Of a stretch of 59,677 bases of DNA, positions 1-59,677 are shown in pieces. Each line of letters starts with the position of its first letter. Positions within the stretch are counted from its first letter, which is position 1. The translations under genes and the position numbers were made by a program. Origin of the DNA: Acidobacteriota bacterium (lineage in GTDB: Bacteria; Acidobacteriota; Terriglobia; UBA7540); NCBI GenBank assembly GCA_902812415.1, contig CADDZJ010000015.1, forward strand, positions 1 through 59,677, written 5' to 3'. The notes below the pieces were generated by a model. That model was not told the DNA's origin. It did not search any database and saw only the letters and a list, made by a program, of their open reading frames with translations.

Positions 1-10
1 TATTGACCCT

Positions 11-135
11 ACTGGGGTTTACAAATTATAGTGACAGCATTTTCTGTAGCGCCGGTGTCCTCACCGGCGTTTTTCGGCGCTGAGGACAGCGCCGCTACAA
101 TCCGCGTTGTCACTATAATTTGTAATTCTCAATAG
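11..135. repeat. Cloverleaf palindromic repeat, copy A
   Basis: About 125 bp with 18-bp perfect terminal inverted repeats (19-36 against 108-125). Inside is a TGTAGCG/CGCTACA stem enclosing two hairpins, CGCCGGTG-tcct-CACCGGCG and GGCGCTG-agga-CAGCGCC. The two tetraloops are reverse complements of each other. Near-identical copies lie at 22471-22596 and 42873-42999, an inverted degenerate copy at 39625-39729 and a half copy at 37606-37631. This copy sits just past the stop codon of the neighbouring minus-strand gene and could also end its transcript. Confidence 0.85.
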
Positions 136-140
136 ATCGT

Positions 141-2561
141 TCAGTTTCTCAGCGGTTTTCCCTTCTTCAGCATATGCTGGATGCGTTCCTGAGTCTTCTT
201 TTCACCACATAGGCTTACAAACGCCTCGCGCTCGAGGTCTAACAGGTATTGTTCAGAGACGCGTTGCGGGGAGGTGAACTCACCGCCGCCGGAAAGCACC
301 TTTGCCAGTTTTGTGCCAATCACCACATCAAAATCAGAGATATATTCCGCGCGCCGCATCAGGTGCAGCCCGAGTTTCAGCTTGCTGTAAGCTGATTGGC
401 CCAGAACCTGAACGTCCTCACGCGGCTTGCCGGGGCGGTAGCCCAGCTTCACCAAGTCTAACGCCAGTTGCTTGGCCGCCGCCAACTGACGATCACGATT
501 CATGCAGATGACGTCCTGAGGAGAGAGATAGCCAAACTTGCGCGCTTCCTCCGCGCTGCTTGAGACTTTGGCCATGCCTAGGTTCAAAAAGACCTCTTTC
601 AGCGGCAAGAATGGGTCGGCATCCTCAACATCGGGGACGGAATCCATAGCGCGAAGGAGCATCTCCTTGCTGCCTCCGCCGGCAGGAATGAGGCCGACGC
701 CGGTCTCAACCAAACCCATGTAAGTCTCGGCGGCGGCGACTCTGCGCGCGCAATGCAAAGAAATTTCAACGCCCCCGCCTAGCGTGAGTCCAAATGGCGC
801 AGCGATAACAGGCTTCGGCGCGTACTTCAATGCCATGTTGGCACGCTGAAAGGCGCGAACCGCTTCATGTACTTCATCCCAATCGCCTTCCTGGATGGCA
901 AGCAGCAACAGCATCAGATTCGCGCCGGCGCTGAAGTTCGCGCCCTGGTTTCCCGCCACCATTGCGTCGAAATCTTCATCCAGCGCCTTCAAGCCGGAGC
1001 GGATCATCTGAATGGTGTCGGGCCCTAGGGTGTTCATCTTGGAATGAAACTCAAGGCACAGAACGCCGTCGCCCAGGTCGATCAGACTTGCGCCCGCATT
1101 CTTTTTGATCTCGCGGTTCTGCGCTTTCAGAGAAGAGAGCAGCAGGACGCCAGGCTGCTCTTCGAGAACCATAGGATTGCCGCGATGATAATCGAAGACG
1201 AAGGTTGAGCCATTGGAATGGGTATAGAAGGAGATCTGCCCCGATGTCAGAAGGTTTTCAATCAACGGCGGCGCGCAGAGATTCTGACGGCGCCAGACCT
1301 CCATGACCTTCTCAACGCCGATGGAGTCCCACAATTCAAAAATCCCGAGCTCCCAGTTGAAGCCCCAGCGCATTGCGCGGTCGACGGAAACGATGTCATC
1401 CGAAATCTCGGGTGTGCGCTGTGCCGTGTAATGAAATGTGCGGCCCAGAAGTTCCTGATAAAATCGCCCGATGCGGTCGGAAGACTCAAATAAACTGCGA
1501 ACGCGCTGCCCCGCGTCTTCAATATTCACAGCCATATCGAGAGCCGGCAATTTGGGCTTCTGCCGCGGTCGGTATTCAAAAGTGGAAAGATCCAATGTCA
1601 GGATCTCACTTTCTCCCTCGCGCGCTTCCTTTGACGGAAGCCTCTTGTAAAATCCCTGATGGGTTTTCTCCCCTAAAAGATGATGTTCGATCATTTGAGG
1701 CACGAATTCGGGAAGACAGAAGGCATCAAGCCCTTTTTCTTCGGGGAGCGAATTTCGCAAATTATTAACAACATGCGCGAAAACGTCCAGTCCGACCAAA
1801 TCGAGCAGGCGAAAAGTGGCTGACTTGGGCAAACCCATGGCGGGGCCGGTGAGAGCGTCAATTTCCTCGATGGAGAATCCGAAAGTCTGCATCAGCCGAA
1901 GCGTCATGCCCATCACAAACGTGCCGATCCGATTGGCGATGAAGTTGGGAGTGTCTTTGGCGCGAACGACGCCTTTGCCGAGCGTTTCGTCTCCGAAGCG
2001 CGAGATTTGTTCCAGAACTTCCGGCAGAGTTTCCGCCGTCGGAATCACTTCCAGAAGCTTCATGTAACGCGGCGGATTAAAGAAGTGAGTTCCCAGCCAG
2101 CGGCGCCGGAAATCGTCGGGAAGTCCTTCGGCGATCGCTGTGAGCGAAATGCCGGAAGTGTTGGAACTGATGATGGCGTCGGGGTTGAGATGCGGAAGAA
2201 TCCGGCGCAGCAATGCCCGCTTGATCTCGAGGTCTTCAATGACCGCCTCAATAATCCAGTCACAACCTTTGACCCAATGCAGGTGATCTTCAAAATTTCC
2301 GATGGAGATAAATCGAGCGAATTCAGGAACAAAAAAGGCGGGCGGGCGGGCCTTCAAAGCGTTGTCCAACCCGGTCCGCGCCAATCGGTTCCGAACGGAC
2401 AGATCATTCAGGGTAAGCCCCTTTTTCATCTCATCGGGCGAAAGCGAGGAAGGCGCACAATCGAGCAAGGCACATGGAATCTGAGCATTGGCGAGATGGC
2501 CCGCAATTTGCGACCCCATCGTTCCGGCTCCCAGCACTGCAACTTTGCGAATTTCGCGCAT
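141..2561 (-). CDS. 3-hydroxyacyl-CoA dehydrogenase / enoyl-CoA hydratase, two-domain (FadN-like)
   Basis: An 806-residue beta-oxidation enzyme that hydrates enoyl-CoA and oxidises 3-hydroxyacyl-CoA with NAD. The dehydrogenase comes first: a Rossmann motif GAGTMG at residues 11-16 and the catalytic-His motif GTHFFNP near 157-163. An enoyl-CoA hydratase/isomerase domain follows at about 490-700, with the oxyanion-hole stretch ANFSAGANLM and a GLVETGVGLIPAGGG stretch. This order (HAD then ECH) is that of Bacillus FadN and is the reverse of E. coli FadB. I place the start at the ATG at 2561 because the Rossmann fold begins there; the frame extends further upstream with non-family sequence. No thiolase gene is adjacent; one lies 12 kb away. 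The 200-bp gap to modA is a divergent promoter region. Confidence 0.88.
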   Translation of the reverse strand: MREIRKVAVLGAGTMGSQIAGHLANAQIPCALLDCAPSSLSPDEMKKGLTLNDLSVRNRLARTGLDNALKARPPAFFVPEFARFISIGNFEDHLHWVKGCDWIIEAVIEDLEIKRALLRRILPHLNPDAIISSNTSGISLTAIAEGLPDDFRRRWLGTHFFNPPRYMKLLEVIPTAETLPEVLEQISRFGDETLGKGVVRAKDTPNFIANRIGTFVMGMTLRLMQTFGFSIEEIDALTGPAMGLPKSATFRLLDLVGLDVFAHVVNNLRNSLPEEKGLDAFCLPEFVPQMIEHHLLGEKTHQGFYKRLPSKEAREGESEILTLDLSTFEYRPRQKPKLPALDMAVNIEDAGQRVRSLFESSDRIGRFYQELLGRTFHYTAQRTPEISDDIVSVDRAMRWGFNWELGIFELWDSIGVEKVMEVWRRQNLCAPPLIENLLTSGQISFYTHSNGSTFVFDYHRGNPMVLEEQPGVLLLSSLKAQNREIKKNAGASLIDLGDGVLCLEFHSKMNTLGPDTIQMIRSGLKALDEDFDAMVAGNQGANFSAGANLMLLLLAIQEGDWDEVHEAVRAFQRANMALKYAPKPVIAAPFGLTLGGGVEISLHCARRVAAAETYMGLVETGVGLIPAGGGSKEMLLRAMDSVPDVEDADPFLPLKEVFLNLGMAKVSSSAEEARKFGYLSPQDVICMNRDRQLAAAKQLALDLVKLGYRPGKPREDVQVLGQSAYSKLKLGLHLMRRAEYISDFDVVIGTKLAKVLSGGGEFTSPQRVSEQYLLDLEREAFVSLCGEKKTQERIQHMLKKGKPLRN

Positions 2562-2761
2562 GATGATCCTCAAAATGAAGATAGCATAATCATGCGCTGG
2601 GTTGGCGCGTTGCTGCCTGACGCGGGCAGCCGCCTGGTTTGCGATGGCCCAGGCCAATGGCAAATTGAGGTTTTAAGCGAATTTTCCATCGCAAGACGTG
2701 TTAAAATAGCAAGATTTTCGCATAAAATCATATATCAAGTGCAATTGCGAAGGGAGATGCT

Positions 2762-3538
2762 TTGAAAACAGCCGTCCTGGCTATTTTGTTAAGTCTTGCG
2801 ATCGGAAGCTCGGTCGTGCGTTCACAGCCCGAATCTCAAAACGGCTCCATCAACCTGACCATTTCTGCCGCGATCAGCCTGACCGAACCTCTGCAGGCGA
2901 TCCGAACGCTTTACCGCCGGCAGTCGCCCGGTGTTTCCCTGACGTTCAACCTGGGCGCTTCCGGCATTCTGGCGCAGCAGATTGAGGAGGGCGCGCCGGT
3001 GGATATCTTCATTTCGGCATCGCCTGAGGAAATGAACGCGCTCGCCTCCCGAGGGCTTCTTCTGAATTCAACGCGGCGCTACCTGCTGAAAAACACATTG
3101 GTTTTAATCTGTCCCGGTTCATGCAAGGTTTCAGGGTTTATGGATTTGGTCCGCCCCGATGTCCGGCGCGTCGCAATGGCCAATCCGGATAGCGTCCCGG
3201 CGGGGGCGTATGCACGTCAGACGCTCGAATACTTCAAAATTTATCAGCGGATTTATCCCAAAATTCTTCTCGCGCAGGATGTGCGTCAAGCGCTGGTTTA
3301 TGTTGAGACCGACAATGCAGATGCGGGTCTGGTTTATGCAACGGAGGCGAAGCTCTCGAACAAAGTAAGAGTCGCCGCGATCGCACCGGAAAACGCTCAT
3401 GCTCCCATTGTTTATCCCATCGCCGTCATCAAAAGATGTCGCCATGCGGCGGCGGCGGAAAGGTTTGTGCAATATCTTTCAGGACCTGAGGCGCGGCAGA
3501 TTTTTGAACGCGAAGGTTTCGTTCCGGTCGAGAAGTGA
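2762..3538 (+). CDS. modA: Molybdate ABC transporter substrate-binding protein
   Basis: Periplasmic binding protein for molybdate or tungstate (258 residues, normal for ModA). An N-terminal signal peptide of about 22 residues ends near VRSQP. The body shows family landmarks: LTISAAISLTEPLQAI at the start of the mature protein, FNLGASGILAQQIEEGAPVDIFISA, and a C-terminal AAAERFVQYLSGPEARQIFEREGF. The start is TTG at 2762, five bases after a GGGAG ribosome-binding site; the ATG at 2757 is out of frame. It is first in the order modA-modB-modC. No ModE gene or clear ModE box was seen, so regulation is unknown. Confidence 0.93.
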   Translation: MKTAVLAILLSLAIGSSVVRSQPESQNGSINLTISAAISLTEPLQAIRTLYRRQSPGVSLTFNLGASGILAQQIEEGAPVDIFISASPEEMNALASRGLLLNSTRRYLLKNTLVLICPGSCKVSGFMDLVRPDVRRVAMANPDSVPAGAYARQTLEYFKIYQRIYPKILLAQDVRQALVYVETDNADAGLVYATEAKLSNKVRVAAIAPENAHAPIVYPIAVIKRCRHAAAAERFVQYLSGPEARQIFEREGFVPVEK

Positions 3539-3614
3539 TTCTCACCCCGCGCCACCGAGTGGTTGAAGTCTGCGCGAACAACTCAACGGTTTCTGGCGTC
3601 TCAAGACAAAAAGT

Positions 3615-4298
3615 ATGGAATTCAGCTTAGCCCCTCTCAGAGTGTCGGTTGAGACTTCGATTGTCGCAACCGGGATTACCTTTTTTCTTGGCCTGGCTGC
3701 CGCGAACTGGCGCACCCGCACATCTGGCCGGTGCGGCCCCGTGATGGATACGCTGTTCATTGTTCCTTTGGCTCTGCCGCCGACAGTCGTAGGCTATCTT
3801 TTGCTCCTTCTGCTTGGAAGAAGCAGCCCTTTGGGAAAGGCGCTTGAGAGCCTTGGCCTTCAGGTGCTCTTCTCATGGCCCGCCACACTGATTGCCGCCA
3901 CGGTTGTTGCTTTTCCATTAATGTACCTCTCGGCGCGCGGAGCGCTGGAGCAGGTGAATCCCAGCTTTCTTCACGCAGCGCGCACGCTGGGAGCTTCCGA
4001 GTGGACGGCCTTCTGGAAGGTCGCGCTGCCCCTGGCGTGGCCGGGCGTCCTTGCCGGAACCATTCTCGCCTTTGCGCGCGCTCTGGGAGAGTTTGGCGCC
4101 ACGCTGATGATTGCCGGCAACATTCCCGGAAAGACCCAGACGCTGCCCATTGCGATCTTTTTCGCCGCCGAAGCGGGCAATATGAGGCAAGCCCTGGCCT
4201 GGGTGCTCATCACGCTGGGGATCGCCTCGGCAGCCCTGGTTGCATTTAACACCTGGGGGCGCAGGCGGCGCGGAACACTAAGCGGCACGCGAGGATGA
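3615..4298 (+). CDS. modB: Molybdate ABC transporter permease
   Basis: Integral membrane permease (227 residues, typical ModB length) with several hydrophobic segments. The cytoplasmic EAA loop that contacts the ATPase reads AARTLGASEWTAFWKVALPLAWPG, followed by a C-terminal GEFGATLMIAGNIPGKTQTLP, both very characteristic of ModB/CysT permeases. The gene lies 76 bp after modA and its stop overlaps the modC start (ATGA at 4295-4298), so the two are probably translationally coupled. The ribosome-binding site for the ATG at 3615 is weak. Confidence 0.93.
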   Translation: MEFSLAPLRVSVETSIVATGITFFLGLAAANWRTRTSGRCGPVMDTLFIVPLALPPTVVGYLLLLLLGRSSPLGKALESLGLQVLFSWPATLIAATVVAFPLMYLSARGALEQVNPSFLHAARTLGASEWTAFWKVALPLAWPGVLAGTILAFARALGEFGATLMIAGNIPGKTQTLPIAIFFAAEAGNMRQALAWVLITLGIASAALVAFNTWGRRRRGTLSGTRG

Positions 4299-5383
4299 TT
4301 GTGGAGCTTCTGGTCGAGATTCAAAGGGAATTCAAAGACTTCAAGCTGGAAGTCGCCTTTTGCGCCGGAGACAAGACACTCGGAATTTTGGGGCCTTCCG
4401 GTTCCGGCAAGAGCATGACGTTGCGCGCGATTGCGGGCCTCGAAACGCCCACCCGCGGCCAGATCGTTCTGAATGGCCGAACGCTTTTCGATTCGAAGCG
4501 CGGAATTAATCTTCCGAGCCGCAGGCGCCGCATGGGGTTTCTGCTGCAGGATTATGCGCTCTTCCCTCATATGACCGTTGCTGAAAATATCGGGTTCGGC
4601 CTGCGTCATTTGTCCCGACACGAAGCGGGAAAGAAAGTGGCGGAGCAAATGGCCCGAGTTCAACTCCAGGGATTGGAAGACCGTTACCCCAGGCAGCTTT
4701 CCGGCGGCCAGCAACAGCGCGCGGCGCTGGCTCGGGCTTTGGCGATTGATCCAGAGGCGCTTCTGCTCGATGAGCCGCTCTCCGCGCTCGACATCCACTT
4801 GCGTAGCCAGATGGAAGCTCTGCTCATTGAGACGCTTTCCGCCTTTCGAGGCGTTTCTCTCTACGTCACTCACAATCTTGAAGAAGCTTATCGAATCTCG
4901 GAAGAGATCGTTGTCATTTCGAAAGGCAAAGAAATCGCTTTGGGTCCGAAAGAAGAGATTTTTCGCGATCCGCGCACGTTCACGGTGGCCCAGGTGACCG
5001 GCTGCAAGAATTTCTCGCGCGCCCGGCTGAAGTCGGCCGATGAAGTTGAAGCTCTGGATTGGGGTTGTCAACTGCGCGTGTGCCTTCCGATTCCAGAGGG
5101 CATGGACTTTCTCGGCATTCGAGCCCATCATCTGTCGCTTTCGGACGCGGGAGGCGGGGTCAATACATTTCCCTGCGGGTTGATCCGCATGATCGAGGGA
5201 CCTTTCCGGATGACGCTCTATCTGAAACTCCTCATGCCTGAAGCACCCTTCGTCCATCATCATCTCCAGGCGGAAATCACCCGAGAGAAATGGATGTCTC
5301 TCAAGGAACGTCCATTCCCATGGTATGTCCGTTTGGATCCCGAAAGAATCATGTTGCTGCGCAAGGATTCGGCGAATGGATAG
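4295..5383 (+). CDS. modC: Molybdate ABC transporter ATP-binding protein
   Basis: ATPase subunit (362 residues) powering molybdate import. Walker A GPSGSGKS is at residues 33-40, the Q-loop at Gln85 (LLQDYALFPHM), the signature LSGGQQQR at 135-142, Walker B LLLDE at 156-160 and the H-loop His at 193 (VTHN). The C-terminal 100 residues form a TOBE/MOP-like regulatory region less conserved than the ATPase. The start overlaps the modB stop as ATGA. A 555-residue antisense open frame across modBC is a composition artefact. Confidence 0.93.
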   Translation: MIVELLVEIQREFKDFKLEVAFCAGDKTLGILGPSGSGKSMTLRAIAGLETPTRGQIVLNGRTLFDSKRGINLPSRRRRMGFLLQDYALFPHMTVAENIGFGLRHLSRHEAGKKVAEQMARVQLQGLEDRYPRQLSGGQQQRAALARALAIDPEALLLDEPLSALDIHLRSQMEALLIETLSAFRGVSLYVTHNLEEAYRISEEIVVISKGKEIALGPKEEIFRDPRTFTVAQVTGCKNFSRARLKSADEVEALDWGCQLRVCLPIPEGMDFLGIRAHHLSLSDAGGGVNTFPCGLIRMIEGPFRMTLYLKLLMPEAPFVHHHLQAEITREKWMSLKERPFPWYVRLDPERIMLLRKDSANG

Positions 5384-5417
5384 CCGCCGGGCGCGATATT
5401 CGCAGCCAAACGCGGCG

Positions 5418-6782
5418 TCACCTTGATCTTTCCCCTTCACGGGTCGGAGAATACAACCGCGCTGCCGTATCGTGAAAATATGAGTGAGCCATCTTAAGCG
5501 CCGCGACCTCGGTAATCTCATGATCTGCCACCATCTCCGCGAGCGCCCAGGCCAGCGACTGGCGCGCCGAACGGACTCCAAGCCAATAACCCTCCTCAGC
5601 TCCAATGATTTTGCTGTACGGGTAGGCATCCGAGCCAAACATCACTTTGTCAGGGTAGATTTCGAGCCACTGCTTCAAAATGCGAGCGAATTCAGAGGGG
5701 TAGAGCAGCAGCTCAATCTCCGACGAATCCAGATAAACGTTCCGCATGGCCGTCAGCCAGATGGCTTTCCGGTCGTAAGGGTAGCCGCCATGGAGCAAAA
5801 CAAAAGTTGTGTGAAGGTATCGAGGGTCGCGCAGGATGTTTTCCAGATTCAGGACATTGCTCTTTTGCAGGCTGAAGTAGTCTCCTCCTACGGCTGCCGT
5901 GTGAATGTTCACCGGCAAATGCAAACGACTGCCCTGGCGAATGAGGTAGCGAAAAACATAGTCCTGGAAAGTCTTATATTCCGCCGGGCTTGGAAGACCT
6001 CCGTGACCATAACGGGCGTAGATGGCCGCTGCGGCGGCGCGGGGCGGATCGCTGAAGTTCAGCGAGCGGAAATAAGCAATCTCAAACTTCATGGCGATGC
6101 CGCCACGGCTCTTGTTCTGTTCAAGGATATGGTTGATGAAGGCCAGGTAATTTCTGAACGTATCCGGAAGGCGATCAAGCGCGGCTTGTCGGAGGTAACG
6201 ACGAAGCATCTTCTCTTGCAAAGGGATGTATACGGCCTCATCGGGATTGCGATTGATGAAGTTCTTGTTGTTAAACGGGAAAAGGAAGGAGTCCACAAAA
6301 AAGACCCAACGGAAACGCTTGGGATCAAGATAACCCGGCATGTCAACCCGATTGGCCAGCGAAGTTTCTATCCCGCACTGATCGAGGATATGGTCCCAAT
6401 AACCGATACCCGGTCGGTCCGCGGTTTGCCGCAGGAGCCAGACTTCATGCGCGGGCGAAAAATCAGAATAGGGATAATGGAAGAGCGCGCGCGCAGCCTG
6501 TAAAAATTCCGGGTTTGTCTCCCGCAGGCGGAGCGGAGAACTGCCCGGAGGGGACGTCATCGCATCCACGTTGGGATCATCGGAAAAACCCGGGTGAGCG
6601 TGATCATCAAAAATCGGGATTCCATCGATTTTCTGCAACAGCGCTTGATAAATGGTCTCAAAATTAGTTCCCGGAAACGGGCGCGCCTGGGCGCACAAGC
6701 GCTGAGGCAGAAGGATTAAAACAATCCCCAGCGGCGCTCTAAGCCAACACCGCCACACCCTCCGAAGCAGTGACCTTTTCAT
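5418..6782 (-). CDS. Secreted amidohydrolase-family protein
   Basis: About 454 residues with an N-terminal signal peptide (hydrophobic LRAPLGIVLILLPQRLCAQA). The fold looks like the amidohydrolase-2 TIM barrel: an early metal-binding pair in DDHAHPG, a barrel-strand His in VLLHGGYPYD, and a late Asp in VMFGSDAYPYS. Such proteins hydrolyse or decarboxylate carbonyl substrates; the substrate here is unknown. I prefer the ATG at 6782, with GAGG six bases upstream, over the ATG at 6794, which abuts its AGGGA. It starts 41 bp after the end of the enolase-superfamily gene, so the two are likely one minus-strand operon, possibly acting on the same sugar-acid or lactone. Confidence 0.78.
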   Translation of the reverse strand: MKRSLLRRVWRCWLRAPLGIVLILLPQRLCAQARPFPGTNFETIYQALLQKIDGIPIFDDHAHPGFSDDPNVDAMTSPPGSSPLRLRETNPEFLQAARALFHYPYSDFSPAHEVWLLRQTADRPGIGYWDHILDQCGIETSLANRVDMPGYLDPKRFRWVFFVDSFLFPFNNKNFINRNPDEAVYIPLQEKMLRRYLRQAALDRLPDTFRNYLAFINHILEQNKSRGGIAMKFEIAYFRSLNFSDPPRAAAAAIYARYGHGGLPSPAEYKTFQDYVFRYLIRQGSRLHLPVNIHTAAVGGDYFSLQKSNVLNLENILRDPRYLHTTFVLLHGGYPYDRKAIWLTAMRNVYLDSSEIELLLYPSEFARILKQWLEIYPDKVMFGSDAYPYSKIIGAEEGYWLGVRSARQSLAWALAEMVADHEITEVAALKMAHSYFHDTAARLYSPTREGERSR

Positions 6783-6823
6783 GACCTGCCTCATTCCCTA
6801 GCCAAGGGATTTTATGGCTGGCC

Positions 6824-8050
6824 TCACCAATTCGTATATGAGCCGTCCGGGCGACGCAACATGGGGATGGGACGCGCCGGCTCCGTAATCTCGGCGGCCA
6901 ATTGCAAGGGCTTCGTATCAAGAGTCACGCCCAGCCCGGGACGCTGATTGGGCCACATCTTTCCGTTCCGGAAGTCGTAGCATTCAGGCAGATGAGGATG
7001 TTTGCCGAGGGCCGGATGCAACGCTTCCATCAGAACGGGGCCTGAGAAGGTGGAGAGCGCATGGACCAGGGCGGCTTCGGCTACCGGCCCGGTGAAGTGC
7101 GGGATCAGCCCCACATCATGCGTTTCGCACAGCGCCGCAATCTTCATATATTCTGTCAGGCCGCCCACGTTTGGCAGAGTCACGCGGGCATAGTCGATCA
7201 GTTGCTGCTCGACCAGATCGCTCACGTCCCATCGGGCGCCAAATTGCTCGCCCACCGCAATCGGAACCTTCACGTGCGCCCGCAATTGCCGATAGATATC
7301 GGGATATTCTGAGCGTACCAGATCTTCAGCGAAGTAAGGCTCCAGATTCTCGATCAGCGTGCTGAGGCGAACGGCATCGGGGAAAGCGAGACGGGTGTGA
7401 TAATCGAGCGACCAGTCGCCCTCCTTGCCTACGCCTTCGCGGATTTCGGCACACTGCTCGTAGGTTTTGCGCACCATCTGATGGGAATTGAACGGCTGGC
7501 CGGGTGCAGGATCAGCCACTGCCGTGCGGAAGGCGCGAAACCCATCCTCCATGCAGGCGCGGGCGGCTTCTTTAAGGCTGCCTTTCACCGGATAGGCCGT
7601 GGCGTAGCATTCGATGTAATCCCGCGATCGTCCGCCGATCAATTCATAGACGGGAACGCCCAGCGCTTTGCCTTTAATATCCCAGAGCGCCAGGTCCAAA
7701 GCTCCTAGCGCATCCAATTTCTCGCGTCCTGCGGGGTAAAAGTAGCCCCGATACATCACTTGCCAGAGATGATCTGTTCGGAAGGGGTCTTCGCCCATGA
7801 TCATGGCGCCGCACTGCCGGATGGTATCCACTGAGCCGCCTTCGCCAATGCCGGTAATGCCCTGGTCGGTTTCTATCGTGACGATATGGGCGCTCTGGTT
7901 GAAAGTCGGGGAGGATAGCGGATTGTGATAAAAGCGGATCCGCGTGATCTTCATCCTGGAGGGAGTTGGACTTGATTCCCCATGTCCTGATGTTGTGAGC
8001 GCCGCTGTTCCGCCAACTCCCACCGTCTTCAAGAATGAGCGTCGTTCCAT
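6824..8050 (-). CDS. Tat-exported mandelate racemase / muconate lactonizing enzyme family protein
   Basis: A 408-residue enolase-superfamily enzyme with a twin-arginine signal (ERRSFLK, residues 2-8). The capping domain carries the loop GIGEGGSVDT. The barrel shows the three metal ligands in order: Asp in WSLDYHTR, Glu in YFAEDLVR, Glu in VPIAVGEQFGARW, plus a late His in GLIPHFTGPVAEA. These enzymes abstract the alpha-proton of a carboxylate; relatives include sugar-acid dehydratases and cycloisomerases. Export is unusual, since most family members are cytoplasmic. The start is backed by GGAGAG a few bases upstream. The downstream amidohydrolase is probably co-transcribed. Exact substrate unknown. 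Confidence 0.85.
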   Translation of the reverse strand: MERRSFLKTVGVGGTAALTTSGHGESSPTPSRMKITRIRFYHNPLSSPTFNQSAHIVTIETDQGITGIGEGGSVDTIRQCGAMIMGEDPFRTDHLWQVMYRGYFYPAGREKLDALGALDLALWDIKGKALGVPVYELIGGRSRDYIECYATAYPVKGSLKEAARACMEDGFRAFRTAVADPAPGQPFNSHQMVRKTYEQCAEIREGVGKEGDWSLDYHTRLAFPDAVRLSTLIENLEPYFAEDLVRSEYPDIYRQLRAHVKVPIAVGEQFGARWDVSDLVEQQLIDYARVTLPNVGGLTEYMKIAALCETHDVGLIPHFTGPVAEAALVHALSTFSGPVLMEALHPALGKHPHLPECYDFRNGKMWPNQRPGLGVTLDTKPLQLAAEITEPARPIPMLRRPDGSYTNW

Positions 8051-9130
8051 TCAAACTCTCCGCATTCTCAAAAATGCTCGATCAAATTCGCAATCCAAGG
8101 CATATCCAGAAACCGGAAAGGTATGGCAGAAGAAGGAAAATTTCAAGCCCTTTGCGCTCTAGCCCTTCCAAGTTTCCGATCTGCCGTCAGTGAGTTTCGT
8201 CTGCGCCGTAACCGGAGATCGATCGGTATATTGAAGCCGTCAACGCCTTGACTCGCCACAAGGTTTAGCTGAGCGGAAATACTGTGATCCCTCGCTACGC
8301 TTAGGATGACAGTTGGAAAGACTTTTTCAGCCGCGCGCAGGGGCAGACGGCATCCCAGTCTGCACACCATGCGCCCTACGCCAATTTCGTGTCATCCTGC
8401 AACGAACAATTTCCCGGTTTTTTAAGCTAAGTCATTTATTTTCTTTTTATTGTGAGCAACCAATAAATTAAATTAATAAGCCATTTAGAATCTGATGGAT
8501 ACAATGAATTTTGGAAATTGTTGGTAAAAAGTGAGCGAAGAATAAGCCAATAACATCCCTGTTTTCAATAAGGTATATGATTTTCCGCGCTTACCAAACC
8601 TAAACATTCTTTTGCCGCTTGTTAGTCCGTCGATTGCTACCCGGGAGGCAGGAATGGTGTCGCTGTTCTCGTGCCATGAAGTGAGCCAAAGACTCATAGC
8701 GTCTCCATCGGAATAGGGATTTTTCGTCTTCAGTCGAGGGGAAAGTTACATCAGAGGGCGCACGTTGCGAGGGAAGGATCACGCACCGCTATTTACTTAA
8801 AAGTTACCATCATCCCAAGCCTTCGTCAAGCAACCCGCTACACCCCAAGTCCGCACCCTTTAAGCTCCTCTCCATCTGCTCCCATATCTCCAAGGCTTGC
8901 GCCATCTCCTCCAACCCCACCGGGCCTGCCCAGAGGGGTGAGCCGTTCTTCGGTTCATTCCAACTGGATGGGCAGGGCAGCATCTGTTCCGGTAAGCTGG
9001 CGCCATCGTTCACCCTCCGGGTGTGAGTCCAGGATTTCGGCAAAAACTCTATATCACCCATCCCGCGGAGGGTGAACGCTCTTTGCAAACCCTCCCGTCT
9101 CCTTCAATCTGATTCTTGGGCGTAAAAAAA
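8051..9130. other. Long intergenic region without a supportable gene
   Basis: About 1.1 kb. It contains a partial TCATTCTGAG-type repeat (about 8285-8315), an AT-rich stretch (about 8410-8600), and a 12-bp inverted repeat (9008-9019 against 9066-9077). Short open frames on the minus strand (8485-8697, 8600-8782, 8810-9088) have no recognisable family signature and no convincing ribosome-binding sites. The 92-codon frame at 8810-9088 is the most protein-like of them and could be a gene remnant. Confidence 0.5.
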
Positions 9131-9135
9131 AGAGC

Positions 9136-9164
9136 TTGATCAAGATTCAACTTTCGTGTAATGT
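9136..9164 (+). promoter_or_regulatory. Candidate promoter of the cysteine leader
   Basis: TTGATC at 9136-9141, with either TGTAAT (9157-9162, spacing 15) or TAATGT (9159-9164, spacing 17) as the -10 box. The transcript would begin near 9169-9172, about 10 nt before the first ATG of the leader ORF and about 45 nt before the last. Prediction from sequence only. Confidence 0.45.
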
Positions 9165-9178
9165 AGTCTTTTCAAGCG

Positions 9179-9286
9179 ATGGCTTCGGAAATCGTCAATT
9201 CGATGAAGAACGGCATGGCCTGTAGGTGTTGTTGTTGTCGTGCGACTGTTAGCGGCCAGCGTTCTTCGGAGATGACTGACTCGTAA
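9179..9286 (+). CDS. Cysteine-rich leader peptide of a transcription attenuator
   Basis: A 35-codon ORF with in-frame ATGs at 9179, 9203 and 9215. From 9215 the peptide is 23 residues and begins MACRCCCCRATVSG. Five of six successive codons are Cys, all TGT (9221-9223 and 9227-9238), a density not expected by chance. The stop is TAA at 9284-9286. The ORF lies just before a terminator and the TauE-cysH pair, so its translation should sense charged Cys-tRNA rather than make a functional product. Segment 1 (9209-9220) of the leader fold overlaps the start of the Cys run, so a ribosome stalled there covers it. Which ATG is used is unclear; none has a strong ribosome-binding site. Confidence 0.82.
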   Translation: MASEIVNSMKNGMACRCCCCRATVSGQRSSEMTDS

Positions 9287-9355
9287 GCTTCGTTCCTAAG
9301 TTTATCTTCTGAACGCCCGCTAATGGCAAACCCGTTAGCGGGCGTTTTTATTTTT
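9209..9355 (+). promoter_or_regulatory. Cysteine-responsive attenuator (segments 1-4)
   Basis: Four RNA segments give exclusive folds. Segment 1 (9209-9220) pairs with segment 2 (9254-9263) through TGGCC/GGCCA and flanking pairs with two single-base bulges. Segment 2 extended (9249-9263) pairs with segment 3 (9312-9323) through TTAGCGG/CCGCTAA and GCGTT/AACGC with a CCA bulge: the antiterminator. Segment 3 pairs with segment 4 (9335-9346) as a perfect 12-bp terminator stem followed by TTTTTATTTTT. A ribosome stalled on the Cys codons (9221-9238) covers segment 1, frees segment 2, allows 2:3 and gives readthrough. Completed translation lets 1:2 and 3:4 form and terminates. Confidence 0.82.
9312..9355 (+). 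terminator. Attenuator terminator upstream of the TauE permease gene
   Basis: Perfect 12-bp stem, AACGCCCGCTAA (9312-9323) with TTAGCGGGCGTT (9335-9346), 11-nt loop, then a T-rich run to 9355. It lies 81 bp before the permease start and 25 bp after the leader stop codon. Confidence 0.88.
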
Positions 9356-9435
9356 GGGGTTCGATGGCCTCTCTTATCCGGCGTCTTTTTTCGCGGGGAG
9401 GATAGCGGCAAGGTGAGAGGCCCAGGCAAACACCA

Positions 9436-10212
9436 ATGACAGTCCCCATACTTGGTTTCATCACCGGAATCTTGATTGGCCTGACGGGCACTGGCGGCGG
9501 CTCCGTCCTCACCCCGCTGCTCCTGCTCTTTACACCCTATCCGGCCCTGGTTGTGATTGGCACAGATTTGGCGATGGGCGTTGTCACCAAGCTGGTCGGT
9601 TTTGTGGAGCACTGGCGGCTGGGCAAAATTTACTGGCGTCTGGCCGGATACATCATTCTGGGAAGCCTGCCTGGATGTCTGCTGGGAATTTTGCTGATTC
9701 ATTTCCTGAAGGATCATTTGAGCGCGGCTCATCTTGATGCCAGCCTGAAAGTGTTTGTGGGGCTGGCGCTGTTTGCGGCCTCGCTCTCGTTGCCTTACGT
9801 GCGCAAACGCAAGATGGGGCTTGCGGGGAAAAGGCCCGCCGCGCCTCAATCGCATTCAACCCCCTGGAGCTTCCTCGCTGTGGGAGCCGTGGTCGGTTTT
9901 CTGGTTGCAGTCACCTCCGTTGGCAGTGGAAGTCTTCTGATGGTGTTCATGCTGATGATGGCGCCGCTGCCCATTGCGGAACTGGTGGGGACGGACATCA
10001 TGCTGGGCCTTGCCACCACGGTGCTGGCCGGTTCTCTGCATTTCTGGATGGGGCATTTCAATCAGCATCTCTTTCTTGGACTTGTCGCTGGGTCGCTGCC
10101 GGGAGTTCTGGTGGGAAGCTGGTTTTCGCACCGCATTCCGGAGCGCTATTTCGGCTGGCTGCTCAGCATTCTCTATTTTTCGCTGGGAGCGCGTCTTCTG
10201 CTGAGTTGGTGA
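9436..10212 (+). CDS. TauE/SafE family sulfur-compound permease
   Basis: A 258-residue polytopic membrane protein with about eight hydrophobic segments in two related halves. Each half opens with the family's glycine-rich motif: GLTGTGGGSVLTP near residue 16 and VTSVGSGSLLMVF near residue 160. TauE/SafE proteins carry sulfite, sulfonates or related anions across the inner membrane, direction often unproven. Control by a cysteine attenuator and pairing with cysH argue for uptake of an inorganic sulfur source rather than export. The ribosome-binding site is poor: GAGAGG ends 15 bases before the ATG. It lies 133 bp upstream of cysH. Confidence 0.87.
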   Translation: MTVPILGFITGILIGLTGTGGGSVLTPLLLLFTPYPALVVIGTDLAMGVVTKLVGFVEHWRLGKIYWRLAGYIILGSLPGCLLGILLIHFLKDHLSAAHLDASLKVFVGLALFAASLSLPYVRKRKMGLAGKRPAAPQSHSTPWSFLAVGAVVGFLVAVTSVGSGSLLMVFMLMMAPLPIAELVGTDIMLGLATTVLAGSLHFWMGHFNQHLFLGLVAGSLPGVLVGSWFSHRIPERYFGWLLSILYFSLGARLLLSW

Positions 10213-10345
10213 TGGCGCTGCGCCGGCGAGAGCGTTGTCGGCAACCTTTTGGAAGTGGGCGATCAAAACGCCGAAAAAACAAAGCAACCGCGATCATTAA
10301 CCGCCGTTGCCAAAATCTTATATGGAAGAAAGGTGAACTCGAAAT

Positions 10346-11095
10346 ATGGCTTTCAACATTTCCGACTTAAACGCCTGGGCTGAGCGGAACGCGAACCTTC
10401 ATCCGCGTGACATTCTCGCTTTTGCCCTGGAGCATTTTTCGCCCCGTCTTGGCGTCAGCTTCAGCGGCGCTGAGGACGTTGTCCTGGTCGATATGGCCGT
10501 CAAGCTGGGCGGAAAATTTCAGGTGTTTTCGCTGGATACAGGAAGACTCCATCCCGAAACGTATCAATTCCTGGAGAAAGTCCGCGAGCACTATGGCATC
10601 ACCATTGATATCTTCTTTCCTCGCTCCGAGGCAGTGGAGGAATTTGTCCGCGCCAAGGGCATGTACTCCTTTTATCGTGATGGCCACAAGGAATGCTGCT
10701 CGCTGCGCAAAGTTGAGCCGCTCCGCCGCGCTCTGAGCAAGCTGGATGCCTGGGTCACCGGCCAGCGACGCGATCAGAGCCCGTCAACCCGCGCCCAGGT
10801 GGCCGTGGCCGAAATTGACGCCGCTTTTTCCAATGGCCGCCAGCTTGTGAAGTTTAACCCTCTGGCGAACTGGACTTCCAGACAGGTCTGGAACTATATC
10901 CGCGAATATGACGTGCCGTACAATCCGCTGCACGAGCGCGGGTTTATTTCGATTGGCTGCGAGCCTTGCACGCGTCCGGTGCTGCCCGGCCAGCATGAGC
11001 GCGAAGGGCGCTGGTGGTGGGAAGACGCCACGAAGAAGGAATGCGGCTTGCACGCCGGAAACCTGGTGGAAACGGTGGCCGTCGCCGCTTCATAA
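10346..11095 (+). CDS. cysH: Adenylylsulfate (APS) reductase, [4Fe-4S], thioredoxin-dependent
   Basis: A 249-residue enzyme reducing APS (or PAPS) to sulfite in assimilatory sulfate reduction. The nucleotide-binding segment is [13 protein letters not shown] (residues 38-50). Cys117-Cys118 in [11 protein letters not shown] and Cys205/Cys208 in GCEPCTRP are the four cluster ligands that separate APS reductases from cluster-free PAPS reductases. The catalytic Cys is residue 233 in KKECGLH. Context agrees: a TauE-type permease and a cysteine attenuator lie upstream. No sulfate adenylyltransferase or sulfite reductase gene is in the window. A 49-bp palindrome follows the stop. Confidence 0.93.
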
Positions 11096-11109
11096 TTGTA
11101 GTTGTTCCT

Positions 11110-11158
11110 GGGATGGTCGCAGACATGGCGTACAGTACGCCATGTCTGCGACCATCCC
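11110..11158. terminator. Perfect 49-bp palindrome between convergent genes
   Basis: Arms of 24 bp (11110-11133 and 11135-11158) are exact reverse complements around one central A. It lies between cysH (+) and the transpeptidase gene (-), whose ends are 78 bp apart, so a bidirectional terminator is the simplest reading. There is no long T-run on either side, and the perfection of the arms suggests recent origin or a repeat element. Confidence 0.6.
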
Positions 11159-11173
11159 GAACCTCGCTAATCT

Positions 11174-12535
11174 TTACTGTCCGGGCTGCTCAACCAAGGT
11201 GGGAAGGTGGGGACGTCCGGCCTGGGCGGACTCAATGCCTTTGGGAAGGAGCGACCGGTACAAGGTTCCCGCAATTTCGGCTGCGTGCGGGCCGTACATC
11301 GGCCTGCCGCCGCGCAGCATGACGATCACCACATATTGCGGGCGCTGTTCTTCAGAGTAGGAAACAAACCAGCCCATTCGCCCGCCATCTTCGCTGCAAG
11401 TGCCTGTCTTGCCAAAGATCCCTTCGTCAGGGTTATAAGCGGCCCGCGCGGTTCCGTAGAGCACCGCCGCTGCCATCCCCTGCCGCACATCGGGAATATA
11501 AGGCATCAGATCTGTTAGCTCGCGGCGCACCCGGGGTTCAAAGTGTTCGATCTCTTCCGTGGTGCGCGGGAATTGCAGCCAATAGAGCGTTCCGCCATTG
11601 GCGATGGCTGAGACAATGGCCGCCATCTGGAGGGGCGTCTGCTCGATGCCGGTTCCAAAGCTTGTGAGAAGGCCGACGCCCCCTTGTTTTTCAGGCGGCG
11701 GGGCGGTGGGAAAAGCGCCAGGAGACTCATCAGAGATATCCAAGGTCGCCTTCTGGCCGTATCCCAGTTCGCTGGCATAGTGTTCGACGCGCCCAAAGCC
11801 GAGCAACTCGCCGAGCCGCGCAAAAAAGCGATTGTCGGAGTGGGCGAGCGCCTGCGTTAAATCAATCCGCCGTCCGCCGGCGCCCGGAAGCTTGGTGTTT
11901 AACGTGATAATGCCTTCGCGGAGGCCGGCCAGCGCCACCAGGGGTTTTACCGTAGAGCAGGGAATATAGCCCCGCGAAACCGCAAGCTTCTGATTCACAA
12001 TCGTCAGAATTCGTCCGTTGTTAGGATTCACCACCACCACGCTTCCGTTCCAACGCCCCAGGGCTTGAATCGCAGCCTGGCGAATGGCGGGGTTCTCGCC
12101 CGCGGGATCATCTCCCAGGCTTGGGTCACTGTAGGAGCTTACCGACCAGGGGCTCCAGTAATGACGACGGTAGTGGTGCAAGCGGCGGTAGCGGGTGTAG
12201 GTGACGCGACGGTAAGTGACTCTTCGAGATGCCGCCCGGCGATAATGATGGTAACGGGGCGAAGTGCGGGCGTAACGGGAGCGGCTGGAATGCCCCGCGC
12301 TGGCCGCTTGAGGGGTGGTGTGACGGACGCTGGCGCGATGGACTGCGTGATGCCGGCGGTAGTGGCGTCTGCGCCTGTGGACGACGAGATGGCTGGATGA
12401 GGATGAAGAGGTTGCGCCAGAATGCTGGGACACTTGTGTCGTGTTGGCGTCAGCCAGCGAAAGGGCCTTCAGGCCCCGGCAGAATGGCAAAACAAAAACT
12501 GCTACGGCCAGAGCAGCAATTTTCCGAGAGATCAC
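11174..12535 (-). CDS. Penicillin-binding transpeptidase with His/Arg/Tyr-rich N-terminal region
   Basis: About 453 residues. The C-terminal part is a penicillin-binding transpeptidase domain: SxxK as STVK (about 194-197), SDN (about 233-235) and KTGT (about 376-379), so it should cross-link peptidoglycan or bind beta-lactams. No glycosyltransferase or PBP-dimer domain is visible. Between the N-terminal membrane segment (AALAVAVFVLPF) and the enzyme is a very basic region (about 51-127) full of His, Arg and Tyr. I chose the GTG at 12535, preceded by GGAGG with 5-base spacing and starting right at the signal sequence; the longer frame to 12613 adds an unlikely N-terminus. It faces cysH and follows recA on the same strand with a 104-bp gap. 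Confidence 0.82.
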   Translation of the reverse strand: MISRKIAALAVAVFVLPFCRGLKALSLADANTTQVSQHSGATSSSSSSHLVVHRRRRHYRRHHAVHRASVRHTTPQAASAGHSSRSRYARTSPRYHHYRRAASRRVTYRRVTYTRYRRLHHYRRHYWSPWSVSSYSDPSLGDDPAGENPAIRQAAIQALGRWNGSVVVVNPNNGRILTIVNQKLAVSRGYIPCSTVKPLVALAGLREGIITLNTKLPGAGGRRIDLTQALAHSDNRFFARLGELLGFGRVEHYASELGYGQKATLDISDESPGAFPTAPPPEKQGGVGLLTSFGTGIEQTPLQMAAIVSAIANGGTLYWLQFPRTTEEIEHFEPRVRRELTDLMPYIPDVRQGMAAAVLYGTARAAYNPDEGIFGKTGTCSEDGGRMGWFVSYSEEQRPQYVVIVMLRGGRPMYGPHAAEIAGTLYRSLLPKGIESAQAGRPHLPTLVEQPGQ

Positions 12536-12639
12536 TTTCCCCTCCAGTCGGGAAATCTTCTTGCTGACCAGCCCTGGCGCCAGCCGGACAGCAATGATGG
12601 GGTGGATGTTCATCAGAAGATTGCCGGCAGTCTGAATTC

Positions 12640-13698
12640 CTACTTTTTCCCCCGCGCCGCCACCACGTTTTCCGGCGCCGGGCTTTCAGACTCCAGCAAG
12701 GGCAGACTCAAAACTTTGCGGACCTCGTTTTCGATCCTCTTCTGGATATCGGCATGTTCCTTCAAAAACTGGCGGGCGTTTTCGCGGCCCTGACCGATGC
12801 GCTCCCCGCCGAAAGAGAACCACGAACCGCTTTTTTCCAGAATATTCAAAGATGCCGCGAGGTCGATTAAATCTCCTTCTCTCGAAATTCCTTCCCCATA
12901 AAGTATATCAAATTCCGCTTCTCTGAACGGGGCCGCCATCTTGTTTTTTACCACTTTCACTTTGACGCGATTGCCGATGACGCGGTCGCCGTCTTTAATG
13001 GAAGCGATGCGGCGGATATCGACCCGAACCGAGGAGTAAAACTTCAGCGCCCGGCCGCCGGTGGTGGTTTCCGGATTGCCAAACATTACGCCGATCTTCT
13101 CCCGAATCTGGTTGATGAAAATCAGGCAGGTTTTGGACTTGGAGACCACGCCGGTCAATTTTCGCAAAGCCTGGGACATAAGCCGGGCTTGCAGACCTGG
13201 CATGGAGTCGCCCATATCGCCGTCCAGTTCCGCTTTGGGCACGAGAGCAGCGACGGAATCGATAACCAGCACATCGACGGCGTTGGAGCGGACCAGGGCT
13301 TCCGTAATTTCAAGCGCCTGCTCGCCGTAGTCGGGCTGGGAGACCAGCAGATTATCCACGTCTACGCCCAGCCGCTTGGCATATGCGGCGTCAAGCGCGT
13401 GCTCGGCATCGACAAACGCCGCCATACCTCCCCGGCGCTGCGCCTCAGCAACCACATGCAGCGCAATAGTGGTCTTACCGCTCGACTCCGGCCCATAAAT
13501 TTCGACGACGCGGCCGCGCGGCATGCCGCCCACACCCAGGGCGGCGTCGAAAGAAAGTGCGCCGGTCGGAATCACATCCACAGGCACCAGCGCTTCCTTG
13601 GAACCCAGGCGCATGATGGAACCCTTGCCAAACTGCTTTTCGATCTGGACAAGGGTCAGGTCAATGGCTTTGTTGCGTTCGGCTCGGTCATCCGGCAT
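12640..13698 (-). CDS. recA: Recombinase A
   Basis: A 352-residue DNA recombinase and SOS co-protease, normal family length. The P-loop GPESSGKT is at residues 69-76, preceded by [36 protein letters not shown] carries the L2 DNA-binding region. The chosen ATG at 13698 gives the usual RecA N-terminus ([23 protein letters not shown]); the frame runs further upstream without family similarity. No recX follows and no clear LexA box was found in the 207-bp upstream gap. Confidence 0.97.
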
Positions 13699-13905
13699 AA
13701 GGAGTAAATCCCTTTTGGCGCGGAAAGAAGCGGGCGTCTGGCATCGCTTCCGCAGAATCACGCGCTGACGGTCAATCGATCAAGTTGCGCTTTTTTGCTG
13801 GCGATCGCTCTTTTGGTGACGAGCAGGCGCAACGTTATCGATTTGGTTCACAGTATAAGGCCATCCTCTTGGGATTTTCCAGCAATTTCCTTCTAATGGT
13901 AGTTC

Positions 13906-14796
13906 TCAATAAGCCGTGTCCGCTTTGCTGCGATAATCGTAAAATCCCTGTCCGGTTTTTCTGCCCAGCCTTCGCGCGTGGACCATCTTTTCAAGCAACG
14001 GGCAGGGGCGATATTTGGAATCGCGAAAGCCTTCGTAAAGCACTTTCATAATGTCGAGACACACGTCGAGGCCGATCATGTCAGCCAGTTCCAGCGGCCC
14101 CATGGGATGATTCATCCCGAGCTTCATCACGCCGTCTACCGCTTGCGGATCGGCGACTCCCTCCATCACAGCATAAATGGCCTCATTGATCATAGGCATC
14201 AGCACGCGGTTGGAGACAAAGCCTGGAAAGTCATTCACGCGAATGGGCGTCTTGCCCAGCGAAACGGCCAGGGCTGAAGCTTTCTCGATGGTTTCAGGAA
14301 GGGTTTCGATTCCGGCCACGACCTCAACCAGCTTCATCACGGGAACAGGATTGAAGAAGTGCAGCCCGCAGAATTGGCCAGACCGCGAAGTGACCGCGGC
14401 GAGCCGCGTGATGGAAATGGAAGATGTGTTGCTGGTGAAGATCACTTCCGGCGCACAGAGAGTTTCAAGCTGGCGCAAGACCTCAGCTTTAACGCTGAAG
14501 TCTTCGGTGACGGCTTCGATGATGAAATTCGCGGAGACCATCAGCGCCAATTCAGCGGATGTCTTGAGCTTTGCGAGAGCCTGTCGCTTTCCTGCCTCCG
14601 TGAGGCGGCCTTTTTCGACATCGCCGGCAAGCGCGTTAGAGATGCTTTCCGCAGCCGCCGCCAGAGAATGAGGTGAAGCATCGGAGAGCAGTACCGAGTA
14701 GCCGTGCCGCAGCAGGGTATGAGCAATGCCGCGACCCATTGTTCCGGAGCCGACAACGCCTACTGCATGGATTGATTCATTGATGGATTGAGTCAT
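13906..14796 (-). CDS. 3-hydroxybutyryl-CoA dehydrogenase
   Basis: A 296-residue NAD(P)-dependent 3-hydroxyacyl-CoA dehydrogenase of the short single-function type. Rossmann motif GSGTMG at residues 16-21; catalytic-His motif GLHFFNPVPVMKLVEVV; C-terminal GPLELADMIGLD and TGQGFYDY. It interconverts acetoacetyl-CoA and 3-hydroxybutyryl-CoA and lies just downstream of a thiolase on the same strand, so the pair forms the acetyl-CoA to 3-hydroxybutyryl-CoA step. Start: ATG at 14796 (AAGGG upstream) is preferred to the GTG at 14814. Confidence 0.92.
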   Translation of the reverse strand: MTQSINESIHAVGVVGSGTMGRGIAHTLLRHGYSVLLSDASPHSLAAAAESISNALAGDVEKGRLTEAGKRQALAKLKTSAELALMVSANFIIEAVTEDFSVKAEVLRQLETLCAPEVIFTSNTSSISITRLAAVTSRSGQFCGLHFFNPVPVMKLVEVVAGIETLPETIEKASALAVSLGKTPIRVNDFPGFVSNRVLMPMINEAIYAVMEGVADPQAVDGVMKLGMNHPMGPLELADMIGLDVCLDIMKVLYEGFRDSKYRPCPLLEKMVHARRLGRKTGQGFYDYRSKADTAY

Positions 14797-14861
14797 CGGC
14801 TCATTGCCCTTCACCTGTTATTCTGAGGCCAAGCGCGACAGGGCGGAGGAACCCCCGTATC

Positions 14862-14943
14862 TCGGTTCAAGATAGATTTCTCGAACTATGTCGATATTTC
14901 GCTGAAAAAATACAGAGACCCTTCACTTCGCTCAGGGTGACAG
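14862..14943. repeat. Imperfect palindromic repeat between thiolase and dehydrogenase genes
   Basis: Carries the half-site cacttcgctcagggtgacag, a member of the interspersed family also seen at 24488-24585, 37693-37778 and 52933-53014. The left half is degenerate. Confidence 0.45.
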
Positions 14944-14956
14944 AACATCGACTGAT

Positions 14957-16144
14957 TCAATGACCCAATGCTTCGACAGCGAGGGCCACAGCATTGCCGC
15001 CGCCCAGGCAGAGCGCAGCGATTCCGCGGCGGGCGTTTCGTCGCGCCATCTCGTAAAGGAGGGTCACCAGGATTCGCGCGCCCGAAGCGCCAATAGGATG
15101 TCCCAGGGCGACGGCGCCGCCATTGACGTTTGTCTTCTCAGGATCAAGTCCCAGCTCCTGCATCACCGCCAGCGCCTGCACAGCAAACGCCTCGTTGAGT
15201 TCGATGAGGTCCACATCCTCCAGCCGCCAGCCCACTTTGGCGAGGAGCGATTGGACGGCGCTTACCGGAGCCATCATGACCCAGCGCGGCTCAACGCCGC
15301 TCACGGCCTGCCCCACAATCCGCGCCATGATCTTGCTGCCCATTTCCCGTGCCTTTTCGAGCGAAGTCACCACCACAGCCGCCGCGCCGTCATTGGTGCC
15401 CGGAGCGTTCCCTGCGGTTACGGTTCCATCCGGTTTGAACGCAGGCTTCAATCGGGCGAGCGCTTCAAGCGAGGTATCCGCTCGCGGCGATTCGTCGATT
15501 GAAAACAGCATGGGCTCGCCTTTTTTCTGAGGGACTGGCACGGGAACGATCTGGTCTTTGAAGCGGCACTCATTGATGGCTTTGATCGCGCGCCGGTGGC
15601 TTTCAAGCGCGAATTCGTCCTGACGCTGGCGGGAGACTTTGTATTTTTCGGCCACCAGTTCGGCGGTCATGCCCATGTGGAAATTCTCGTAAGCGTCCCA
15701 CAAGCCGTCATGGATCATGGCGTCAATCACCTGAGCATTGCCAATGCGATGGCCCTGCCGGAATTGTGGAAGAAGAAACGGAGCATTGGTCATCGACTCC
15801 ATCCCGCCCGCCACCACCACTTCCGCATTGCCGGTTTGAATGCCCTGCGTCGCCAGCGCCACGGCTTTCAGACCCGAGCCGCACACCTTGTTAATCGTCA
15901 TAGCCGCCACGCGATGATCCAGCCCGCCTTTCAATCCCGCCTGCCGCGCCGGATTCTGGCCCAACCCCGCTGAGACCACGTTGCCCATGATGATCTCGTC
16001 CACCTGGCGGGGTTCAATTCCCGCCCTGCGCACCGCTTCGCGGACCACGCACGCGCCCAGATCAACCGCCGAAAGCGGCGCAAGCGCCCCTTGAAACTTT
16101 CCAATCGCCGTCCGAACGGCGCTGATAATCACCGCTTCTCGCAT
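14957..16144 (-). CDS. Acetyl-CoA C-acetyltransferase (thiolase)
   Basis: A 395-residue thiolase that condenses two acetyl-CoA or cleaves 3-ketoacyl-CoA. The acylated Cys is residue 88 in [14 protein letters not shown]; the base His lies in [17 protein letters not shown] and the second Cys in [14 protein letters not shown]. The start is decided by a near-perfect AAAGGAGG a few bases before the ATG at 16144; the upstream in-frame start at 16159 lies before that site. It precedes the 3-hydroxybutyryl-CoA dehydrogenase gene on the same strand with a 160-bp gap containing a palindromic repeat. Confidence 0.95.
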
Positions 16145-16246
16145 GGCGCCTCCTTTCATCCCAAGGTGATTATAGCGCTTCTGGCTTTATGCTGACGCTG
16201 CAAGGAAGCGTTGCTGATTGTCGCGATCTGGGATATTCGAGTCTTC

Positions 16247-18820
16247 CTACCGGTAGGAAACATTAAGATCGAAGTTGCTCCTGGTGAATAGCACGCGGAG
16301 CATCCGGTTTTGTCGGTCAATCCACCAACCGAGTTTCCTCGCGCGATAACCGGCGGCGTCCAGGGCGCTGAGAGTCTCGCCATTCAGTTGAACGGCTTTG
16401 GGCGATGCCGTTGCAGCGAGGTCGATCTCATAAGCGCGGACGATGGGGGATTCGCCGTGGATGTGAGCGGCGGACGAATCCTGCTCGACATTCGCGCGAG
16501 CGCCGTTATAAAGCTCGAAGCGCGACGTGGTCGCCGTTGATGAAGGAAAAACGCGCCACGTCAGGCCGGTTCCGAGCGTTTTGTATTTCCCTGCGGCAAT
16601 GTCATTGGCCAGCGTCTCGGTTTGAGGGCTGATGAAGGGGACAAGCGCTCCGGCTTGAACGAAAAGGGGAATCTGGTGGAGCGGCGCGGGCGCTGTCACC
16701 TCACGACCGCCCGCATAAATTTTGCCCGTCCAATAATCCGCCCAGGAGCCTTCAGGCAGATAGAGTTGGCGTGTTGTGGCCCCTTGTTCGATGACCGGAG
16801 CCACCAGAATCCTGTCGCCCAACAGGTACTCATACTCCGCCGTGTAGGTGTTGGGATCATTCGGCCAGGACAACATCAGATGGCGTATGATCGGCAAACC
16901 CGTGCGGGATGCCTGCTGCGCAAAGGTGTAAAAATAGGGAAAAAGTGAAATGTGCAGCCGCGCATAGTCGCGGAATTCCCTGAGTGTCTCCGAGTCAAAC
17001 CAGAGGTCTACCGCGAATTTCGGCATGTTCCACAGATGGTCGCGCATGATCGGCGTGAGCGCCCCGAACTCCATCCAGCGAATCCATAGCTCTTTTGAAG
17101 TTCCGCTGCTCAGGATGTCGGGACCCCAGACATCAAAGCCCGAAAGCCCCGCCGTGATCCCTGCCGTCACCACAGCCGGGAGGCCATTATCCCGGCTCCA
17201 ATTCGGAAGCTGATCTCCGCCCCAAAGGACGGGCGTGAAGGCTTGTGAGCCGGGCGCTCCGGAACGCGAAAACTCCACCGCGTCAGGGTCAGCTTCATGA
17301 GCAATTTTGAACGTAATCTTATGGTAGAAAAGAGGATTCAGCGTGGCCATCACGCGACCCGTTCTGCCAGCCGCAAAGCGGTCGCCGTCGCGCACCCACT
17401 CGCCAAAGTCTTCCATCCACCCGTCAAAGTGGAACCCGGTCAGGATGCGCCGGATCATGCCTCCCCACCAACCCACCGCGTTGGGATTTGTAAAGTCAAT
17501 ATTCCCGGTGAGGACGGGCTCAAACCTGGGCCCTGCAGGCTTGCCGTCAGCCCCCACCACGAGGAAGTGGTGAGCAACGGCGTATTGGAAGGCGGGACTG
17601 GGCATGAGATACGGCAGCAATAGAGCCCGCACGTAGGGATGAACGTAACCCAGCACTTTGAATCCAAGGTTATGAAGCTCGTCATTAAACTTTGAAGGCT
17701 CCCCGTAATAGCCGATCGTCCAGAGGGGCCAGCCCAGGTTGGTGGCGTCATCCATCATGTCAGAGACCCACAGCGCACTGACCGGAACTCCCTCCGCGCG
17801 GAGCCGCCGCGCATCCGCCAGAACTGCATCTGCGCCTTGAAGGCTGTTGTGCCACACACCAAACGCCCAGGGCGGAGCCAGCGGCGTCCGGCCTGTCAAT
17901 CCGGTGTAGGCTTCAAGGACTTCAGCAGGCCCCTTTTCGGCAAACAAATAGCAATCCACCGTAGGCCCTTCGATCTGCACATCGAAATGGTTGCTCGAAG
18001 CTTGGGTGAAATCAACAGAAACCGTTAAGGCGGTATCGAAATAAACGCCAAGCCCATGAGGGCCGTAAATGAATGGGATGGACATGTAATCCCAGGTGTG
18101 CCCGGGAGTTCCATAACGGTCATTGGGGTGGAGGCTCATTTTGACGCCAGCCAGATTGGCGTGGATATACTGCTCGCCAAGGCCGAAGAACGGCCCCTGG
18201 GCATCGAGATGGAATTTGGACCAGGCATCTTTCCCCAGCCGCCCGCCTTCGATGGATACAAGGATTAACCCCGGCGTGATGGGTTTAATCTCGAGAGCGA
18301 CAGGCTGCGGTTCTTCCTGAACATGGCATTGGAGCGTCCAAATCTGGTTATGCTCGGCGATGCTCGTTACGCGATCGAGGGAAATCACTGAGGATTCTGC
18401 GCCACTGGCGCCCTTGCGCACCCAGGAAATGCCGCCAGATTGACCGCTGCTTGTTCCAAATCCCCATTGTGCGCGGGTTGTCTTATCCACCCACCAGAGC
18501 GCGAAGGGATCTTTTTTGATCTCCAGGCGCAGCAGGTCCGTTTCAAGAGTCAGACCGCTCGATGTTTCATGCGCCTGCAGAGCGCCAGAAGGAAGCTTGG
18601 CGTTAACAAGTTTGCCCGCATCGCTGATATGGCTTGGGCGAGGCGCTGGCCGGGCTAGCTCCCGCAGCATGGACTGGTATGCTGAGCTTGAAGCGTAGAC
18701 GCTGCTCGGAGGTGGGGAAGCGGCCTGTCCGGCACTTGGAGATGAAGCGACGGTGCACACCGCCAGGGTGATAGTCAGAAACCTTACGATGAGAGAACGC
18801 AAAAATACGTTGTGGTGCAA
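16247..18820 (-). CDS. Glycoside hydrolase family 31, secreted
   Basis: An 857-residue alpha-glycosidase with an N-terminal signal peptide (about 30 residues ending near SAGQAA). An N-terminal GH31 beta-sandwich precedes the barrel. The nucleophile motif is DGWMEDFGE, whose Asp-Phe-Gly-Glu form resembles the sulfoquinovosidase/alpha-glucosidase branch more than the WxDMNE form; the acid/base region is GFDVWGPDI. Substrate (alpha-glucoside, xyloside or sulfoquinovoside) cannot be decided here. The start is TTG at 18820 with GAGGG upstream. It ends the minus-strand pair receptor-GH31 (22-bp gap), so the receptor probably imports what this enzyme releases or trims. Confidence 0.88.
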   Translation of the reverse strand: MHHNVFLRSLIVRFLTITLAVCTVASSPSAGQAASPPPSSVYASSSAYQSMLRELARPAPRPSHISDAGKLVNAKLPSGALQAHETSSGLTLETDLLRLEIKKDPFALWWVDKTTRAQWGFGTSSGQSGGISWVRKGASGAESSVISLDRVTSIAEHNQIWTLQCHVQEEPQPVALEIKPITPGLILVSIEGGRLGKDAWSKFHLDAQGPFFGLGEQYIHANLAGVKMSLHPNDRYGTPGHTWDYMSIPFIYGPHGLGVYFDTALTVSVDFTQASSNHFDVQIEGPTVDCYLFAEKGPAEVLEAYTGLTGRTPLAPPWAFGVWHNSLQGADAVLADARRLRAEGVPVSALWVSDMMDDATNLGWPLWTIGYYGEPSKFNDELHNLGFKVLGYVHPYVRALLLPYLMPSPAFQYAVAHHFLVVGADGKPAGPRFEPVLTGNIDFTNPNAVGWWGGMIRRILTGFHFDGWMEDFGEWVRDGDRFAAGRTGRVMATLNPLFYHKITFKIAHEADPDAVEFSRSGAPGSQAFTPVLWGGDQLPNWSRDNGLPAVVTAGITAGLSGFDVWGPDILSSGTSKELWIRWMEFGALTPIMRDHLWNMPKFAVDLWFDSETLREFRDYARLHISLFPYFYTFAQQASRTGLPIIRHLMLSWPNDPNTYTAEYEYLLGDRILVAPVIEQGATTRQLYLPEGSWADYWTGKIYAGGREVTAPAPLHQIPLFVQAGALVPFISPQTETLANDIAAGKYKTLGTGLTWRVFPSSTATTSRFELYNGARANVEQDSSAAHIHGESPIVRAYEIDLAATASPKAVQLNGETLSALDAAGYRARKLGWWIDRQNRMLRVLFTRSNFDLNVSYR

Positions 18821-18842
18821 TTCCCAACCCTCGTGGTGAAAT

Positions 18843-21800
18843 TCACCAGAAGAGCTTCAAGGCAAATTGGATATCCCGGGCGGGGTTGGCGCCTGTAATC
18901 GTGCCGAATGCAGGCGATCCAAAACTCGTGTTGGGAGCGTAGAAATTCGCCCGATTAAAGGCGTTGAAGAACTCCGCCCGAAATTGAAGATGCGCCCGCT
19001 CGCCGAAATCCCAATATTTTTCGGCGGCGATATCCCAGTCGTAGAGTCCGGGCGCGCGCAGGGTGGGCATGGTGCGCGGAACGTTTCCGAAAGTAAACGG
19101 GGCGGGCTGAGCAAACGCAGCCGTGTTAAACCATTCCTGGATCGTGGGGTTTGACACATGCGGATTGCTGATCAGGTTCGGACGCTGCGCACCTCCAAAG
19201 TTATTCACATTATCGCTTGCGGCCGTGATACCCAGGGGGAAACCCGATTTTGCCGTGGTGATCCCGCTCACCTGCCAGCCGCCGACAATTGCATTCACAG
19301 GCCCGCTCATGTTGGAGCCGAATCGCTTGTCTTTCCCGATGGGGAGTTGATAAATATAGCTCGCCACAAAGCTCTGCGGAATGTCGTCGATATCCAGAGA
19401 ATATTCGTTTCGCATGTTGTAAATGTTTTCGTAGTTGGCGGAAGAGCCGGAGGTCCATCCCTCCGAGCCGGATGAGTCATCGAGATATTTGGAGTTGGTA
19501 TAAGAGAGGAGGAACTGCATCCCGGAACTCCAGCGATGCGTAAAGTTAACCTGCAAGGCGTTATAGCTCGACCGGCCTCCAGGCACCTGAACGTCGTTGA
19601 CGCCGCAATATTCCGGATACGGAACCAGGAGTCGACCCTTCTGGACAGTTGGATTGTTCAGACCGCAGCCGCTATCCGTGAGGTGGCCGAAGAAAGGATT
19701 GGAAACTGGTTGCAGCAAAGCGGAGCCTAAGGCCAGGTCCGAGGTGGGCAGCATGGCAACTGGCGCTGTGGATTCCAAAGGCAGCTTTACGCCGTGGTTG
19801 CCGACGTAACTCACATCCAGCATGTTGTTGGGCGAGATTTCGTATTGAAATCCGTACATCCATTGCTCGATATAAGGCGTCGGACGATATCGTTCGATGG
19901 CCGGAGTGGAAAATCCCACGTTGGTCAAACCGCCTTGTGATTTGCCGGGCGGCAGCAGCAATCCTGTTGGAAACGGGTTGCTCAACAGGTTGGCCGGCGT
20001 GATGCCATCGATCGTGCCTACGTAGGGAGTGGTTTGTGAAAAGCCGTTCAGGGTCAAGCCTTGGTAATCTCCGAACTCCATAGCTGGAATGTAGAACATT
20101 CCAAAACCGCCCCGCATGACAAGCTTCGATGCAAGCGCATAAGCGAAACCCACCCGGGGAGCGACGTTGGTGTATTGAGGATTGTAGACGCCGCGGTTTC
20201 CCGGATTCGTGTACACGAGCTCGCCCGGAACGCTGAAACCGATCTGGCTGCTGATGGGGTTCGTAGCGCCAAAGTCGAACCATGACAGCCGGTTGAAACG
20301 GTCGGTCGGCGCCGTCTGGAAGTCGTAACGCACGCCGAGATTCAGGGTGAGCCTGCGCGTTGCCTTCCAGTCATCCTGGAAATACCAGCCCTCGAAGTTC
20401 TTTTCAAACGCCGCCCGAGCGTTGTCTGTGATGCCTCCACTGTTGCCGGTGCCCAGCATGAACGATGCGAAGCCAAAGCCGGTGGCAGGGTTGGCCACGG
20501 TGGGGTCGGGGCCCTGCGTCATGTTCAAGGGGAAATTAAAACTCGCCTGGCTGGAATTGAAGGTGGTGAGGTAAAGCCCCACGCCCATGAAACCGATGTT
20601 CATCGTATGCGGGCCGGCCACCTTGGTGAAGTCGATGGAATAGCTGCGAGCCTCGCGCGGCGTGGAGTTTAACACGCCGGAACCCAGGGATGACTCGCCA
20701 TCGATGGTGATGGAGGGGAAAGCGCCGGGTCCGCCAAAGGTATCGAGCGCAGCGGGCAACCCGAGGGTCGAAGGAGCAAACGGGACGCCCTGCGGCACGC
20801 GCCCTTCCACCCATCGGCCCCACCCCAGGTTAATGCTCATCACCAGGGTTGGACTCATCACGCGATTGTAATTAAAACCGGCGTTAAAGCGGTCGTCGGG
20901 GGCCAGCGTGCCGGGACCGCCCACATCCTTGGTTCCGAAAAGATCGCCGGCCAGTTGCTTGTATTCAAATTTCTGCGACCAGCGAGCAAACATCCGCGAT
21001 TTGTCGCTGATGGTGTGATCGACGCGGACGGTGTAATCGGTTTGCGCGGTGGGAGCGCCGCCAGCCGCCGTGTAGTTGTTGATGATGCCGGGGCTTGTCG
21101 GCGCAGGCCAGTATTGCAAGAGATTTTTGGCGACCGAATTGAGCATCCCGGGAGGAATAATATTTCCTGGAATCGGGTCGCGGATGAAGCCGCTCTGTGT
21201 GGCTGTAATGCCTGTCACGGGGTCCACTTGCCCTTGAGTTACTGCCCGCGTGGTGAACGGATTGTAAATCTGGCCGCTCAGAACAGGTCGGCCCAAAGCA
21301 TCGACACCGATTTGCGCGCCCAGAAGGCCCGAGAAGTCTCCATTCCGCATCGCGCTGGTGGGAACCGTCGTCGTCAGCGTCAAGGGCGTCGCTTCGCGCA
21401 GACCCTCAAACTCGCCAAAGATAAAGGTCTTGTCGTGCTGCTCGTAGAGCTTCGGAAGGTAGAGCGGCCCGCCCATGGTGAAGCCGAATTGGTTGCGGGC
21501 AAATTGCGGCTCCGGCGTGTTGCTGGCGTTGTTGAAAAAGAAGTTTGCGTCCCAGGCGCTGTTGCGGACGAATTCCCAGGCGTCACCGTGGAAGCTGCTG
21601 GTTCCGGATTTCGTGATGGCGTTCACCACGTTGCCCATGCTCCAGCCGTACTGCGCGGTGAAAGCGTTGGTTTGAATCTTGAATTCCTCCGTCTCATCCA
21701 CGCCGGGGACATAGATGGTACCGTCCCAGTCGCCCGCGCCATCCCATGCTCCGTCGAGCAGAAAAGCAGTGGTTCCGAAACGGCCTCCGCCGAAGTTGAA

Positions 21801-22451
21801 GAACCCGATATCCTGGTCCGCATCGCCTTGAGATCCTGGAGGATTCAGCGCCTGATTCTGCTGGCTGTTGTTGACGCTCGAGTTTAAGGCCACCAATCCG
21901 TAAACGTTGCGCAGGTTAAGTGGCAGCTCCACCGTCTGACGGCCAGTGACGGTTGAAGCGACGTTGGCATTCGAGGTGTTGAGAAGAGGTGCTGAGGCGT
22001 TCACGCTCACTTGCTGAGACACGGCGCCTAATTCCATCGTCACGTTCTGGTTGGCAGCCTCCCCTACGGCAAGCACAATGCCGGTTTGCAGATAGACGCG
22101 AAAGCCAGTCTTTTCGACCTTCAACGTATAGGTCCCAGGCGGCACCAGCGTGAAGCTGTATCTTCCATCCGCGCCGGTTGTGAACGTGCGGCTAAAGCCG
22201 GTTTGGGAATTGGCCAGCGTGACGGTTGCTTTCGGGATAGACCCGCCGCTTTTATCAGTCACCACTCCGCCGAGCGCCGCCGCAAAAGCTTGCGTCTGCG
22301 CGCTGAGGCTTCCGCTGCCGCAGATTACCATCAGGGGCGCCAGAAAAAAGGCGACGACGAGGGATAATTCCAGGATGCCGCAAAAGCTGAGAATATTTGT
22401 GGAACCCCTGGCTTGGGATAATTTTCGAACCACACTTTCTTGTCGTTGCAT
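18843..22451 (-). CDS. TonB-dependent receptor, Oar-like, with carboxypeptidase regulatory domain
   Basis: A 1202-residue outer-membrane receptor. After a long N-terminal hydrophobic signal comes a CarboxypepD_reg-like beta-sandwich (about 60-140; GGVVTDKSGGSIPKATVTL, DGRYSFTLVPPGTYTLKV), then a plug domain and a C-terminal beta-barrel ending in FALKLFW, with the terminal aromatic expected for outer-membrane insertion. Such receptors import large ligands with TonB energy; in this phylum they stand in for SusC, without SusD. A GGGAGGA site lies 7 bases before the ATG. It is followed by the GH31 gene and preceded by cloverleaf repeat B. Confidence 0.93.
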   Translation of the reverse strand: MQRQESVVRKLSQARGSTNILSFCGILELSLVVAFFLAPLMVICGSGSLSAQTQAFAAALGGVVTDKSGGSIPKATVTLANSQTGFSRTFTTGADGRYSFTLVPPGTYTLKVEKTGFRVYLQTGIVLAVGEAANQNVTMELGAVSQQVSVNASAPLLNTSNANVASTVTGRQTVELPLNLRNVYGLVALNSSVNNSQQNQALNPPGSQGDADQDIGFFNFGGGRFGTTAFLLDGAWDGAGDWDGTIYVPGVDETEEFKIQTNAFTAQYGWSMGNVVNAITKSGTSSFHGDAWEFVRNSAWDANFFFNNASNTPEPQFARNQFGFTMGGPLYLPKLYEQHDKTFIFGEFEGLREATPLTLTTTVPTSAMRNGDFSGLLGAQIGVDALGRPVLSGQIYNPFTTRAVTQGQVDPVTGITATQSGFIRDPIPGNIIPPGMLNSVAKNLLQYWPAPTSPGIINNYTAAGGAPTAQTDYTVRVDHTISDKSRMFARWSQKFEYKQLAGDLFGTKDVGGPGTLAPDDRFNAGFNYNRVMSPTLVMSINLGWGRWVEGRVPQGVPFAPSTLGLPAALDTFGGPGAFPSITIDGESSLGSGVLNSTPREARSYSIDFTKVAGPHTMNIGFMGVGLYLTTFNSSQASFNFPLNMTQGPDPTVANPATGFGFASFMLGTGNSGGITDNARAAFEKNFEGWYFQDDWKATRRLTLNLGVRYDFQTAPTDRFNRLSWFDFGATNPISSQIGFSVPGELVYTNPGNRGVYNPQYTNVAPRVGFAYALASKLVMRGGFGMFYIPAMEFGDYQGLTLNGFSQTTPYVGTIDGITPANLLSNPFPTGLLLPPGKSQGGLTNVGFSTPAIERYRPTPYIEQWMYGFQYEISPNNMLDVSYVGNHGVKLPLESTAPVAMLPTSDLALGSALLQPVSNPFFGHLTDSGCGLNNPTVQKGRLLVPYPEYCGVNDVQVPGGRSSYNALQVNFTHRWSSGMQFLLSYTNSKYLDDSSGSEGWTSGSSANYENIYNMRNEYSLDIDDIPQSFVASYIYQLPIGKDKRFGSNMSGPVNAIVGGWQVSGITTAKSGFPLGITAASDNVNNFGGAQRPNLISNPHVSNPTIQEWFNTAAFAQPAPFTFGNVPRTMPTLRAPGLYDWDIAAEKYWDFGERAHLQFRAEFFNAFNRANFYAPNTSFGSPAFGTITGANPARDIQFALKLFW

Positions 22452-22470
22452 GGCGAAATCCTCCCGCCTT

Positions 22471-22596
22471 ACTGAGGTTTACAAATTGTAGTGACAGCAT
22501 TTTCTGTAGCGCCGGTGTCCTCACCGGCGTTTTTCGGCGCTGAGGGCAGCGCCGCTACAGTCCGCGTTATCACTATAATTTGTAATTCTCAATAGT
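22471..22596. repeat. Cloverleaf palindromic repeat, copy B
   Basis: 126 bp running from ACTGAG to CTCAATAGT, nearly identical to copy A at 11-135 and in the same orientation. It lies 20 bp upstream of the receptor start codon, so it falls in that gene's promoter or leader. The remaining sequence to 22890 holds no gene; it is AT-rich around 22660-22760. Confidence 0.87.
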
Positions 22597-22890
22597 GGAC
22601 CTGGTTTAATCCTGAACGTGAGGGTGAAACCCCCTTTCTCTTCAAATTCCGAGATGTGATTACTCAACAGCAGTAAATAATATATCGCTAACTAATAATC
22701 AGCTCTAGTGAATCGATCCGATGGTTTATCAGTTGGATATTCTAGATTCAAAAGCTGGCTATTCATCAAACTAGTCACCTGTCACTAACGTTTCTGGACA
22801 AGGTGTGGTCATGGCCAGGATGGCCACACCACAACCGTGGCGCGGGCGTCCCGCCCGCGGATTCAGGCCAGGTATTTATGTGACATACGA

Positions 22891-23931
22891 TTAGCTGGTT
22901 ACATTTGCGGGAGTCGTTTCGGAGAGGGCGCGGCAGGATTCGCGTTTCACGAGTCGGGTGGGCAGCGTGAGAACTTGAGGCGGCGCATCGGGATGGTTGA
23001 TGTGGTTCATGACGAGTTCGGCCATATGCCGGCCAATCTGATCCGTAAAAACGTGGACCGTGGTGAGAGGCGGGTGCATGGCGGAGACTTCCAGGGTGTC
23101 ATTGAATCCGGCGACGCTGATATCGTCAGGAATCAACAAGCCTCTATCCCGAATGGCTTTGTACGCTCCTCGCGCGGCGGCATCATCCCCAGCGAAGATC
23201 GCGGTGACGCGCTCCTGCCTGCTGAGAAGCGTTTTGGCGGCAAGGTATCCCACATCTTCCGGATTGTCGGAGTCCACCTCGCTCACGCGCGGCTCAAGCG
23301 CAGCCTCTTCCATCGCCCGGCGGTAGCCTTCCGCGCGGCGAGCAAACCACGGCAGCTTGGTATTACCGACAAACCAGATGTGCTGGTGTCCTAAAGATTG
23401 TAAGTAACGCGTCATTTCCGCCGCCCCGTCGATGTCATCAAAGTAGACGGCGCTATAGGCGTGGCTTGACCAGGGGCCGACGACGTTGTTGCCCAGTACG
23501 ACAAATGGGATGCCTTTATGACTCAACAGGTCGAGCAGGCTTTGGGAATTCGTGCCCGCCAGAATGGCGCCCCGAATGATCTCAAAGTGCTGATCGATTT
23601 GCGGCATCGCCAGGTTCTGCCAGGTGAGATGAAGGGAATAGCGCAGCGGCAGAAAGAGCAGTCCGTAGTCGTGGGCTGCGCAGTAAGCTTCCGCGCCAAT
23701 CAGAACAGATGAATGGAAGGGATGCAGGACTTCGCGGTTGCTGAGAAGGAACGCAACCACCTTCGCCTTGCTGCGCCGCTCGAGATCGACGCCCAGCTTC
23801 CCTGCCGCTTTCATCACGCGCTGGCGAAGCTCCGGGCTGACGTTATTCGCTCCGTTGGCGACACGGGAGACGGTGGCAACGCTGACCCCGGCCAGCCTGG
23901 CTACCTCTTGGAGTCCTATTTTCTTGCCCAC
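22891..23931 (-). CDS. LacI family transcriptional regulator
   Basis: A 346-residue regulator. The N-terminal LacI helix-turn-helix (residues 4-24, LQEVARLAGVSVATVSRVAN) is followed by the hinge (about 45-55) and a periplasmic-binding-protein-like sugar-sensing domain. Start is GTG at 23931 with GGAGAGG upstream. It lies between a receptor/GH31 pair and two more receptors plus exported glycosidases, so it probably controls this locus in response to a sugar. A 15-bp palindrome TTTTGAATTTCAAAA at 24077-24091 in the divergent gap is one candidate operator. Confidence 0.93.
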   Translation of the reverse strand: MGKKIGLQEVARLAGVSVATVSRVANGANNVSPELRQRVMKAAGKLGVDLERRSKAKVVAFLLSNREVLHPFHSSVLIGAEAYCAAHDYGLLFLPLRYSLHLTWQNLAMPQIDQHFEIIRGAILAGTNSQSLLDLLSHKGIPFVVLGNNVVGPWSSHAYSAVYFDDIDGAAEMTRYLQSLGHQHIWFVGNTKLPWFARRAEGYRRAMEEAALEPRVSEVDSDNPEDVGYLAAKTLLSRQERVTAIFAGDDAAARGAYKAIRDRGLLIPDDISVAGFNDTLEVSAMHPPLTTVHVFTDQIGRHMAELVMNHINHPDAPPQVLTLPTRLVKRESCRALSETTPANVTS

Positions 23932-24634
23932 CTTGGGAATCCTCTCCGAATAAGTTTTGAAGCTGCTCGTACCGAGATTCTACAATTAATCTGACACGGG
24001 CCATTGTGATTTGACGCTCAGGTCAGGAAAATATTTTCATGACATAAGGGGGAATTGCAAGTATTTTAGCGTATAGTTTTGAATTTCAAAAGCAAAATTC
24101 AAAATTTAACGACTTGAATCACGCGACAAAAGCATCAAGATAGCGTGTCCAATTTTTTGTTTATCATGATTATTTTGAATGACTTATATTAAACTATTCA
24201 TAAAACCTGCCAAGGAGATTGATCTTCGATGAGATGGCTTTAATCGTTGATGAAATAACTTTCAAAATCTAGCAAATTTTACTTGACTTTTTCCGGTCGC
24301 GGATTTATAAGCTCCGATGTCGATTATGGCGGTGAGGATAGAAGGCGCGAAAATCCGAATCGGTCATGCTGAATCCGGTGGAGCATCCCGGCATTTGACC
24401 GAAAACAAAATACTGGGGATTTTCCGCGATCGCTCAGGATGACAGCTACCCATAATTTATTCACGCCTCATTCTGAATTTTCCCGCCGTCATTCTGGGCG
24501 AGGCGCAGCGAAGCGAAGAATCTCCCTATTTAAAGAACGAAACAAATACAGAGATTCTTCGTCGCCCACGGCTCCTCAGAATGACAAGGGCGCTGCGGCG
24601 GGTTAACGGTTTATCTATTCCGATGGAGGGTGTT
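23932..24634. other. Divergent intergenic region, AT-rich
   Basis: 703 bp between lacI (-) and a receptor gene (+). 24040-24320 is much richer in A/T than the flanks and includes the palindrome TTTTGAATTTCAAAA (24077-24091). The right part holds a palindromic repeat (24488-24585). Promoters for both genes must lie here; no gene is evident. Confidence 0.6.
24488..24585. repeat. Interspersed palindromic repeat (GTCATTCTG type)
   Basis: Begins gtcattctgggcg and ends cctcagaatgac, with inner arms gaagaatctc and gagattcttc: an imperfect 98-bp inverted repeat. It is the same family as 37693-37778 and 52933-53014. It ends about 50 bp before the receptor start codon. Confidence 0.75.
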
Positions 24635-27600
24635 ATGAAGGCGAAAGTTTGGGCGGTCCTTCTGGCTGGTTTGGCGGCGATGTTCAGTCTGGCGTCCGCG
24701 CCGCTTTGGGGCCAGGCGGTTTCGAGCGCGTCGATTACAGGCGTTGTCATAGACCCAGCGGGAGCCGTTGTTCCGGGCGCAAAGGTTGAGGTAACGCAGG
24801 TCAATACCGGCATGGTTCGGACCACCGTGAGCGCCGCGGACGGAAGCTATTCATTTCCTAATCTGCCTGTCGGCCCGTACAAGCTGCAAGTCATGGCGTC
24901 CGGGTTCCAGGCTTACGAGCAGACGGGGATTGTTCTTCAGGTGGCCAACCACGTGACGATCAACGTGACGTTACGCCTTGGGTCTCTGTCACAGCAGGTA
25001 CAGGTGCAGGCCAATGCCAGCATGGTGCAGACTCAGAACGCGGCAGTCTCGAACGTGGTGGACCAGCAGCGCGTTGTGGACCTTCCCTTGAACGGGCGGC
25101 AAGCCACGCAGCTTATTCTGATCTCCGGCGCGTCCACGACGGCTCCGGGCGGCGACCTGAGAGGCAGTAAGAACTTTTACAGTTCCACCACCATTTCCGT
25201 GGCGGGCGGGCAGGCGAACGGCACCAATTATCTTCTGGATGGCGGCGACTATAACGACACGATGACCAACGTCAACCTGCCGTTTCCCTTTCCCGACGCC
25301 ATCCAGGAGTTCAGCGTGGATACGAGTGCGCTGCCCGCGCAGTATGGGTTGCATCCGGGCGGCACAGTGAACGTAGTGACCAAGTCCGGCACTAACCAGT
25401 TTCACGGCGACGCCTTTGAATTCGTTCGCAACGGCGCCGTGGACGCGCGCAACTTTTTTGCGGCGAACTCCGACACCCTGCGGCAGAATCAGTTCGGCGG
25501 CACGATCGGCGGTCCGATCAAGCATGACAAGCTCTTTTTCTTCTTTGGATACCAGGGAACGCGCGTGCGCTCCACCCCGCCGCAAACCATCAGCCATGTG
25601 CCCACCGCGGCGACCCTGAACGGGGATTTCAGCGTCATGGATTCCCCGCAATGTCGCTCCAAAGGCGCATTGCAGCTCAATGATCCCTTTGCTGGCGGGC
25701 CTGCTTTCACGAATAATCAGATTCCCGCCTCGATGTTCAGTCAGGCGGCGCTCAATCTGGTCAAATACTTGCCGCAAACCAGTGACCCGTGCGGTGAAGT
25801 GGTCTATGGCATACCCGGGCCTTCCAACGAGTACCAGATGGTGGGCCGTACAGATTTCGTCAAGAGCACGAGGCAGTCGCTGTTCGGACGGTACCTGATC
25901 GACAATTATGTGACGCCGGCGCCCTGGGACCCGCACAACCTTCTGGTCACGGTGAATCCCGGCAACAATGAGCGCGTACAGGCGTTTACTCTGGGCGACA
26001 CCTATTCGCTCAGCGCCACAACATTGAACTCCTTCCACGCTTCGTTCAACCGCCGGCGGGACGATCGAGGGCCCAATTCCAACCAGATCAACGTCAGGGA
26101 TCTGGGCGTGAATATGTTCACTTACGTGCCGGATGACATCCGGCTTTCCGTGACCGGCTATTTTAACGTCGGTTGTGGCACCTGCGCGCCCGGGTTCTTT
26201 AATGTGAACGAGTGGCAGCTCGCGGACGATGTGGACCTGATGCGCAGCAAGCACCAGATCTCTTTCGGCGTGGACTTTATCCGCGCCCAGAACAATACCC
26301 TTTCCGGTTACTTGCAGAACGGTGATTTTACTTTTGGCGGCCTGGGAACGGGCGACGGTCTGGCTGATTTCCTGCTCGGCTATCTGAGCAGCAGTTCGAC
26401 CGCATTCAGCCAGAGCCGCTCGCAGCAGGTCGCCCTGCGGGAAAGCATCCCGGGACTTTACGTCCAGGATATTTATCACGCCAGCCGGGCGGTCACCCTC
26501 AATGCGGGCTTGCGCTGGGAGCCGATGCTGTTTCCCCAGGATAATTATGGGCGCGGCAGTTCGTTCAATCTAGCCGCGTTTCTTGCCAACCAGAAAAGCC
26601 GCGTGTTTCAAAACGCTCTCGCCGGCATGTTCTATTATGGCGATCCGGGCATCCCGAAGGCCTTCACGCACGATACGCTGGCAAACTTCGCGCCGCGCCT
26701 TGGGATTGCGTGGAGTCCGGGCGGCAAAGGCAACCAAACCTTCCGGGTGGGCGGCGGCATTTTTTACGATTCCGGGATGATGTGGTTTCCCCAGCGGCTC
26801 ATGTCCAATCCTCCTTACGTCAACGAAATTGACCTGACCACCGATCAGACGGGACTGTTTGATAGCCCATGGTCAAAGTACCCTGGCGGCAATCCATTTC
26901 CGGGAGTGTTTCCGCCGCCGGCGAACGCGCCGTTCCCCAGCGGAGCCTACTATGCCGTGCTGCCGCTGCACCTGCATCCCACCTACCTGGCCAGTTGGGA
27001 CGCCAGTTACGAGCGTCAGTTTGCCGGCAATTGGATGGTGTCGGCAACTTACATGGGGAACAAGACAACGCATCTTTGGCTGACGCAGGATCTGAACCCC
27101 GAAACGAACGGCAAGTCCTCCAGCCGGGTGCTCAATCTGCTCAATCCGGCGCAAGGGCCGGCCTTTGGCCAATTGGATCTCGCTGACGATGGCGCCAACG
27201 CCAACTATAATGCGTTGCTTGTTACCTTGCGGCACCGCATCAGCCACGGCTTTACGCTCTTTGCCAATTACACCTATTCGCATTGCCTGAGCGATGGCGA
27301 TTTTAATGGCGACTTGCGCGGTTCTTACTATCAGGATCCGTTCAATCGCGCTCTCGATTACGGTAACTGTAATTTTGATCTTCGCCACATCTTTAATGGC
27401 ACTGTGGTTGCCACCAGCCCCGTGAGAGGCAGCGGCTGGGCGGCCCATCTTTTGGGGAATTGGCGGCTCGCCCCCCTGGTCAGCATCACAAGCGGGACTC
27501 CGTTTAATATCACGACAGGGAAAAACAACTCTCTCACCGGCGAGGGCCTGGACCGGCCCAACCTGGTTCCAGGAGTTGCAATCTTTACCTCGGGTCCGTG

Positions 27601-27910
27601 TGCCAGCAAAGTTAATTGCGTGAATTACCTGGATCCTGCGGCATTCGAAACGAACCCGTCAGGCACTTTCGGAACTCTCGCCCGCGACGCCTTCTATGGG
27701 CCGGGATCGGTGCATTTCGATGTCGCTCTCAGCCGCCTCTTCACGCTTACCGAGCGGTTCAATCTCGAGGCTCGTTTCGAGGCCTTCAACGTGATTAATT
27801 ATGTGAACTTTAACAACCCGACTTCCGGCATGACCTCTTCAAATTTTGGACTCATTACGAGCGCGGGCGATCCGCGCATTTTGCAATTTGCTCTCAAACT
27901 CCATTTCTGA
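24635..27910 (+). CDS. TonB-dependent receptor, Oar-like, with carboxypeptidase regulatory domain
   Basis: About 1091 residues. A signal peptide (VWAVLLAGLAAMFSLASAPLWGQA) precedes a CarboxypepD_reg domain (ITGVVIDPAGAVVPGAKVEVT, DGSYSFPNLPVGPYKLQV), a plug domain (RVVDLPLNGRQATQLILISG) and a barrel ending FALKLHF. The ATG at 24635 has GGAGG five bases upstream and begins the signal sequence; the frame to 24581 is probably untranslated. It is first of a plus-strand series of two receptors and several exported glycosidases. Ligand likely an oligosaccharide from the same locus (inferred). A strong terminator follows at 27952. Confidence 0.93.
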   Translation: MKAKVWAVLLAGLAAMFSLASAPLWGQAVSSASITGVVIDPAGAVVPGAKVEVTQVNTGMVRTTVSAADGSYSFPNLPVGPYKLQVMASGFQAYEQTGIVLQVANHVTINVTLRLGSLSQQVQVQANASMVQTQNAAVSNVVDQQRVVDLPLNGRQATQLILISGASTTAPGGDLRGSKNFYSSTTISVAGGQANGTNYLLDGGDYNDTMTNVNLPFPFPDAIQEFSVDTSALPAQYGLHPGGTVNVVTKSGTNQFHGDAFEFVRNGAVDARNFFAANSDTLRQNQFGGTIGGPIKHDKLFFFFGYQGTRVRSTPPQTISHVPTAATLNGDFSVMDSPQCRSKGALQLNDPFAGGPAFTNNQIPASMFSQAALNLVKYLPQTSDPCGEVVYGIPGPSNEYQMVGRTDFVKSTRQSLFGRYLIDNYVTPAPWDPHNLLVTVNPGNNERVQAFTLGDTYSLSATTLNSFHASFNRRRDDRGPNSNQINVRDLGVNMFTYVPDDIRLSVTGYFNVGCGTCAPGFFNVNEWQLADDVDLMRSKHQISFGVDFIRAQNNTLSGYLQNGDFTFGGLGTGDGLADFLLGYLSSSSTAFSQSRSQQVALRESIPGLYVQDIYHASRAVTLNAGLRWEPMLFPQDNYGRGSSFNLAAFLANQKSRVFQNALAGMFYYGDPGIPKAFTHDTLANFAPRLGIAWSPGGKGNQTFRVGGGIFYDSGMMWFPQRLMSNPPYVNEIDLTTDQTGLFDSPWSKYPGGNPFPGVFPPPANAPFPSGAYYAVLPLHLHPTYLASWDASYERQFAGNWMVSATYMGNKTTHLWLTQDLNPETNGKSSSRVLNLLNPAQGPAFGQLDLADDGANANYNALLVTLRHRISHGFTLFANYTYSHCLSDGDFNGDLRGSYYQDPFNRALDYGNCNFDLRHIFNGTVVATSPVRGSGWAAHLLGNWRLAPLVSITSGTPFNITTGKNNSLTGEGLDRPNLVPGVAIFTSGPCASKVNCVNYLDPAAFETNPSGTFGTLARDAFYGPGSVHFDVALSRLFTLTERFNLEARFEAFNVINYVNFNNPTSGMTSSNFGLITSAGDPRILQFALKLHF

Positions 27911-27951
27911 GCGGTCCTGTGGTGAAAAGCATTCGCCACGGAGCAATGTAG

Positions 27952-27983
27952 CGCAGACCTCCGTCTTCGAGGTCTGCGGTTTT
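27952..27983 (+). terminator. Rho-independent terminator after the receptor gene
   Basis: Perfect 10-bp stem CGCAGACCTC (27952-27961) and GAGGTCTGCG (27969-27978), 7-nt loop, then GTTTT. It separates the two receptor genes, so the second probably has its own promoter or depends on readthrough. Confidence 0.8.
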
Positions 27984-28061
27984 TGATCTAAAACCTCGAG
28001 CAGCCCCGGAGCTGAAAAACGCAGACCCGCGCCATGAGCTTTTTGTCGGAGGTGGAAGAAA

Positions 28062-31000
28062 ATGAGTCGCAATAATTCATTCCAAGGAAAGCGGTGGGCG
28101 AGCGTCATCGTAGGGTTACTCTGCACATTCGCCATGGCCGGTCCACTGGTGGCGCAGATCGGAGGCAACGGTCTCATTCAGGGCGTAGTGACGGACCCCT
28201 CGGGCGCGGTCGTTCCTGACGCGACGGTGGTGGGGATCAATGAGGCCACGCAAACAAAAACAACGGTGCGCACCACGGGCAAAGGATTCTACGTCCTTTC
28301 ACCCCTGCCTGCCGGCGATTACACGGTGACGGTGCGCGCGCCGGGATTCAGGCCGCTGGTCCAGGAACACGTGGTCGTGAACGCACTTGAGCGTGTCGGG
28401 TTGGATTTGAAACTCCGCGTCGGCGCGACCACGCAAACGGTCACCGTCTCCGCCGCACCCCCGGAACTCAACACGACCAACGGAACCTTAGGCGCCACCG
28501 TCCCGCAGCAGGCCTATTTGTCGCTTCCGCTTTCCATGGAGAACTCTACCCGGTCGCCCCAAGGGTTCATAACGTTATTGCCGGGCACGAATACCGGTAA
28601 CGATGGACAAGCACTCCACGTCAACGGCGGCTCCGGTTACACCGGCGTGACCTATCTGAACGGGCAGCCCATGATTTATAACGAGCTCGGCAATGACGGC
28701 CGCGGCATCAACGTGGGTGTGTCGGTGAATGCGGTTGACCAGTTCCAGCTCGATACAAACGGCACGCCGGCCATGTACCAGGGACAGGGGATTCAGAACT
28801 ATGTGATCAAGTCAGGGACTAACCAGTTCCATGGCCAGGCTTACGAGTACCTTCGGAATACATATCTCGATGCTCGGCCATTCTTTAATAGTACGAGGCC
28901 CGTTGAGATCCAGAACGAGTTCGGCGCCAACTTCGGGGGCCCAATCTTGAAGAACAAGATTTTCTTCTTCGGGAATTATGATGGCTACCGGCGGCGGCTG
29001 GGGACCAGCGCAACTCTCACCAGCATCCCAACCATGGCGGAACGCAACGGCGACTTCAGCGCGTTGTTGAAGCCGAGTGTGAGCGGCCTGAAGCAGCCGG
29101 TCGTAATCTACGATCCGAATTCCTGCTCTGGCGTCTGCCAGCGGACGCCGTTCCCGGACAACATCATTCCGGCGACGGAGATTTCCCCGATTTCAAAATC
29201 CTTGCAGTCGTACCTCCCGCAGCCCACCAACAACGCGATCACCAACAACTTTCTCGAGTCGTTTCCCAATGGGTTCGGGATCAACGAGGTTCAGACCAAG
29301 GAAGACATCAGCATTTCGGAAAAGGATCGCGCATGGGTATATTACGGCTGGGGGAAAAACTACATCGTCGGCGTTCAGCCTCCAGGCAATTACCTCCCGC
29401 TTCCTTACGCGGAATCGCGGGATGAAGTTGAAAGCTTCCCGGCTGCACAGCTCAGTGAGACTCACACGTTCTCTCCCACATTGCTCAACCAGTTTCAGTT
29501 TGGCTTTAACCGGCTCGGAATTCCTCTCACCAACTACACCATGGGCGGTGATTATCCGGAGAAGGCCGGACTCAAGGGTTTGCCTCCTGGGCAGGCCGCT
29601 CAAGCATTTCCACGCATCAACTGGAGCGGCCCCAACTCGCCGCAAATGTGGGGTGGCAACGGAGCCGAGGCGTTTAACGAGTTTGACGACAATTACTCAC
29701 TGACAGATAACGTCGAGTGGGTGCACGGCGCCCACGACATGCAATTCGGCACGCAGTTGATGTACGAAAAGGACACTTACGATGCGCCGGATTTAGGCAG
29801 TTACCCGGCATCGTTTAACTTTTCGAACGTTGAGACGGCGGGCTACACACTCGGTCCAAATGGCGTGCTGAACATAAACTCCGGCTCGGGAAACGCGTAT
29901 GCCAGCTACCTATTAGGCGAGATTGACGGGGCTTCGATCAGCTACGATGCGGCCGCCGACACAGGCAACATTACAAAACGCTATGGCTTTTACATTCAGG
30001 ACGACTGGAAAGCCACAAAGAAACTGACGCTCAACCTGGGTCTTCGCTATGACGTTTTCACGCCGTGGGTCGAGCAATATAACCGCTGGTCCTTCCTCAA
30101 TCCCACGCTCACCAACCCCATAACTGGCACGGCCGGTGCGTTGCAATTTCCGGGCTCCGGACCGAACAGTTGCCAGTGCCGTACACCTGTTGAGACGCAT
30201 TACAAAAACTTCGGCCCGCGCATCGGCCTGGCTTATATGCTGGGTCAGAAGACTGTGGTGCGCGCTTCCTGGGGCATGTTCTATGACCGGCAGGGGGCGC
30301 TTGGCGGTGGGGTCGGACCCACGGCGCCGGGCATCGGGACGCTTGGGTTCTCTAACGGGCCAATTATCGCCAGCCCTGCCACCGGAGTTCCAGCCCTTGA
30401 CTGGGATAACGGCCTACCTCCGATGGGCTCTCCCGCATTCCAGACGCCGCCCATATTCAGCTCGACACTGAACACCGGGTATTACAAGGGCGGCGGTTCC
30501 GGAGGCAGCATGGCGTACGCGGATCCTTACCTTGGCGGCATGCCCGTGCAGGAGGCTGACTACAGCTTCACGCTCGAGCGGCAAATCACACCATCGACGG
30601 TGGTTAACGCTTCCTACTCCGGCAGCCAATCCCACTTTGTGGAAGCTCCCATCGGGCGCGGCATTTACAGTGACCAGGTGCTGCCGCAATACGAGTCGGT
30701 GCTGGGCGGCCTCCTTAATCAGACCGCCAACACTGCCAACATCGCCAAGGCCGATGCTGCTCTCGCGGCGGCCAGTCTTCCCGCCATATCGCTGCCCTTC
30801 CCCGGCTTTGACAACACGATTGGCCGGGCTCTGACGCCGTTCCCGCAGTATGGCAGGATCAACGATGATTATTCCCAAATCGGCAACGAGAATTACAATT
30901 CGTTGCAGGTCATGGTGCAGCATCGCACTTCTAAAGGCCTCTGGCTCCTCGCCTCGTATACAGCTTCAAAGCTCTACGGCGATGCCGGGTCGCTCAAAGG

Positions 31001-31664
31001 GGGGAAAGGCGGCGGCCTTGGGAGTGGCCGGAGTGGCTATCTGAACTTCCTGGAGTCCGCTGTTGCACCGTCAGACACACCACAGGTTCTCAGCGTCGCC
31101 GAGACCTACCAGTTGCCATTCGGCGCGGGACATTCAGTGGGCGCCGGCAACCCGGTCGTCCGCGCCTTAGTGAGCAACTGGCAGGTCTCCGGTATCGAAA
31201 CCTATCGGTCCGGATTTCCCCTTGGAACTGTGGGAGCGAATTGCACCCTGTATTACACCGGAGCCTGCTATGCCAGCTTCAACCCTTCTTTCAGCGGCTC
31301 AGAGCGGATCAACGGCAGCTATGGTAGTGGCAACCTGCTGGGCCCATCGAGTACCATCACCAAATATCTGAACCCGGCGGGATTTGTGAATCCGGGGGTG
31401 GGGATCTACGGAAACACACCGCCCACGCTGGCATACAATCTGCGCGGACCGGCGTATATGGACGAAGATTTCGCGCTGATGCGGACGTTCAAGCTCACTG
31501 AACACACGTCGCTTCAGTTCGAGGCCGAGGCCTTCAACGCCTTCAATCGGTTCGTTCCGGGCTCTCCAAGCGTCAGCAACTTCAATGATTCCACTTTCGG
31601 CCAGATCACGAGCCAGGGAAACGAGCCGCGAAGGGTCCAGTTCTCCGGTCAGATTAATTTTTAG
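28062..31664 (+). CDS. TonB-dependent receptor, Oar-like, with carboxypeptidase regulatory domain
   Basis: A 1200-residue outer-membrane receptor with signal peptide, CarboxypepD_reg domain (LIQGVVTDPSGAVVPDATVV, GDYTVTVRAPGFRPLV), plug and a beta-barrel ending RVQFSGQINF. GGAGG lies 9 bases before the ATG. It is clearly paralogous to the receptors at 24635 and 18843 but divergent, suggesting different ligands within one glycan. Glycosidase genes follow on the same strand after a 330-bp repeat-bearing gap. Confidence 0.93.
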   Translation: MSRNNSFQGKRWASVIVGLLCTFAMAGPLVAQIGGNGLIQGVVTDPSGAVVPDATVVGINEATQTKTTVRTTGKGFYVLSPLPAGDYTVTVRAPGFRPLVQEHVVVNALERVGLDLKLRVGATTQTVTVSAAPPELNTTNGTLGATVPQQAYLSLPLSMENSTRSPQGFITLLPGTNTGNDGQALHVNGGSGYTGVTYLNGQPMIYNELGNDGRGINVGVSVNAVDQFQLDTNGTPAMYQGQGIQNYVIKSGTNQFHGQAYEYLRNTYLDARPFFNSTRPVEIQNEFGANFGGPILKNKIFFFGNYDGYRRRLGTSATLTSIPTMAERNGDFSALLKPSVSGLKQPVVIYDPNSCSGVCQRTPFPDNIIPATEISPISKSLQSYLPQPTNNAITNNFLESFPNGFGINEVQTKEDISISEKDRAWVYYGWGKNYIVGVQPPGNYLPLPYAESRDEVESFPAAQLSETHTFSPTLLNQFQFGFNRLGIPLTNYTMGGDYPEKAGLKGLPPGQAAQAFPRINWSGPNSPQMWGGNGAEAFNEFDDNYSLTDNVEWVHGAHDMQFGTQLMYEKDTYDAPDLGSYPASFNFSNVETAGYTLGPNGVLNINSGSGNAYASYLLGEIDGASISYDAAADTGNITKRYGFYIQDDWKATKKLTLNLGLRYDVFTPWVEQYNRWSFLNPTLTNPITGTAGALQFPGSGPNSCQCRTPVETHYKNFGPRIGLAYMLGQKTVVRASWGMFYDRQGALGGGVGPTAPGIGTLGFSNGPIIASPATGVPALDWDNGLPPMGSPAFQTPPIFSSTLNTGYYKGGGSGGSMAYADPYLGGMPVQEADYSFTLERQITPSTVVNASYSGSQSHFVEAPIGRGIYSDQVLPQYESVLGGLLNQTANTANIAKADAALAAASLPAISLPFPGFDNTIGRALTPFPQYGRINDDYSQIGNENYNSLQVMVQHRTSKGLWLLASYTASKLYGDAGSLKGGKGGGLGSGRSGYLNFLESAVAPSDTPQVLSVAETYQLPFGAGHSVGAGNPVVRALVSNWQVSGIETYRSGFPLGTVGANCTLYYTGACYASFNPSFSGSERINGSYGSGNLLGPSSTITKYLNPAGFVNPGVGIYGNTPPTLAYNLRGPAYMDEDFALMRTFKLTEHTSLQFEAEAFNAFNRFVPGSPSVSNFNDSTFGQITSQGNEPRRVQFSGQINF

Positions 31665-31999
31665 ATCCGCAGATTGCGCAGATTACACAGAAAGAGCCAC
31701 GCATGGTAGTGTCGTGTAACGGAAGAACATTCACAAAGTCCAAGTCTGTCACCCTGAGCGCAGCGAAGACATCTGCAATTATTTTCAAGGAAATACGGAG
31801 ATGCTTCGCGGAGTTTACCCTGAGCTCCTTCACTGCGCTCCGGATCGTTCGCAGCGGAAGAGCGAACGGGCTCAGCACGACACGTACCCACGGATATAAG
31901 TTACCTACTCATGTTACACAACAGTAGTTTGTCCTCAATGGAATATCGTTGTTTTGTCTTTTCAAAATCTGTGCAATCTGCGTAATCTGCGGATCAACC
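31665..31999. repeat. Repeat-rich block bounded by inverted repeats
   Basis: Outer arms gatccgcagattgcgcag (from 31665) and ctgcgtaatctgcggatc (to about 31996) are imperfect inverted repeats. A second nested pair is tgtcgtgtaac (about 31710) against gttacacaaca (about 31913). Inside is a TGTCACCCTGAGCGCAGCGA segment of the interspersed palindrome family. No coding signal. Confidence 0.6.
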
Positions 32000-32013
32000 A
32001 CAAGGAACATACC

Positions 32014-34347
32014 GTGAGCGCCCATCGTGACGAGGTGAGCCCCAGCCGGCGGCTCGCACTGCAAAAGATGCTTGGAATTGGCGCAGGGCTGGCAGCGCCG
32101 CTCAATGTTTTCGCCGCGAGCGCCGGTCTGTCCGCTCTGTCCGAGGCTGAAGCCGGGCCACACTATCACCACATCTTGATCCCCAAAGCAAGCCATCCTG
32201 CGGTCAGCTCCGCCGCTCAAATCCTGGCCAAGAAGTTGGGTCTGCCGGAAACTCAAATCAAGCTCGTTTCATCGCACGCGACGCCGCGAAAGGGGGAAAT
32301 TCTTTTGATTACCTATCCGGCGGCTCCTGCTCAGGCCAAGATGCTGGGGCCGCAAGCGCGCGAGGTTAAATATGATGGCTACCTGATCGCTTTTAAGGAG
32401 GGCGCTGCCTTGGTCCAGGGGAACCGGCCTCGCTCGCTTTTATACGCGGCGGGGGATTGCAACTTATGGAGGCTCCAAAACTTCGGGACATTTGTTCGAG
32501 AGCCCAGCTTCTCACTGAGACTGTCGCACGGCAGCCGTGGGCGGTCGATGGCCGAAGCGGTGGCGGAAACGGGGGCCAACCTGATGCAAGGCGCTCCGGC
32601 TGTCGCCACGTTAAAAGACAGTTTTCCCAACGTGTTTAATTTGCTCAGCCGCGAAGATCAGGAGCAACTCGAAAAACGCCAAAGCGAAATGGCGGAGTGG
32701 AGCGCGCGAATTGTGAAGGAATGCAGGGATGCGGACGTTCCGGTTTATACCTCAATCTATGGAAATAATTTCGAGCACTGGTCGCCCGCTCTGTATCGTG
32801 CCGTGATTCAGGCTTATCCATCCACAAAAGGAACACCTGAGCCGCATTCCTGGGAAAAAGCGCCTCTGTGTCCTTCTGATGCCATGACGTGGAAAATCAT
32901 TAATGCCTACATTCGAGAGCATATGGAACGAAGCGGAGCGGATGGCTTCGTTGCCACCTTTTGGGACCAATACGGCATGTATTGCCAGGACGAGCGATGC
33001 CAGAAAAATGGCCTCAACAAGTTCCCGAACGAGGTTTACGTCAACGTCAAAAACCTTTACGAAACGCTTCAACCGATGGGAAAAAGGCTGATCGTGCGAA
33101 CCTGGTCTTCCGGCTGCCCACACTGGCTCGGCGACCAATACGTTCATGCGCCCGGCTATGGCAACTTTGGCGGAACGGATGAGGAGCTGTGGGGAAGGGT
33201 GGTGAAGGAGCTTCCCGCCGACATCATGCTCCAAACCAAGGTCTATAACTGCGACTGCGAGCCGGATGCGCCCTTCAGCCCGTTTATCGGCGGCGTGAAA
33301 CCGCACACCCAGATCGCCGAATATCAGATCATCGGCCAAACGCGGGGCCGATTTTATTTTCCGGCGTCCTCCGTAAACTATATTGCTTCGACCATGAAGC
33401 AGAGCTACGAGCGGATCGGGCCGGAGGGAGGCGTGAGCCTGGGTTACGGCGCAACCCACCAGACCAATTTTTCGCTTTTAGACGACATCGTGAATGGGAT
33501 TAATATCTATGCGGCGCGCGAGCTTTCCTGGAACGTCGATGCGGATTTGCAACAGATTTGGAACAACTGGGCCGTGTCGATTTACGGTGAAAAGGCAACG
33601 CCCCACATCATCAAAGCCCTTCAGCTCTCGGAAGCTGCTGTGAACCTCACGTTTTCCGTTCTGGGCCTGGGCAGCAGCACCAATTCGGATTTTGTGGGAA
33701 ACATCGCGCGCAAGGAGACGCTACTGCGCTATACGAACCGCTACTATTTACCTCAGTATGCGAAATATCTGGAGCCTACAAAAGAGAACATCGAACTCGT
33801 CGTGCAGGAAAAAGAGAAGTGCATGAACGGCATCGACGGGATGTTCCAGGAGCTCGAGCTTGCTCGTCCCAATCTGACCGCGCCTCAGGCGGAAGAGCTT
33901 CAGACGCGATTCAATTGGCTGAAAGAATTCGCCATTTGCCGGAAATATCTCGATATCAGCCTGTGGCGCTATCGCTACTTGCGCCATCTCGCTTCCATGC
34001 TCACGACCGATCCCGAGCAGATGAAATATCTTGCCAAGGCCTACGACCAAGTGCATGCGCACGCAAAGCTGCTGTTCCAATACGACCCAAACCAGAAATT
34101 CAGTTGCTATAATGTGACGCTCGGCGAGCTTCCACGCCAGCCGAATCAAGCCATGGGCAGCCCGATTCCTCTCATAAACGAGCTCTACGAGAAGTCGCGG
34201 CTGTGCGTGGAGGAATCTACAGGTCCAGACTATCTGCCGGTTGAGTGGCGGAGAACGCCTTCGGAGTCGCCACCGCCAAGGCGCGAGTCGCCGCGCGTTC
34301 CTGCAGGATTTCATCATGCCTTTGAAGCCTGGCCTGGCATTGGATGA
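32014..34347 (+). CDS. Exported GH67-like (alpha-glucuronidase-related) protein
   Basis: About 777 residues. A Tat-like signal (SPSRRLALQKMLGIGAGLAA) is followed by a region like the N-terminal domain of GH67 alpha-glucuronidases (YDGYLIAFKEGAALVQGNRPRSLLYAAGD in that order) and a barrel (GADGFVATFWDQYGMYCQDERC; RLIVRTWSSGCPHW). The C-terminal half is mostly helical with no family I can name. I could not identify the GH67 catalytic acids with confidence, so activity on glucuronosyl or galacturonosyl substrates is inferred. The GTG at 32014 has AAGGA at 7-base spacing; the frame to 31954 reads through repeat DNA. Context: receptors upstream, GH106 and GH28 downstream. Confidence 0.7.
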   Translation: MSAHRDEVSPSRRLALQKMLGIGAGLAAPLNVFAASAGLSALSEAEAGPHYHHILIPKASHPAVSSAAQILAKKLGLPETQIKLVSSHATPRKGEILLITYPAAPAQAKMLGPQAREVKYDGYLIAFKEGAALVQGNRPRSLLYAAGDCNLWRLQNFGTFVREPSFSLRLSHGSRGRSMAEAVAETGANLMQGAPAVATLKDSFPNVFNLLSREDQEQLEKRQSEMAEWSARIVKECRDADVPVYTSIYGNNFEHWSPALYRAVIQAYPSTKGTPEPHSWEKAPLCPSDAMTWKIINAYIREHMERSGADGFVATFWDQYGMYCQDERCQKNGLNKFPNEVYVNVKNLYETLQPMGKRLIVRTWSSGCPHWLGDQYVHAPGYGNFGGTDEELWGRVVKELPADIMLQTKVYNCDCEPDAPFSPFIGGVKPHTQIAEYQIIGQTRGRFYFPASSVNYIASTMKQSYERIGPEGGVSLGYGATHQTNFSLLDDIVNGINIYAARELSWNVDADLQQIWNNWAVSIYGEKATPHIIKALQLSEAAVNLTFSVLGLGSSTNSDFVGNIARKETLLRYTNRYYLPQYAKYLEPTKENIELVVQEKEKCMNGIDGMFQELELARPNLTAPQAEELQTRFNWLKEFAICRKYLDISLWRYRYLRHLASMLTTDPEQMKYLAKAYDQVHAHAKLLFQYDPNQKFSCYNVTLGELPRQPNQAMGSPIPLINELYEKSRLCVEESTGPDYLPVEWRRTPSESPPPRRESPRVPAGFHHAFEAWPGIG

Positions 34348-34371
34348 CAAGGGAGAGGGAAAAGCAACAGT

Positions 34372-34456
34372 CTCTCGCGAAGGCGCCAAGGCAGCGCAAA
34401 GCAGAATCCCATTAGTTTCTTTGCGGGACCTTGGCGGCTTTGCGCCTTTGCGAGAG
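34372..34456. repeat. Imperfect inverted repeat upstream of the GH106 gene
   Basis: Arms ctctcgcgaaggcgccaagg (from 34372) and ccttggcggctttgcgcc...cgagag (to 34456), of the CTTGGCGGCTTTGCG type. It fills much of the gap between the GH67-like and GH106-like genes; no ATG, GTG or TTG exists in the GH106 frame across it. Confidence 0.6.
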
Positions 34457-34620
34457 TTTTTTGCCTATTACTGCCCGTAGGGCTTTCCACTAACTCGCAT
34501 CCGAACCCGCGCTTAGCCAGCGACCTCGAACAAAGGGAAACGTTTACGGATAATAACCCCTCCAGACGGCAATTCCTAAAAAACTCAGTTGCAGGAATCT
34601 CTGTTCTTCTTGGCGGACCG

Positions 34621-37530
34621 GTGGCGGCCGGCGGAGCACAGGAGACTGCCGCGCAGATTTCTGAAGATAGCGCAGCACTCAAGGAAGCATTCCTTCATCC
34701 TCCTCAAGACGCCAAGCCCATGACGCGCTGGTGGTGGTTCGGCGGAGCCGCCACGCCCGAAGAAATCACGCGCGAGCTCACGATGATGCGCGACGCAGGT
34801 CTGCGCGGCGTTGAGCTCCAGCCGGTCTATCCCGTTGCCGTGGACGACGCAAAGCGCGGCATCCACAACGTCCGCTATTTTTCGCCTGAATGGTTCAGGC
34901 TGCTTCGCCACACGCTTGAAGAGACTCAACGACTTGGTCTTCAATTCGATTTCACGCTCGGCAGCGGATGGCCGTATGGAGGACCGTTCATCCCTAGCCG
35001 GCTTGCCGCCCAGAAGATCACCGTGCTCAGCCGGGATGCTCATGGCCCGGGAGAGTTTACCTGGCCGCTTTATCCTTACCTCACTGGAGAAGGTCGCGTC
35101 TTCGCCGTCGTGGCTGCGCCCATGCTCGATTCCGAGGAGCTCGATCTGACGCAGTCTGTTGTTCTGCCCGCCGAGCATCGCGGAATGATTCATTGGAGAG
35201 CTCCTCAGGGCCATTGGCGAGTGCTGGCCTTCACGGATAGTCTCACCGGCCAATTGGTGAAGCGGCCTACCCTCGGCATGGAAGGCTACGTGATCGACCA
35301 CTTCGATCAACGGGCGTTGGACCTTTTCTTGGACGCGGTGGGGGCGCGGACGATCGAAGAATTGCATTCGATCTCCGACCCGCCTTTCCATTCGGTCTTC
35401 TGCGACAGTTTGGAGGTCTACGGCGCCGATTGGACGCCAAACTTTCTGAAGGAATTCAAAAATCGCAGAGGATACAATCTCACGCCCTACTTACCGGCCC
35501 TTTGGCAAGAGGCGGGCGAAACCACCGCCGGCGTCCGTCACGATTACCATCTCACACTGTCGGAACTTATCGTAGAACATTTTTTCAAGCCTCTCGCGGC
35601 GTGGGCCCGCGAGCACAGGATGACGGCTCGCATTCAGGCGCACGGCGCGATGGGCGATGCGATGCAGGGCTACGCGGCGGCAGACGTTCCCGAAGGCGAA
35701 GAAGGCCTCGACGCGGATCGCTACGCCGTCATCATCGATCATCGGCGGCTAGCCTCCTCCGCCGCGCACATTTATGGCAAGCCCGTCGTTTCCTGCGAAA
35801 GTTACACGTGGCTCCGCCAGCCGCGGTTCCTTGTCACGCTGGAAGAGATGAAGGGCGCCACGGATTCGAGCTTTCTCGACGGCATCAACCAGATTGTGAA
35901 TCAGGGATACTCGTACTCGCCCCCTCAAGCGGGAGAGCCGGGGTGGGTGTTCTACGCCTCCACCATGGTGAACCACAATAACATCTGGTGGCCGCATTAC
36001 AAGCACCTTACCTCTTACATCCAGCGCGCTGCGGCGGTCTTGCTGAAGGGCGTCTCCTTGAACCCCATCGCCGTATACGTGCCGCTGGCGGATATCTATT
36101 CGCATTACGGCTTAGGCTCGCTCACCATGGATACGGAGATCCAGCGTCGCCTTGGTCTTGAGCTGTTTATGGCTCTACGCCGGGCCGGATACGATTTTGA
36201 CTTGATCAACGATGATGCCTTGGCGAGGATGGCCAAAGTCGAAAACGGAAGGCTCCATGCGGGCACAGCCGAATATGCTGTTGCCATTGTTCCGGAAATC
36301 AAGTTCATGCCTCCTGAGAGTTTGGACCGGCTCGCAGATTTTGCGCGTCAAGGCGGATTTCTGATTTTCACCGAGCGGCTGCCAGAATCCGCTCCAGGGT
36401 TGATGCAGCGTGAGTCCGGCACGCAGCGGGTGCGACGCGCGCTGGCAGAAATCTTTGCAAAAGGTTCCCCGCAGCCGGATTCTATACAGGCGATTGGAAA
36501 AGGCAAGGCGGTACTGACGCTCGAAAGGCTCGGCGCCCTCAAATATGTTCGTGCTGCTCTCGTTCCCGATTTTCAAATCGTCAAGGCGGGTAACGGCGGA
36601 CCAGAAACTTTGCAGCGTGCTATCGAAAACGTTGGGTTTGCACATCGCAGAATAGGCGAGACCGATTTTTACTTCGTCAGCAACATCTCGCGGTATGAGC
36701 AGGACTTGAGGGCGCGACTCGACGTCAGCCATAAAGTCCCCGAGCGATGGAATCCTGAGGACGGAACGGTTGAGGAGACGATGGCATTTGAGTATGTTAG
36801 GTCGGGTGGGCGTCCTGCTACAGAAGTTGCGGTTCGTCTCCAGCCGTTTGAGTCCTGTTTCATTGTTTTCGGATCTACAGGCTTGCCGATAGTTACCGCG
36901 ACAAATCTCGCTGGCCCCTTGCGACTTGAAAAATCCGGTCGCACTTCGCATTTAAGCGGGATCGCGCGATCAAACGGCGAGTATTTCGCAGTTGGACCTG
37001 AGGGAAGAACCCACCGCACTTCTGTGAAGGGGTTACCTGGCCCTATTCCTATCAATGGTCCTTGGCAGCTTAGTCTTGGAGGCGATTCGTCATTCAAGAT
37101 TGCAAATTTGCAATCTTGGACGGAGTTTCCTCAAGGCAAGAACTATAGCGGATGGGGAACCTATGAGACCGTCTTTACAATAAATAGCCTCTTGGAGGGA
37201 ACAGAGTGGACCCTTGACCTTGGAGCGGTCCACGAGACGGCCGAAGTGATTCTCAATGGTGTTCACCTCGGAGCGGCATGGAAAGGCGCACGACGGCTTT
37301 CTTGCCGGAATGCGCTCCGGCGAGGCAGCAATCACCTTCAAGTGAAAGTTGGGAATCTTTGGATCCAAAAGGTTGAATCGCTTCCACCACCGGACTTGAA
37401 ACCCGTGGCGGAGACTTTTGGCATTCGCTGGGGACTTTACGGTGAAGGCCGGGTGAGTGAATTGCCGCCCTCAGGACTTCTGGGTCCGGTACGGCTATTG
37501 CCATCGCGCCGCGTGGCGATTGCGCTGTAG
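34621..37530 (+). CDS. GH106-like alpha-L-rhamnosidase, start codon uncertain
   Basis: At least 969 residues, similar to GH106 rhamnosidases: RWWWFGGAATPEEITREL near the N-terminus, the barrel motif GLQFDFTLGSGWPYGGPF, SVFCDSLEVYGADWTP, CESYTWLRQP, and a C-terminal beta-sandwich (TEWTLDLGAVHETAEVILNG). Such enzymes release rhamnose from rhamnogalacturonan. 34621 (GTG) is only the first canonical start. In-frame sequence just upstream (34561-34620) encodes a Tat signal (SRRQFLKNSVAGISVLLGG) with no ATG, GTG or TTG before it back to the stop at 34345. An ACG at 34546-34548, preceded by AAAGGGA, sits where an ATG would be expected. Nearly full-length paralogue split at 39808-42837. Confidence 0.82.
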   Translation: MAAGGAQETAAQISEDSAALKEAFLHPPQDAKPMTRWWWFGGAATPEEITRELTMMRDAGLRGVELQPVYPVAVDDAKRGIHNVRYFSPEWFRLLRHTLEETQRLGLQFDFTLGSGWPYGGPFIPSRLAAQKITVLSRDAHGPGEFTWPLYPYLTGEGRVFAVVAAPMLDSEELDLTQSVVLPAEHRGMIHWRAPQGHWRVLAFTDSLTGQLVKRPTLGMEGYVIDHFDQRALDLFLDAVGARTIEELHSISDPPFHSVFCDSLEVYGADWTPNFLKEFKNRRGYNLTPYLPALWQEAGETTAGVRHDYHLTLSELIVEHFFKPLAAWAREHRMTARIQAHGAMGDAMQGYAAADVPEGEEGLDADRYAVIIDHRRLASSAAHIYGKPVVSCESYTWLRQPRFLVTLEEMKGATDSSFLDGINQIVNQGYSYSPPQAGEPGWVFYASTMVNHNNIWWPHYKHLTSYIQRAAAVLLKGVSLNPIAVYVPLADIYSHYGLGSLTMDTEIQRRLGLELFMALRRAGYDFDLINDDALARMAKVENGRLHAGTAEYAVAIVPEIKFMPPESLDRLADFARQGGFLIFTERLPESAPGLMQRESGTQRVRRALAEIFAKGSPQPDSIQAIGKGKAVLTLERLGALKYVRAALVPDFQIVKAGNGGPETLQRAIENVGFAHRRIGETDFYFVSNISRYEQDLRARLDVSHKVPERWNPEDGTVEETMAFEYVRSGGRPATEVAVRLQPFESCFIVFGSTGLPIVTATNLAGPLRLEKSGRTSHLSGIARSNGEYFAVGPEGRTHRTSVKGLPGPIPINGPWQLSLGGDSSFKIANLQSWTEFPQGKNYSGWGTYETVFTINSLLEGTEWTLDLGAVHETAEVILNGVHLGAAWKGARRLSCRNALRRGSNHLQVKVGNLWIQKVESLPPPDLKPVAETFGIRWGLYGEGRVSELPPSGLLGPVRLLPSRRVAIAL

Positions 37531-37605
37531 GGATGATGCCCTCGATATGTGGAGTCCGATGGACTCTATCGGAGTCCAGAAATCGGACCTCATCGCCGTC
37601 GAATT

Positions 37606-37631
37606 CGCCGGTGGGGACACCGGCGCTACAG
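37606..37631. repeat. Cloverleaf repeat, half copy E
   Basis: Contains cgccggtggggacaccggcg then ctacag, matching one hairpin of the cloverleaf repeat family in inverted orientation. The terminal inverted repeats are missing. Confidence 0.6.
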
Positions 37632-37692
37632 TGGGTGGCCGGCACGGATAGGGTCACGCTCTAACGCGATGTTGAAAAACAATTCTGAACGG

Positions 37693-37778
37693 TGTCATTC
37701 CGAGCGCAGCGAGGAATCTCGCTCTGAAGATAAAGGCCTTGCGAGATTCTTCGCTCGCTGCGCTCGCTCAGAATGACA
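37693..37778. repeat. Interspersed palindromic repeat (TGTCATTC type)
   Basis: An 86-bp imperfect palindrome from tgtcattccgagcgcagcga to ctcgctcagaatgaca. Inner arms gaatctcgc and gcgagattc. It lies about 100 bp before the GH28 start. Confidence 0.8.
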
Positions 37779-37814
37779 GAAGGAAAAGTTTGGTTGTGCT
37801 CCGTAAGGCTGACA

Positions 37815-37864
37815 AACAGAACAGAACAGAACAGAACAGAACAGAACAGAACAGAACAGAACAG
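37815..37864 (+). repeat. Simple sequence repeat (AACAG)10
   Basis: Ten perfect tandem copies of the pentamer AACAG, ending 12 bp before the GH28 start codon and abutting its AAAGGA ribosome-binding site. Pentamer number changes would alter promoter or leader spacing. Confidence 0.95.
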
Positions 37865-37876
37865 AAAGGATGTTTC

Positions 37877-39562
37877 ATGGCCGATGAATTGAGGGACGTT
37901 GTTTGGAGCAAGCGCGACACGCTGCGCAGGATGCTTGGAATCGGAGCGGGATTGGCGGCAGCGCCGGATTTTCTGGCTCAAACTTCCACCGCGCCTCATC
38001 CGCATCCCCATTATCCCTATCCGCATATTGAGGCTGCTCCGCCTCATCTTTCAGTTGCGGGCGGGTTCCACGCGGCCCGGGTGTCGGGCTTCTACGATGT
38101 GCGAACCTTTGGAGCCAGGGGTGACGGCAAGACGCTCGATACGCCAGCAATCAACAAGGCTATTGAAGCGGCGGCAGCCGCTGGCGGTGGAACCGTCTTG
38201 TTGCCAGCCGGAACGTATCTGTGCTACTCCATCCGGCTCAAGAGCAATGTCTGTTTATATCTTGACCATGGCGCAACGATTCTGGCCGCAGAGCCGCCCG
38301 CGCAGGGTTCAGGTGGCGGATACGACGCGCCTGAGCCGGCGGACCCAAGAATCGATCATTACCAGGACTTTGGTCATAGCCATTGGCACAACAGCCTGAT
38401 CTGGGGAGAAGGCTTGGAAAGCATCTCCATTCTCGGCCCCGGGCTCATCTGGGGCAAGGGCTTGAGAAGGTCGGTCGGAAACCGAGGCTATCCGGGCCTT
38501 GGCGATAAGGCCATCGCGCTCAAGAACTGCCACAACGTGACGCTTCGTGACTTCTCGATTCTTCAGGGCGGGCATTTTGGGATTCTCGCCACCGGAGTGA
38601 ACAACTTTACCATCGATAACCTTGTGATTGATACCAACCGCGATGGCATGGATATCGATTGCTGCTGGAACGTCCGGGTATCGAACTGCACGGTCAACTC
38701 GCCGTGGGACGACGGAATTTGTCCGAAGAGTTCTTACGCGCTGGGCTATGCGCGAGCGACCAGGAATCTCACCATCACGAATTGTTTTGTGACCGGCGGA
38801 TATGAACTGGGAACCGTGCTTGACGGCACGTTCAAGCGATTTGACCCTGGCCGCCGCGCGCCTCGCACCGGAAGGATCAAGTGCGGCACAGAATCGAACG
38901 GCGGTTTCCAGAACATCACCATCTCCAATTGTGTGTTCGAGGACTGCCAGGGATTGGCTCTTGAAACGGTGGATGGCGCTCTGCTTGAGGATGTTTCAAT
39001 CACGAATATCACCATGCGGGACATCGTGAATCTGCCCATCTTCCTTCGCCTGGGCAGCCGCATGCGTGGCCCGGCGGGCATGCCCATCGGCAAGCTGCGG
39101 CGGGTGAACATCAGCAATATGGTTGTGTCCAATACGGCGGGGCGTTATGCATCCATTCTTACGGGTATTCCTGGCTACGCAATTGAAGACGTGAAGCTGA
39201 GCGACATCTATATCCTCAGTCAGGGCGGCGGCACGAGGGAGGAGGCTGAGATCGCGCCGCCCGAAAAAGAGAAGGGATATCCCGAACCCACCATGTTCGG
39301 CACGATGCCTTCCTATGGCTTCTACATCCGTCATGTGAAAGGCATCGAGCTGAGCCATATCGAAGTGAAGTACATGAAGGAGGACTTCCGCCCCGCGTTC
39401 GCGCTCATGGATGTTCAGGGCGCCGACTTCATTCACGTCAAGGCGCAGCATGCGCCGGATGTGCCGGTCTTTGCCCTCAGAAACGTGCAGGATTTCAATG
39501 TCTACCTGAGCCGGCCGCTGTCCGAGACCCATCTCGAAAACGTGCAGCAGAAAACGCTGTGA
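37877..39562 (+). CDS. Glycoside hydrolase family 28 (polygalacturonase-like), exported
   Basis: About 561 residues. An N-terminal Tat-like signal (KRDTLRRMLGIGAGLAAAP) precedes a pectate-lyase-type right-handed beta-helix. GH28 landmarks: the opening VRTFGARGDGKTLDTPAINKAI, the catalytic motifs NRDGMDID and PWDDGICPKS, and RIKCGTES. The usual GHG motif appears as GGYELGT, which may mean a non-polygalacturonan substrate such as rhamnogalacturonan. The ATG at 37877 has AAAGGA six bases upstream; the open frame continues back through the AACAG tract to 37739 but is unlikely to be coding. It lies between two GH106-type genes, supporting a pectin role. Confidence 0.9.
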   Translation: MADELRDVVWSKRDTLRRMLGIGAGLAAAPDFLAQTSTAPHPHPHYPYPHIEAAPPHLSVAGGFHAARVSGFYDVRTFGARGDGKTLDTPAINKAIEAAAAAGGGTVLLPAGTYLCYSIRLKSNVCLYLDHGATILAAEPPAQGSGGGYDAPEPADPRIDHYQDFGHSHWHNSLIWGEGLESISILGPGLIWGKGLRRSVGNRGYPGLGDKAIALKNCHNVTLRDFSILQGGHFGILATGVNNFTIDNLVIDTNRDGMDIDCCWNVRVSNCTVNSPWDDGICPKSSYALGYARATRNLTITNCFVTGGYELGTVLDGTFKRFDPGRRAPRTGRIKCGTESNGGFQNITISNCVFEDCQGLALETVDGALLEDVSITNITMRDIVNLPIFLRLGSRMRGPAGMPIGKLRRVNISNMVVSNTAGRYASILTGIPGYAIEDVKLSDIYILSQGGGTREEAEIAPPEKEKGYPEPTMFGTMPSYGFYIRHVKGIELSHIEVKYMKEDFRPAFALMDVQGADFIHVKAQHAPDVPVFALRNVQDFNVYLSRPLSETHLENVQQKTL

Positions 39563-39624
39563 AGATTCTTGGGTGTCGCTTCGTAGTAATCTTTGCTGTT
39601 GGTTTGGAGTCGGGTCTTTTTCTT

Positions 39625-39729
39625 GTTGAGGGTTGCAAATTACCGTGACAACGCGAACTGTAGCGGCGCTGTCCTCAGCGCCGAAAAATCGCGGATGGGA
39701 ACACCGCATTGCAGGATTGTAAATCCTCA
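39625..39729. repeat. Cloverleaf palindromic repeat, degenerate copy C (inverted)
   Basis: The core ctgtagcggcgctgtcctca is the reverse complement of the second half of copies A and B; the other half is eroded. Ends ttgcaaatta and attgtaaatcc correspond to the terminal repeats. It lies between the GH28 and second GH106 genes. Confidence 0.7.
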
Positions 39730-39807
39730 TTTTCCTGGCGAGAACCTTTAGCTTGGGCGGCAAGGCTGCGCTGAGCTTGCTTGGGTTTTATTCATAGGAG
39801 AAAAGGC

Positions 39808-41754
39808 ATGCAACGAAAGGGGGTAAGCGCCTGGACGCGGCGCGAGTTTCTGCTGGGCGCAACAGGCGCGGGAGTTGCATTGACAGCCGGTCGCTCGCCT
39901 GGAGGCGGATCGTCATTATCCAGCGGCTCCGAATCTGTTGATTCTCCTCAATCCAACGAAATAGAAATGCTGAAGCAGGCGTTTCTGAATCCGCCCCATG
40001 ATGCCAAGCCGATGACCCGATGGTGGTGGTTTGGCGGGGCGGCGACGCCTGAAGAAATTACCCGCGAGCTGACCCTGATGCGGGATGCCGGCTTGCGCGG
40101 CGTTGAATTGCAGCCTGTTTATCCCCTTGCGGTGGATGATCCCAGGCGTGGCATTCACAACGTTCGGTATTTCACTTCGGAGTGGTTTGACCTGCTGCGC
40201 CATACGCTGCGCGAGACAAAAAGATTGGGACTTCAGTTTGATTTTACTCTGGGCAGTGGGTGGCCTTATGGAGGCCCCTTCATTCCGGGCCGGCTCGCTG
40301 CGCACAAATTGGAAGCGCTGGTGAGAGATGCGGCGGGCCCGGGCGATTTTTCCTGGCCCCTCTTTCCTCTATTGACCGGCGAGGGGAGAGTTTTCGCCGC
40401 CGTCGCATCGCCCATGCTGGATTCCGGGGCGCTGGACCTCCGCCGATCGGTTGTCATCACGGGGCATCTCAGCGGTCCGGGCGAGCTGCGCTGGAAAGTT
40501 CCGCCAGGGCGGTGGGCCGTCATGCTTTTCATGGATTCTCTCACCGGCCAGCAGGTAAAGCGGCCGACCATCGGGATGGAAGGATACGTCATCGATCATT
40601 TTTGCAGAGAAGCGCTGAATCTGTTCCTGGACGCCGTGGGAAACCGAACGGTGAATGAGCTTCAATCCGTGGCTGATCCGCCTTTCACGTCCGTCTTTTG
40701 TGACAGCCTGGAAGTCTACGGCGCCGACTGGACGCCGCGCTTCATGCGGGAATTCCGGAAGCGGCGCGGCTACGACCTGACTCCTTATCTGCCCGCGCTC
40801 TGGCAGGAAGCAGGCGCTGAGACCCCGCACATCCGCTACGATTATCATCAGACTCTCTCCGATCTCATGATGGAGAATTTCTTCGGCGCGCTGGGTGAAT
40901 GGAGCCGAAGCCAGCGCATGACGGCGCGGGTGCAGGCCCATGGCGCGATGGGCGACGTGATGCGCGGTTATGGGCTTGCCGATATTCCCGAAGGCGAAGA
41001 AGGAACGCTGGCGGATCGCTATTCGGTGATGATTGATCATCGGCGGCTTGCTTCGTCGGCAGGTCATATCTATCAGAAACCGGTCATTTCCTGCGAGTCC
41101 TATACATGGCTTCGCCAGCCGCTCTTCATGGTGACCCTCGAACAGATGAAAGGCGCAACGGATTCCTCTTTCCTGGATGGAATCAACCAGATCGTGAATC
41201 AGGGGTATTCTTATTCACCGCCTCAGGTGGGCGAGCCGGGCTGGGTCTTTTACGCTTCGACGATGGCGAACCACAACAATATCTGGTGGCGACATTACAA
41301 GCGCCTTGCCGCCTATATTCAGCGCGCAGCGGCGCTCCTGCTCAAAGGCGCTTCCATCAATCCCATCGCGGTTTATGTGCCGCTGGCGGACATCGATGCC
41401 CATTACGGTCTTGGTTCGCTGACCATCGACGCAGAAATTGAGCGACGCCTGGGGCTGGAATTGTTTCTGGATCTGCGACGGGCGGGTTACGACTTTGATC
41501 TGATCAATGACGACGCTCTGGCAAGAATCAGCGCGGTGCAGGAAGGGACGCTTCGGGCGGGAACGGCCGCGTATTCGGCCGTCGTTGTGCCCGGGGCGCA
41601 ATACATGCCGGTTGAAAGCCTGAAGCGGCTGGTGGAATTCGCGGAAGCCGGAGGACTGCTGGTTTTCATGGGGCGCCAGCCGGAAGCGGCTCCGGGATTG
41701 AGGGATCAGGGGTCCCGCACCGCAGCGTTGCGCGCCGCCCTTCATTCGATCTGA
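39808..41754 (+). CDS. GH106-like protein, N-terminal part of a split gene
   Basis: 648 residues with a Tat signal (SAWTRREFLLGATGAGVAL) and AGGAG eight bases before the ATG. The rest aligns throughout with the GH106-like protein at 34621: RWWWFGGAATPEEITREL, GLQFDFTLGSGWPYGGPF, CESYTWLRQP. It ends at TGA (41752-41754) followed at once by TAG (41755-41757), just where the paralogue continues into its C-terminal domain. The next gene resumes in the same frame, so no frameshift is involved. Either a recently broken gene or two subunits; the catalytic barrel is complete in this part. Confidence 0.82.
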   Translation: MQRKGVSAWTRREFLLGATGAGVALTAGRSPGGGSSLSSGSESVDSPQSNEIEMLKQAFLNPPHDAKPMTRWWWFGGAATPEEITRELTLMRDAGLRGVELQPVYPLAVDDPRRGIHNVRYFTSEWFDLLRHTLRETKRLGLQFDFTLGSGWPYGGPFIPGRLAAHKLEALVRDAAGPGDFSWPLFPLLTGEGRVFAAVASPMLDSGALDLRRSVVITGHLSGPGELRWKVPPGRWAVMLFMDSLTGQQVKRPTIGMEGYVIDHFCREALNLFLDAVGNRTVNELQSVADPPFTSVFCDSLEVYGADWTPRFMREFRKRRGYDLTPYLPALWQEAGAETPHIRYDYHQTLSDLMMENFFGALGEWSRSQRMTARVQAHGAMGDVMRGYGLADIPEGEEGTLADRYSVMIDHRRLASSAGHIYQKPVISCESYTWLRQPLFMVTLEQMKGATDSSFLDGINQIVNQGYSYSPPQVGEPGWVFYASTMANHNNIWWRHYKRLAAYIQRAAALLLKGASINPIAVYVPLADIDAHYGLGSLTIDAEIERRLGLELFLDLRRAGYDFDLINDDALARISAVQEGTLRAGTAAYSAVVVPGAQYMPVESLKRLVEFAEAGGLLVFMGRQPEAAPGLRDQGSRTAALRAALHSI

Positions 41755-41772
41755 TAGAGCCCGGAGCCTCAG

Positions 41773-42837
41773 ATGAATGCAAGGCAAAGTCTGGGAAGAG
41801 GCAAGGCTGTTCTCGTCGCAGACCGCGCTGGAGTTCTGAAGATCGTGGAAGCCGGGTTGACGCCGGACTTCAAAATCGTTGTCGCCGGCGATTCAAGCGA
41901 GGATGCGTGCCGCAGGGCGGTTGAGAACGTCGGCTTCACCCACCGCCGCGCTGGCGGCACGGACTTCTACTTTCTCAGCAACATCTCGCATTTCGTTCAG
42001 GACCTTCGCGCGCAGTTCAATGTGGACCGCCGCGTTCCCCAGAGATGGAACCCCGAGACGAATACCATCGAAGAGACGCTGGCTTTTGATTATGTTGACC
42101 TTCCCCAGGCAAAGGTTACCGAAGTTCAGATTCACCTGGACCCATTCGAGTCTTGCTTCTACGTGTTCGGATCTTCGGAAAGGCCCGTGATCGCGCGCAC
42201 GAATTGTTCGGGTCCGTTACAGACCGAAAAGCTCGCCAACACGAAGCGCGTGACGGGGGTTGCGACGCAAAACGGTGCATATTTCATGATCGACGCCCGA
42301 GGCAAGACTCATCGGGTCGCTGTCAAAGACCTGCCGGAGCCTGTTTCCATCGGTGGCCCCTGGCGGCTGACGCTCGGTGATCAGGCAGCCGTGGCTTTAG
42401 ACCGGTTGCAGTCCTGGACGGATTTGCCCGCAGGGAAGCGCTTCAGCGGATGGGGGAGTTACGAGACCACATTTGAAGTCCGTGAGTTGCCGAGCCGCGT
42501 GGACTGGGTGATCGACTTGGGAACCGTTCATGAGACCGCCGAGGTGTTCTTGAACGGCATTGAGCTTGGAGCCGCGTGGAAGGGGCTTCGTCGCCTGCCG
42601 TGCGGGAATGCGCTGAAGAAAGGTTCAAACCATCTGAAGGTAGAAGTGGGGAATTTGTGGATCCAGAAGGTTGAGTCTCTTCCCAATCCGGATCTCAAAC
42701 CCGTGGCGGAGACTTTCGGAATTCGTTGGGGCGTCTATGGAGAGTTGAAACCTCCGTCGCTTCCACCCAGCGGCCTGCTGGGGCCGGTCCGCTTGCTTCC
42801 TCGCAAGCGTATTGCATTCGCGCTTGAAAACGCTTGA
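41773..42837 (+). CDS. GH106-like protein, C-terminal part of a split gene
   Basis: 354 residues corresponding to the last third of the GH106-like protein at 34621 (shared RGKAVL/KGKAVL joint, GWGSYETTFEV, DLGTVHETAEVFLNG, NLWIQKVESLP, GPVRLLP). It lies in the same frame as the preceding gene, 18 bp after its stop. The ATG at 41773 has GGAG six bases upstream, so separate translation by re-initiation is possible. It has no signal peptide, so if made alone it would stay in the cytoplasm, favouring the view that the gene is broken. Confidence 0.72.
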   Translation: MNARQSLGRGKAVLVADRAGVLKIVEAGLTPDFKIVVAGDSSEDACRRAVENVGFTHRRAGGTDFYFLSNISHFVQDLRAQFNVDRRVPQRWNPETNTIEETLAFDYVDLPQAKVTEVQIHLDPFESCFYVFGSSERPVIARTNCSGPLQTEKLANTKRVTGVATQNGAYFMIDARGKTHRVAVKDLPEPVSIGGPWRLTLGDQAAVALDRLQSWTDLPAGKRFSGWGSYETTFEVRELPSRVDWVIDLGTVHETAEVFLNGIELGAAWKGLRRLPCGNALKKGSNHLKVEVGNLWIQKVESLPNPDLKPVAETFGIRWGVYGELKPPSLPPSGLLGPVRLLPRKRIAFALENA

Positions 42838-42872
42838 TACGAGCGGCGGTTCGAGCGAGGATCTTGTATATT

Positions 42873-42999
42873 ACTGATCGCTGTAAATTACAGTGACAAC
42901 CTCTGCTGTAGCGCTGGTGTCCCCACCGGCGATTTTTCGGCGCTGAGGACAGCGCCGCTACAGAAAATGTCGTCACTGTGATTTGCAGAATTCAGTAGT
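42873..42999. repeat. Cloverleaf palindromic repeat, copy D
   Basis: 127 bp with terminal arms ctgtaaattacagtgac and gtcactgtgatttgcag and the same two-hairpin core as copy A. Base changes in the core (gcgctggtgtccccaccggc) partly preserve pairing. It lies between convergent genes ending at 42837 and 43003 and could act as a terminator. Confidence 0.85.
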
Positions 43000-43002
43000 G
43001 GG

Positions 43003-43686
43003 TCACAGCCATAAGTGGCGGTCGGAATAAAAAGTTACCGGGCTATCCGGGTATTTCTCTCGAAAGGCTCGAAAGCGCAGCAGCATCGCTTGATAACGAC
43101 GGTCCGATGTGGCGAGTTTTCTGTGGGGCATCTCAATCAGCGCGCGCTCCACGGCCCAGACGTTTCTTTCAGAAAGGCGCCAGTTGCATCGTCGAAGAGT
43201 GCGGAGGTCCAGAATCCCATAACCGATAATTCTTCCCGAACCGTCCACGTAGGGATCGACGTAGCTCATCACCAGGGCTCGGAGGGTTCGGAAGACGGGT
43301 TTCCGCCCATGCAGACCGGCATCGCGGGATCGCGCTACCGCGCCATAGCGGCCGCGTTCCCGGAATAGGAACAGGACATGATCCAGCTTGTCCTGCGATT
43401 CGAGATCGAGCAACAACGGAGGGTAGCCGCGCTGTTCCAGAATGGTGGCCGCCGCGAGCGCCGCTTCCAGGCAGTGGGCTTTCCCGTGCTTCACAACGCC
43501 GCGAAAAGTGCGGAGGGTTTCCCCCTCTTCCTCCCAGTTATAAGGCAAGGCCCGCAGAAATTCCTGCACCTGCCTGGGGGTGCGCAACTTCCGGATCCAG
43601 TTCCACTCCTCATCTCGAAAGGCTTCGCGCGGCGGTCCCTGGATCACGGATCTGAAATCTGGAATCTTGAATCTCTTGCGATGCAT
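43003..43686 (-). CDS. Transglutaminase-like protein, function unknown
   Basis: 227 residues, no signal peptide. A Cys in GKAHCLEAALAAATIL and a following His in LDHVLFLFRERGRYGAVARSRD have the order and spacing of the transglutaminase/papain-like fold (Cys-His-Asp). Such domains can be peptidases, acyltransferases or inactive. It is downstream of asnB on the same strand, separated by a 171-bp gap holding a repeat element. I cannot assign a reaction. Confidence 0.6.
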   Translation of the reverse strand: MHRKRFKIPDFRSVIQGPPREAFRDEEWNWIRKLRTPRQVQEFLRALPYNWEEEGETLRTFRGVVKHGKAHCLEAALAAATILEQRGYPPLLLDLESQDKLDHVLFLFRERGRYGAVARSRDAGLHGRKPVFRTLRALVMSYVDPYVDGSGRIIGYGILDLRTLRRCNWRLSERNVWAVERALIEMPHRKLATSDRRYQAMLLRFRAFREKYPDSPVTFYSDRHLWL

Positions 43687-43711
43687 CTTCGTGGATCATT
43701 GAGGATTGCTG

Positions 43712-43841
43712 GAGGCTGTTTCAGAACCTCGGATCGCCCATGCCGAGTCGCCGTGGGTTTATCCCGCCATCGACCATGGCGGCGTAAAGCCGCCGCTACC
43801 GCATGCGCCCGAGGCCATGAAACAGGTTTTGAAACAGCCTC
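43712..43841. repeat. 130-bp element with 18-bp terminal inverted repeats
   Basis: GAGGCTGTTTCAGAACCT (43712-43729) and AGGTTTTGAAACAGCCTC (43824-43841) are inverted with one mismatch. The interior holds a smaller ggcggc/gccgcc palindrome. No coding capacity; MITE-like. Confidence 0.7.
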
Positions 43842-43857
43842 TGATCAGACAAAACGC

Positions 43858-45771
43858 TCACGAATTGCGCGCCCAGTTTTCATACCACAGCTCGAAGCAA
43901 AGCAGCGTCCACAGCGTCTTGCGATGATCGGCCTTGCCTTGATGGTGCTCTTCGATGAGACGCCGAACGAACGGAGGATTGAAGATCTGCTGCCGTTTAA
44001 GGCGTTCCTCGGAAAGCATTTCATCGAGCAGCGGCTTCAGTTCCCGCCGGAGCCATCCGGCGACAGGCACGGAAAAGCCTCGCTTCTGCCGCTGGACGAT
44101 TTGCTTCGGCAGCCAGGGCTCCACCGCCTTTTTCAGCAGGTATTTCAATTGAAAGCGTCGCACTTTCAATTTTGCAGGCAAGCCTGCGGCGAACTCAATC
44201 AGGCGATGATCGAGAAACGGCGTGCGCAGTTCCAGCGAGCAAGCCATGCTGGCGCGGTCGATTTTCACCAGCAGGTCATCGGCGAGGTAAAGCTGAAAAT
44301 CCAGGTAAAGCGCCTCGGCCAAAGCGTTTTCAAAATGCGCGCCTTCAAGAACATTCTGCAACGGTTCCAAGGCGCGGATGCTTGGAGGCGGATTTCCTGC
44401 TGCCTCGGGCAGGATGGCGTCCAATTCCTCAGGCGCGAACATCCCAAACCAGATTTGATGCCGCACGGCTGGATCTTTCTCCGCATGGGTAAGAAAGCGC
44501 CGCAGAAAAAGACCTTTGGGCACAGCGCTGGAGGAAACCGGCAAAAGCGCCTTCAGGCGGTCGAAAAACTGCCGCCGCAGGAGCCGGGGCAGCCGCAAAT
44601 AATATTGCGCAAGCTGAGCGCCCAGGTAAGTCGGATAGCCCCCGAAGAGTTCGTCGCTGCCCTCGCCGCTTAGAGCCACCTTGATGTGAGGGCGAGCGAA
44701 GCGGGAAAGGAGAAATGTGGGAATCACAGCTGGGTCTGCCAGAGGTTCATCCAATCTCATGGCGATTTCCTGAAGGCCCTCCCGCAGGCTCGGCTCATCT
44801 GCTCGCAACAGATGATGCTGCGTGCGGAAATGCCGCGCCACGAAGCTGGAATAGGGTTCTTCATTAAACGACTTTTCGACAAAGGCGACCGAGAAAGTAT
44901 TAACCTGTCCCGGAGCCAGTTCGCTCATCAGTGAAACGAGGGTGGATGAATCGACGCCTCCGCTCAGAAATACCCCCAGCGGCACGTCACTGACCAGGCG
45001 TGAGATCGCAGCCTCGCGCAGGCGGCGGCGAAGGTCTTCTACAAGCTCGGTTTCTTCAGCGCGAATGATCCCGGGCTTCCCAAGCGGGCGGAGATAGTCC
45101 TTCAGCCGCCAGAATGAACTCAGGCGGCGTTGGCCTTGCTCCACCACCATGCGATAACCTGCAGGGAGCTTTTTGATTTCCGAAAAGATCGTGCGAGGGC
45201 AGGGAACGTAACCGTAAAAGAGATATTGTTTGACGGCTTCGAAATCGAGCGCGCGGCCCACTTCAGGATATTCGAGGATGGACTTGATTTCAGAGCCAAA
45301 CACCAAAGCTCCGTTCCGCTGCCAGTAATATAGGGGTTTCTCGCCTGCGCGGTCGCGAGCCAGCACCAGGCGTTTGCGGCTTTCGTCCCACAGGGCGATG
45401 GCGAACATCCCATTTAATTCTTCGACAAAGTCCTCGCCGCGCTCTTCGTAAAGATGCACAATCACTTCGCCATCGGAATGCGTGCGAAAGCGATGCCCAT
45501 GCTCGATCAGTTGTTTGCGCAACTCCCGGTAGTTGTAGATTTCCCCGTTAAAGACCAACGTCACGTCTCCGGTTTCGTTGGAGAGGGGTTGATCGCCGGT
45601 TTCAAGATCGATGATGCTCAGCCGGCGGATGGCAAGAGAGAGATAGGGGAGTTCAAACTTGCCGTAACTGTCAGGCCCGCGATGCAGGATGCGAGCCGAC
45701 ATGCGCTCGATGGGGTTCAAGGCGTCGAGCGGCTCGAAGGTTGTATTCAGGATTCCACAGATTCCGCACAT
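43858..45771 (-). CDS. asnB: Asparagine synthase (glutamine-hydrolysing)
   Basis: About 637 residues. The ATG at 45771 places Cys at position 2 (MCGICGI), the glutaminase nucleophile exposed after Met removal. The amidotransferase domain continues with RILHRGPDS and FNGEIYNYRELR; the synthetase domain has the PP-loop SGGVDSS and GEGSDELFGGY. It transfers glutamine amide nitrogen to an acyl-adenylate, normally aspartate; similar proteins in glycan clusters amidate sugar acids. It follows a GT83 gene by 17 bp, so it is part of the glycosyltransferase operon and a glycan or cell-surface role is possible. Confidence 0.92.
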   Translation of the reverse strand: MCGICGILNTTFEPLDALNPIERMSARILHRGPDSYGKFELPYLSLAIRRLSIIDLETGDQPLSNETGDVTLVFNGEIYNYRELRKQLIEHGHRFRTHSDGEVIVHLYEERGEDFVEELNGMFAIALWDESRKRLVLARDRAGEKPLYYWQRNGALVFGSEIKSILEYPEVGRALDFEAVKQYLFYGYVPCPRTIFSEIKKLPAGYRMVVEQGQRRLSSFWRLKDYLRPLGKPGIIRAEETELVEDLRRRLREAAISRLVSDVPLGVFLSGGVDSSTLVSLMSELAPGQVNTFSVAFVEKSFNEEPYSSFVARHFRTQHHLLRADEPSLREGLQEIAMRLDEPLADPAVIPTFLLSRFARPHIKVALSGEGSDELFGGYPTYLGAQLAQYYLRLPRLLRRQFFDRLKALLPVSSSAVPKGLFLRRFLTHAEKDPAVRHQIWFGMFAPEELDAILPEAAGNPPPSIRALEPLQNVLEGAHFENALAEALYLDFQLYLADDLLVKIDRASMACSLELRTPFLDHRLIEFAAGLPAKLKVRRFQLKYLLKKAVEPWLPKQIVQRQKRGFSVPVAGWLRRELKPLLDEMLSEERLKRQQIFNPPFVRRLIEEHHQGKADHRKTLWTLLCFELWYENWARNS

Positions 45772-45788
45772 AATCGTCCGCGGCTGAT

Positions 45789-47636
45789 TTACTCGCCACT
45801 CGTCGCTGTTCCCGGCCTTTTTTCCCAAACGGAGTACTTCCAGGCTCCCCAGAGAGGAAACATGGAGCCCGCGGCGCCCAGCGCTTCGTTGATCTCATGG
45901 TTTTGCACAATGAGCAAAAAAGGACCTGGACCGGAACGAGCAAGGTCGCTCAATTGTCGGAAATCCAGCAGCAGGGGCTGGCCTGCCCATTCGCCCTGCG
46001 CTTCAGCCGTCATTGCAGTCCCAGTCTGTGAAGGATTTATCCCGGAAGGGAATCGAGCCGTCTTCCTTAGGGTTTTAAATCGCGCCACCACATAGTTGCT
46101 GGTCAGCTCGTCGCCATCGGTTGTCACAAGACCCACGGGCCGCCGGAGATAAAATGGCAGGCTGGTCCGGAAATAATAGTAACCGTAGATGGGGAGGTTC
46201 CGTTGCCGGCTCGTTAAAATGGCTCCGGCAAGCCGTCGGCTGGAAAAAGTTGCGAAGTAGTTTTTGAGGGGTGCGATCCATCTCAAGACCAGAAGGGGCA
46301 CGGTGAGAGCAACCACGCCAAGAGCCAGTTGCCGCAAGATCGGCTTGCGCGAGCGCATCGCCAGATTGCGGCCCAGAAAACCCAGCGCCGCAACGATCAA
46401 TCCCCCCAGCAGCAAGGAGGACCTCAGAAGAGACAGCACCGAGCCCGGCAGCTTTCTGGCCAATTGCTTTTCGAAGCCGTGAAAGTGCAGGAGTTGCGGG
46501 GAGACGGCCATCAACAAACCCAGAAGAATCATCACAGCGAATCCCGCCGTCAGCCAATCCGGCGAGCGAACCGCGCCGCTGCCTTCGATGTCTCGCCAGG
46601 CCAGGGCCATCAGAAGGCTGAGAGGAATCAGCGCGGGCAGGAAATAACTCGGCAGCTTGGAGTGCGAGATCGTGAAGAAGATAAAAACCACTGCCGCCCA
46701 GGTGAGCAGAAACAGCTCGGCGTGGTGCGCCTCTTCGCGCAGCCTGCGCCACTTCTTGCGCCAGTTCCAGCCGGCAAAAAGAAGGAAGAAACTCCAGGGG
46801 AAAAATCCTCCCAGGTAGACGGGAATATAGTAAAAAATGCCCTGGGAGCGATGCAGGTGCGCGCCCGTGGTGAAGCGCAGCAGGCTCTCTTCCCAAAAGG
46901 CGTACTTTGGGAATCCCGGATTGCGAAGCGAAACCTCAATAAACCAGGGCAGCGTGATGGCCAAGAACACCATCCAGCCCAGCGCCCAGTGCAATCTCTT
47001 CAACTGTGCAAACTTTCCAGCGAGCGCCTGATAGACCAGAAGAACAATCAAGGGCAGCAGAAATCCCACCGGGCCTTTCGTGAGGGCCGCGAGGCCCATC
47101 GCCGCGAAAGCGATAAGGTCGAGCTGCAGGCTGGTAGAACTGCGCCGGCTGTTGAACCAGAAGCAGAGCAGAGCGAGGGTTATCCAGAAGGTGAGGGTCA
47201 TGTCGAAGATTACGGTTCGCGCCAGAGCAAAGAAGAGAGGCGAGGTGGCGAGAATCACTCCCGCGCGAAGTCCGGTCTTTCCGCCGTCAAGTTTGGCTCC
47301 CGCCAGCCAGGCCAACAGCACGGTGAGGACCGCAGCGAGGGCTGAAGGAAATCGCGCCGCCCATTCCGTGAGACCAAAACATCGGAATGAACCTGCTACA
47401 GCCCAGAAAAGGATGATGGGCTTGTCGAGGTAAGGAAGGGTGTCGTAATGCGGCGTGATCCAATCGTGGGATACTAGCATCTCCCGTGCCACTTCGGCAT
47501 TTCGACCTTCGTCAGGCTCGAGCAACGGCAGGCGGCCCAGACCAATGAAAAAAAGGCACATCACAATCGCAGCCAGCGGAAGCCATGATCGCGATGCAGA
47601 GAAGAAAGGCGTGGATGGGATAGGAGGTGATGTCAT
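45789..47636 (-). CDS. ArnT-like glycosyltransferase (GT83/PMT family), polytopic membrane protein
   Basis: About 615 residues with roughly a dozen membrane segments. The first periplasmic loop has LLEPDEGRNAEVAREMLVSHDW, the acidic catalytic motif of ArnT/PMT enzymes, and a later LDKPIILFWAVAGSF. These enzymes move a sugar from a polyprenyl phosphate to lipid A or another acceptor on the outer face of the inner membrane. The GT2 gene upstream can supply the lipid-linked donor. Start ATG 47636 is chosen; GTG at 47672 is possible. Acceptor unknown. Confidence 0.88.
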   Translation of the reverse strand: MTSPPIPSTPFFSASRSWLPLAAIVMCLFFIGLGRLPLLEPDEGRNAEVAREMLVSHDWITPHYDTLPYLDKPIILFWAVAGSFRCFGLTEWAARFPSALAAVLTVLLAWLAGAKLDGGKTGLRAGVILATSPLFFALARTVIFDMTLTFWITLALLCFWFNSRRSSTSLQLDLIAFAAMGLAALTKGPVGFLLPLIVLLVYQALAGKFAQLKRLHWALGWMVFLAITLPWFIEVSLRNPGFPKYAFWEESLLRFTTGAHLHRSQGIFYYIPVYLGGFFPWSFFLLFAGWNWRKKWRRLREEAHHAELFLLTWAAVVFIFFTISHSKLPSYFLPALIPLSLLMALAWRDIEGSGAVRSPDWLTAGFAVMILLGLLMAVSPQLLHFHGFEKQLARKLPGSVLSLLRSSLLLGGLIVAALGFLGRNLAMRSRKPILRQLALGVVALTVPLLVLRWIAPLKNYFATFSSRRLAGAILTSRQRNLPIYGYYYFRTSLPFYLRRPVGLVTTDGDELTSNYVVARFKTLRKTARFPSGINPSQTGTAMTAEAQGEWAGQPLLLDFRQLSDLARSGPGPFLLIVQNHEINEALGAAGSMFPLWGAWKYSVWEKRPGTATSGE

Positions 47637-47709
47637 CCAAAATGAAGTGATTCCTGTATGGATCAGGCGCACCCTGCGGAGAGATCAGCTTTGCGTCACA
47701 ACGGTATCT

Positions 47710-48489
47710 TCATTTTTCGCCGGTCGCTTTCAGCCTTACCTCAGCGCTCTCGTGAATTTCGAGGCTGGGGTGCGGATCAATCCAGTTCGCTTTCATCCAG
47801 CGCACCACGTAAAGATCAGCGAGCCCTTTCACCAGCCGCCGCCAGGTGCCGTATTTAGTCTTTCCGTGCAATCGTGGGTGATGACTGACGGGAACCTGGA
47901 TCACCCGATAGCCTCGCATCTTGAGCAACGTGGGTAAAAACCGATGCATGCCCTGATAAAGTTCCAGGTTCCTGACGCACTCACCTCGAAAGGCTTTCAA
48001 GGTGCATCCGGTATCAATAATATCGTCGCAGGTTGCCCAGTTGCGCACTCCATTGGCAATCCTTGAAGAAATACGCTTCCACCAGGAATCTTGGCGGCGA
48101 ATCCGCACACCGCACACCACATCCCAATCCTTTAGCTTTTCAAGCAATTTTGGGATATCAGCCGGATCGTTCTGCAGATCTCCGTCGAGCGTCACCACGG
48201 CCTCGCCCCTGGAATAGCGGAAGCCCGCCGCCATCGCCGCTGTCTGGCCTCGGTTCCGCGTAAAATGAAGGATTCGAACGCGCGGGTCGCGCCGCTGCGC
48301 GTCCGAAAGCTCCGCGAGCGTGGCATCCGTGCTGCCATCATCGATGAAGAGAATCTCGAGAGTGCCAGGAAAGTGGGCCAGCGCGTCGCACACCCGTTCC
48401 GAGAGCGGCTGGATGTTTCCCGACTCGTTATAGACAGGAATCACGACGCTCAGCGCCACGCGGCCGTGTAGGAGAGCCATAGCATTCAT
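47710..48489 (-). CDS. Glycosyltransferase family 2, DPM1/ArnC-like
   Basis: 259 residues. GT-A fold with SVVIPVYNESGNI at the N-terminus, FIDDGSTDAT, and the metal-binding TLDGDLQNDPADIP. The CTLKAFRGE and HPRLHGKTKYG segments are typical of polyprenyl-phosphate sugar transferases. No C-terminal membrane segments are seen. It likely makes polyprenyl-phosphate sugar for the downstream GT83 enzyme (73-bp gap). Starts at 48489 or 48480. Confidence 0.9.
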   Translation of the reverse strand: MNAMALLHGRVALSVVIPVYNESGNIQPLSERVCDALAHFPGTLEILFIDDGSTDATLAELSDAQRRDPRVRILHFTRNRGQTAAMAAGFRYSRGEAVVTLDGDLQNDPADIPKLLEKLKDWDVVCGVRIRRQDSWWKRISSRIANGVRNWATCDDIIDTGCTLKAFRGECVRNLELYQGMHRFLPTLLKMRGYRVIQVPVSHHPRLHGKTKYGTWRRLVKGLADLYVVRWMKANWIDPHPSLEIHESAEVRLKATGEK

Positions 48490-48594
48490 TTATCGTAAAT
48501 ATCCGGGAGATAGTCAAATATTTCAAACCCGCCTCGATCCGGAGCGGGTCGAGGACTTAGCAGGTTGCTATCAACAATCAAGGAGGATAATTAG

Positions 48595-50052
48595 ATGCTG
48601 AAAATTCGCGCGGCGTTGGGATGGCTCATGACCGGAATGGCGGCGCTCAGTATCGCTGCGACGGGCCTCCGGGCTCAGGCGATACGAACTTCAACCGCAG
48701 CGGACCGGCAGTCCCTTGCTTTAACCGTCTACAATTCAGGGATTGCCTTGGTGCGCGACGCGCGCCGGATCGATCTGCCGCAGGGCAGCGTCAGGCTGCA
48801 ACTCAGCGGGATTGCACAAAAGCTTCAACCCCAAACGGTGCAACTTGCTCCGACAACCGGTTCCGCGCCATGGACGGTGCTGGAACAGGATTACCTTTAC
48901 AATACCGTGAATCCGCAGAGTTTACTCGAAGCTTATGTTGGAAGATCACTCACGCTGGTTCGAACTCGCCTGGAGAACAACTCGGAGGTGGAAGTCCCGA
49001 TCCAGGCCAAGTTGCTGGCGGCCAGCCCTGAGCCTGTGTGGGAGGTCGACGGCAAGGTTGTGACGGGCCTCAAAGTGGATCACTACGTTTTCCCTGAGCT
49101 TCCATCCAGCCTTTCGCTCAAGCCTTCGCTGATCTTCCTGCTTCAGAATCATCAGGCAGGGGAGCAGGTTGCAGAGGTTTCCTATCTCACAGACGGGATG
49201 GGTTGGAACGCGGATTACGTTCTGACGCTCGCCACTTCCGGCAGTCAGGCGAATCTGAATGGCTGGGTGACACTTAAGAACGAGAGTGGAGCAATCTTCC
49301 CGGATGCGTCGCTTCAGCTCATTGCCGGCGAAGTGCATCGCGTCTATGCGCCGGTGGCGCTGCCTGAGGCTCGAATGACGATGAGCATGGCCACGGCTCC
49401 CCCGGCTCCAGCCCAATTTACCCAGCAACCCTTTTCCTCTTACCACCTCTACACCTTGCAGCGCCGCACAACCTTGCCGGATCACGAATCCAAGCAAATC
49501 AGCCTGCTTTCGGCCAATCACGTTTCTGTGACGCGCACCTATGAGGTGAACGGCCAGTCCTACTATTATCGCAACCCGGAGCCGGGCACTCCGTTCAAGG
49601 ACCCTGTCGAGGTGCGCCTGAAATTTGAAAACTCGAAGTCAAACGCCCTGGGCAGGCCTCTGCCGGCAGGCGTTGTGCGCGTCTACCGAAAGGATTCGGC
49701 AGGTCACGGGCAGTTCCTGGGCGAAGACCGGATGGATCATACTCCAGAGGGCGAAATGATCAATTTAAATGCCGGCAACGCTTTCGACGTGACGGAAGAG
49801 AGAAAGCAGACGGATTATCAGAGGCTCGGACAGCATTCTTCTGAAATGACGTTTGAGATCGTGCTGCGCAACCATCAATCACAACCCATCCAGGTAACGG
49901 TGAATGAACCTTTTGGCGGTGACTGGGAGTTGCTGAGTTCGAGTTTCCCCTATCAGAAAACCAGCGCCTTTTCAGCGCGATTTGCAGTGCCGGTCGCGGC
50001 GAATGGCGAAGCGACTCTGAAGTATCGAGTGCGGGTGCGCTGGGGAGGGTAA
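48595..50052 (+). CDS. Secreted DUF4139-domain protein
   Basis: 485 residues with a signal peptide (LGWLMTGMAALSIAATGLRAQA). The body is all-beta and matches DUF4139 features: LTVYNSGIALVRDARRIDLPQG at the N-terminus and GWNADYVLTL in the middle, with a C-terminal TVNEPFGGDWELL and TLKYRVRVRW. AAGGAGG lies 8 bases before the ATG. Function of the family is unknown; it is expected in the periplasm or outer membrane. Divergent from the glycosyltransferase operon. Confidence 0.82.
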   Translation: MLKIRAALGWLMTGMAALSIAATGLRAQAIRTSTAADRQSLALTVYNSGIALVRDARRIDLPQGSVRLQLSGIAQKLQPQTVQLAPTTGSAPWTVLEQDYLYNTVNPQSLLEAYVGRSLTLVRTRLENNSEVEVPIQAKLLAASPEPVWEVDGKVVTGLKVDHYVFPELPSSLSLKPSLIFLLQNHQAGEQVAEVSYLTDGMGWNADYVLTLATSGSQANLNGWVTLKNESGAIFPDASLQLIAGEVHRVYAPVALPEARMTMSMATAPPAPAQFTQQPFSSYHLYTLQRRTTLPDHESKQISLLSANHVSVTRTYEVNGQSYYYRNPEPGTPFKDPVEVRLKFENSKSNALGRPLPAGVVRVYRKDSAGHGQFLGEDRMDHTPEGEMINLNAGNAFDVTEERKQTDYQRLGQHSSEMTFEIVLRNHQSQPIQVTVNEPFGGDWELLSSSFPYQKTSAFSARFAVPVAANGEATLKYRVRVRWGG

Positions 50053-50143
50053 GAAGGGCAAATTTTCTTTCCCTCCACCTGGGAAAAGGGCCCAAGGAAC
50101 GAGAGCGAGTAAGGGGTCGCCTCCTCTTCATCATCCTGCTAGG

Positions 50144-51796
50144 ATGGAATTGATGGAGGAAAACCGCAGGCTTATATCCGATCAACTGCGTAAAATCCTG
50201 CCTGAGAGTCTACCCGATTTCCTGCGTGGCCAGCGCTGGTTTGGCGGCAAGGCTGATACGATCCAGTCGATTAAAGTCGTCGAAACAGTCCCTTTTAATT
50301 CCGAAGATGTACAGGCATATCTGTGCCTGCTTCTCGTGGAATATGCGGCAGGTCATACTCAGCGATATGCGTTGCCGCTGGCGCTCACCGTACAGGGAAA
50401 AAATCATCCGCCTGCTGAATCGCACGTTCCCGTGGCTCGCATGACCATGGAAATGGAAGGCCGGCCATGGGTCTGTGATCTCTCCGATGCCCTGCATGAG
50501 ATTCCCTTTGCGCGGTCTCTTCTGGAATCGATTCGGCGTCAGGCGAGCTTCCAAGGCGAGAACGGTGATGTTGTAGCCTTTTCGGTTTCAGATTCGAATC
50601 CTCTTTCAAGATTGGCAAATGAAGCTCTCGCTCCTTCGCTCATGCGAGTGGAACAGAGCAATACGTCGATCCGCTATGGTGACCAATTCATCTTAAAGTT
50701 CTTCCGGCGGCTTGAAGAGGGAAGAAACCTGGAACTTGAGATTGGGAGCTTCCTGACACAGAAGGCCCATTTCAAAAATACGCCTCCCATTGTCGGCGCC
50801 ATTGAATATCGCCGGGCTGGTGTTGCTCCAGCGACTTTGGCGATTCTGCAAGGGTTTGTTCCCAATCAGGGGGATGCCTGGCAGTACACGCTGAAATCGC
50901 TGGAAAGTTATCTGGAGCGCGCCGCAAGGTCCAGCGCTGCGCCACCCGAAGATTTTCTCGTGACGGATTTTTTGTTGGAAATTGAGAGCGGGGAGATCCC
51001 TTCTTCGGCGCAAGAAGAACTGATAGGACCATATCTCGGCCACGTGCGTTTGCTGGGCCAGCGGACGGCTGAATTGCATTTGGCGCTGGCATCGGATTCG
51101 AGTGATCCTGATTTTGCGCCGGAGCCATTCACCCCGGATTTCCAGCGTGGCCTTTCAGAATCGATGATTCGCCTTGCCTGGCACGCCTTGGAATTGCTGC
51201 AAAACCGCCTGCAAACATTGTCAGCGAAGACTCAGGAGAGCGCGCAACGCGTCCTTTCACTCGATGATTCCATCCTTTCGCAATTTCGGGTTCTGGAAAC
51301 CGCCCGCCTGACTTCCCCGAGGACGCGCGTGCATGGGGATTATCACCTTGGCCAGGTGCTTTATACCGGAAGCGATTTCATCATCATCGACTTCGAAGGC
51401 GAACCTGAGCGCTCGCTCGCCGAGAGACGCATAAAACGGTCGCCGCTCTGCGACGTGGCGGGAATGCTTCGGTCGTTTCACTACGCAGCCATGACAGGCC
51501 TTCGCCGGGCCGCGCAAGGCCTTGACGCTTCATCCGTGACTGCGCGTCGAATCGACGCCTTGGCGCAATTTTGGATGCGAGCCGTATCCATAGCCTTCCT
51601 CGACTCATATCTGAAGATTGCCGGCGAGGGCGTCTTTTTTCCTCAGAGGCGCGACGAGTTAAATACACTCCTGCGAATCTACCTGCTCGACAAAGCGATG
51701 TATGAGCTTGTCTATGAACTCAAAAACCGGCCTGACTGGGTGATAATTCCTCTGGACGGCATCTCCAACCTTCTACTGAAACCCATCATCGAATGA
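50144..51796 (+). CDS. Maltokinase-like phosphotransferase
   Basis: 550 residues. An N-terminal maltokinase cap (FLRGQRWFGGKADTIQSIKV) is followed by an aminoglycoside-phosphotransferase-like kinase fold with HGDYHLGQ (catalytic loop) and IIDFEGEPERSLAERRIKRSPLCDVAGMLRSFHY (metal-binding Asp and family signature). Maltokinases phosphorylate maltose to maltose-1-phosphate, feeding GlgE glucan synthesis. No treS or glgE is in the window. The ATG at 50144 or at 50153 is possible. The stop overlaps the next gene as ATGA. Confidence 0.88.
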   Translation: MELMEENRRLISDQLRKILPESLPDFLRGQRWFGGKADTIQSIKVVETVPFNSEDVQAYLCLLLVEYAAGHTQRYALPLALTVQGKNHPPAESHVPVARMTMEMEGRPWVCDLSDALHEIPFARSLLESIRRQASFQGENGDVVAFSVSDSNPLSRLANEALAPSLMRVEQSNTSIRYGDQFILKFFRRLEEGRNLELEIGSFLTQKAHFKNTPPIVGAIEYRRAGVAPATLAILQGFVPNQGDAWQYTLKSLESYLERAARSSAAPPEDFLVTDFLLEIESGEIPSSAQEELIGPYLGHVRLLGQRTAELHLALASDSSDPDFAPEPFTPDFQRGLSESMIRLAWHALELLQNRLQTLSAKTQESAQRVLSLDDSILSQFRVLETARLTSPRTRVHGDYHLGQVLYTGSDFIIIDFEGEPERSLAERRIKRSPLCDVAGMLRSFHYAAMTGLRRAAQGLDASSVTARRIDALAQFWMRAVSIAFLDSYLKIAGEGVFFPQRRDELNTLLRIYLLDKAMYELVYELKNRPDWVIIPLDGISNLLLKPIIE

Positions 51797-52719
51797 TCTC
51801 GTGCAGCGACATCTTCGACAGCGTTTCCTCCTTAGCGGTGATATTGGCGCTTGAAGTGATGGCGGCAATCATGTTCGTTCCTCTCATCGCGCGGGCACAA
51901 ACGAACTCGTCTGCGCCTGTTACGCGTGGAGAATGCAAGATGGAGCCTGATTGGAATGTTGCGGTAGGAAGCTCGAAAGTCATGCCTTCTGTGTTACGCG
52001 GCGTGGGGATTGACCAGCGATTGGAACATCAGATTCCCCTGAATCTCATGTTCCGCGACGCAAGCGGACAGAGGGTCCGGCTGGGGAACTACTTCGGCTC
52101 AAAACCTGTGATCCTGTCGCTCGTATACTTCAATTGTCCCATGCTTTGCACTTTGGAAGAGCATGGATTGCTTCAGGCATTGAAGTTGCTGAAATTCACG
52201 GTAGGAAAACAATTCAACGTGGTGACCGTGAGTTTCGATCCGCATGACACGCCGCAGATCGCGGCAAAGAAGAAGAGCTTATATCTTCGCCTTTATGGCC
52301 GGCCTGCGGCTGCGCGGGGGTGGCATTTCCTGACGGGCAGTGAGGCGTCGATTGCCGCTCTTACCCAAGCTGTGGGCTTTCATTACAAATATCTCCCGCA
52401 GACGCGCATGTTCGCCCATGCGGTCGCCATCATGGTTCTCACGCCTGGCGGCAAGCTGGCCCAGTATTTCTACGGCATTAAATACCCCGCAGGGCATTTG
52501 CGCCTGGCGCTGGTTGAAGCTTCTCATGATCGGATCGGCTCGCCGGTTGATGAAATGATTTTGTACTGTTACCGTTACAACCCCAGCACCGGGAAATACT
52601 CCGTGGTGGTTTTACATCTCCTCATGATGGGCGGAGCGGCTACGCTCCTCATGCTGGGTGGGCTGGTATTCGCCATGATTCGAGGCGGGCGCCGACATGA
52701 CACAGGAATGCAAGGTTGA
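51793..52719 (+). CDS. SCO1/SenC family protein with C-terminal membrane anchor
   Basis: 308 residues. An N-terminal hydrophobic signal or anchor, then a thioredoxin fold with the Cu-binding YFNCPMLC (CxxxC) and the distal His in MFAHAVAIM, the three copper ligands of SCO proteins. A C-terminal membrane segment (VVLHLLMMGGAATLLMLGGLVFAMI) is extra to most SCO proteins. SCO proteins deliver copper to cytochrome oxidase subunit II or act as thiol reductases. It overlaps the maltokinase stop (ATGA at 51793-51796) but no functional link is obvious. Confidence 0.88.
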   Translation: MISCSDIFDSVSSLAVILALEVMAAIMFVPLIARAQTNSSAPVTRGECKMEPDWNVAVGSSKVMPSVLRGVGIDQRLEHQIPLNLMFRDASGQRVRLGNYFGSKPVILSLVYFNCPMLCTLEEHGLLQALKLLKFTVGKQFNVVTVSFDPHDTPQIAAKKKSLYLRLYGRPAAARGWHFLTGSEASIAALTQAVGFHYKYLPQTRMFAHAVAIMVLTPGGKLAQYFYGIKYPAGHLRLALVEASHDRIGSPVDEMILYCYRYNPSTGKYSVVVLHLLMMGGAATLLMLGGLVFAMIRGGRRHDTGMQG

Positions 52720-53098
52720 TGCGCGGGCCTCGCCACAGAAGGTTTAACGGTAGAAAATACGTAACGACAACTTATTGCTGCCGCAGGCGTGTTGATGGAC
52801 CTGGCCTACGGCGATGGTGATGAGTGAAAAGTGGCGAGAGACAAGCAAACACAGCCGAAGCGTCCCAAGCGATCTCTGCTCGTCACTCATCACTGAGCAC
52901 TGCCTTGCAGGTTGCTGAAAACCTCGAGCGCCTGTCATTCTGAAGGGCCGCAGGCGACGAAGAATCCCTGCATTTTTAGACACGGGGATTCTTCGGTCCA
53001 CCTAGAATGACAGCCGAAGGGATCATTCAGAATTACAGCACCCGAGATTGGGCCGAACTTTTGGAACTCGATGTGACAACTCGAGGGAGAGGCGATTC
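52720..53098. other. Intergenic region upstream of pyrB
   Basis: Contains an inverted repeat TGATGAGTGA/TCACTCATCA (about 52818 to 52895) and the palindromic element at 52933-53014. No gene seen before the small ORF at 53099. Confidence 0.5.
52933..53014. repeat. Interspersed palindromic repeat (CTGTCATTCT type)
   Basis: 82 bp with perfect 10-bp ends CTGTCATTCT and AGAATGACAG and inner arms gaagaatccc and ggggattcttc. Confidence 0.8.
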
Positions 53099-53182
53099 AT
53101 GAATGGCACCCTACTCCCCTGTGCCATTGACGCAAACTGCACCTACGCGGTATCGTTTTCCAACAAACGTCGTCAGGCATAA
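53099..53182 (+). CDS. Small ORF upstream of pyrB, possible leader peptide
   Basis: 27 codons with a good ribosome-binding site (GGGAGAGG, then six bases to ATG). It ends 42 bp before pyrB. The peptide contains TLLPCAIDANCTYAV and no obvious membrane segment. The position recalls pyrimidine leader ORFs of other bacteria, but no strong terminator hairpin or pyrimidine tract was seen between it and pyrB, so it may be a chance frame. Confidence 0.35.
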   Translation: MNGTLLPCAIDANCTYAVSFSNKRRQA

Positions 53183-53224
53183 TTTCGAGAATCTTCTGGA
53201 TTTTTGACAGGATATGGACACTTC

Positions 53225-54151
53225 ATGAAACTTCATCATGTTGTTGAGGCGCAGCAATTTGATCGTCCGATCTTGCTGGAACTATTCGAGGCCAGCCGGC
53301 ACATGGAGGATGTGGTCAGGAAGGGCGGGGTCACGGATTACCATCGGCGGATCATGGCCACGCTTTTTTATGAGCCTTCCACGCGCACTCGCTTCTCGTT
53401 CGAGGCGGCCATGCATCGGTTGGGTGGACGTGTGATCACCACGGAGAACGCGGCGGAATTTTCCTCGGTTTCCAAAGGCGAGACGCTGGAGGATACCATC
53501 CGCATTCTGAACGGATACGCAGATATCATCGTGATCCGCCACTATGAGGTTGGCGCCGCACAGCGCGCAGCGGCCGTTTCCCGCGTACCCATCGTCAATG
53601 CGGGTGATGGAGTGGGCCAGCACCCGACACAAGCACTGTTGGATCTTTATACGATCCAGAAAGAGATTGGCGCGATCGATGGACTGCGCATCGCCATGGT
53701 GGGCGATCTGGCGCAGGGAAGAACCGTCCGGTCGCTGGCCTACCTGCTCGGCAAGTTTCACGACATCAAAATCTATTTTGTAGCGCCCGCCTTGCTCCAA
53801 ATGAAGGATGACATTCTGGAATACCTGCGCGAGCGGAAGGTGGCTTACGAAGAAGAGAGCGATCTTGAGAAGGTGTTGCCGCAGGTCCACGTCGTCTACC
53901 AGACACGCGTGCAGAAGGAGCGTTTTGGGGATCGCATCTCCGATTATGAGAAATGTCGCGGCCTTTACGTCATCAACCGCGAAAGCTTAAAATTAATGCG
54001 ACAAGACGCCATTATCATGCACCCGCTCCCGCGGGTTGATGAGATCGCCATGGAGGTTGACCAGGACCCGCGCGCTGCCTATTTCCGGCAGGCGCAGAAT
54101 GGCCTCTATGTGCGAATGGCGCTGCTTAAAATGGTGTTGGGGTCTGCCTGA
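53225..54151 (+). CDS. pyrB: Aspartate carbamoyltransferase catalytic subunit
   Basis: 308 residues, committed step of pyrimidine synthesis (carbamoyl phosphate + aspartate). Carbamoyl-phosphate binding STRTR at 52-56 (EPSTRTRFSFE), HPTQALLDL at 133-141, and MHPLPRVDEI near the C-terminus. No pyrI or pyrC is adjacent, at least on this side. ATG at 53225 chosen; a TTG at 53204 is in frame. Confidence 0.95.
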   Translation: MKLHHVVEAQQFDRPILLELFEASRHMEDVVRKGGVTDYHRRIMATLFYEPSTRTRFSFEAAMHRLGGRVITTENAAEFSSVSKGETLEDTIRILNGYADIIVIRHYEVGAAQRAAAVSRVPIVNAGDGVGQHPTQALLDLYTIQKEIGAIDGLRIAMVGDLAQGRTVRSLAYLLGKFHDIKIYFVAPALLQMKDDILEYLRERKVAYEEESDLEKVLPQVHVVYQTRVQKERFGDRISDYEKCRGLYVINRESLKLMRQDAIIMHPLPRVDEIAMEVDQDPRAAYFRQAQNGLYVRMALLKMVLGSA

Positions 54152-54311
54152 AAATATACTAACCGAAACAGCCACAACAGATTTGGGGGCGTGTCCATGA
54201 AGTCTTTTGCCGTTTCTCTCTCACATCTTAGCCGCCCTGAGTGCGGACTTTCCAGCTATAGAATAATGACTGCGACGGATGGTATCATTCCACAAATCTC
54301 AGAATCAGACG

Positions 54312-54335
54312 ACTAGTACTTTAGTACTAGTACTA
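54312..54335. promoter_or_regulatory. Candidate XRE operator: TAGTACT repeats
   Basis: Inverted repeat ACTAGTAC-ttta-GTACTAGT (54312-54331) with three TAGTACT units in total (54314, 54322, 54328). It lies about 90 bp upstream of the XRE-family regulator start and far from other genes, so autoregulation is the simplest inference. Confidence 0.6.
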
Positions 54336-54420
54336 TTGCGCCATTTAATACTGACTTAATTAAGACGATAGTTGTTTAAGAGCAGATGCTCAAACAAGAT
54401 GTAGGAACCATAAGGAGTCG

Positions 54421-54804
54421 ATGATTATGTTAATTGGCGAACGAATCCGGCAGATCCGAGAGCAGAAAGGCCTTTCTCAGGGGGACATTGAGAAGGCCAG
54501 CGGTCTGCTCCGCTGCTACATTTCACGGGTGGAGCACGGACATACCGTGCCTTCACTGGACACACTGGAAAGGTTTGCGGCGGCGTTGGACGTCCCTTTA
54601 TACCGGCTGTTCTTTTCCGGTGAAAATCCGCCGCCAACGCCCAATTTATCGCGGCGGAAGACGCTTGAGGAACTGGCTGAGGAAGAGAGCGAGGCTGGCT
54701 CCGAGGCGCGCTTCCTGCTTAAACTCCGCGGACTGTTGGACCGAATGATCGATGCAGATCGCGATTTCCTGCTGGACTTTGCGAAGAAGCTCGCCACACG
54801 GTAA
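54421..54804 (+). CDS. XRE-family helix-turn-helix transcriptional regulator
   Basis: 127 residues. HTH_3 domain at about 6-60 (IGERIRQIREQKGLSQGDIE, YISRVEHGHTVPSLDTLERF), then an acidic and helical tail. AAGGAG precedes both the ATG at 54421 (3-base gap) and the ATG at 54427 (9-base gap); the second has better spacing. Upstream palindromic TAGTACT sites suggest autoregulation. Targets unknown. Confidence 0.9.
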   Translation: MIMLIGERIRQIREQKGLSQGDIEKASGLLRCYISRVEHGHTVPSLDTLERFAAALDVPLYRLFFSGENPPPTPNLSRRKTLEELAEEESEAGSEARFLLKLRGLLDRMIDADRDFLLDFAKKLATR

Positions 54805-54898
54805 CCATCGTCGAACGGAGGGGGAAAACGGAATCGGGCGATAGCCCGAACGGTCAGGCTCAGTAAGCTGCGGGTCTTGGATAACCTTCAATCTTCGC

Positions 54899-54968
54899 GC
54901 TGGCGCGGCGTGGATGATCGTCGGTCTCGCTTTTTTCAAGAAGGGCGATCATCCATCGCCGCGCCAGC
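54899..54968. terminator. Long hairpin between convergent genes
   Basis: A 22-bp stem with one bulge: GCTGGCGCGGCG plus tGGATGATCG (54899-54920) against CGATCATCCatCGCCGCGCCAGC (54946-54968). It lies between the XRE gene (+) and a minus-strand hydrolase gene, as expected for a bidirectional terminator or a repeat element. Confidence 0.65.
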
Positions 54969-55054
54969 AAAGTTTTTGGTGTGGGGATGCCAATGGGCGC
55001 GATGTCGAACCCATTGGGGGGAATCAGGGCCGATAGCGATGCTGGGCAAGCCCA

Positions 55055-56530
55055 TCACACCTTTTCTCCAGACTTAAAAACTGTCCAGGGGCCGGCGAGC
55101 ATATCGCGGAGCAGCGGTTTCTGCCAGGCATAGTGTGGGTGTTTTTCAAGAAACGGCTGAACCAGGAAATCGCCTCCGCAGGGGTGTCCGCGGCGAGCGA
55201 TAAAGCTCATCTCTCGGGTCATTTGGCTGTCCGCCACTTTGCCGGTTATCGAGCCGCCCGGATAGTACGGCGCCCAGTCCCAGACCTTCACGCCTCGGGG
55301 TGAGAGATCGCCGTGACCGCAGAGAGTGCGTTCGTTGGCTTCCTCCTTCCTCTGCCAGGTATCATAGTGGTCCGATAAGAACTGCTGTCCGCGATGGACG
55401 TCAATTTGGCCTTTGTGCTGCTTCATCAACTGCTCCCATCGGACGCGGCGCGCGTTGGGTGAGGACGAGAGATCATTGGGGTTAAAGGTGGTGTCTTCAG
55501 CGAGCACTTTGGGGTCGCGCGCGAAGTTCGAGCCGACGAAGTATCCATCCCGCGTGCGCCATACGCGCCAGGCTTTCAAACCTAACTCAAATTGCGCAAT
55601 CTCTCCGGTTTTGCAGTCTCCCAATAGCCAATCGTTGGCGTAGCCGCCGTTGTTCCCATCGAGCATGATGCGGACGTAATCATCAATCGACGAAGAGTAT
55701 TGCATGGCCTTGCGCGCGCGAGAAAATTCCGGCTTGCCGTCCGGATTCCAGCCCTTGAATTGTGTGATGGTCGTTTCGGTGATCATGATGCCGTTCGAGT
55801 TGATCCCGAAATCGTCGTCGCTGGCGATGATGCCGGGGAAGCCATCCATCAGAATGCGATAGCCGCGGCGGGGAACGATATCGAAGATCATATTCCAGCG
55901 TTCGCCATGCAGATAGCTGGTCCAGGTGTTGTGGGCAATCACAATTCCGCGATCGTGAGTCCAGCTTCCGGTGGCGACGAAAGCGCTACAATTGCCCGGA
56001 CTCAAGATGGGCCGGGCTTCCGCCACTTTATGCTGAGCGTCGTACCAGGGAACGTAATAATCCGCCAACTCTTCCATGGCATTCAGCCAGATCACATCAT
56101 CGAGGCTCATGGCGACGCCTCGCGCTTGAAGCCCTTTATATATGCCCTCGATTTCCTCCTGATATTCAGGCTCTACTTTGGGCCAGAGCATTTCCCGCGC
56201 CGCGCGGCGAAAGAACTCCTTGTTCTTTCCCGTACCGCGACAATTGGTGAGCGCGACGGATTGAAAGGCGTCGTTGATTTCAGACGCCAGCAAATATCCA
56301 TGCTGAAATCCGATTTCGGACGGCGTTCCTTCCAGGTGAACGTAAACCCAGCGGCCGCGAGAGAAACGATAAGCGCCTTTCAGTCGCGGGTTGGAGGAAG
56401 GGTTCGCGCCCACGCCAGCCGAAGGCATGGCAAAGCTCGTCTCTTCCCGCAATCGGTTGCCAGCCCACCCCAGAAGCGCTCCAGCGCCTGCGATTTTTAG
56501 AAGACCTTTACTGAACTCTCGACGTTGCAT
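55055..56530 (-). CDS. Tat-exported phospholipase B-like / C45-type acyl hydrolase
   Basis: 491 residues with a Tat signal (MQRREFSKGLLKIAGAGALLG). The family signature is GNCSAFVATGSWTHDRGIVIAHNTWTSY: the Cys would be the N-terminal nucleophile freed by autocleavage, as in phospholipase B-like and acyl-CoA:6-APA acyltransferase proteins. EIGFQHGYLLA is also typical. It likely cleaves amide or ester bonds of lipids or acylated compounds; substrate unknown. GGGAGGA lies 9 bases before the ATG at 56530; the frame continues upstream without similarity. Neighbour hpnE is a hopanoid gene. Confidence 0.78.
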   Translation of the reverse strand: MQRREFSKGLLKIAGAGALLGWAGNRLREETSFAMPSAGVGANPSSNPRLKGAYRFSRGRWVYVHLEGTPSEIGFQHGYLLASEINDAFQSVALTNCRGTGKNKEFFRRAAREMLWPKVEPEYQEEIEGIYKGLQARGVAMSLDDVIWLNAMEELADYYVPWYDAQHKVAEARPILSPGNCSAFVATGSWTHDRGIVIAHNTWTSYLHGERWNMIFDIVPRRGYRILMDGFPGIIASDDDFGINSNGIMITETTITQFKGWNPDGKPEFSRARKAMQYSSSIDDYVRIMLDGNNGGYANDWLLGDCKTGEIAQFELGLKAWRVWRTRDGYFVGSNFARDPKVLAEDTTFNPNDLSSSPNARRVRWEQLMKQHKGQIDVHRGQQFLSDHYDTWQRKEEANERTLCGHGDLSPRGVKVWDWAPYYPGGSITGKVADSQMTREMSFIARRGHPCGGDFLVQPFLEKHPHYAWQKPLLRDMLAGPWTVFKSGEKV

Positions 56531-56603
56531 ATTCTTTAATCCTCCCGATGCGCGGCGATGCGGGCAGATCGCGGAATAAGTTCTGAAGGTCCGCCATAGC
56601 CCA

Positions 56604-58019
56604 TCACCCTGCCTGCAAAATTTCCGCAGCCGCAGTGTACCCGCTCTTGACCGCGCTTTCAATGGTAGCGGGCAACCCCGTCCGAGTCCAGTCGCCCGCA
56701 AGATACAATCCCCTGATGGGTGTGGAGGCCGAAGGGCGCGCCACGGCCGCCTCAATGCTGGGCGAAAAGGTGGCGAATCGCTCCTTGATCACCAGCGAGT
56801 GCTCCAGCTTGGCTTCCCGGGCGGCCGGAAACAACTCCCTTAACTCGGCGAGAGCCAGCCTGAGCAAGTCTTCCTTGTCGTGTTGAATGTAATTGTGAGC
56901 GCCGCTGATCACCAGGCTCACATAATGCTCGCCGGAATTCAAAATCTTCCCGCGATTAAAAAGCCATTGAATTGTGGTCCCGCGCAAGCCCACAAATTCA
57001 AGGTCAGTGACTTCGCGGTTGAACCAGAGATTCAGAGAAATGATCGGCGTTGGGCGCATCAAGGCGAGCCCCGCAAAGAAAGACGCGCTGCGAAGCAGGC
57101 TTTCCGGGAGCAAACGGGTCAGTTGGAAACATGGAACGGCGCTCAGTACGGCCGCAGCTTCAATGACTGTGCCGTCGGAGAGCTGAACCCCGCGACACGC
57201 AAGGGGCTGGTGAACGTCGATAGCGCCATTCTCTGCGGAATCGAGCGCTGAAGGATCGAGCCGTGGGTTGCCCGGCGCCGCTGAGAGAATCAGTCCCGTG
57301 ACGTTTCGCTCGAATTCGACCGTACCTTGCCTTGAGCGGATGTAGGCGGCTGCCGCCTCCGTGTAGCACTCGCTCAAACCGCTTGAAGCAAGTCCAATCC
57401 GCGAATCAGCAGGCGATTGGAACAATGCCAGCCGAAGGACTGGCTCAAAGAGAGAAGCAGCGGCAATGGATGGGTCTTCGTTCAGCGCCGCAATACAGAG
57501 CAACCCCCAGAAATTTCGCCGCAACCTTTCCGATTGGCCCAACCTTGCCATCCAAGAGTCGACTGTGAGCCGTTCAAAATCCCGGGGCGGATTTCCGGAA
57601 TCAGCGGTGCACAGGGCGCGGCCCAGACGCAATACCTGCAATTTCTCGCTGAGCGTGAAACTGTTCGACTTAAGCACCCCTGCGATCAGATGCCAGGGCG
57701 CGGAGAGAGAAGGGAACTCGAGAGACGTAAGGCCGCTCTCCCGATCCGCAAAATGGACCGTAAGGCGCGGCTGAAAACGAACGCGATCCAAAGTTCCAAT
57801 TGTTTCGAGGAATTCCAGCGTGGAGTGATAGCACCCCATGAAAATGTGCTGGCCATTATCAACGACGGAGCCTGTCGGAGCGTGGTAGAACGATCGCGCG
57901 CGCCCGCCCAGATAGGGCTTCTGCTCAAGCAATCGGACTCGCCGGCCCGCTTTGGCAAGCGCCACTCCCGCAGCAAGACCCGCAAATCCGCCGCCAATAA
58001 TGAGGACTTCGTCCGACAT
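56604..58019 (-). CDS. hpnE: Hydroxysqualene dehydroxylase
   Basis: About 471 residues, FAD-dependent amine-oxidase fold. Dinucleotide motif IIGGGFAGLAAGVALAKAG (residues 6-24), then GGRARSFYHAPTGSVVDNGQHIFMGCY, a strong HpnE landmark. HpnE makes squalene from hydroxysqualene, the last step of HpnCDE in hopanoid synthesis. C-terminal LYLAGDWTRTGLPATIESAVKSGYTAA is the FAD-binding end. hpnC/hpnD are not in the window. Start ATG 58019 is where the dinucleotide motif begins. Confidence 0.92.
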   Translation of the reverse strand: MSDEVLIIGGGFAGLAAGVALAKAGRRVRLLEQKPYLGGRARSFYHAPTGSVVDNGQHIFMGCYHSTLEFLETIGTLDRVRFQPRLTVHFADRESGLTSLEFPSLSAPWHLIAGVLKSNSFTLSEKLQVLRLGRALCTADSGNPPRDFERLTVDSWMARLGQSERLRRNFWGLLCIAALNEDPSIAAASLFEPVLRLALFQSPADSRIGLASSGLSECYTEAAAAYIRSRQGTVEFERNVTGLILSAAPGNPRLDPSALDSAENGAIDVHQPLACRGVQLSDGTVIEAAAVLSAVPCFQLTRLLPESLLRSASFFAGLALMRPTPIISLNLWFNREVTDLEFVGLRGTTIQWLFNRGKILNSGEHYVSLVISGAHNYIQHDKEDLLRLALAELRELFPAAREAKLEHSLVIKERFATFSPSIEAAVARPSASTPIRGLYLAGDWTRTGLPATIESAVKSGYTAAAEILQAG

Positions 58020-58128
58020 CGCAAGAGTTCCGTTTCGGTTCTCAGTAAAGGATATTACCAGATGAAGCCGCGCCTTGAGAGTCTTGCGCCATGCCACGGA
58101 TATCTCTTCGTAAATTCCTTGAGCGCTC

Positions 58129-59677
58129 TCAGAAAGTCGCTTTCAGCCGCGCTTGGAAACTACGAGGCGCGCCAATGGCCGTTCCTGAAAACAGGCTGGC
58201 AAAGTTGATGACGTTGAGGCGATTGGTAAGATTTGAGATCTGAACTTCCAGGGTGAGAGCTTTATTTTCTTTATGGTAGAGATCAATGCCCGAGGAGGCG
58301 TCGAGAGAATAGGAAGGCCGCACCCTCCCTCGCGCAAAATCCACTGCATTCAAGATGCGTGGGCCATATTGCGCAAGGAGAAACTGATAGTCTGTATCCC
58401 CGGTATCGAGTTCTACGGGTAAGCCGCTTCCGAAGGAGCTTTCTGTGGCAAGCCAGAGTCGTCGGCTTGCCTGAAAGCGCAATCTGGCGCGCGCCGTATT
58501 GCGCTGATCCTGCGACACCCAGAAGCCGCTGTTGTCCGCCACGCCTGCAATAGCTTCCGCGCCAATAAACAGCCCGCCGGTAATGGGCCCCTGGCCGATC
58601 CCCTCCTGGTTGGCGTAGCTAACAAAGCCCGAGAAGCGGCCCCAGCGCGGCATCTCCAATCTGGCCTCGACGCCCCGAATCTGCGCTCTGGCGTCGGCAA
58701 TCGGGAAGCTCACCCCGGTGTTGAGCAAGGTGTCGTCGTCCGAGTAGTTTCGAAAATCCCTCTGAAACACATTCATATCGAAACGAAGCTTGCCCTGAAT
58801 GCCCTTCGTCAGACCCGCTTCATAGTAGTTCGCGCGGGCTGGCTCAACAGGCAGGCGCAGCACCAGGCCGCTGATTTGCTCGACCTGGGACGAACTTGCG
58901 AGTAGAAGATTTTCGGCGGCGGGCGTTTGAAAGATCCGATCATAGGAGACGTGAACAAGAACTCCAGCGGAGGGAAAGTAACGGGAGATTGCGGCGCGCG
59001 GACTCCAGGCAGCCTGGTTCACCACAAATTGGTAGTGATCATATCGCACGCCCAGACGCACATTCCAGTTATTTCGATGGTATTCGTCCTGCGCAAAGGC
59101 GGCAGGTTCCACGTCCATGCGATGATCGGAGAAACTGAAACGAGGCGCGACGCCAGGATCGAACAGAGAAGGATTCGTAATTGAATACTGTAGAGCTTCA
59201 TGCACCGGATTGAAAATGGCGTCGGTGCCAATCTTCCAGTCATGGGCGCCGCGCTGCCCGGCCAAAGTCACTCGGCCATAACCTTCATGGAATCCGCGCT
59301 GTTGGTTCACGATGACCGGCGTAGCAAAACGATTGGACCACAAGCGAAAAGACTCATCGCGCACGCTTCCTTCGGCGCTGAGCAATAGACCGGGGAATAG
59401 GGTCCGTTCGTAATCAGCCTGACCGCTGGTTTCAACGCTGGCTCCATCCTGTCGCTGGCCTACTGCCTTCTGTACAAGTTCATCAGGAACGAGATATCGG
59501 ACTTGATCATGCCGGACCGAAAGTCGCAACCGCTGGCGGTCCGAAAGGTCTCGCAAATAAGTGGCGGAAAATCCCCCTGTGGAACCGTGGTTTGTATAAT
59601 TTGCAATGACGGGCGGGTCCAGGTAACGATCCGTGAGGCCGGCATTGCCTGTCAGCAGCAGTTGGTTTGCTCCCTGC
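58129..59677 (-). CDS. TonB-dependent receptor, partial (N-terminus beyond window)
   Basis: The C-terminal 515 or so residues of a TonB-dependent outer-membrane receptor: alternating beta strands, AAFAQDEYHRNNWNVRLGVRYD, the barrel-end strand SFQARLKATF with the terminal Phe. The frame is open to the window edge, so the plug and signal lie outside. It differs from the Oar-like receptors elsewhere in the window and is shorter-looped, more like siderophore or vitamin receptors. Ligand unknown. Confidence 0.85.
   Translation of the reverse strand, partial: QGANQLLLTGNAGLTDRYLDPPVIANYTNHGSTGGFSATYLRDLSDRQRLRLSVRHDQVRYLVPDELVQKAVGQRQDGASVETSGQADYERTLFPGLLLSAEGSVRDESFRLWSNRFATPVIVNQQRGFHEGYGRVTLAGQRGAHDWKIGTDAIFNPVHEALQYSITNPSLFDPGVAPRFSFSDHRMDVEPAAFAQDEYHRNNWNVRLGVRYDHYQFVVNQAAWSPRAAISRYFPSAGVLVHVSYDRIFQTPAAENLLLASSSQVEQISGLVLRLPVEPARANYYEAGLTKGIQGKLRFDMNVFQRDFRNYSDDDTLLNTGVSFPIADARAQIRGVEARLEMPRWGRFSGFVSYANQEGIGQGPITGGLFIGAEAIAGVADNSGFWVSQDQRNTARARLRFQASRRLWLATESSFGSGLPVELDTGDTDYQFLLAQYGPRILNAVDFARGRVRPSYSLDASSGIDLYHKENKALTLEVQISNLTNRLNVINFASLFSGTAIGAPRSFQARLKATF

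Follow-up and report, generated by a model that had tools for sequence, protein, structure and literature searches.

Genes and leader elements at the locus

The window is the whole stretch of DNA that was analysed, 59,677 nucleotides in length. In it, a promoter-like motif and a short open reading frame with a run of cysteine codons are followed by sequences that can form alternative hairpins and then by two genes of sulfur assimilation. The features are listed below, with the last one given no strand.

9136..9164, +, sigma-70-like promoter (-35 TTGATC at 9136-9141, N17, -10 TAATGT at 9159-9164), read from the sequence
9179..9286, +, leader ORF of 35 codons, MASEIVNSMKNGMACRCCCCRATVSGQRSSEMTDS and stop (ATG at 9179, stop codon at 9284-9286), near-leaderless
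9205..9220, +, segment 1 (protector), which pairs with 9254-9267; from folds and covariation
9221..9238, +, regulatory codons TGT AGG TGT TGT TGT TGT, coding for Cys-Arg-Cys-Cys-Cys-Cys; from the sequence
9249..9267, +, segment 2 (5' arm of the antiterminator), in which 9249-9263 pairs with segment 3 and 9254-9267 with segment 1
9312..9323, +, segment 3 (3' arm of the antiterminator or 5' arm of the terminator); from folds and covariation
9335..9346, +, segment 4 (3' arm of the terminator); from folds and covariation
9345..9355, +, T-tract of the intrinsic terminator, TTTTTATTTTT, that is T5-A-T5; from the sequence
9436..10212, +, TauE/SafE-type permease (tauE), 258 aa, the first controlled gene (PF01925, E 5.2e-45)
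10346..11095, +, APS/PAPS reductase CysH, 249 aa, the second gene (NF002537 and TIGR02055 above cut-off; PF01507)
11109..11158, perfect inverted repeat 3' of cysH (fold -50.2 kcal/mol, arms of about 23 bp)

The genes tauE and cysH lie on a common strand with a gap of 133 nt between them and appear to be co-transcribed. There is no T-tract at the inverted repeat behind cysH, which could possibly be an operon-end or transcript-end structure or a repeat element.

The motif TTGATC-N17-TAATGT falls below the minimum match number of a generic promoter scan of the window and was not listed by it. From the position of this promoter, transcription is predicted to start at about 9171, which is about 8 nt 5' of the leader ATG. 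No Shine-Dalgarno sequence is present at this ATG (9179). Two ATGs inside the ORF, at 9203 and 9215, were weighed as possible leader starts and rejected; an ATG beside the Cys run is not conserved (it is absent in G034, G008, G024, G003, and G016), and the first start codon is kept in relatives. The Cys codons, at 9221, 9227, 9230, 9233, and 9236, are TGT in all five cases, with a single AGG between. An earlier note on this DNA had described such a short ORF, coding for Cys-Arg-Cys-Cys-Cys-Cys with TGT throughout, and it was found where the note had placed it.

Alternative pairings in the leader RNA

Three pairings can form in the leader RNA, 1:2, 2:3, and 3:4. They are mutually exclusive, and segment 3 is common to the antiterminator and the terminator. 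The Cys codons follow immediately on segment 1. The pairing of segment 1 with segment 2 had been given as 9209-9220 with 9254-9263, which is correct and extends to 9205-9220 with 9254-9267. In the antiterminator, TTAGCGG(CCA)GCGTT of segment 2 (9249-9263) forms 12 bp with AACGCCCGCTAA (9312-9323). In the terminator, 9312-9323 pairs perfectly with 9335-9346. These two alternative partners of 9312-9323, the second of them in a perfect hairpin with a T-run, had been proposed in the earlier note and were confirmed, and the terminator stem reaches 16 pairs in the folds before T5-A-T5. The intrinsic terminator as a whole spans 9311-9355. The T-A/G-T tract is present in most homologues.

The leader RNA has a folding energy of -72.7 kcal/mol (z = -4.69 relative to dinucleotide shuffles, 0 of 200 being as good). 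The 1:2 fold has -34.1 kcal/mol (9171-9268) and 3:4 has -28.0 kcal/mol in a fold that mimics a ribosome at the stop codon. When a ribosome on the Cys codons is mimicked and segment 4 is still unmade, the 2:3 fold has -25.7 to -30.0 kcal/mol. In the full-length RNA the terminator has the lower energy of the two structures (-37.8 versus -31.3 kcal/mol for the antiterminator), and the switch must therefore work kinetically, as that of trp does.

The front edge of a ribosome lies about 12 nt downstream. When the A site holds the last Cys codon, this edge would be at about 9248, and segment 2 starts at 9249. The modelled folds for each ribosome position agree with the earlier proposal that the Cys codons are placed for a stalled ribosome to cover segment 1 and free segment 2. 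Segment 2 is inside the ORF, and the stop codon is about 16-20 nt beyond it. Because of this distance, a ribosome waiting at the stop codon would cover segment 2 only partly, and repression would thus depend on the 1:2 hairpin together with the presence of the ribosome in the antiterminator loop, a point against the attenuator reading.

Conservation in the family

The attenuator was explored in 39 genomes of the window's family; most of the genomes compared are uncultured MAGs. Homologues near cysH were found by blastn in many genera, mostly through the terminator. The relatives share one plan, a promoter, a short ORF with a Cys run, a terminator, and then a sulfur gene. A covariance model built from 22 sequences scored above 80 bits in 29 of the 39 genomes, from 13 genera, with one match per genome. 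These matches precede tauE, sat, or cysH. The first gene behind the attenuator is tauE in some genera, sat in others, and cysH in G003, which is of the same genus as the window. The genes called sat have frames that start with the ATP-sulfurylase-like PHGGKLINR, and a homologue in another family (L311) matches NF003166. Beyond the 29, sulfite reductase is preceded by a Cys leader and a terminator in three members of the family (G004, G014, and G017). What is left of cysH in G001 is a fragment that aligns over 28 residues and then meets a stop, and just two Cys codons survive in the decayed leader of this genome. G027 possesses cysH with no leader and in an unrelated gene context, which counts against the attenuator reading. 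Weak matches of the covariance model outside the family were mostly bare terminators (model positions 112-156) and were left uncounted.

In the 22 family members in which both promoter and ORF were found, a comparable promoter occupies the position that it has in the window, and the predicted 5'UTR is 5-11 nt long (median 8). The leader peptides of these members have 31-37 codons, their Cys pair begins at codon 17-20, and a Shine-Dalgarno-like sequence is absent in 20 of the 22. The short predicted 5'UTR and the lack of Shine-Dalgarno-like sequences point to a probable translation of the leader from a nearly leaderless mRNA, the starts being predicted ones. The choice of Cys codon differs strongly between the family leaders (78 TGT to 5 TGC) and the genes of the window (23 to 83; Fisher p = 1.7e-25).

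Covariation of the three stems

The earlier note had proposed aligning related genomes, and the alignment shows that the Cys run and the three alternative stems are kept in relatives, with covariation. Duplex energies of arms from the same genome (cognate) were compared with those of arms exchanged between genomes (swapped), with one sequence per genus from 11 genera. For the 1:2 arms, cognate pairs had -29.3 and swapped pairs -24.4 (0 of 20,000 permutations). The 2:3 arms gave -29.1 versus -24.0, and the distal helix of 2:3 alone -11.4 versus -8.2, each with 0 of 20,000 permutations. The 3:4 arms gave -29.9 versus -27.4 (7 of 20,000).

The fixed columns of the alignment point the same way. 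In the antiterminator columns 81% of the cells pair, compared with 30-48% in slid versions, and seven pairs are changed on both sides, a number reached in 1 of 500 shuffles. The terminator columns are 93% paired. Less favourable is the distal antiterminator helix, with a modest 69%, because the register shifts between genera. When relatives were folded without segment 4, segment 3 paired in an antiterminator with the stretch that follows the Cys run. This stretch also fits its own terminator arm better than those of others at 39 Acidobacteriota loci and at 14 loci of other phyla (0 of 20,000 in each), although both sets contain close relatives and are less strict than the test with one sequence per genus. 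The conservation and covariation in relatives are the decisive evidence and rule out a chance origin of the attenuator in the window.

Distribution in the class and in other phyla

A looser pattern, in which three TGT codons are followed by 81-111 bases and then by a terminator-like tail (GGNNTTTTTRTTTT), was present in 40 of the 299 genomes of the class, and its reversed form in 0 of 299. A Cys leader, a hairpin, and a gene of sulfur assimilation or sulfur transfer were present at 26 of the 28 loci inspected in the class. The targets at these 26 are sulfite reductase, CysD, Sat, TauE, the siroheme synthase CysG, and a sulfurtransferase. It had been argued from the window that the controlled genes make physiological sense, and this holds class-wide, with sulfur-assimilation genes (tauE, sat, cysH, sir, cysD, and cysG) behind the element. 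Some lower-scoring matches of the covariance model, both in this family and in others, proved to be a second Cys leader, which stands before sulfite reductase (domains PF01077 and PF03460). The window's own genome (G000) has such a second attenuator before sulfite reductase, at C5:36399-36516 (-), with the leader peptide MANTRIQSMEHQGCCCSCCCPISPAVG and the same alternative folds as in the window.

Two pattern matches, L307 and L308, have no sulfur gene downstream and are repeat-like, and were discarded. They (G032 C96 and G036 C20; also G032 C237) represent a repeat that holds TGTTGTTGT and a strong terminator-like hairpin. It has at least two copies in G032, unlinked to sulfur genes.

In a sample of the whole phylum, the looser pattern was rare outside the class. 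Other Acidobacteriota classes gave three matches besides the window, of which one looked real; it lies before a TauE-like permease in G477 and its sequence is identical to that of L178. A wider scan covered 84,980 species genomes. Among the matches listed, similar leaders were found in Bacteroidota before cysteine synthase, CysE, CysH, or CobA/CysG-type genes, in Ignavibacteria before cysteine synthase, and in an Anaerolineae MAG before a gene of the cystathionine gamma-synthase family. Several other matches were discarded, as they had no leader ORF, had a weak hairpin, or were inside longer ORFs. In the Bacteroidota class that was sampled the pattern is sparse, with matches in 3 of 198 genomes.

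Further leaders were also seen. In an Anaerolineae MAG (L187, 4894-5020), a Cys-rich leader (CACCCC...) precedes a gene like those for binding proteins of sugar-type ABC transporters and not a sulfur gene; this may be chance or may point to an uptake system. A Cys-rich leader with a terminator, MKFITLRMHCCPCECSFGSRDRYADG, was found at G222 C29:1473-1625 (-) (L136). The genes downstream of it, named from reading only, encode a small unknown protein, a YezD-like protein, and a selenium-binding or methanethiol-oxidase-like protein. Candidate His attenuators are present in another family of the class, at G119 C4:296762-296888 (-) (L149) and G134 C7:102496-102621 (+) (L150), with runs of His codons (for example MSVRLHHRGHHHHHATSVLA) and a GC-rich terminator before hisI/hisG/hisD-like genes. 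A candidate Phe attenuator, at G207 C130:18619-18754 (+) (L138), has a Phe/Tyr-rich leader (MKTLFYRYCFAFTYRPEPF...) and a terminator, and it precedes a chorismate mutase / prephenate dehydratase-like pair.

Comparison with known systems

No Rfam family was found at the curated threshold in the window or in 16 homologous loci. Below threshold, Trp_leader (RF00513) reached 20.1 bits, with a cut-off of 41 bits, over the same architecture in the window. The trp, his, leu, and ilv attenuators likewise have a leader peptide rich in the end product, 1:2, 2:3, and 3:4 pairings, and a terminator before biosynthetic genes. Unlike the trp type, the window has Cys codons, genes of sulfate assimilation, and a predicted 5'UTR of about 8 nt with no Shine-Dalgarno sequence. 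Every feature of trp- and his-type attenuators that can be looked for in sequence is present: a leader with codons for the product, a terminator, an antiterminator, a 1:2 protector, and genes of the same pathway.

A leader with Cys codons and an intrinsic terminator has already been proposed before cysS, so the kind has a precedent. This is uORFC-8-2 of Rhodobacterales, a computational proposal for an attenuator that responds to charged tRNA-Cys; it too combines tandem Cys codons in a short ORF with stems and a U-run at the end (PMC8632094). It differs, as far as its description allows comparison, in having two Cys codons, mostly UGC, and in its CysRS target and its place in the alphaproteobacteria (PMC8632094). 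The window thus departs from it in gene, phylum, and number of Cys codons. The leaders of the window's family have two to many Cys codons, almost all UGU, as well as sulfate-assimilation targets and a covarying antiterminator.

Mycobacterial Cys leaders had been named in the earlier note as a precedent. That part stands in so far as such leaders exist: they encode Cys-run peptides before sulfur genes and are leaderless or near-leaderless (PMC1262725, PMC4633059), and they are reported to be cysteine-responsive in papers that cite Canestrari et al. 2020 (PMC13236596). As a model for a terminator-based switch the precedent does not carry over. These leaders are actinobacterial, have no conserved terminator (PMC1262725; see also PMC4633059), have Cys codons near the stop, and are described as translational attenuators in PMC13236596, citing Canestrari 2020. 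The window differs from them in its strong, conserved intrinsic terminator. The ilvB1 uORF of Mtb is similar in that transcription attenuation works through a uORF, an antiterminator, and a Rho-independent terminator, but it concerns branched-chain amino acids and not cysteine (PMC13236596).

Attenuators with an associated or predicted function were described as nearly missing from Acidobacteria (PMC2965389). A search confined to the open-access literature found cysteine attenuators reported neither for Acidobacteriota nor for Bacteroidota. For Acidobacteriota, this is in line with the earlier note, which knew of none.

Proposed mechanism and alternatives

The switch before tauE-cysH is best read as a ribosome-mediated transcription attenuator that senses Cys-tRNA, with a probability of roughly 0.9, which supports the interpretation in the earlier note. 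Read directly from the sequences are the promoter-like motif, the ORF with its codons, the target genes, and the three pairings with their covariation; the events proposed to join them are as follows. RNA polymerase would start about 8 nt 5' of the leader ATG, and a ribosome would follow it. When charged Cys-tRNA is plentiful, the ribosome would pass the Cys codons toward the stop codon. Segment 1 could then re-pair with segment 2, and segment 3 with segment 4, and transcription would end at the T-tract. When Cys-tRNA is scarce, the ribosome would stall on the TGT run and cover segment 1. Its front edge would be at or before the start of segment 2, leaving segment 2 free for segment 3 before segment 4 is made. 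Once 2:3 has formed, the terminator would be blocked and tauE-cysH transcribed.

Other sensors could work on the same hairpins. The nascent Cys-rich peptide might itself sense a metal, oxidants, or sulfide and arrest the ribosome, with charged Cys-tRNA not being the signal. Cys runs could bind metal or be oxidised, and a TauE/SafE-type permease, which is one class of target, could answer sulfite or sulfide. Such a peptide sensor is nevertheless quite unlikely. The number and spacing of the Cys residues vary, from two upward (CCC, CCCC, CRCCCC, CCCTCC, CCCACCC), and the residues flanking them are poorly conserved between families. The strong bias to TGT speaks for decoding and against a peptide motif, and a large part of the cysteine pathway is represented among the targets (sat, cysD, cysH, sir, cysG, cysE, and cysK). 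A ligand-binding riboswitch or a protein-controlled terminator would produce a similar-looking terminator/antiterminator switch, and the Cys-rich ORF would then be there by chance. The relatives share the reading frame of the leader and not a conserved aptamer, and with Trp_leader as the best sub-threshold Rfam match, the chance of this is close to negligible.

The leader could also act on translation or on Rho-dependent termination, as proposed in mycobacteria, with the hairpins being incidental. The polycysteine leaders there are called translational attenuators (PMC13236596, citing Canestrari 2020), they are without conserved terminators (PMC1262725), and leaders that are near-leaderless or leaderless are common to both groups (PMC4633059 for mycobacteria). 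Against this stand the strong intrinsic terminator with its T-tract and the covarying antiterminator, both conserved here. In addition, the start of tauE is about 80 nt 3' of the T-tract and outside the hairpins, so it is free of sequestration by them. An action of this type is accordingly given very little weight, and attenuation of transcription through Cys-tRNA remains the preferred reading.

Significance for sulfur metabolism

It appears fairly likely that Cys-codon attenuation is a widespread and previously unrecognised control of sulfate assimilation and cysteine synthesis. It would be regulon-wide in a class of Acidobacteriota and occur also in Bacteroidota, Ignavibacteria, and Anaerolineae, with a near-leaderless form and a strong preference for wobble-read TGT in the window's family. 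This raises the question of whether sensitivity to charged tRNA-Cys is tuned by the almost exclusive choice of TGT, a codon read by wobble. The breadth and completeness of the switch are what make it interesting. If the reading is true, ribosome-mediated transcription attenuation would be extended to cysteine with a complete, covarying switch, and a simple signature would be at hand that locates this arrangement ahead of cysteine genes in other phyla. Acidobacteria would gain a cysteine regulon that is controlled by the progress of the translating ribosome.
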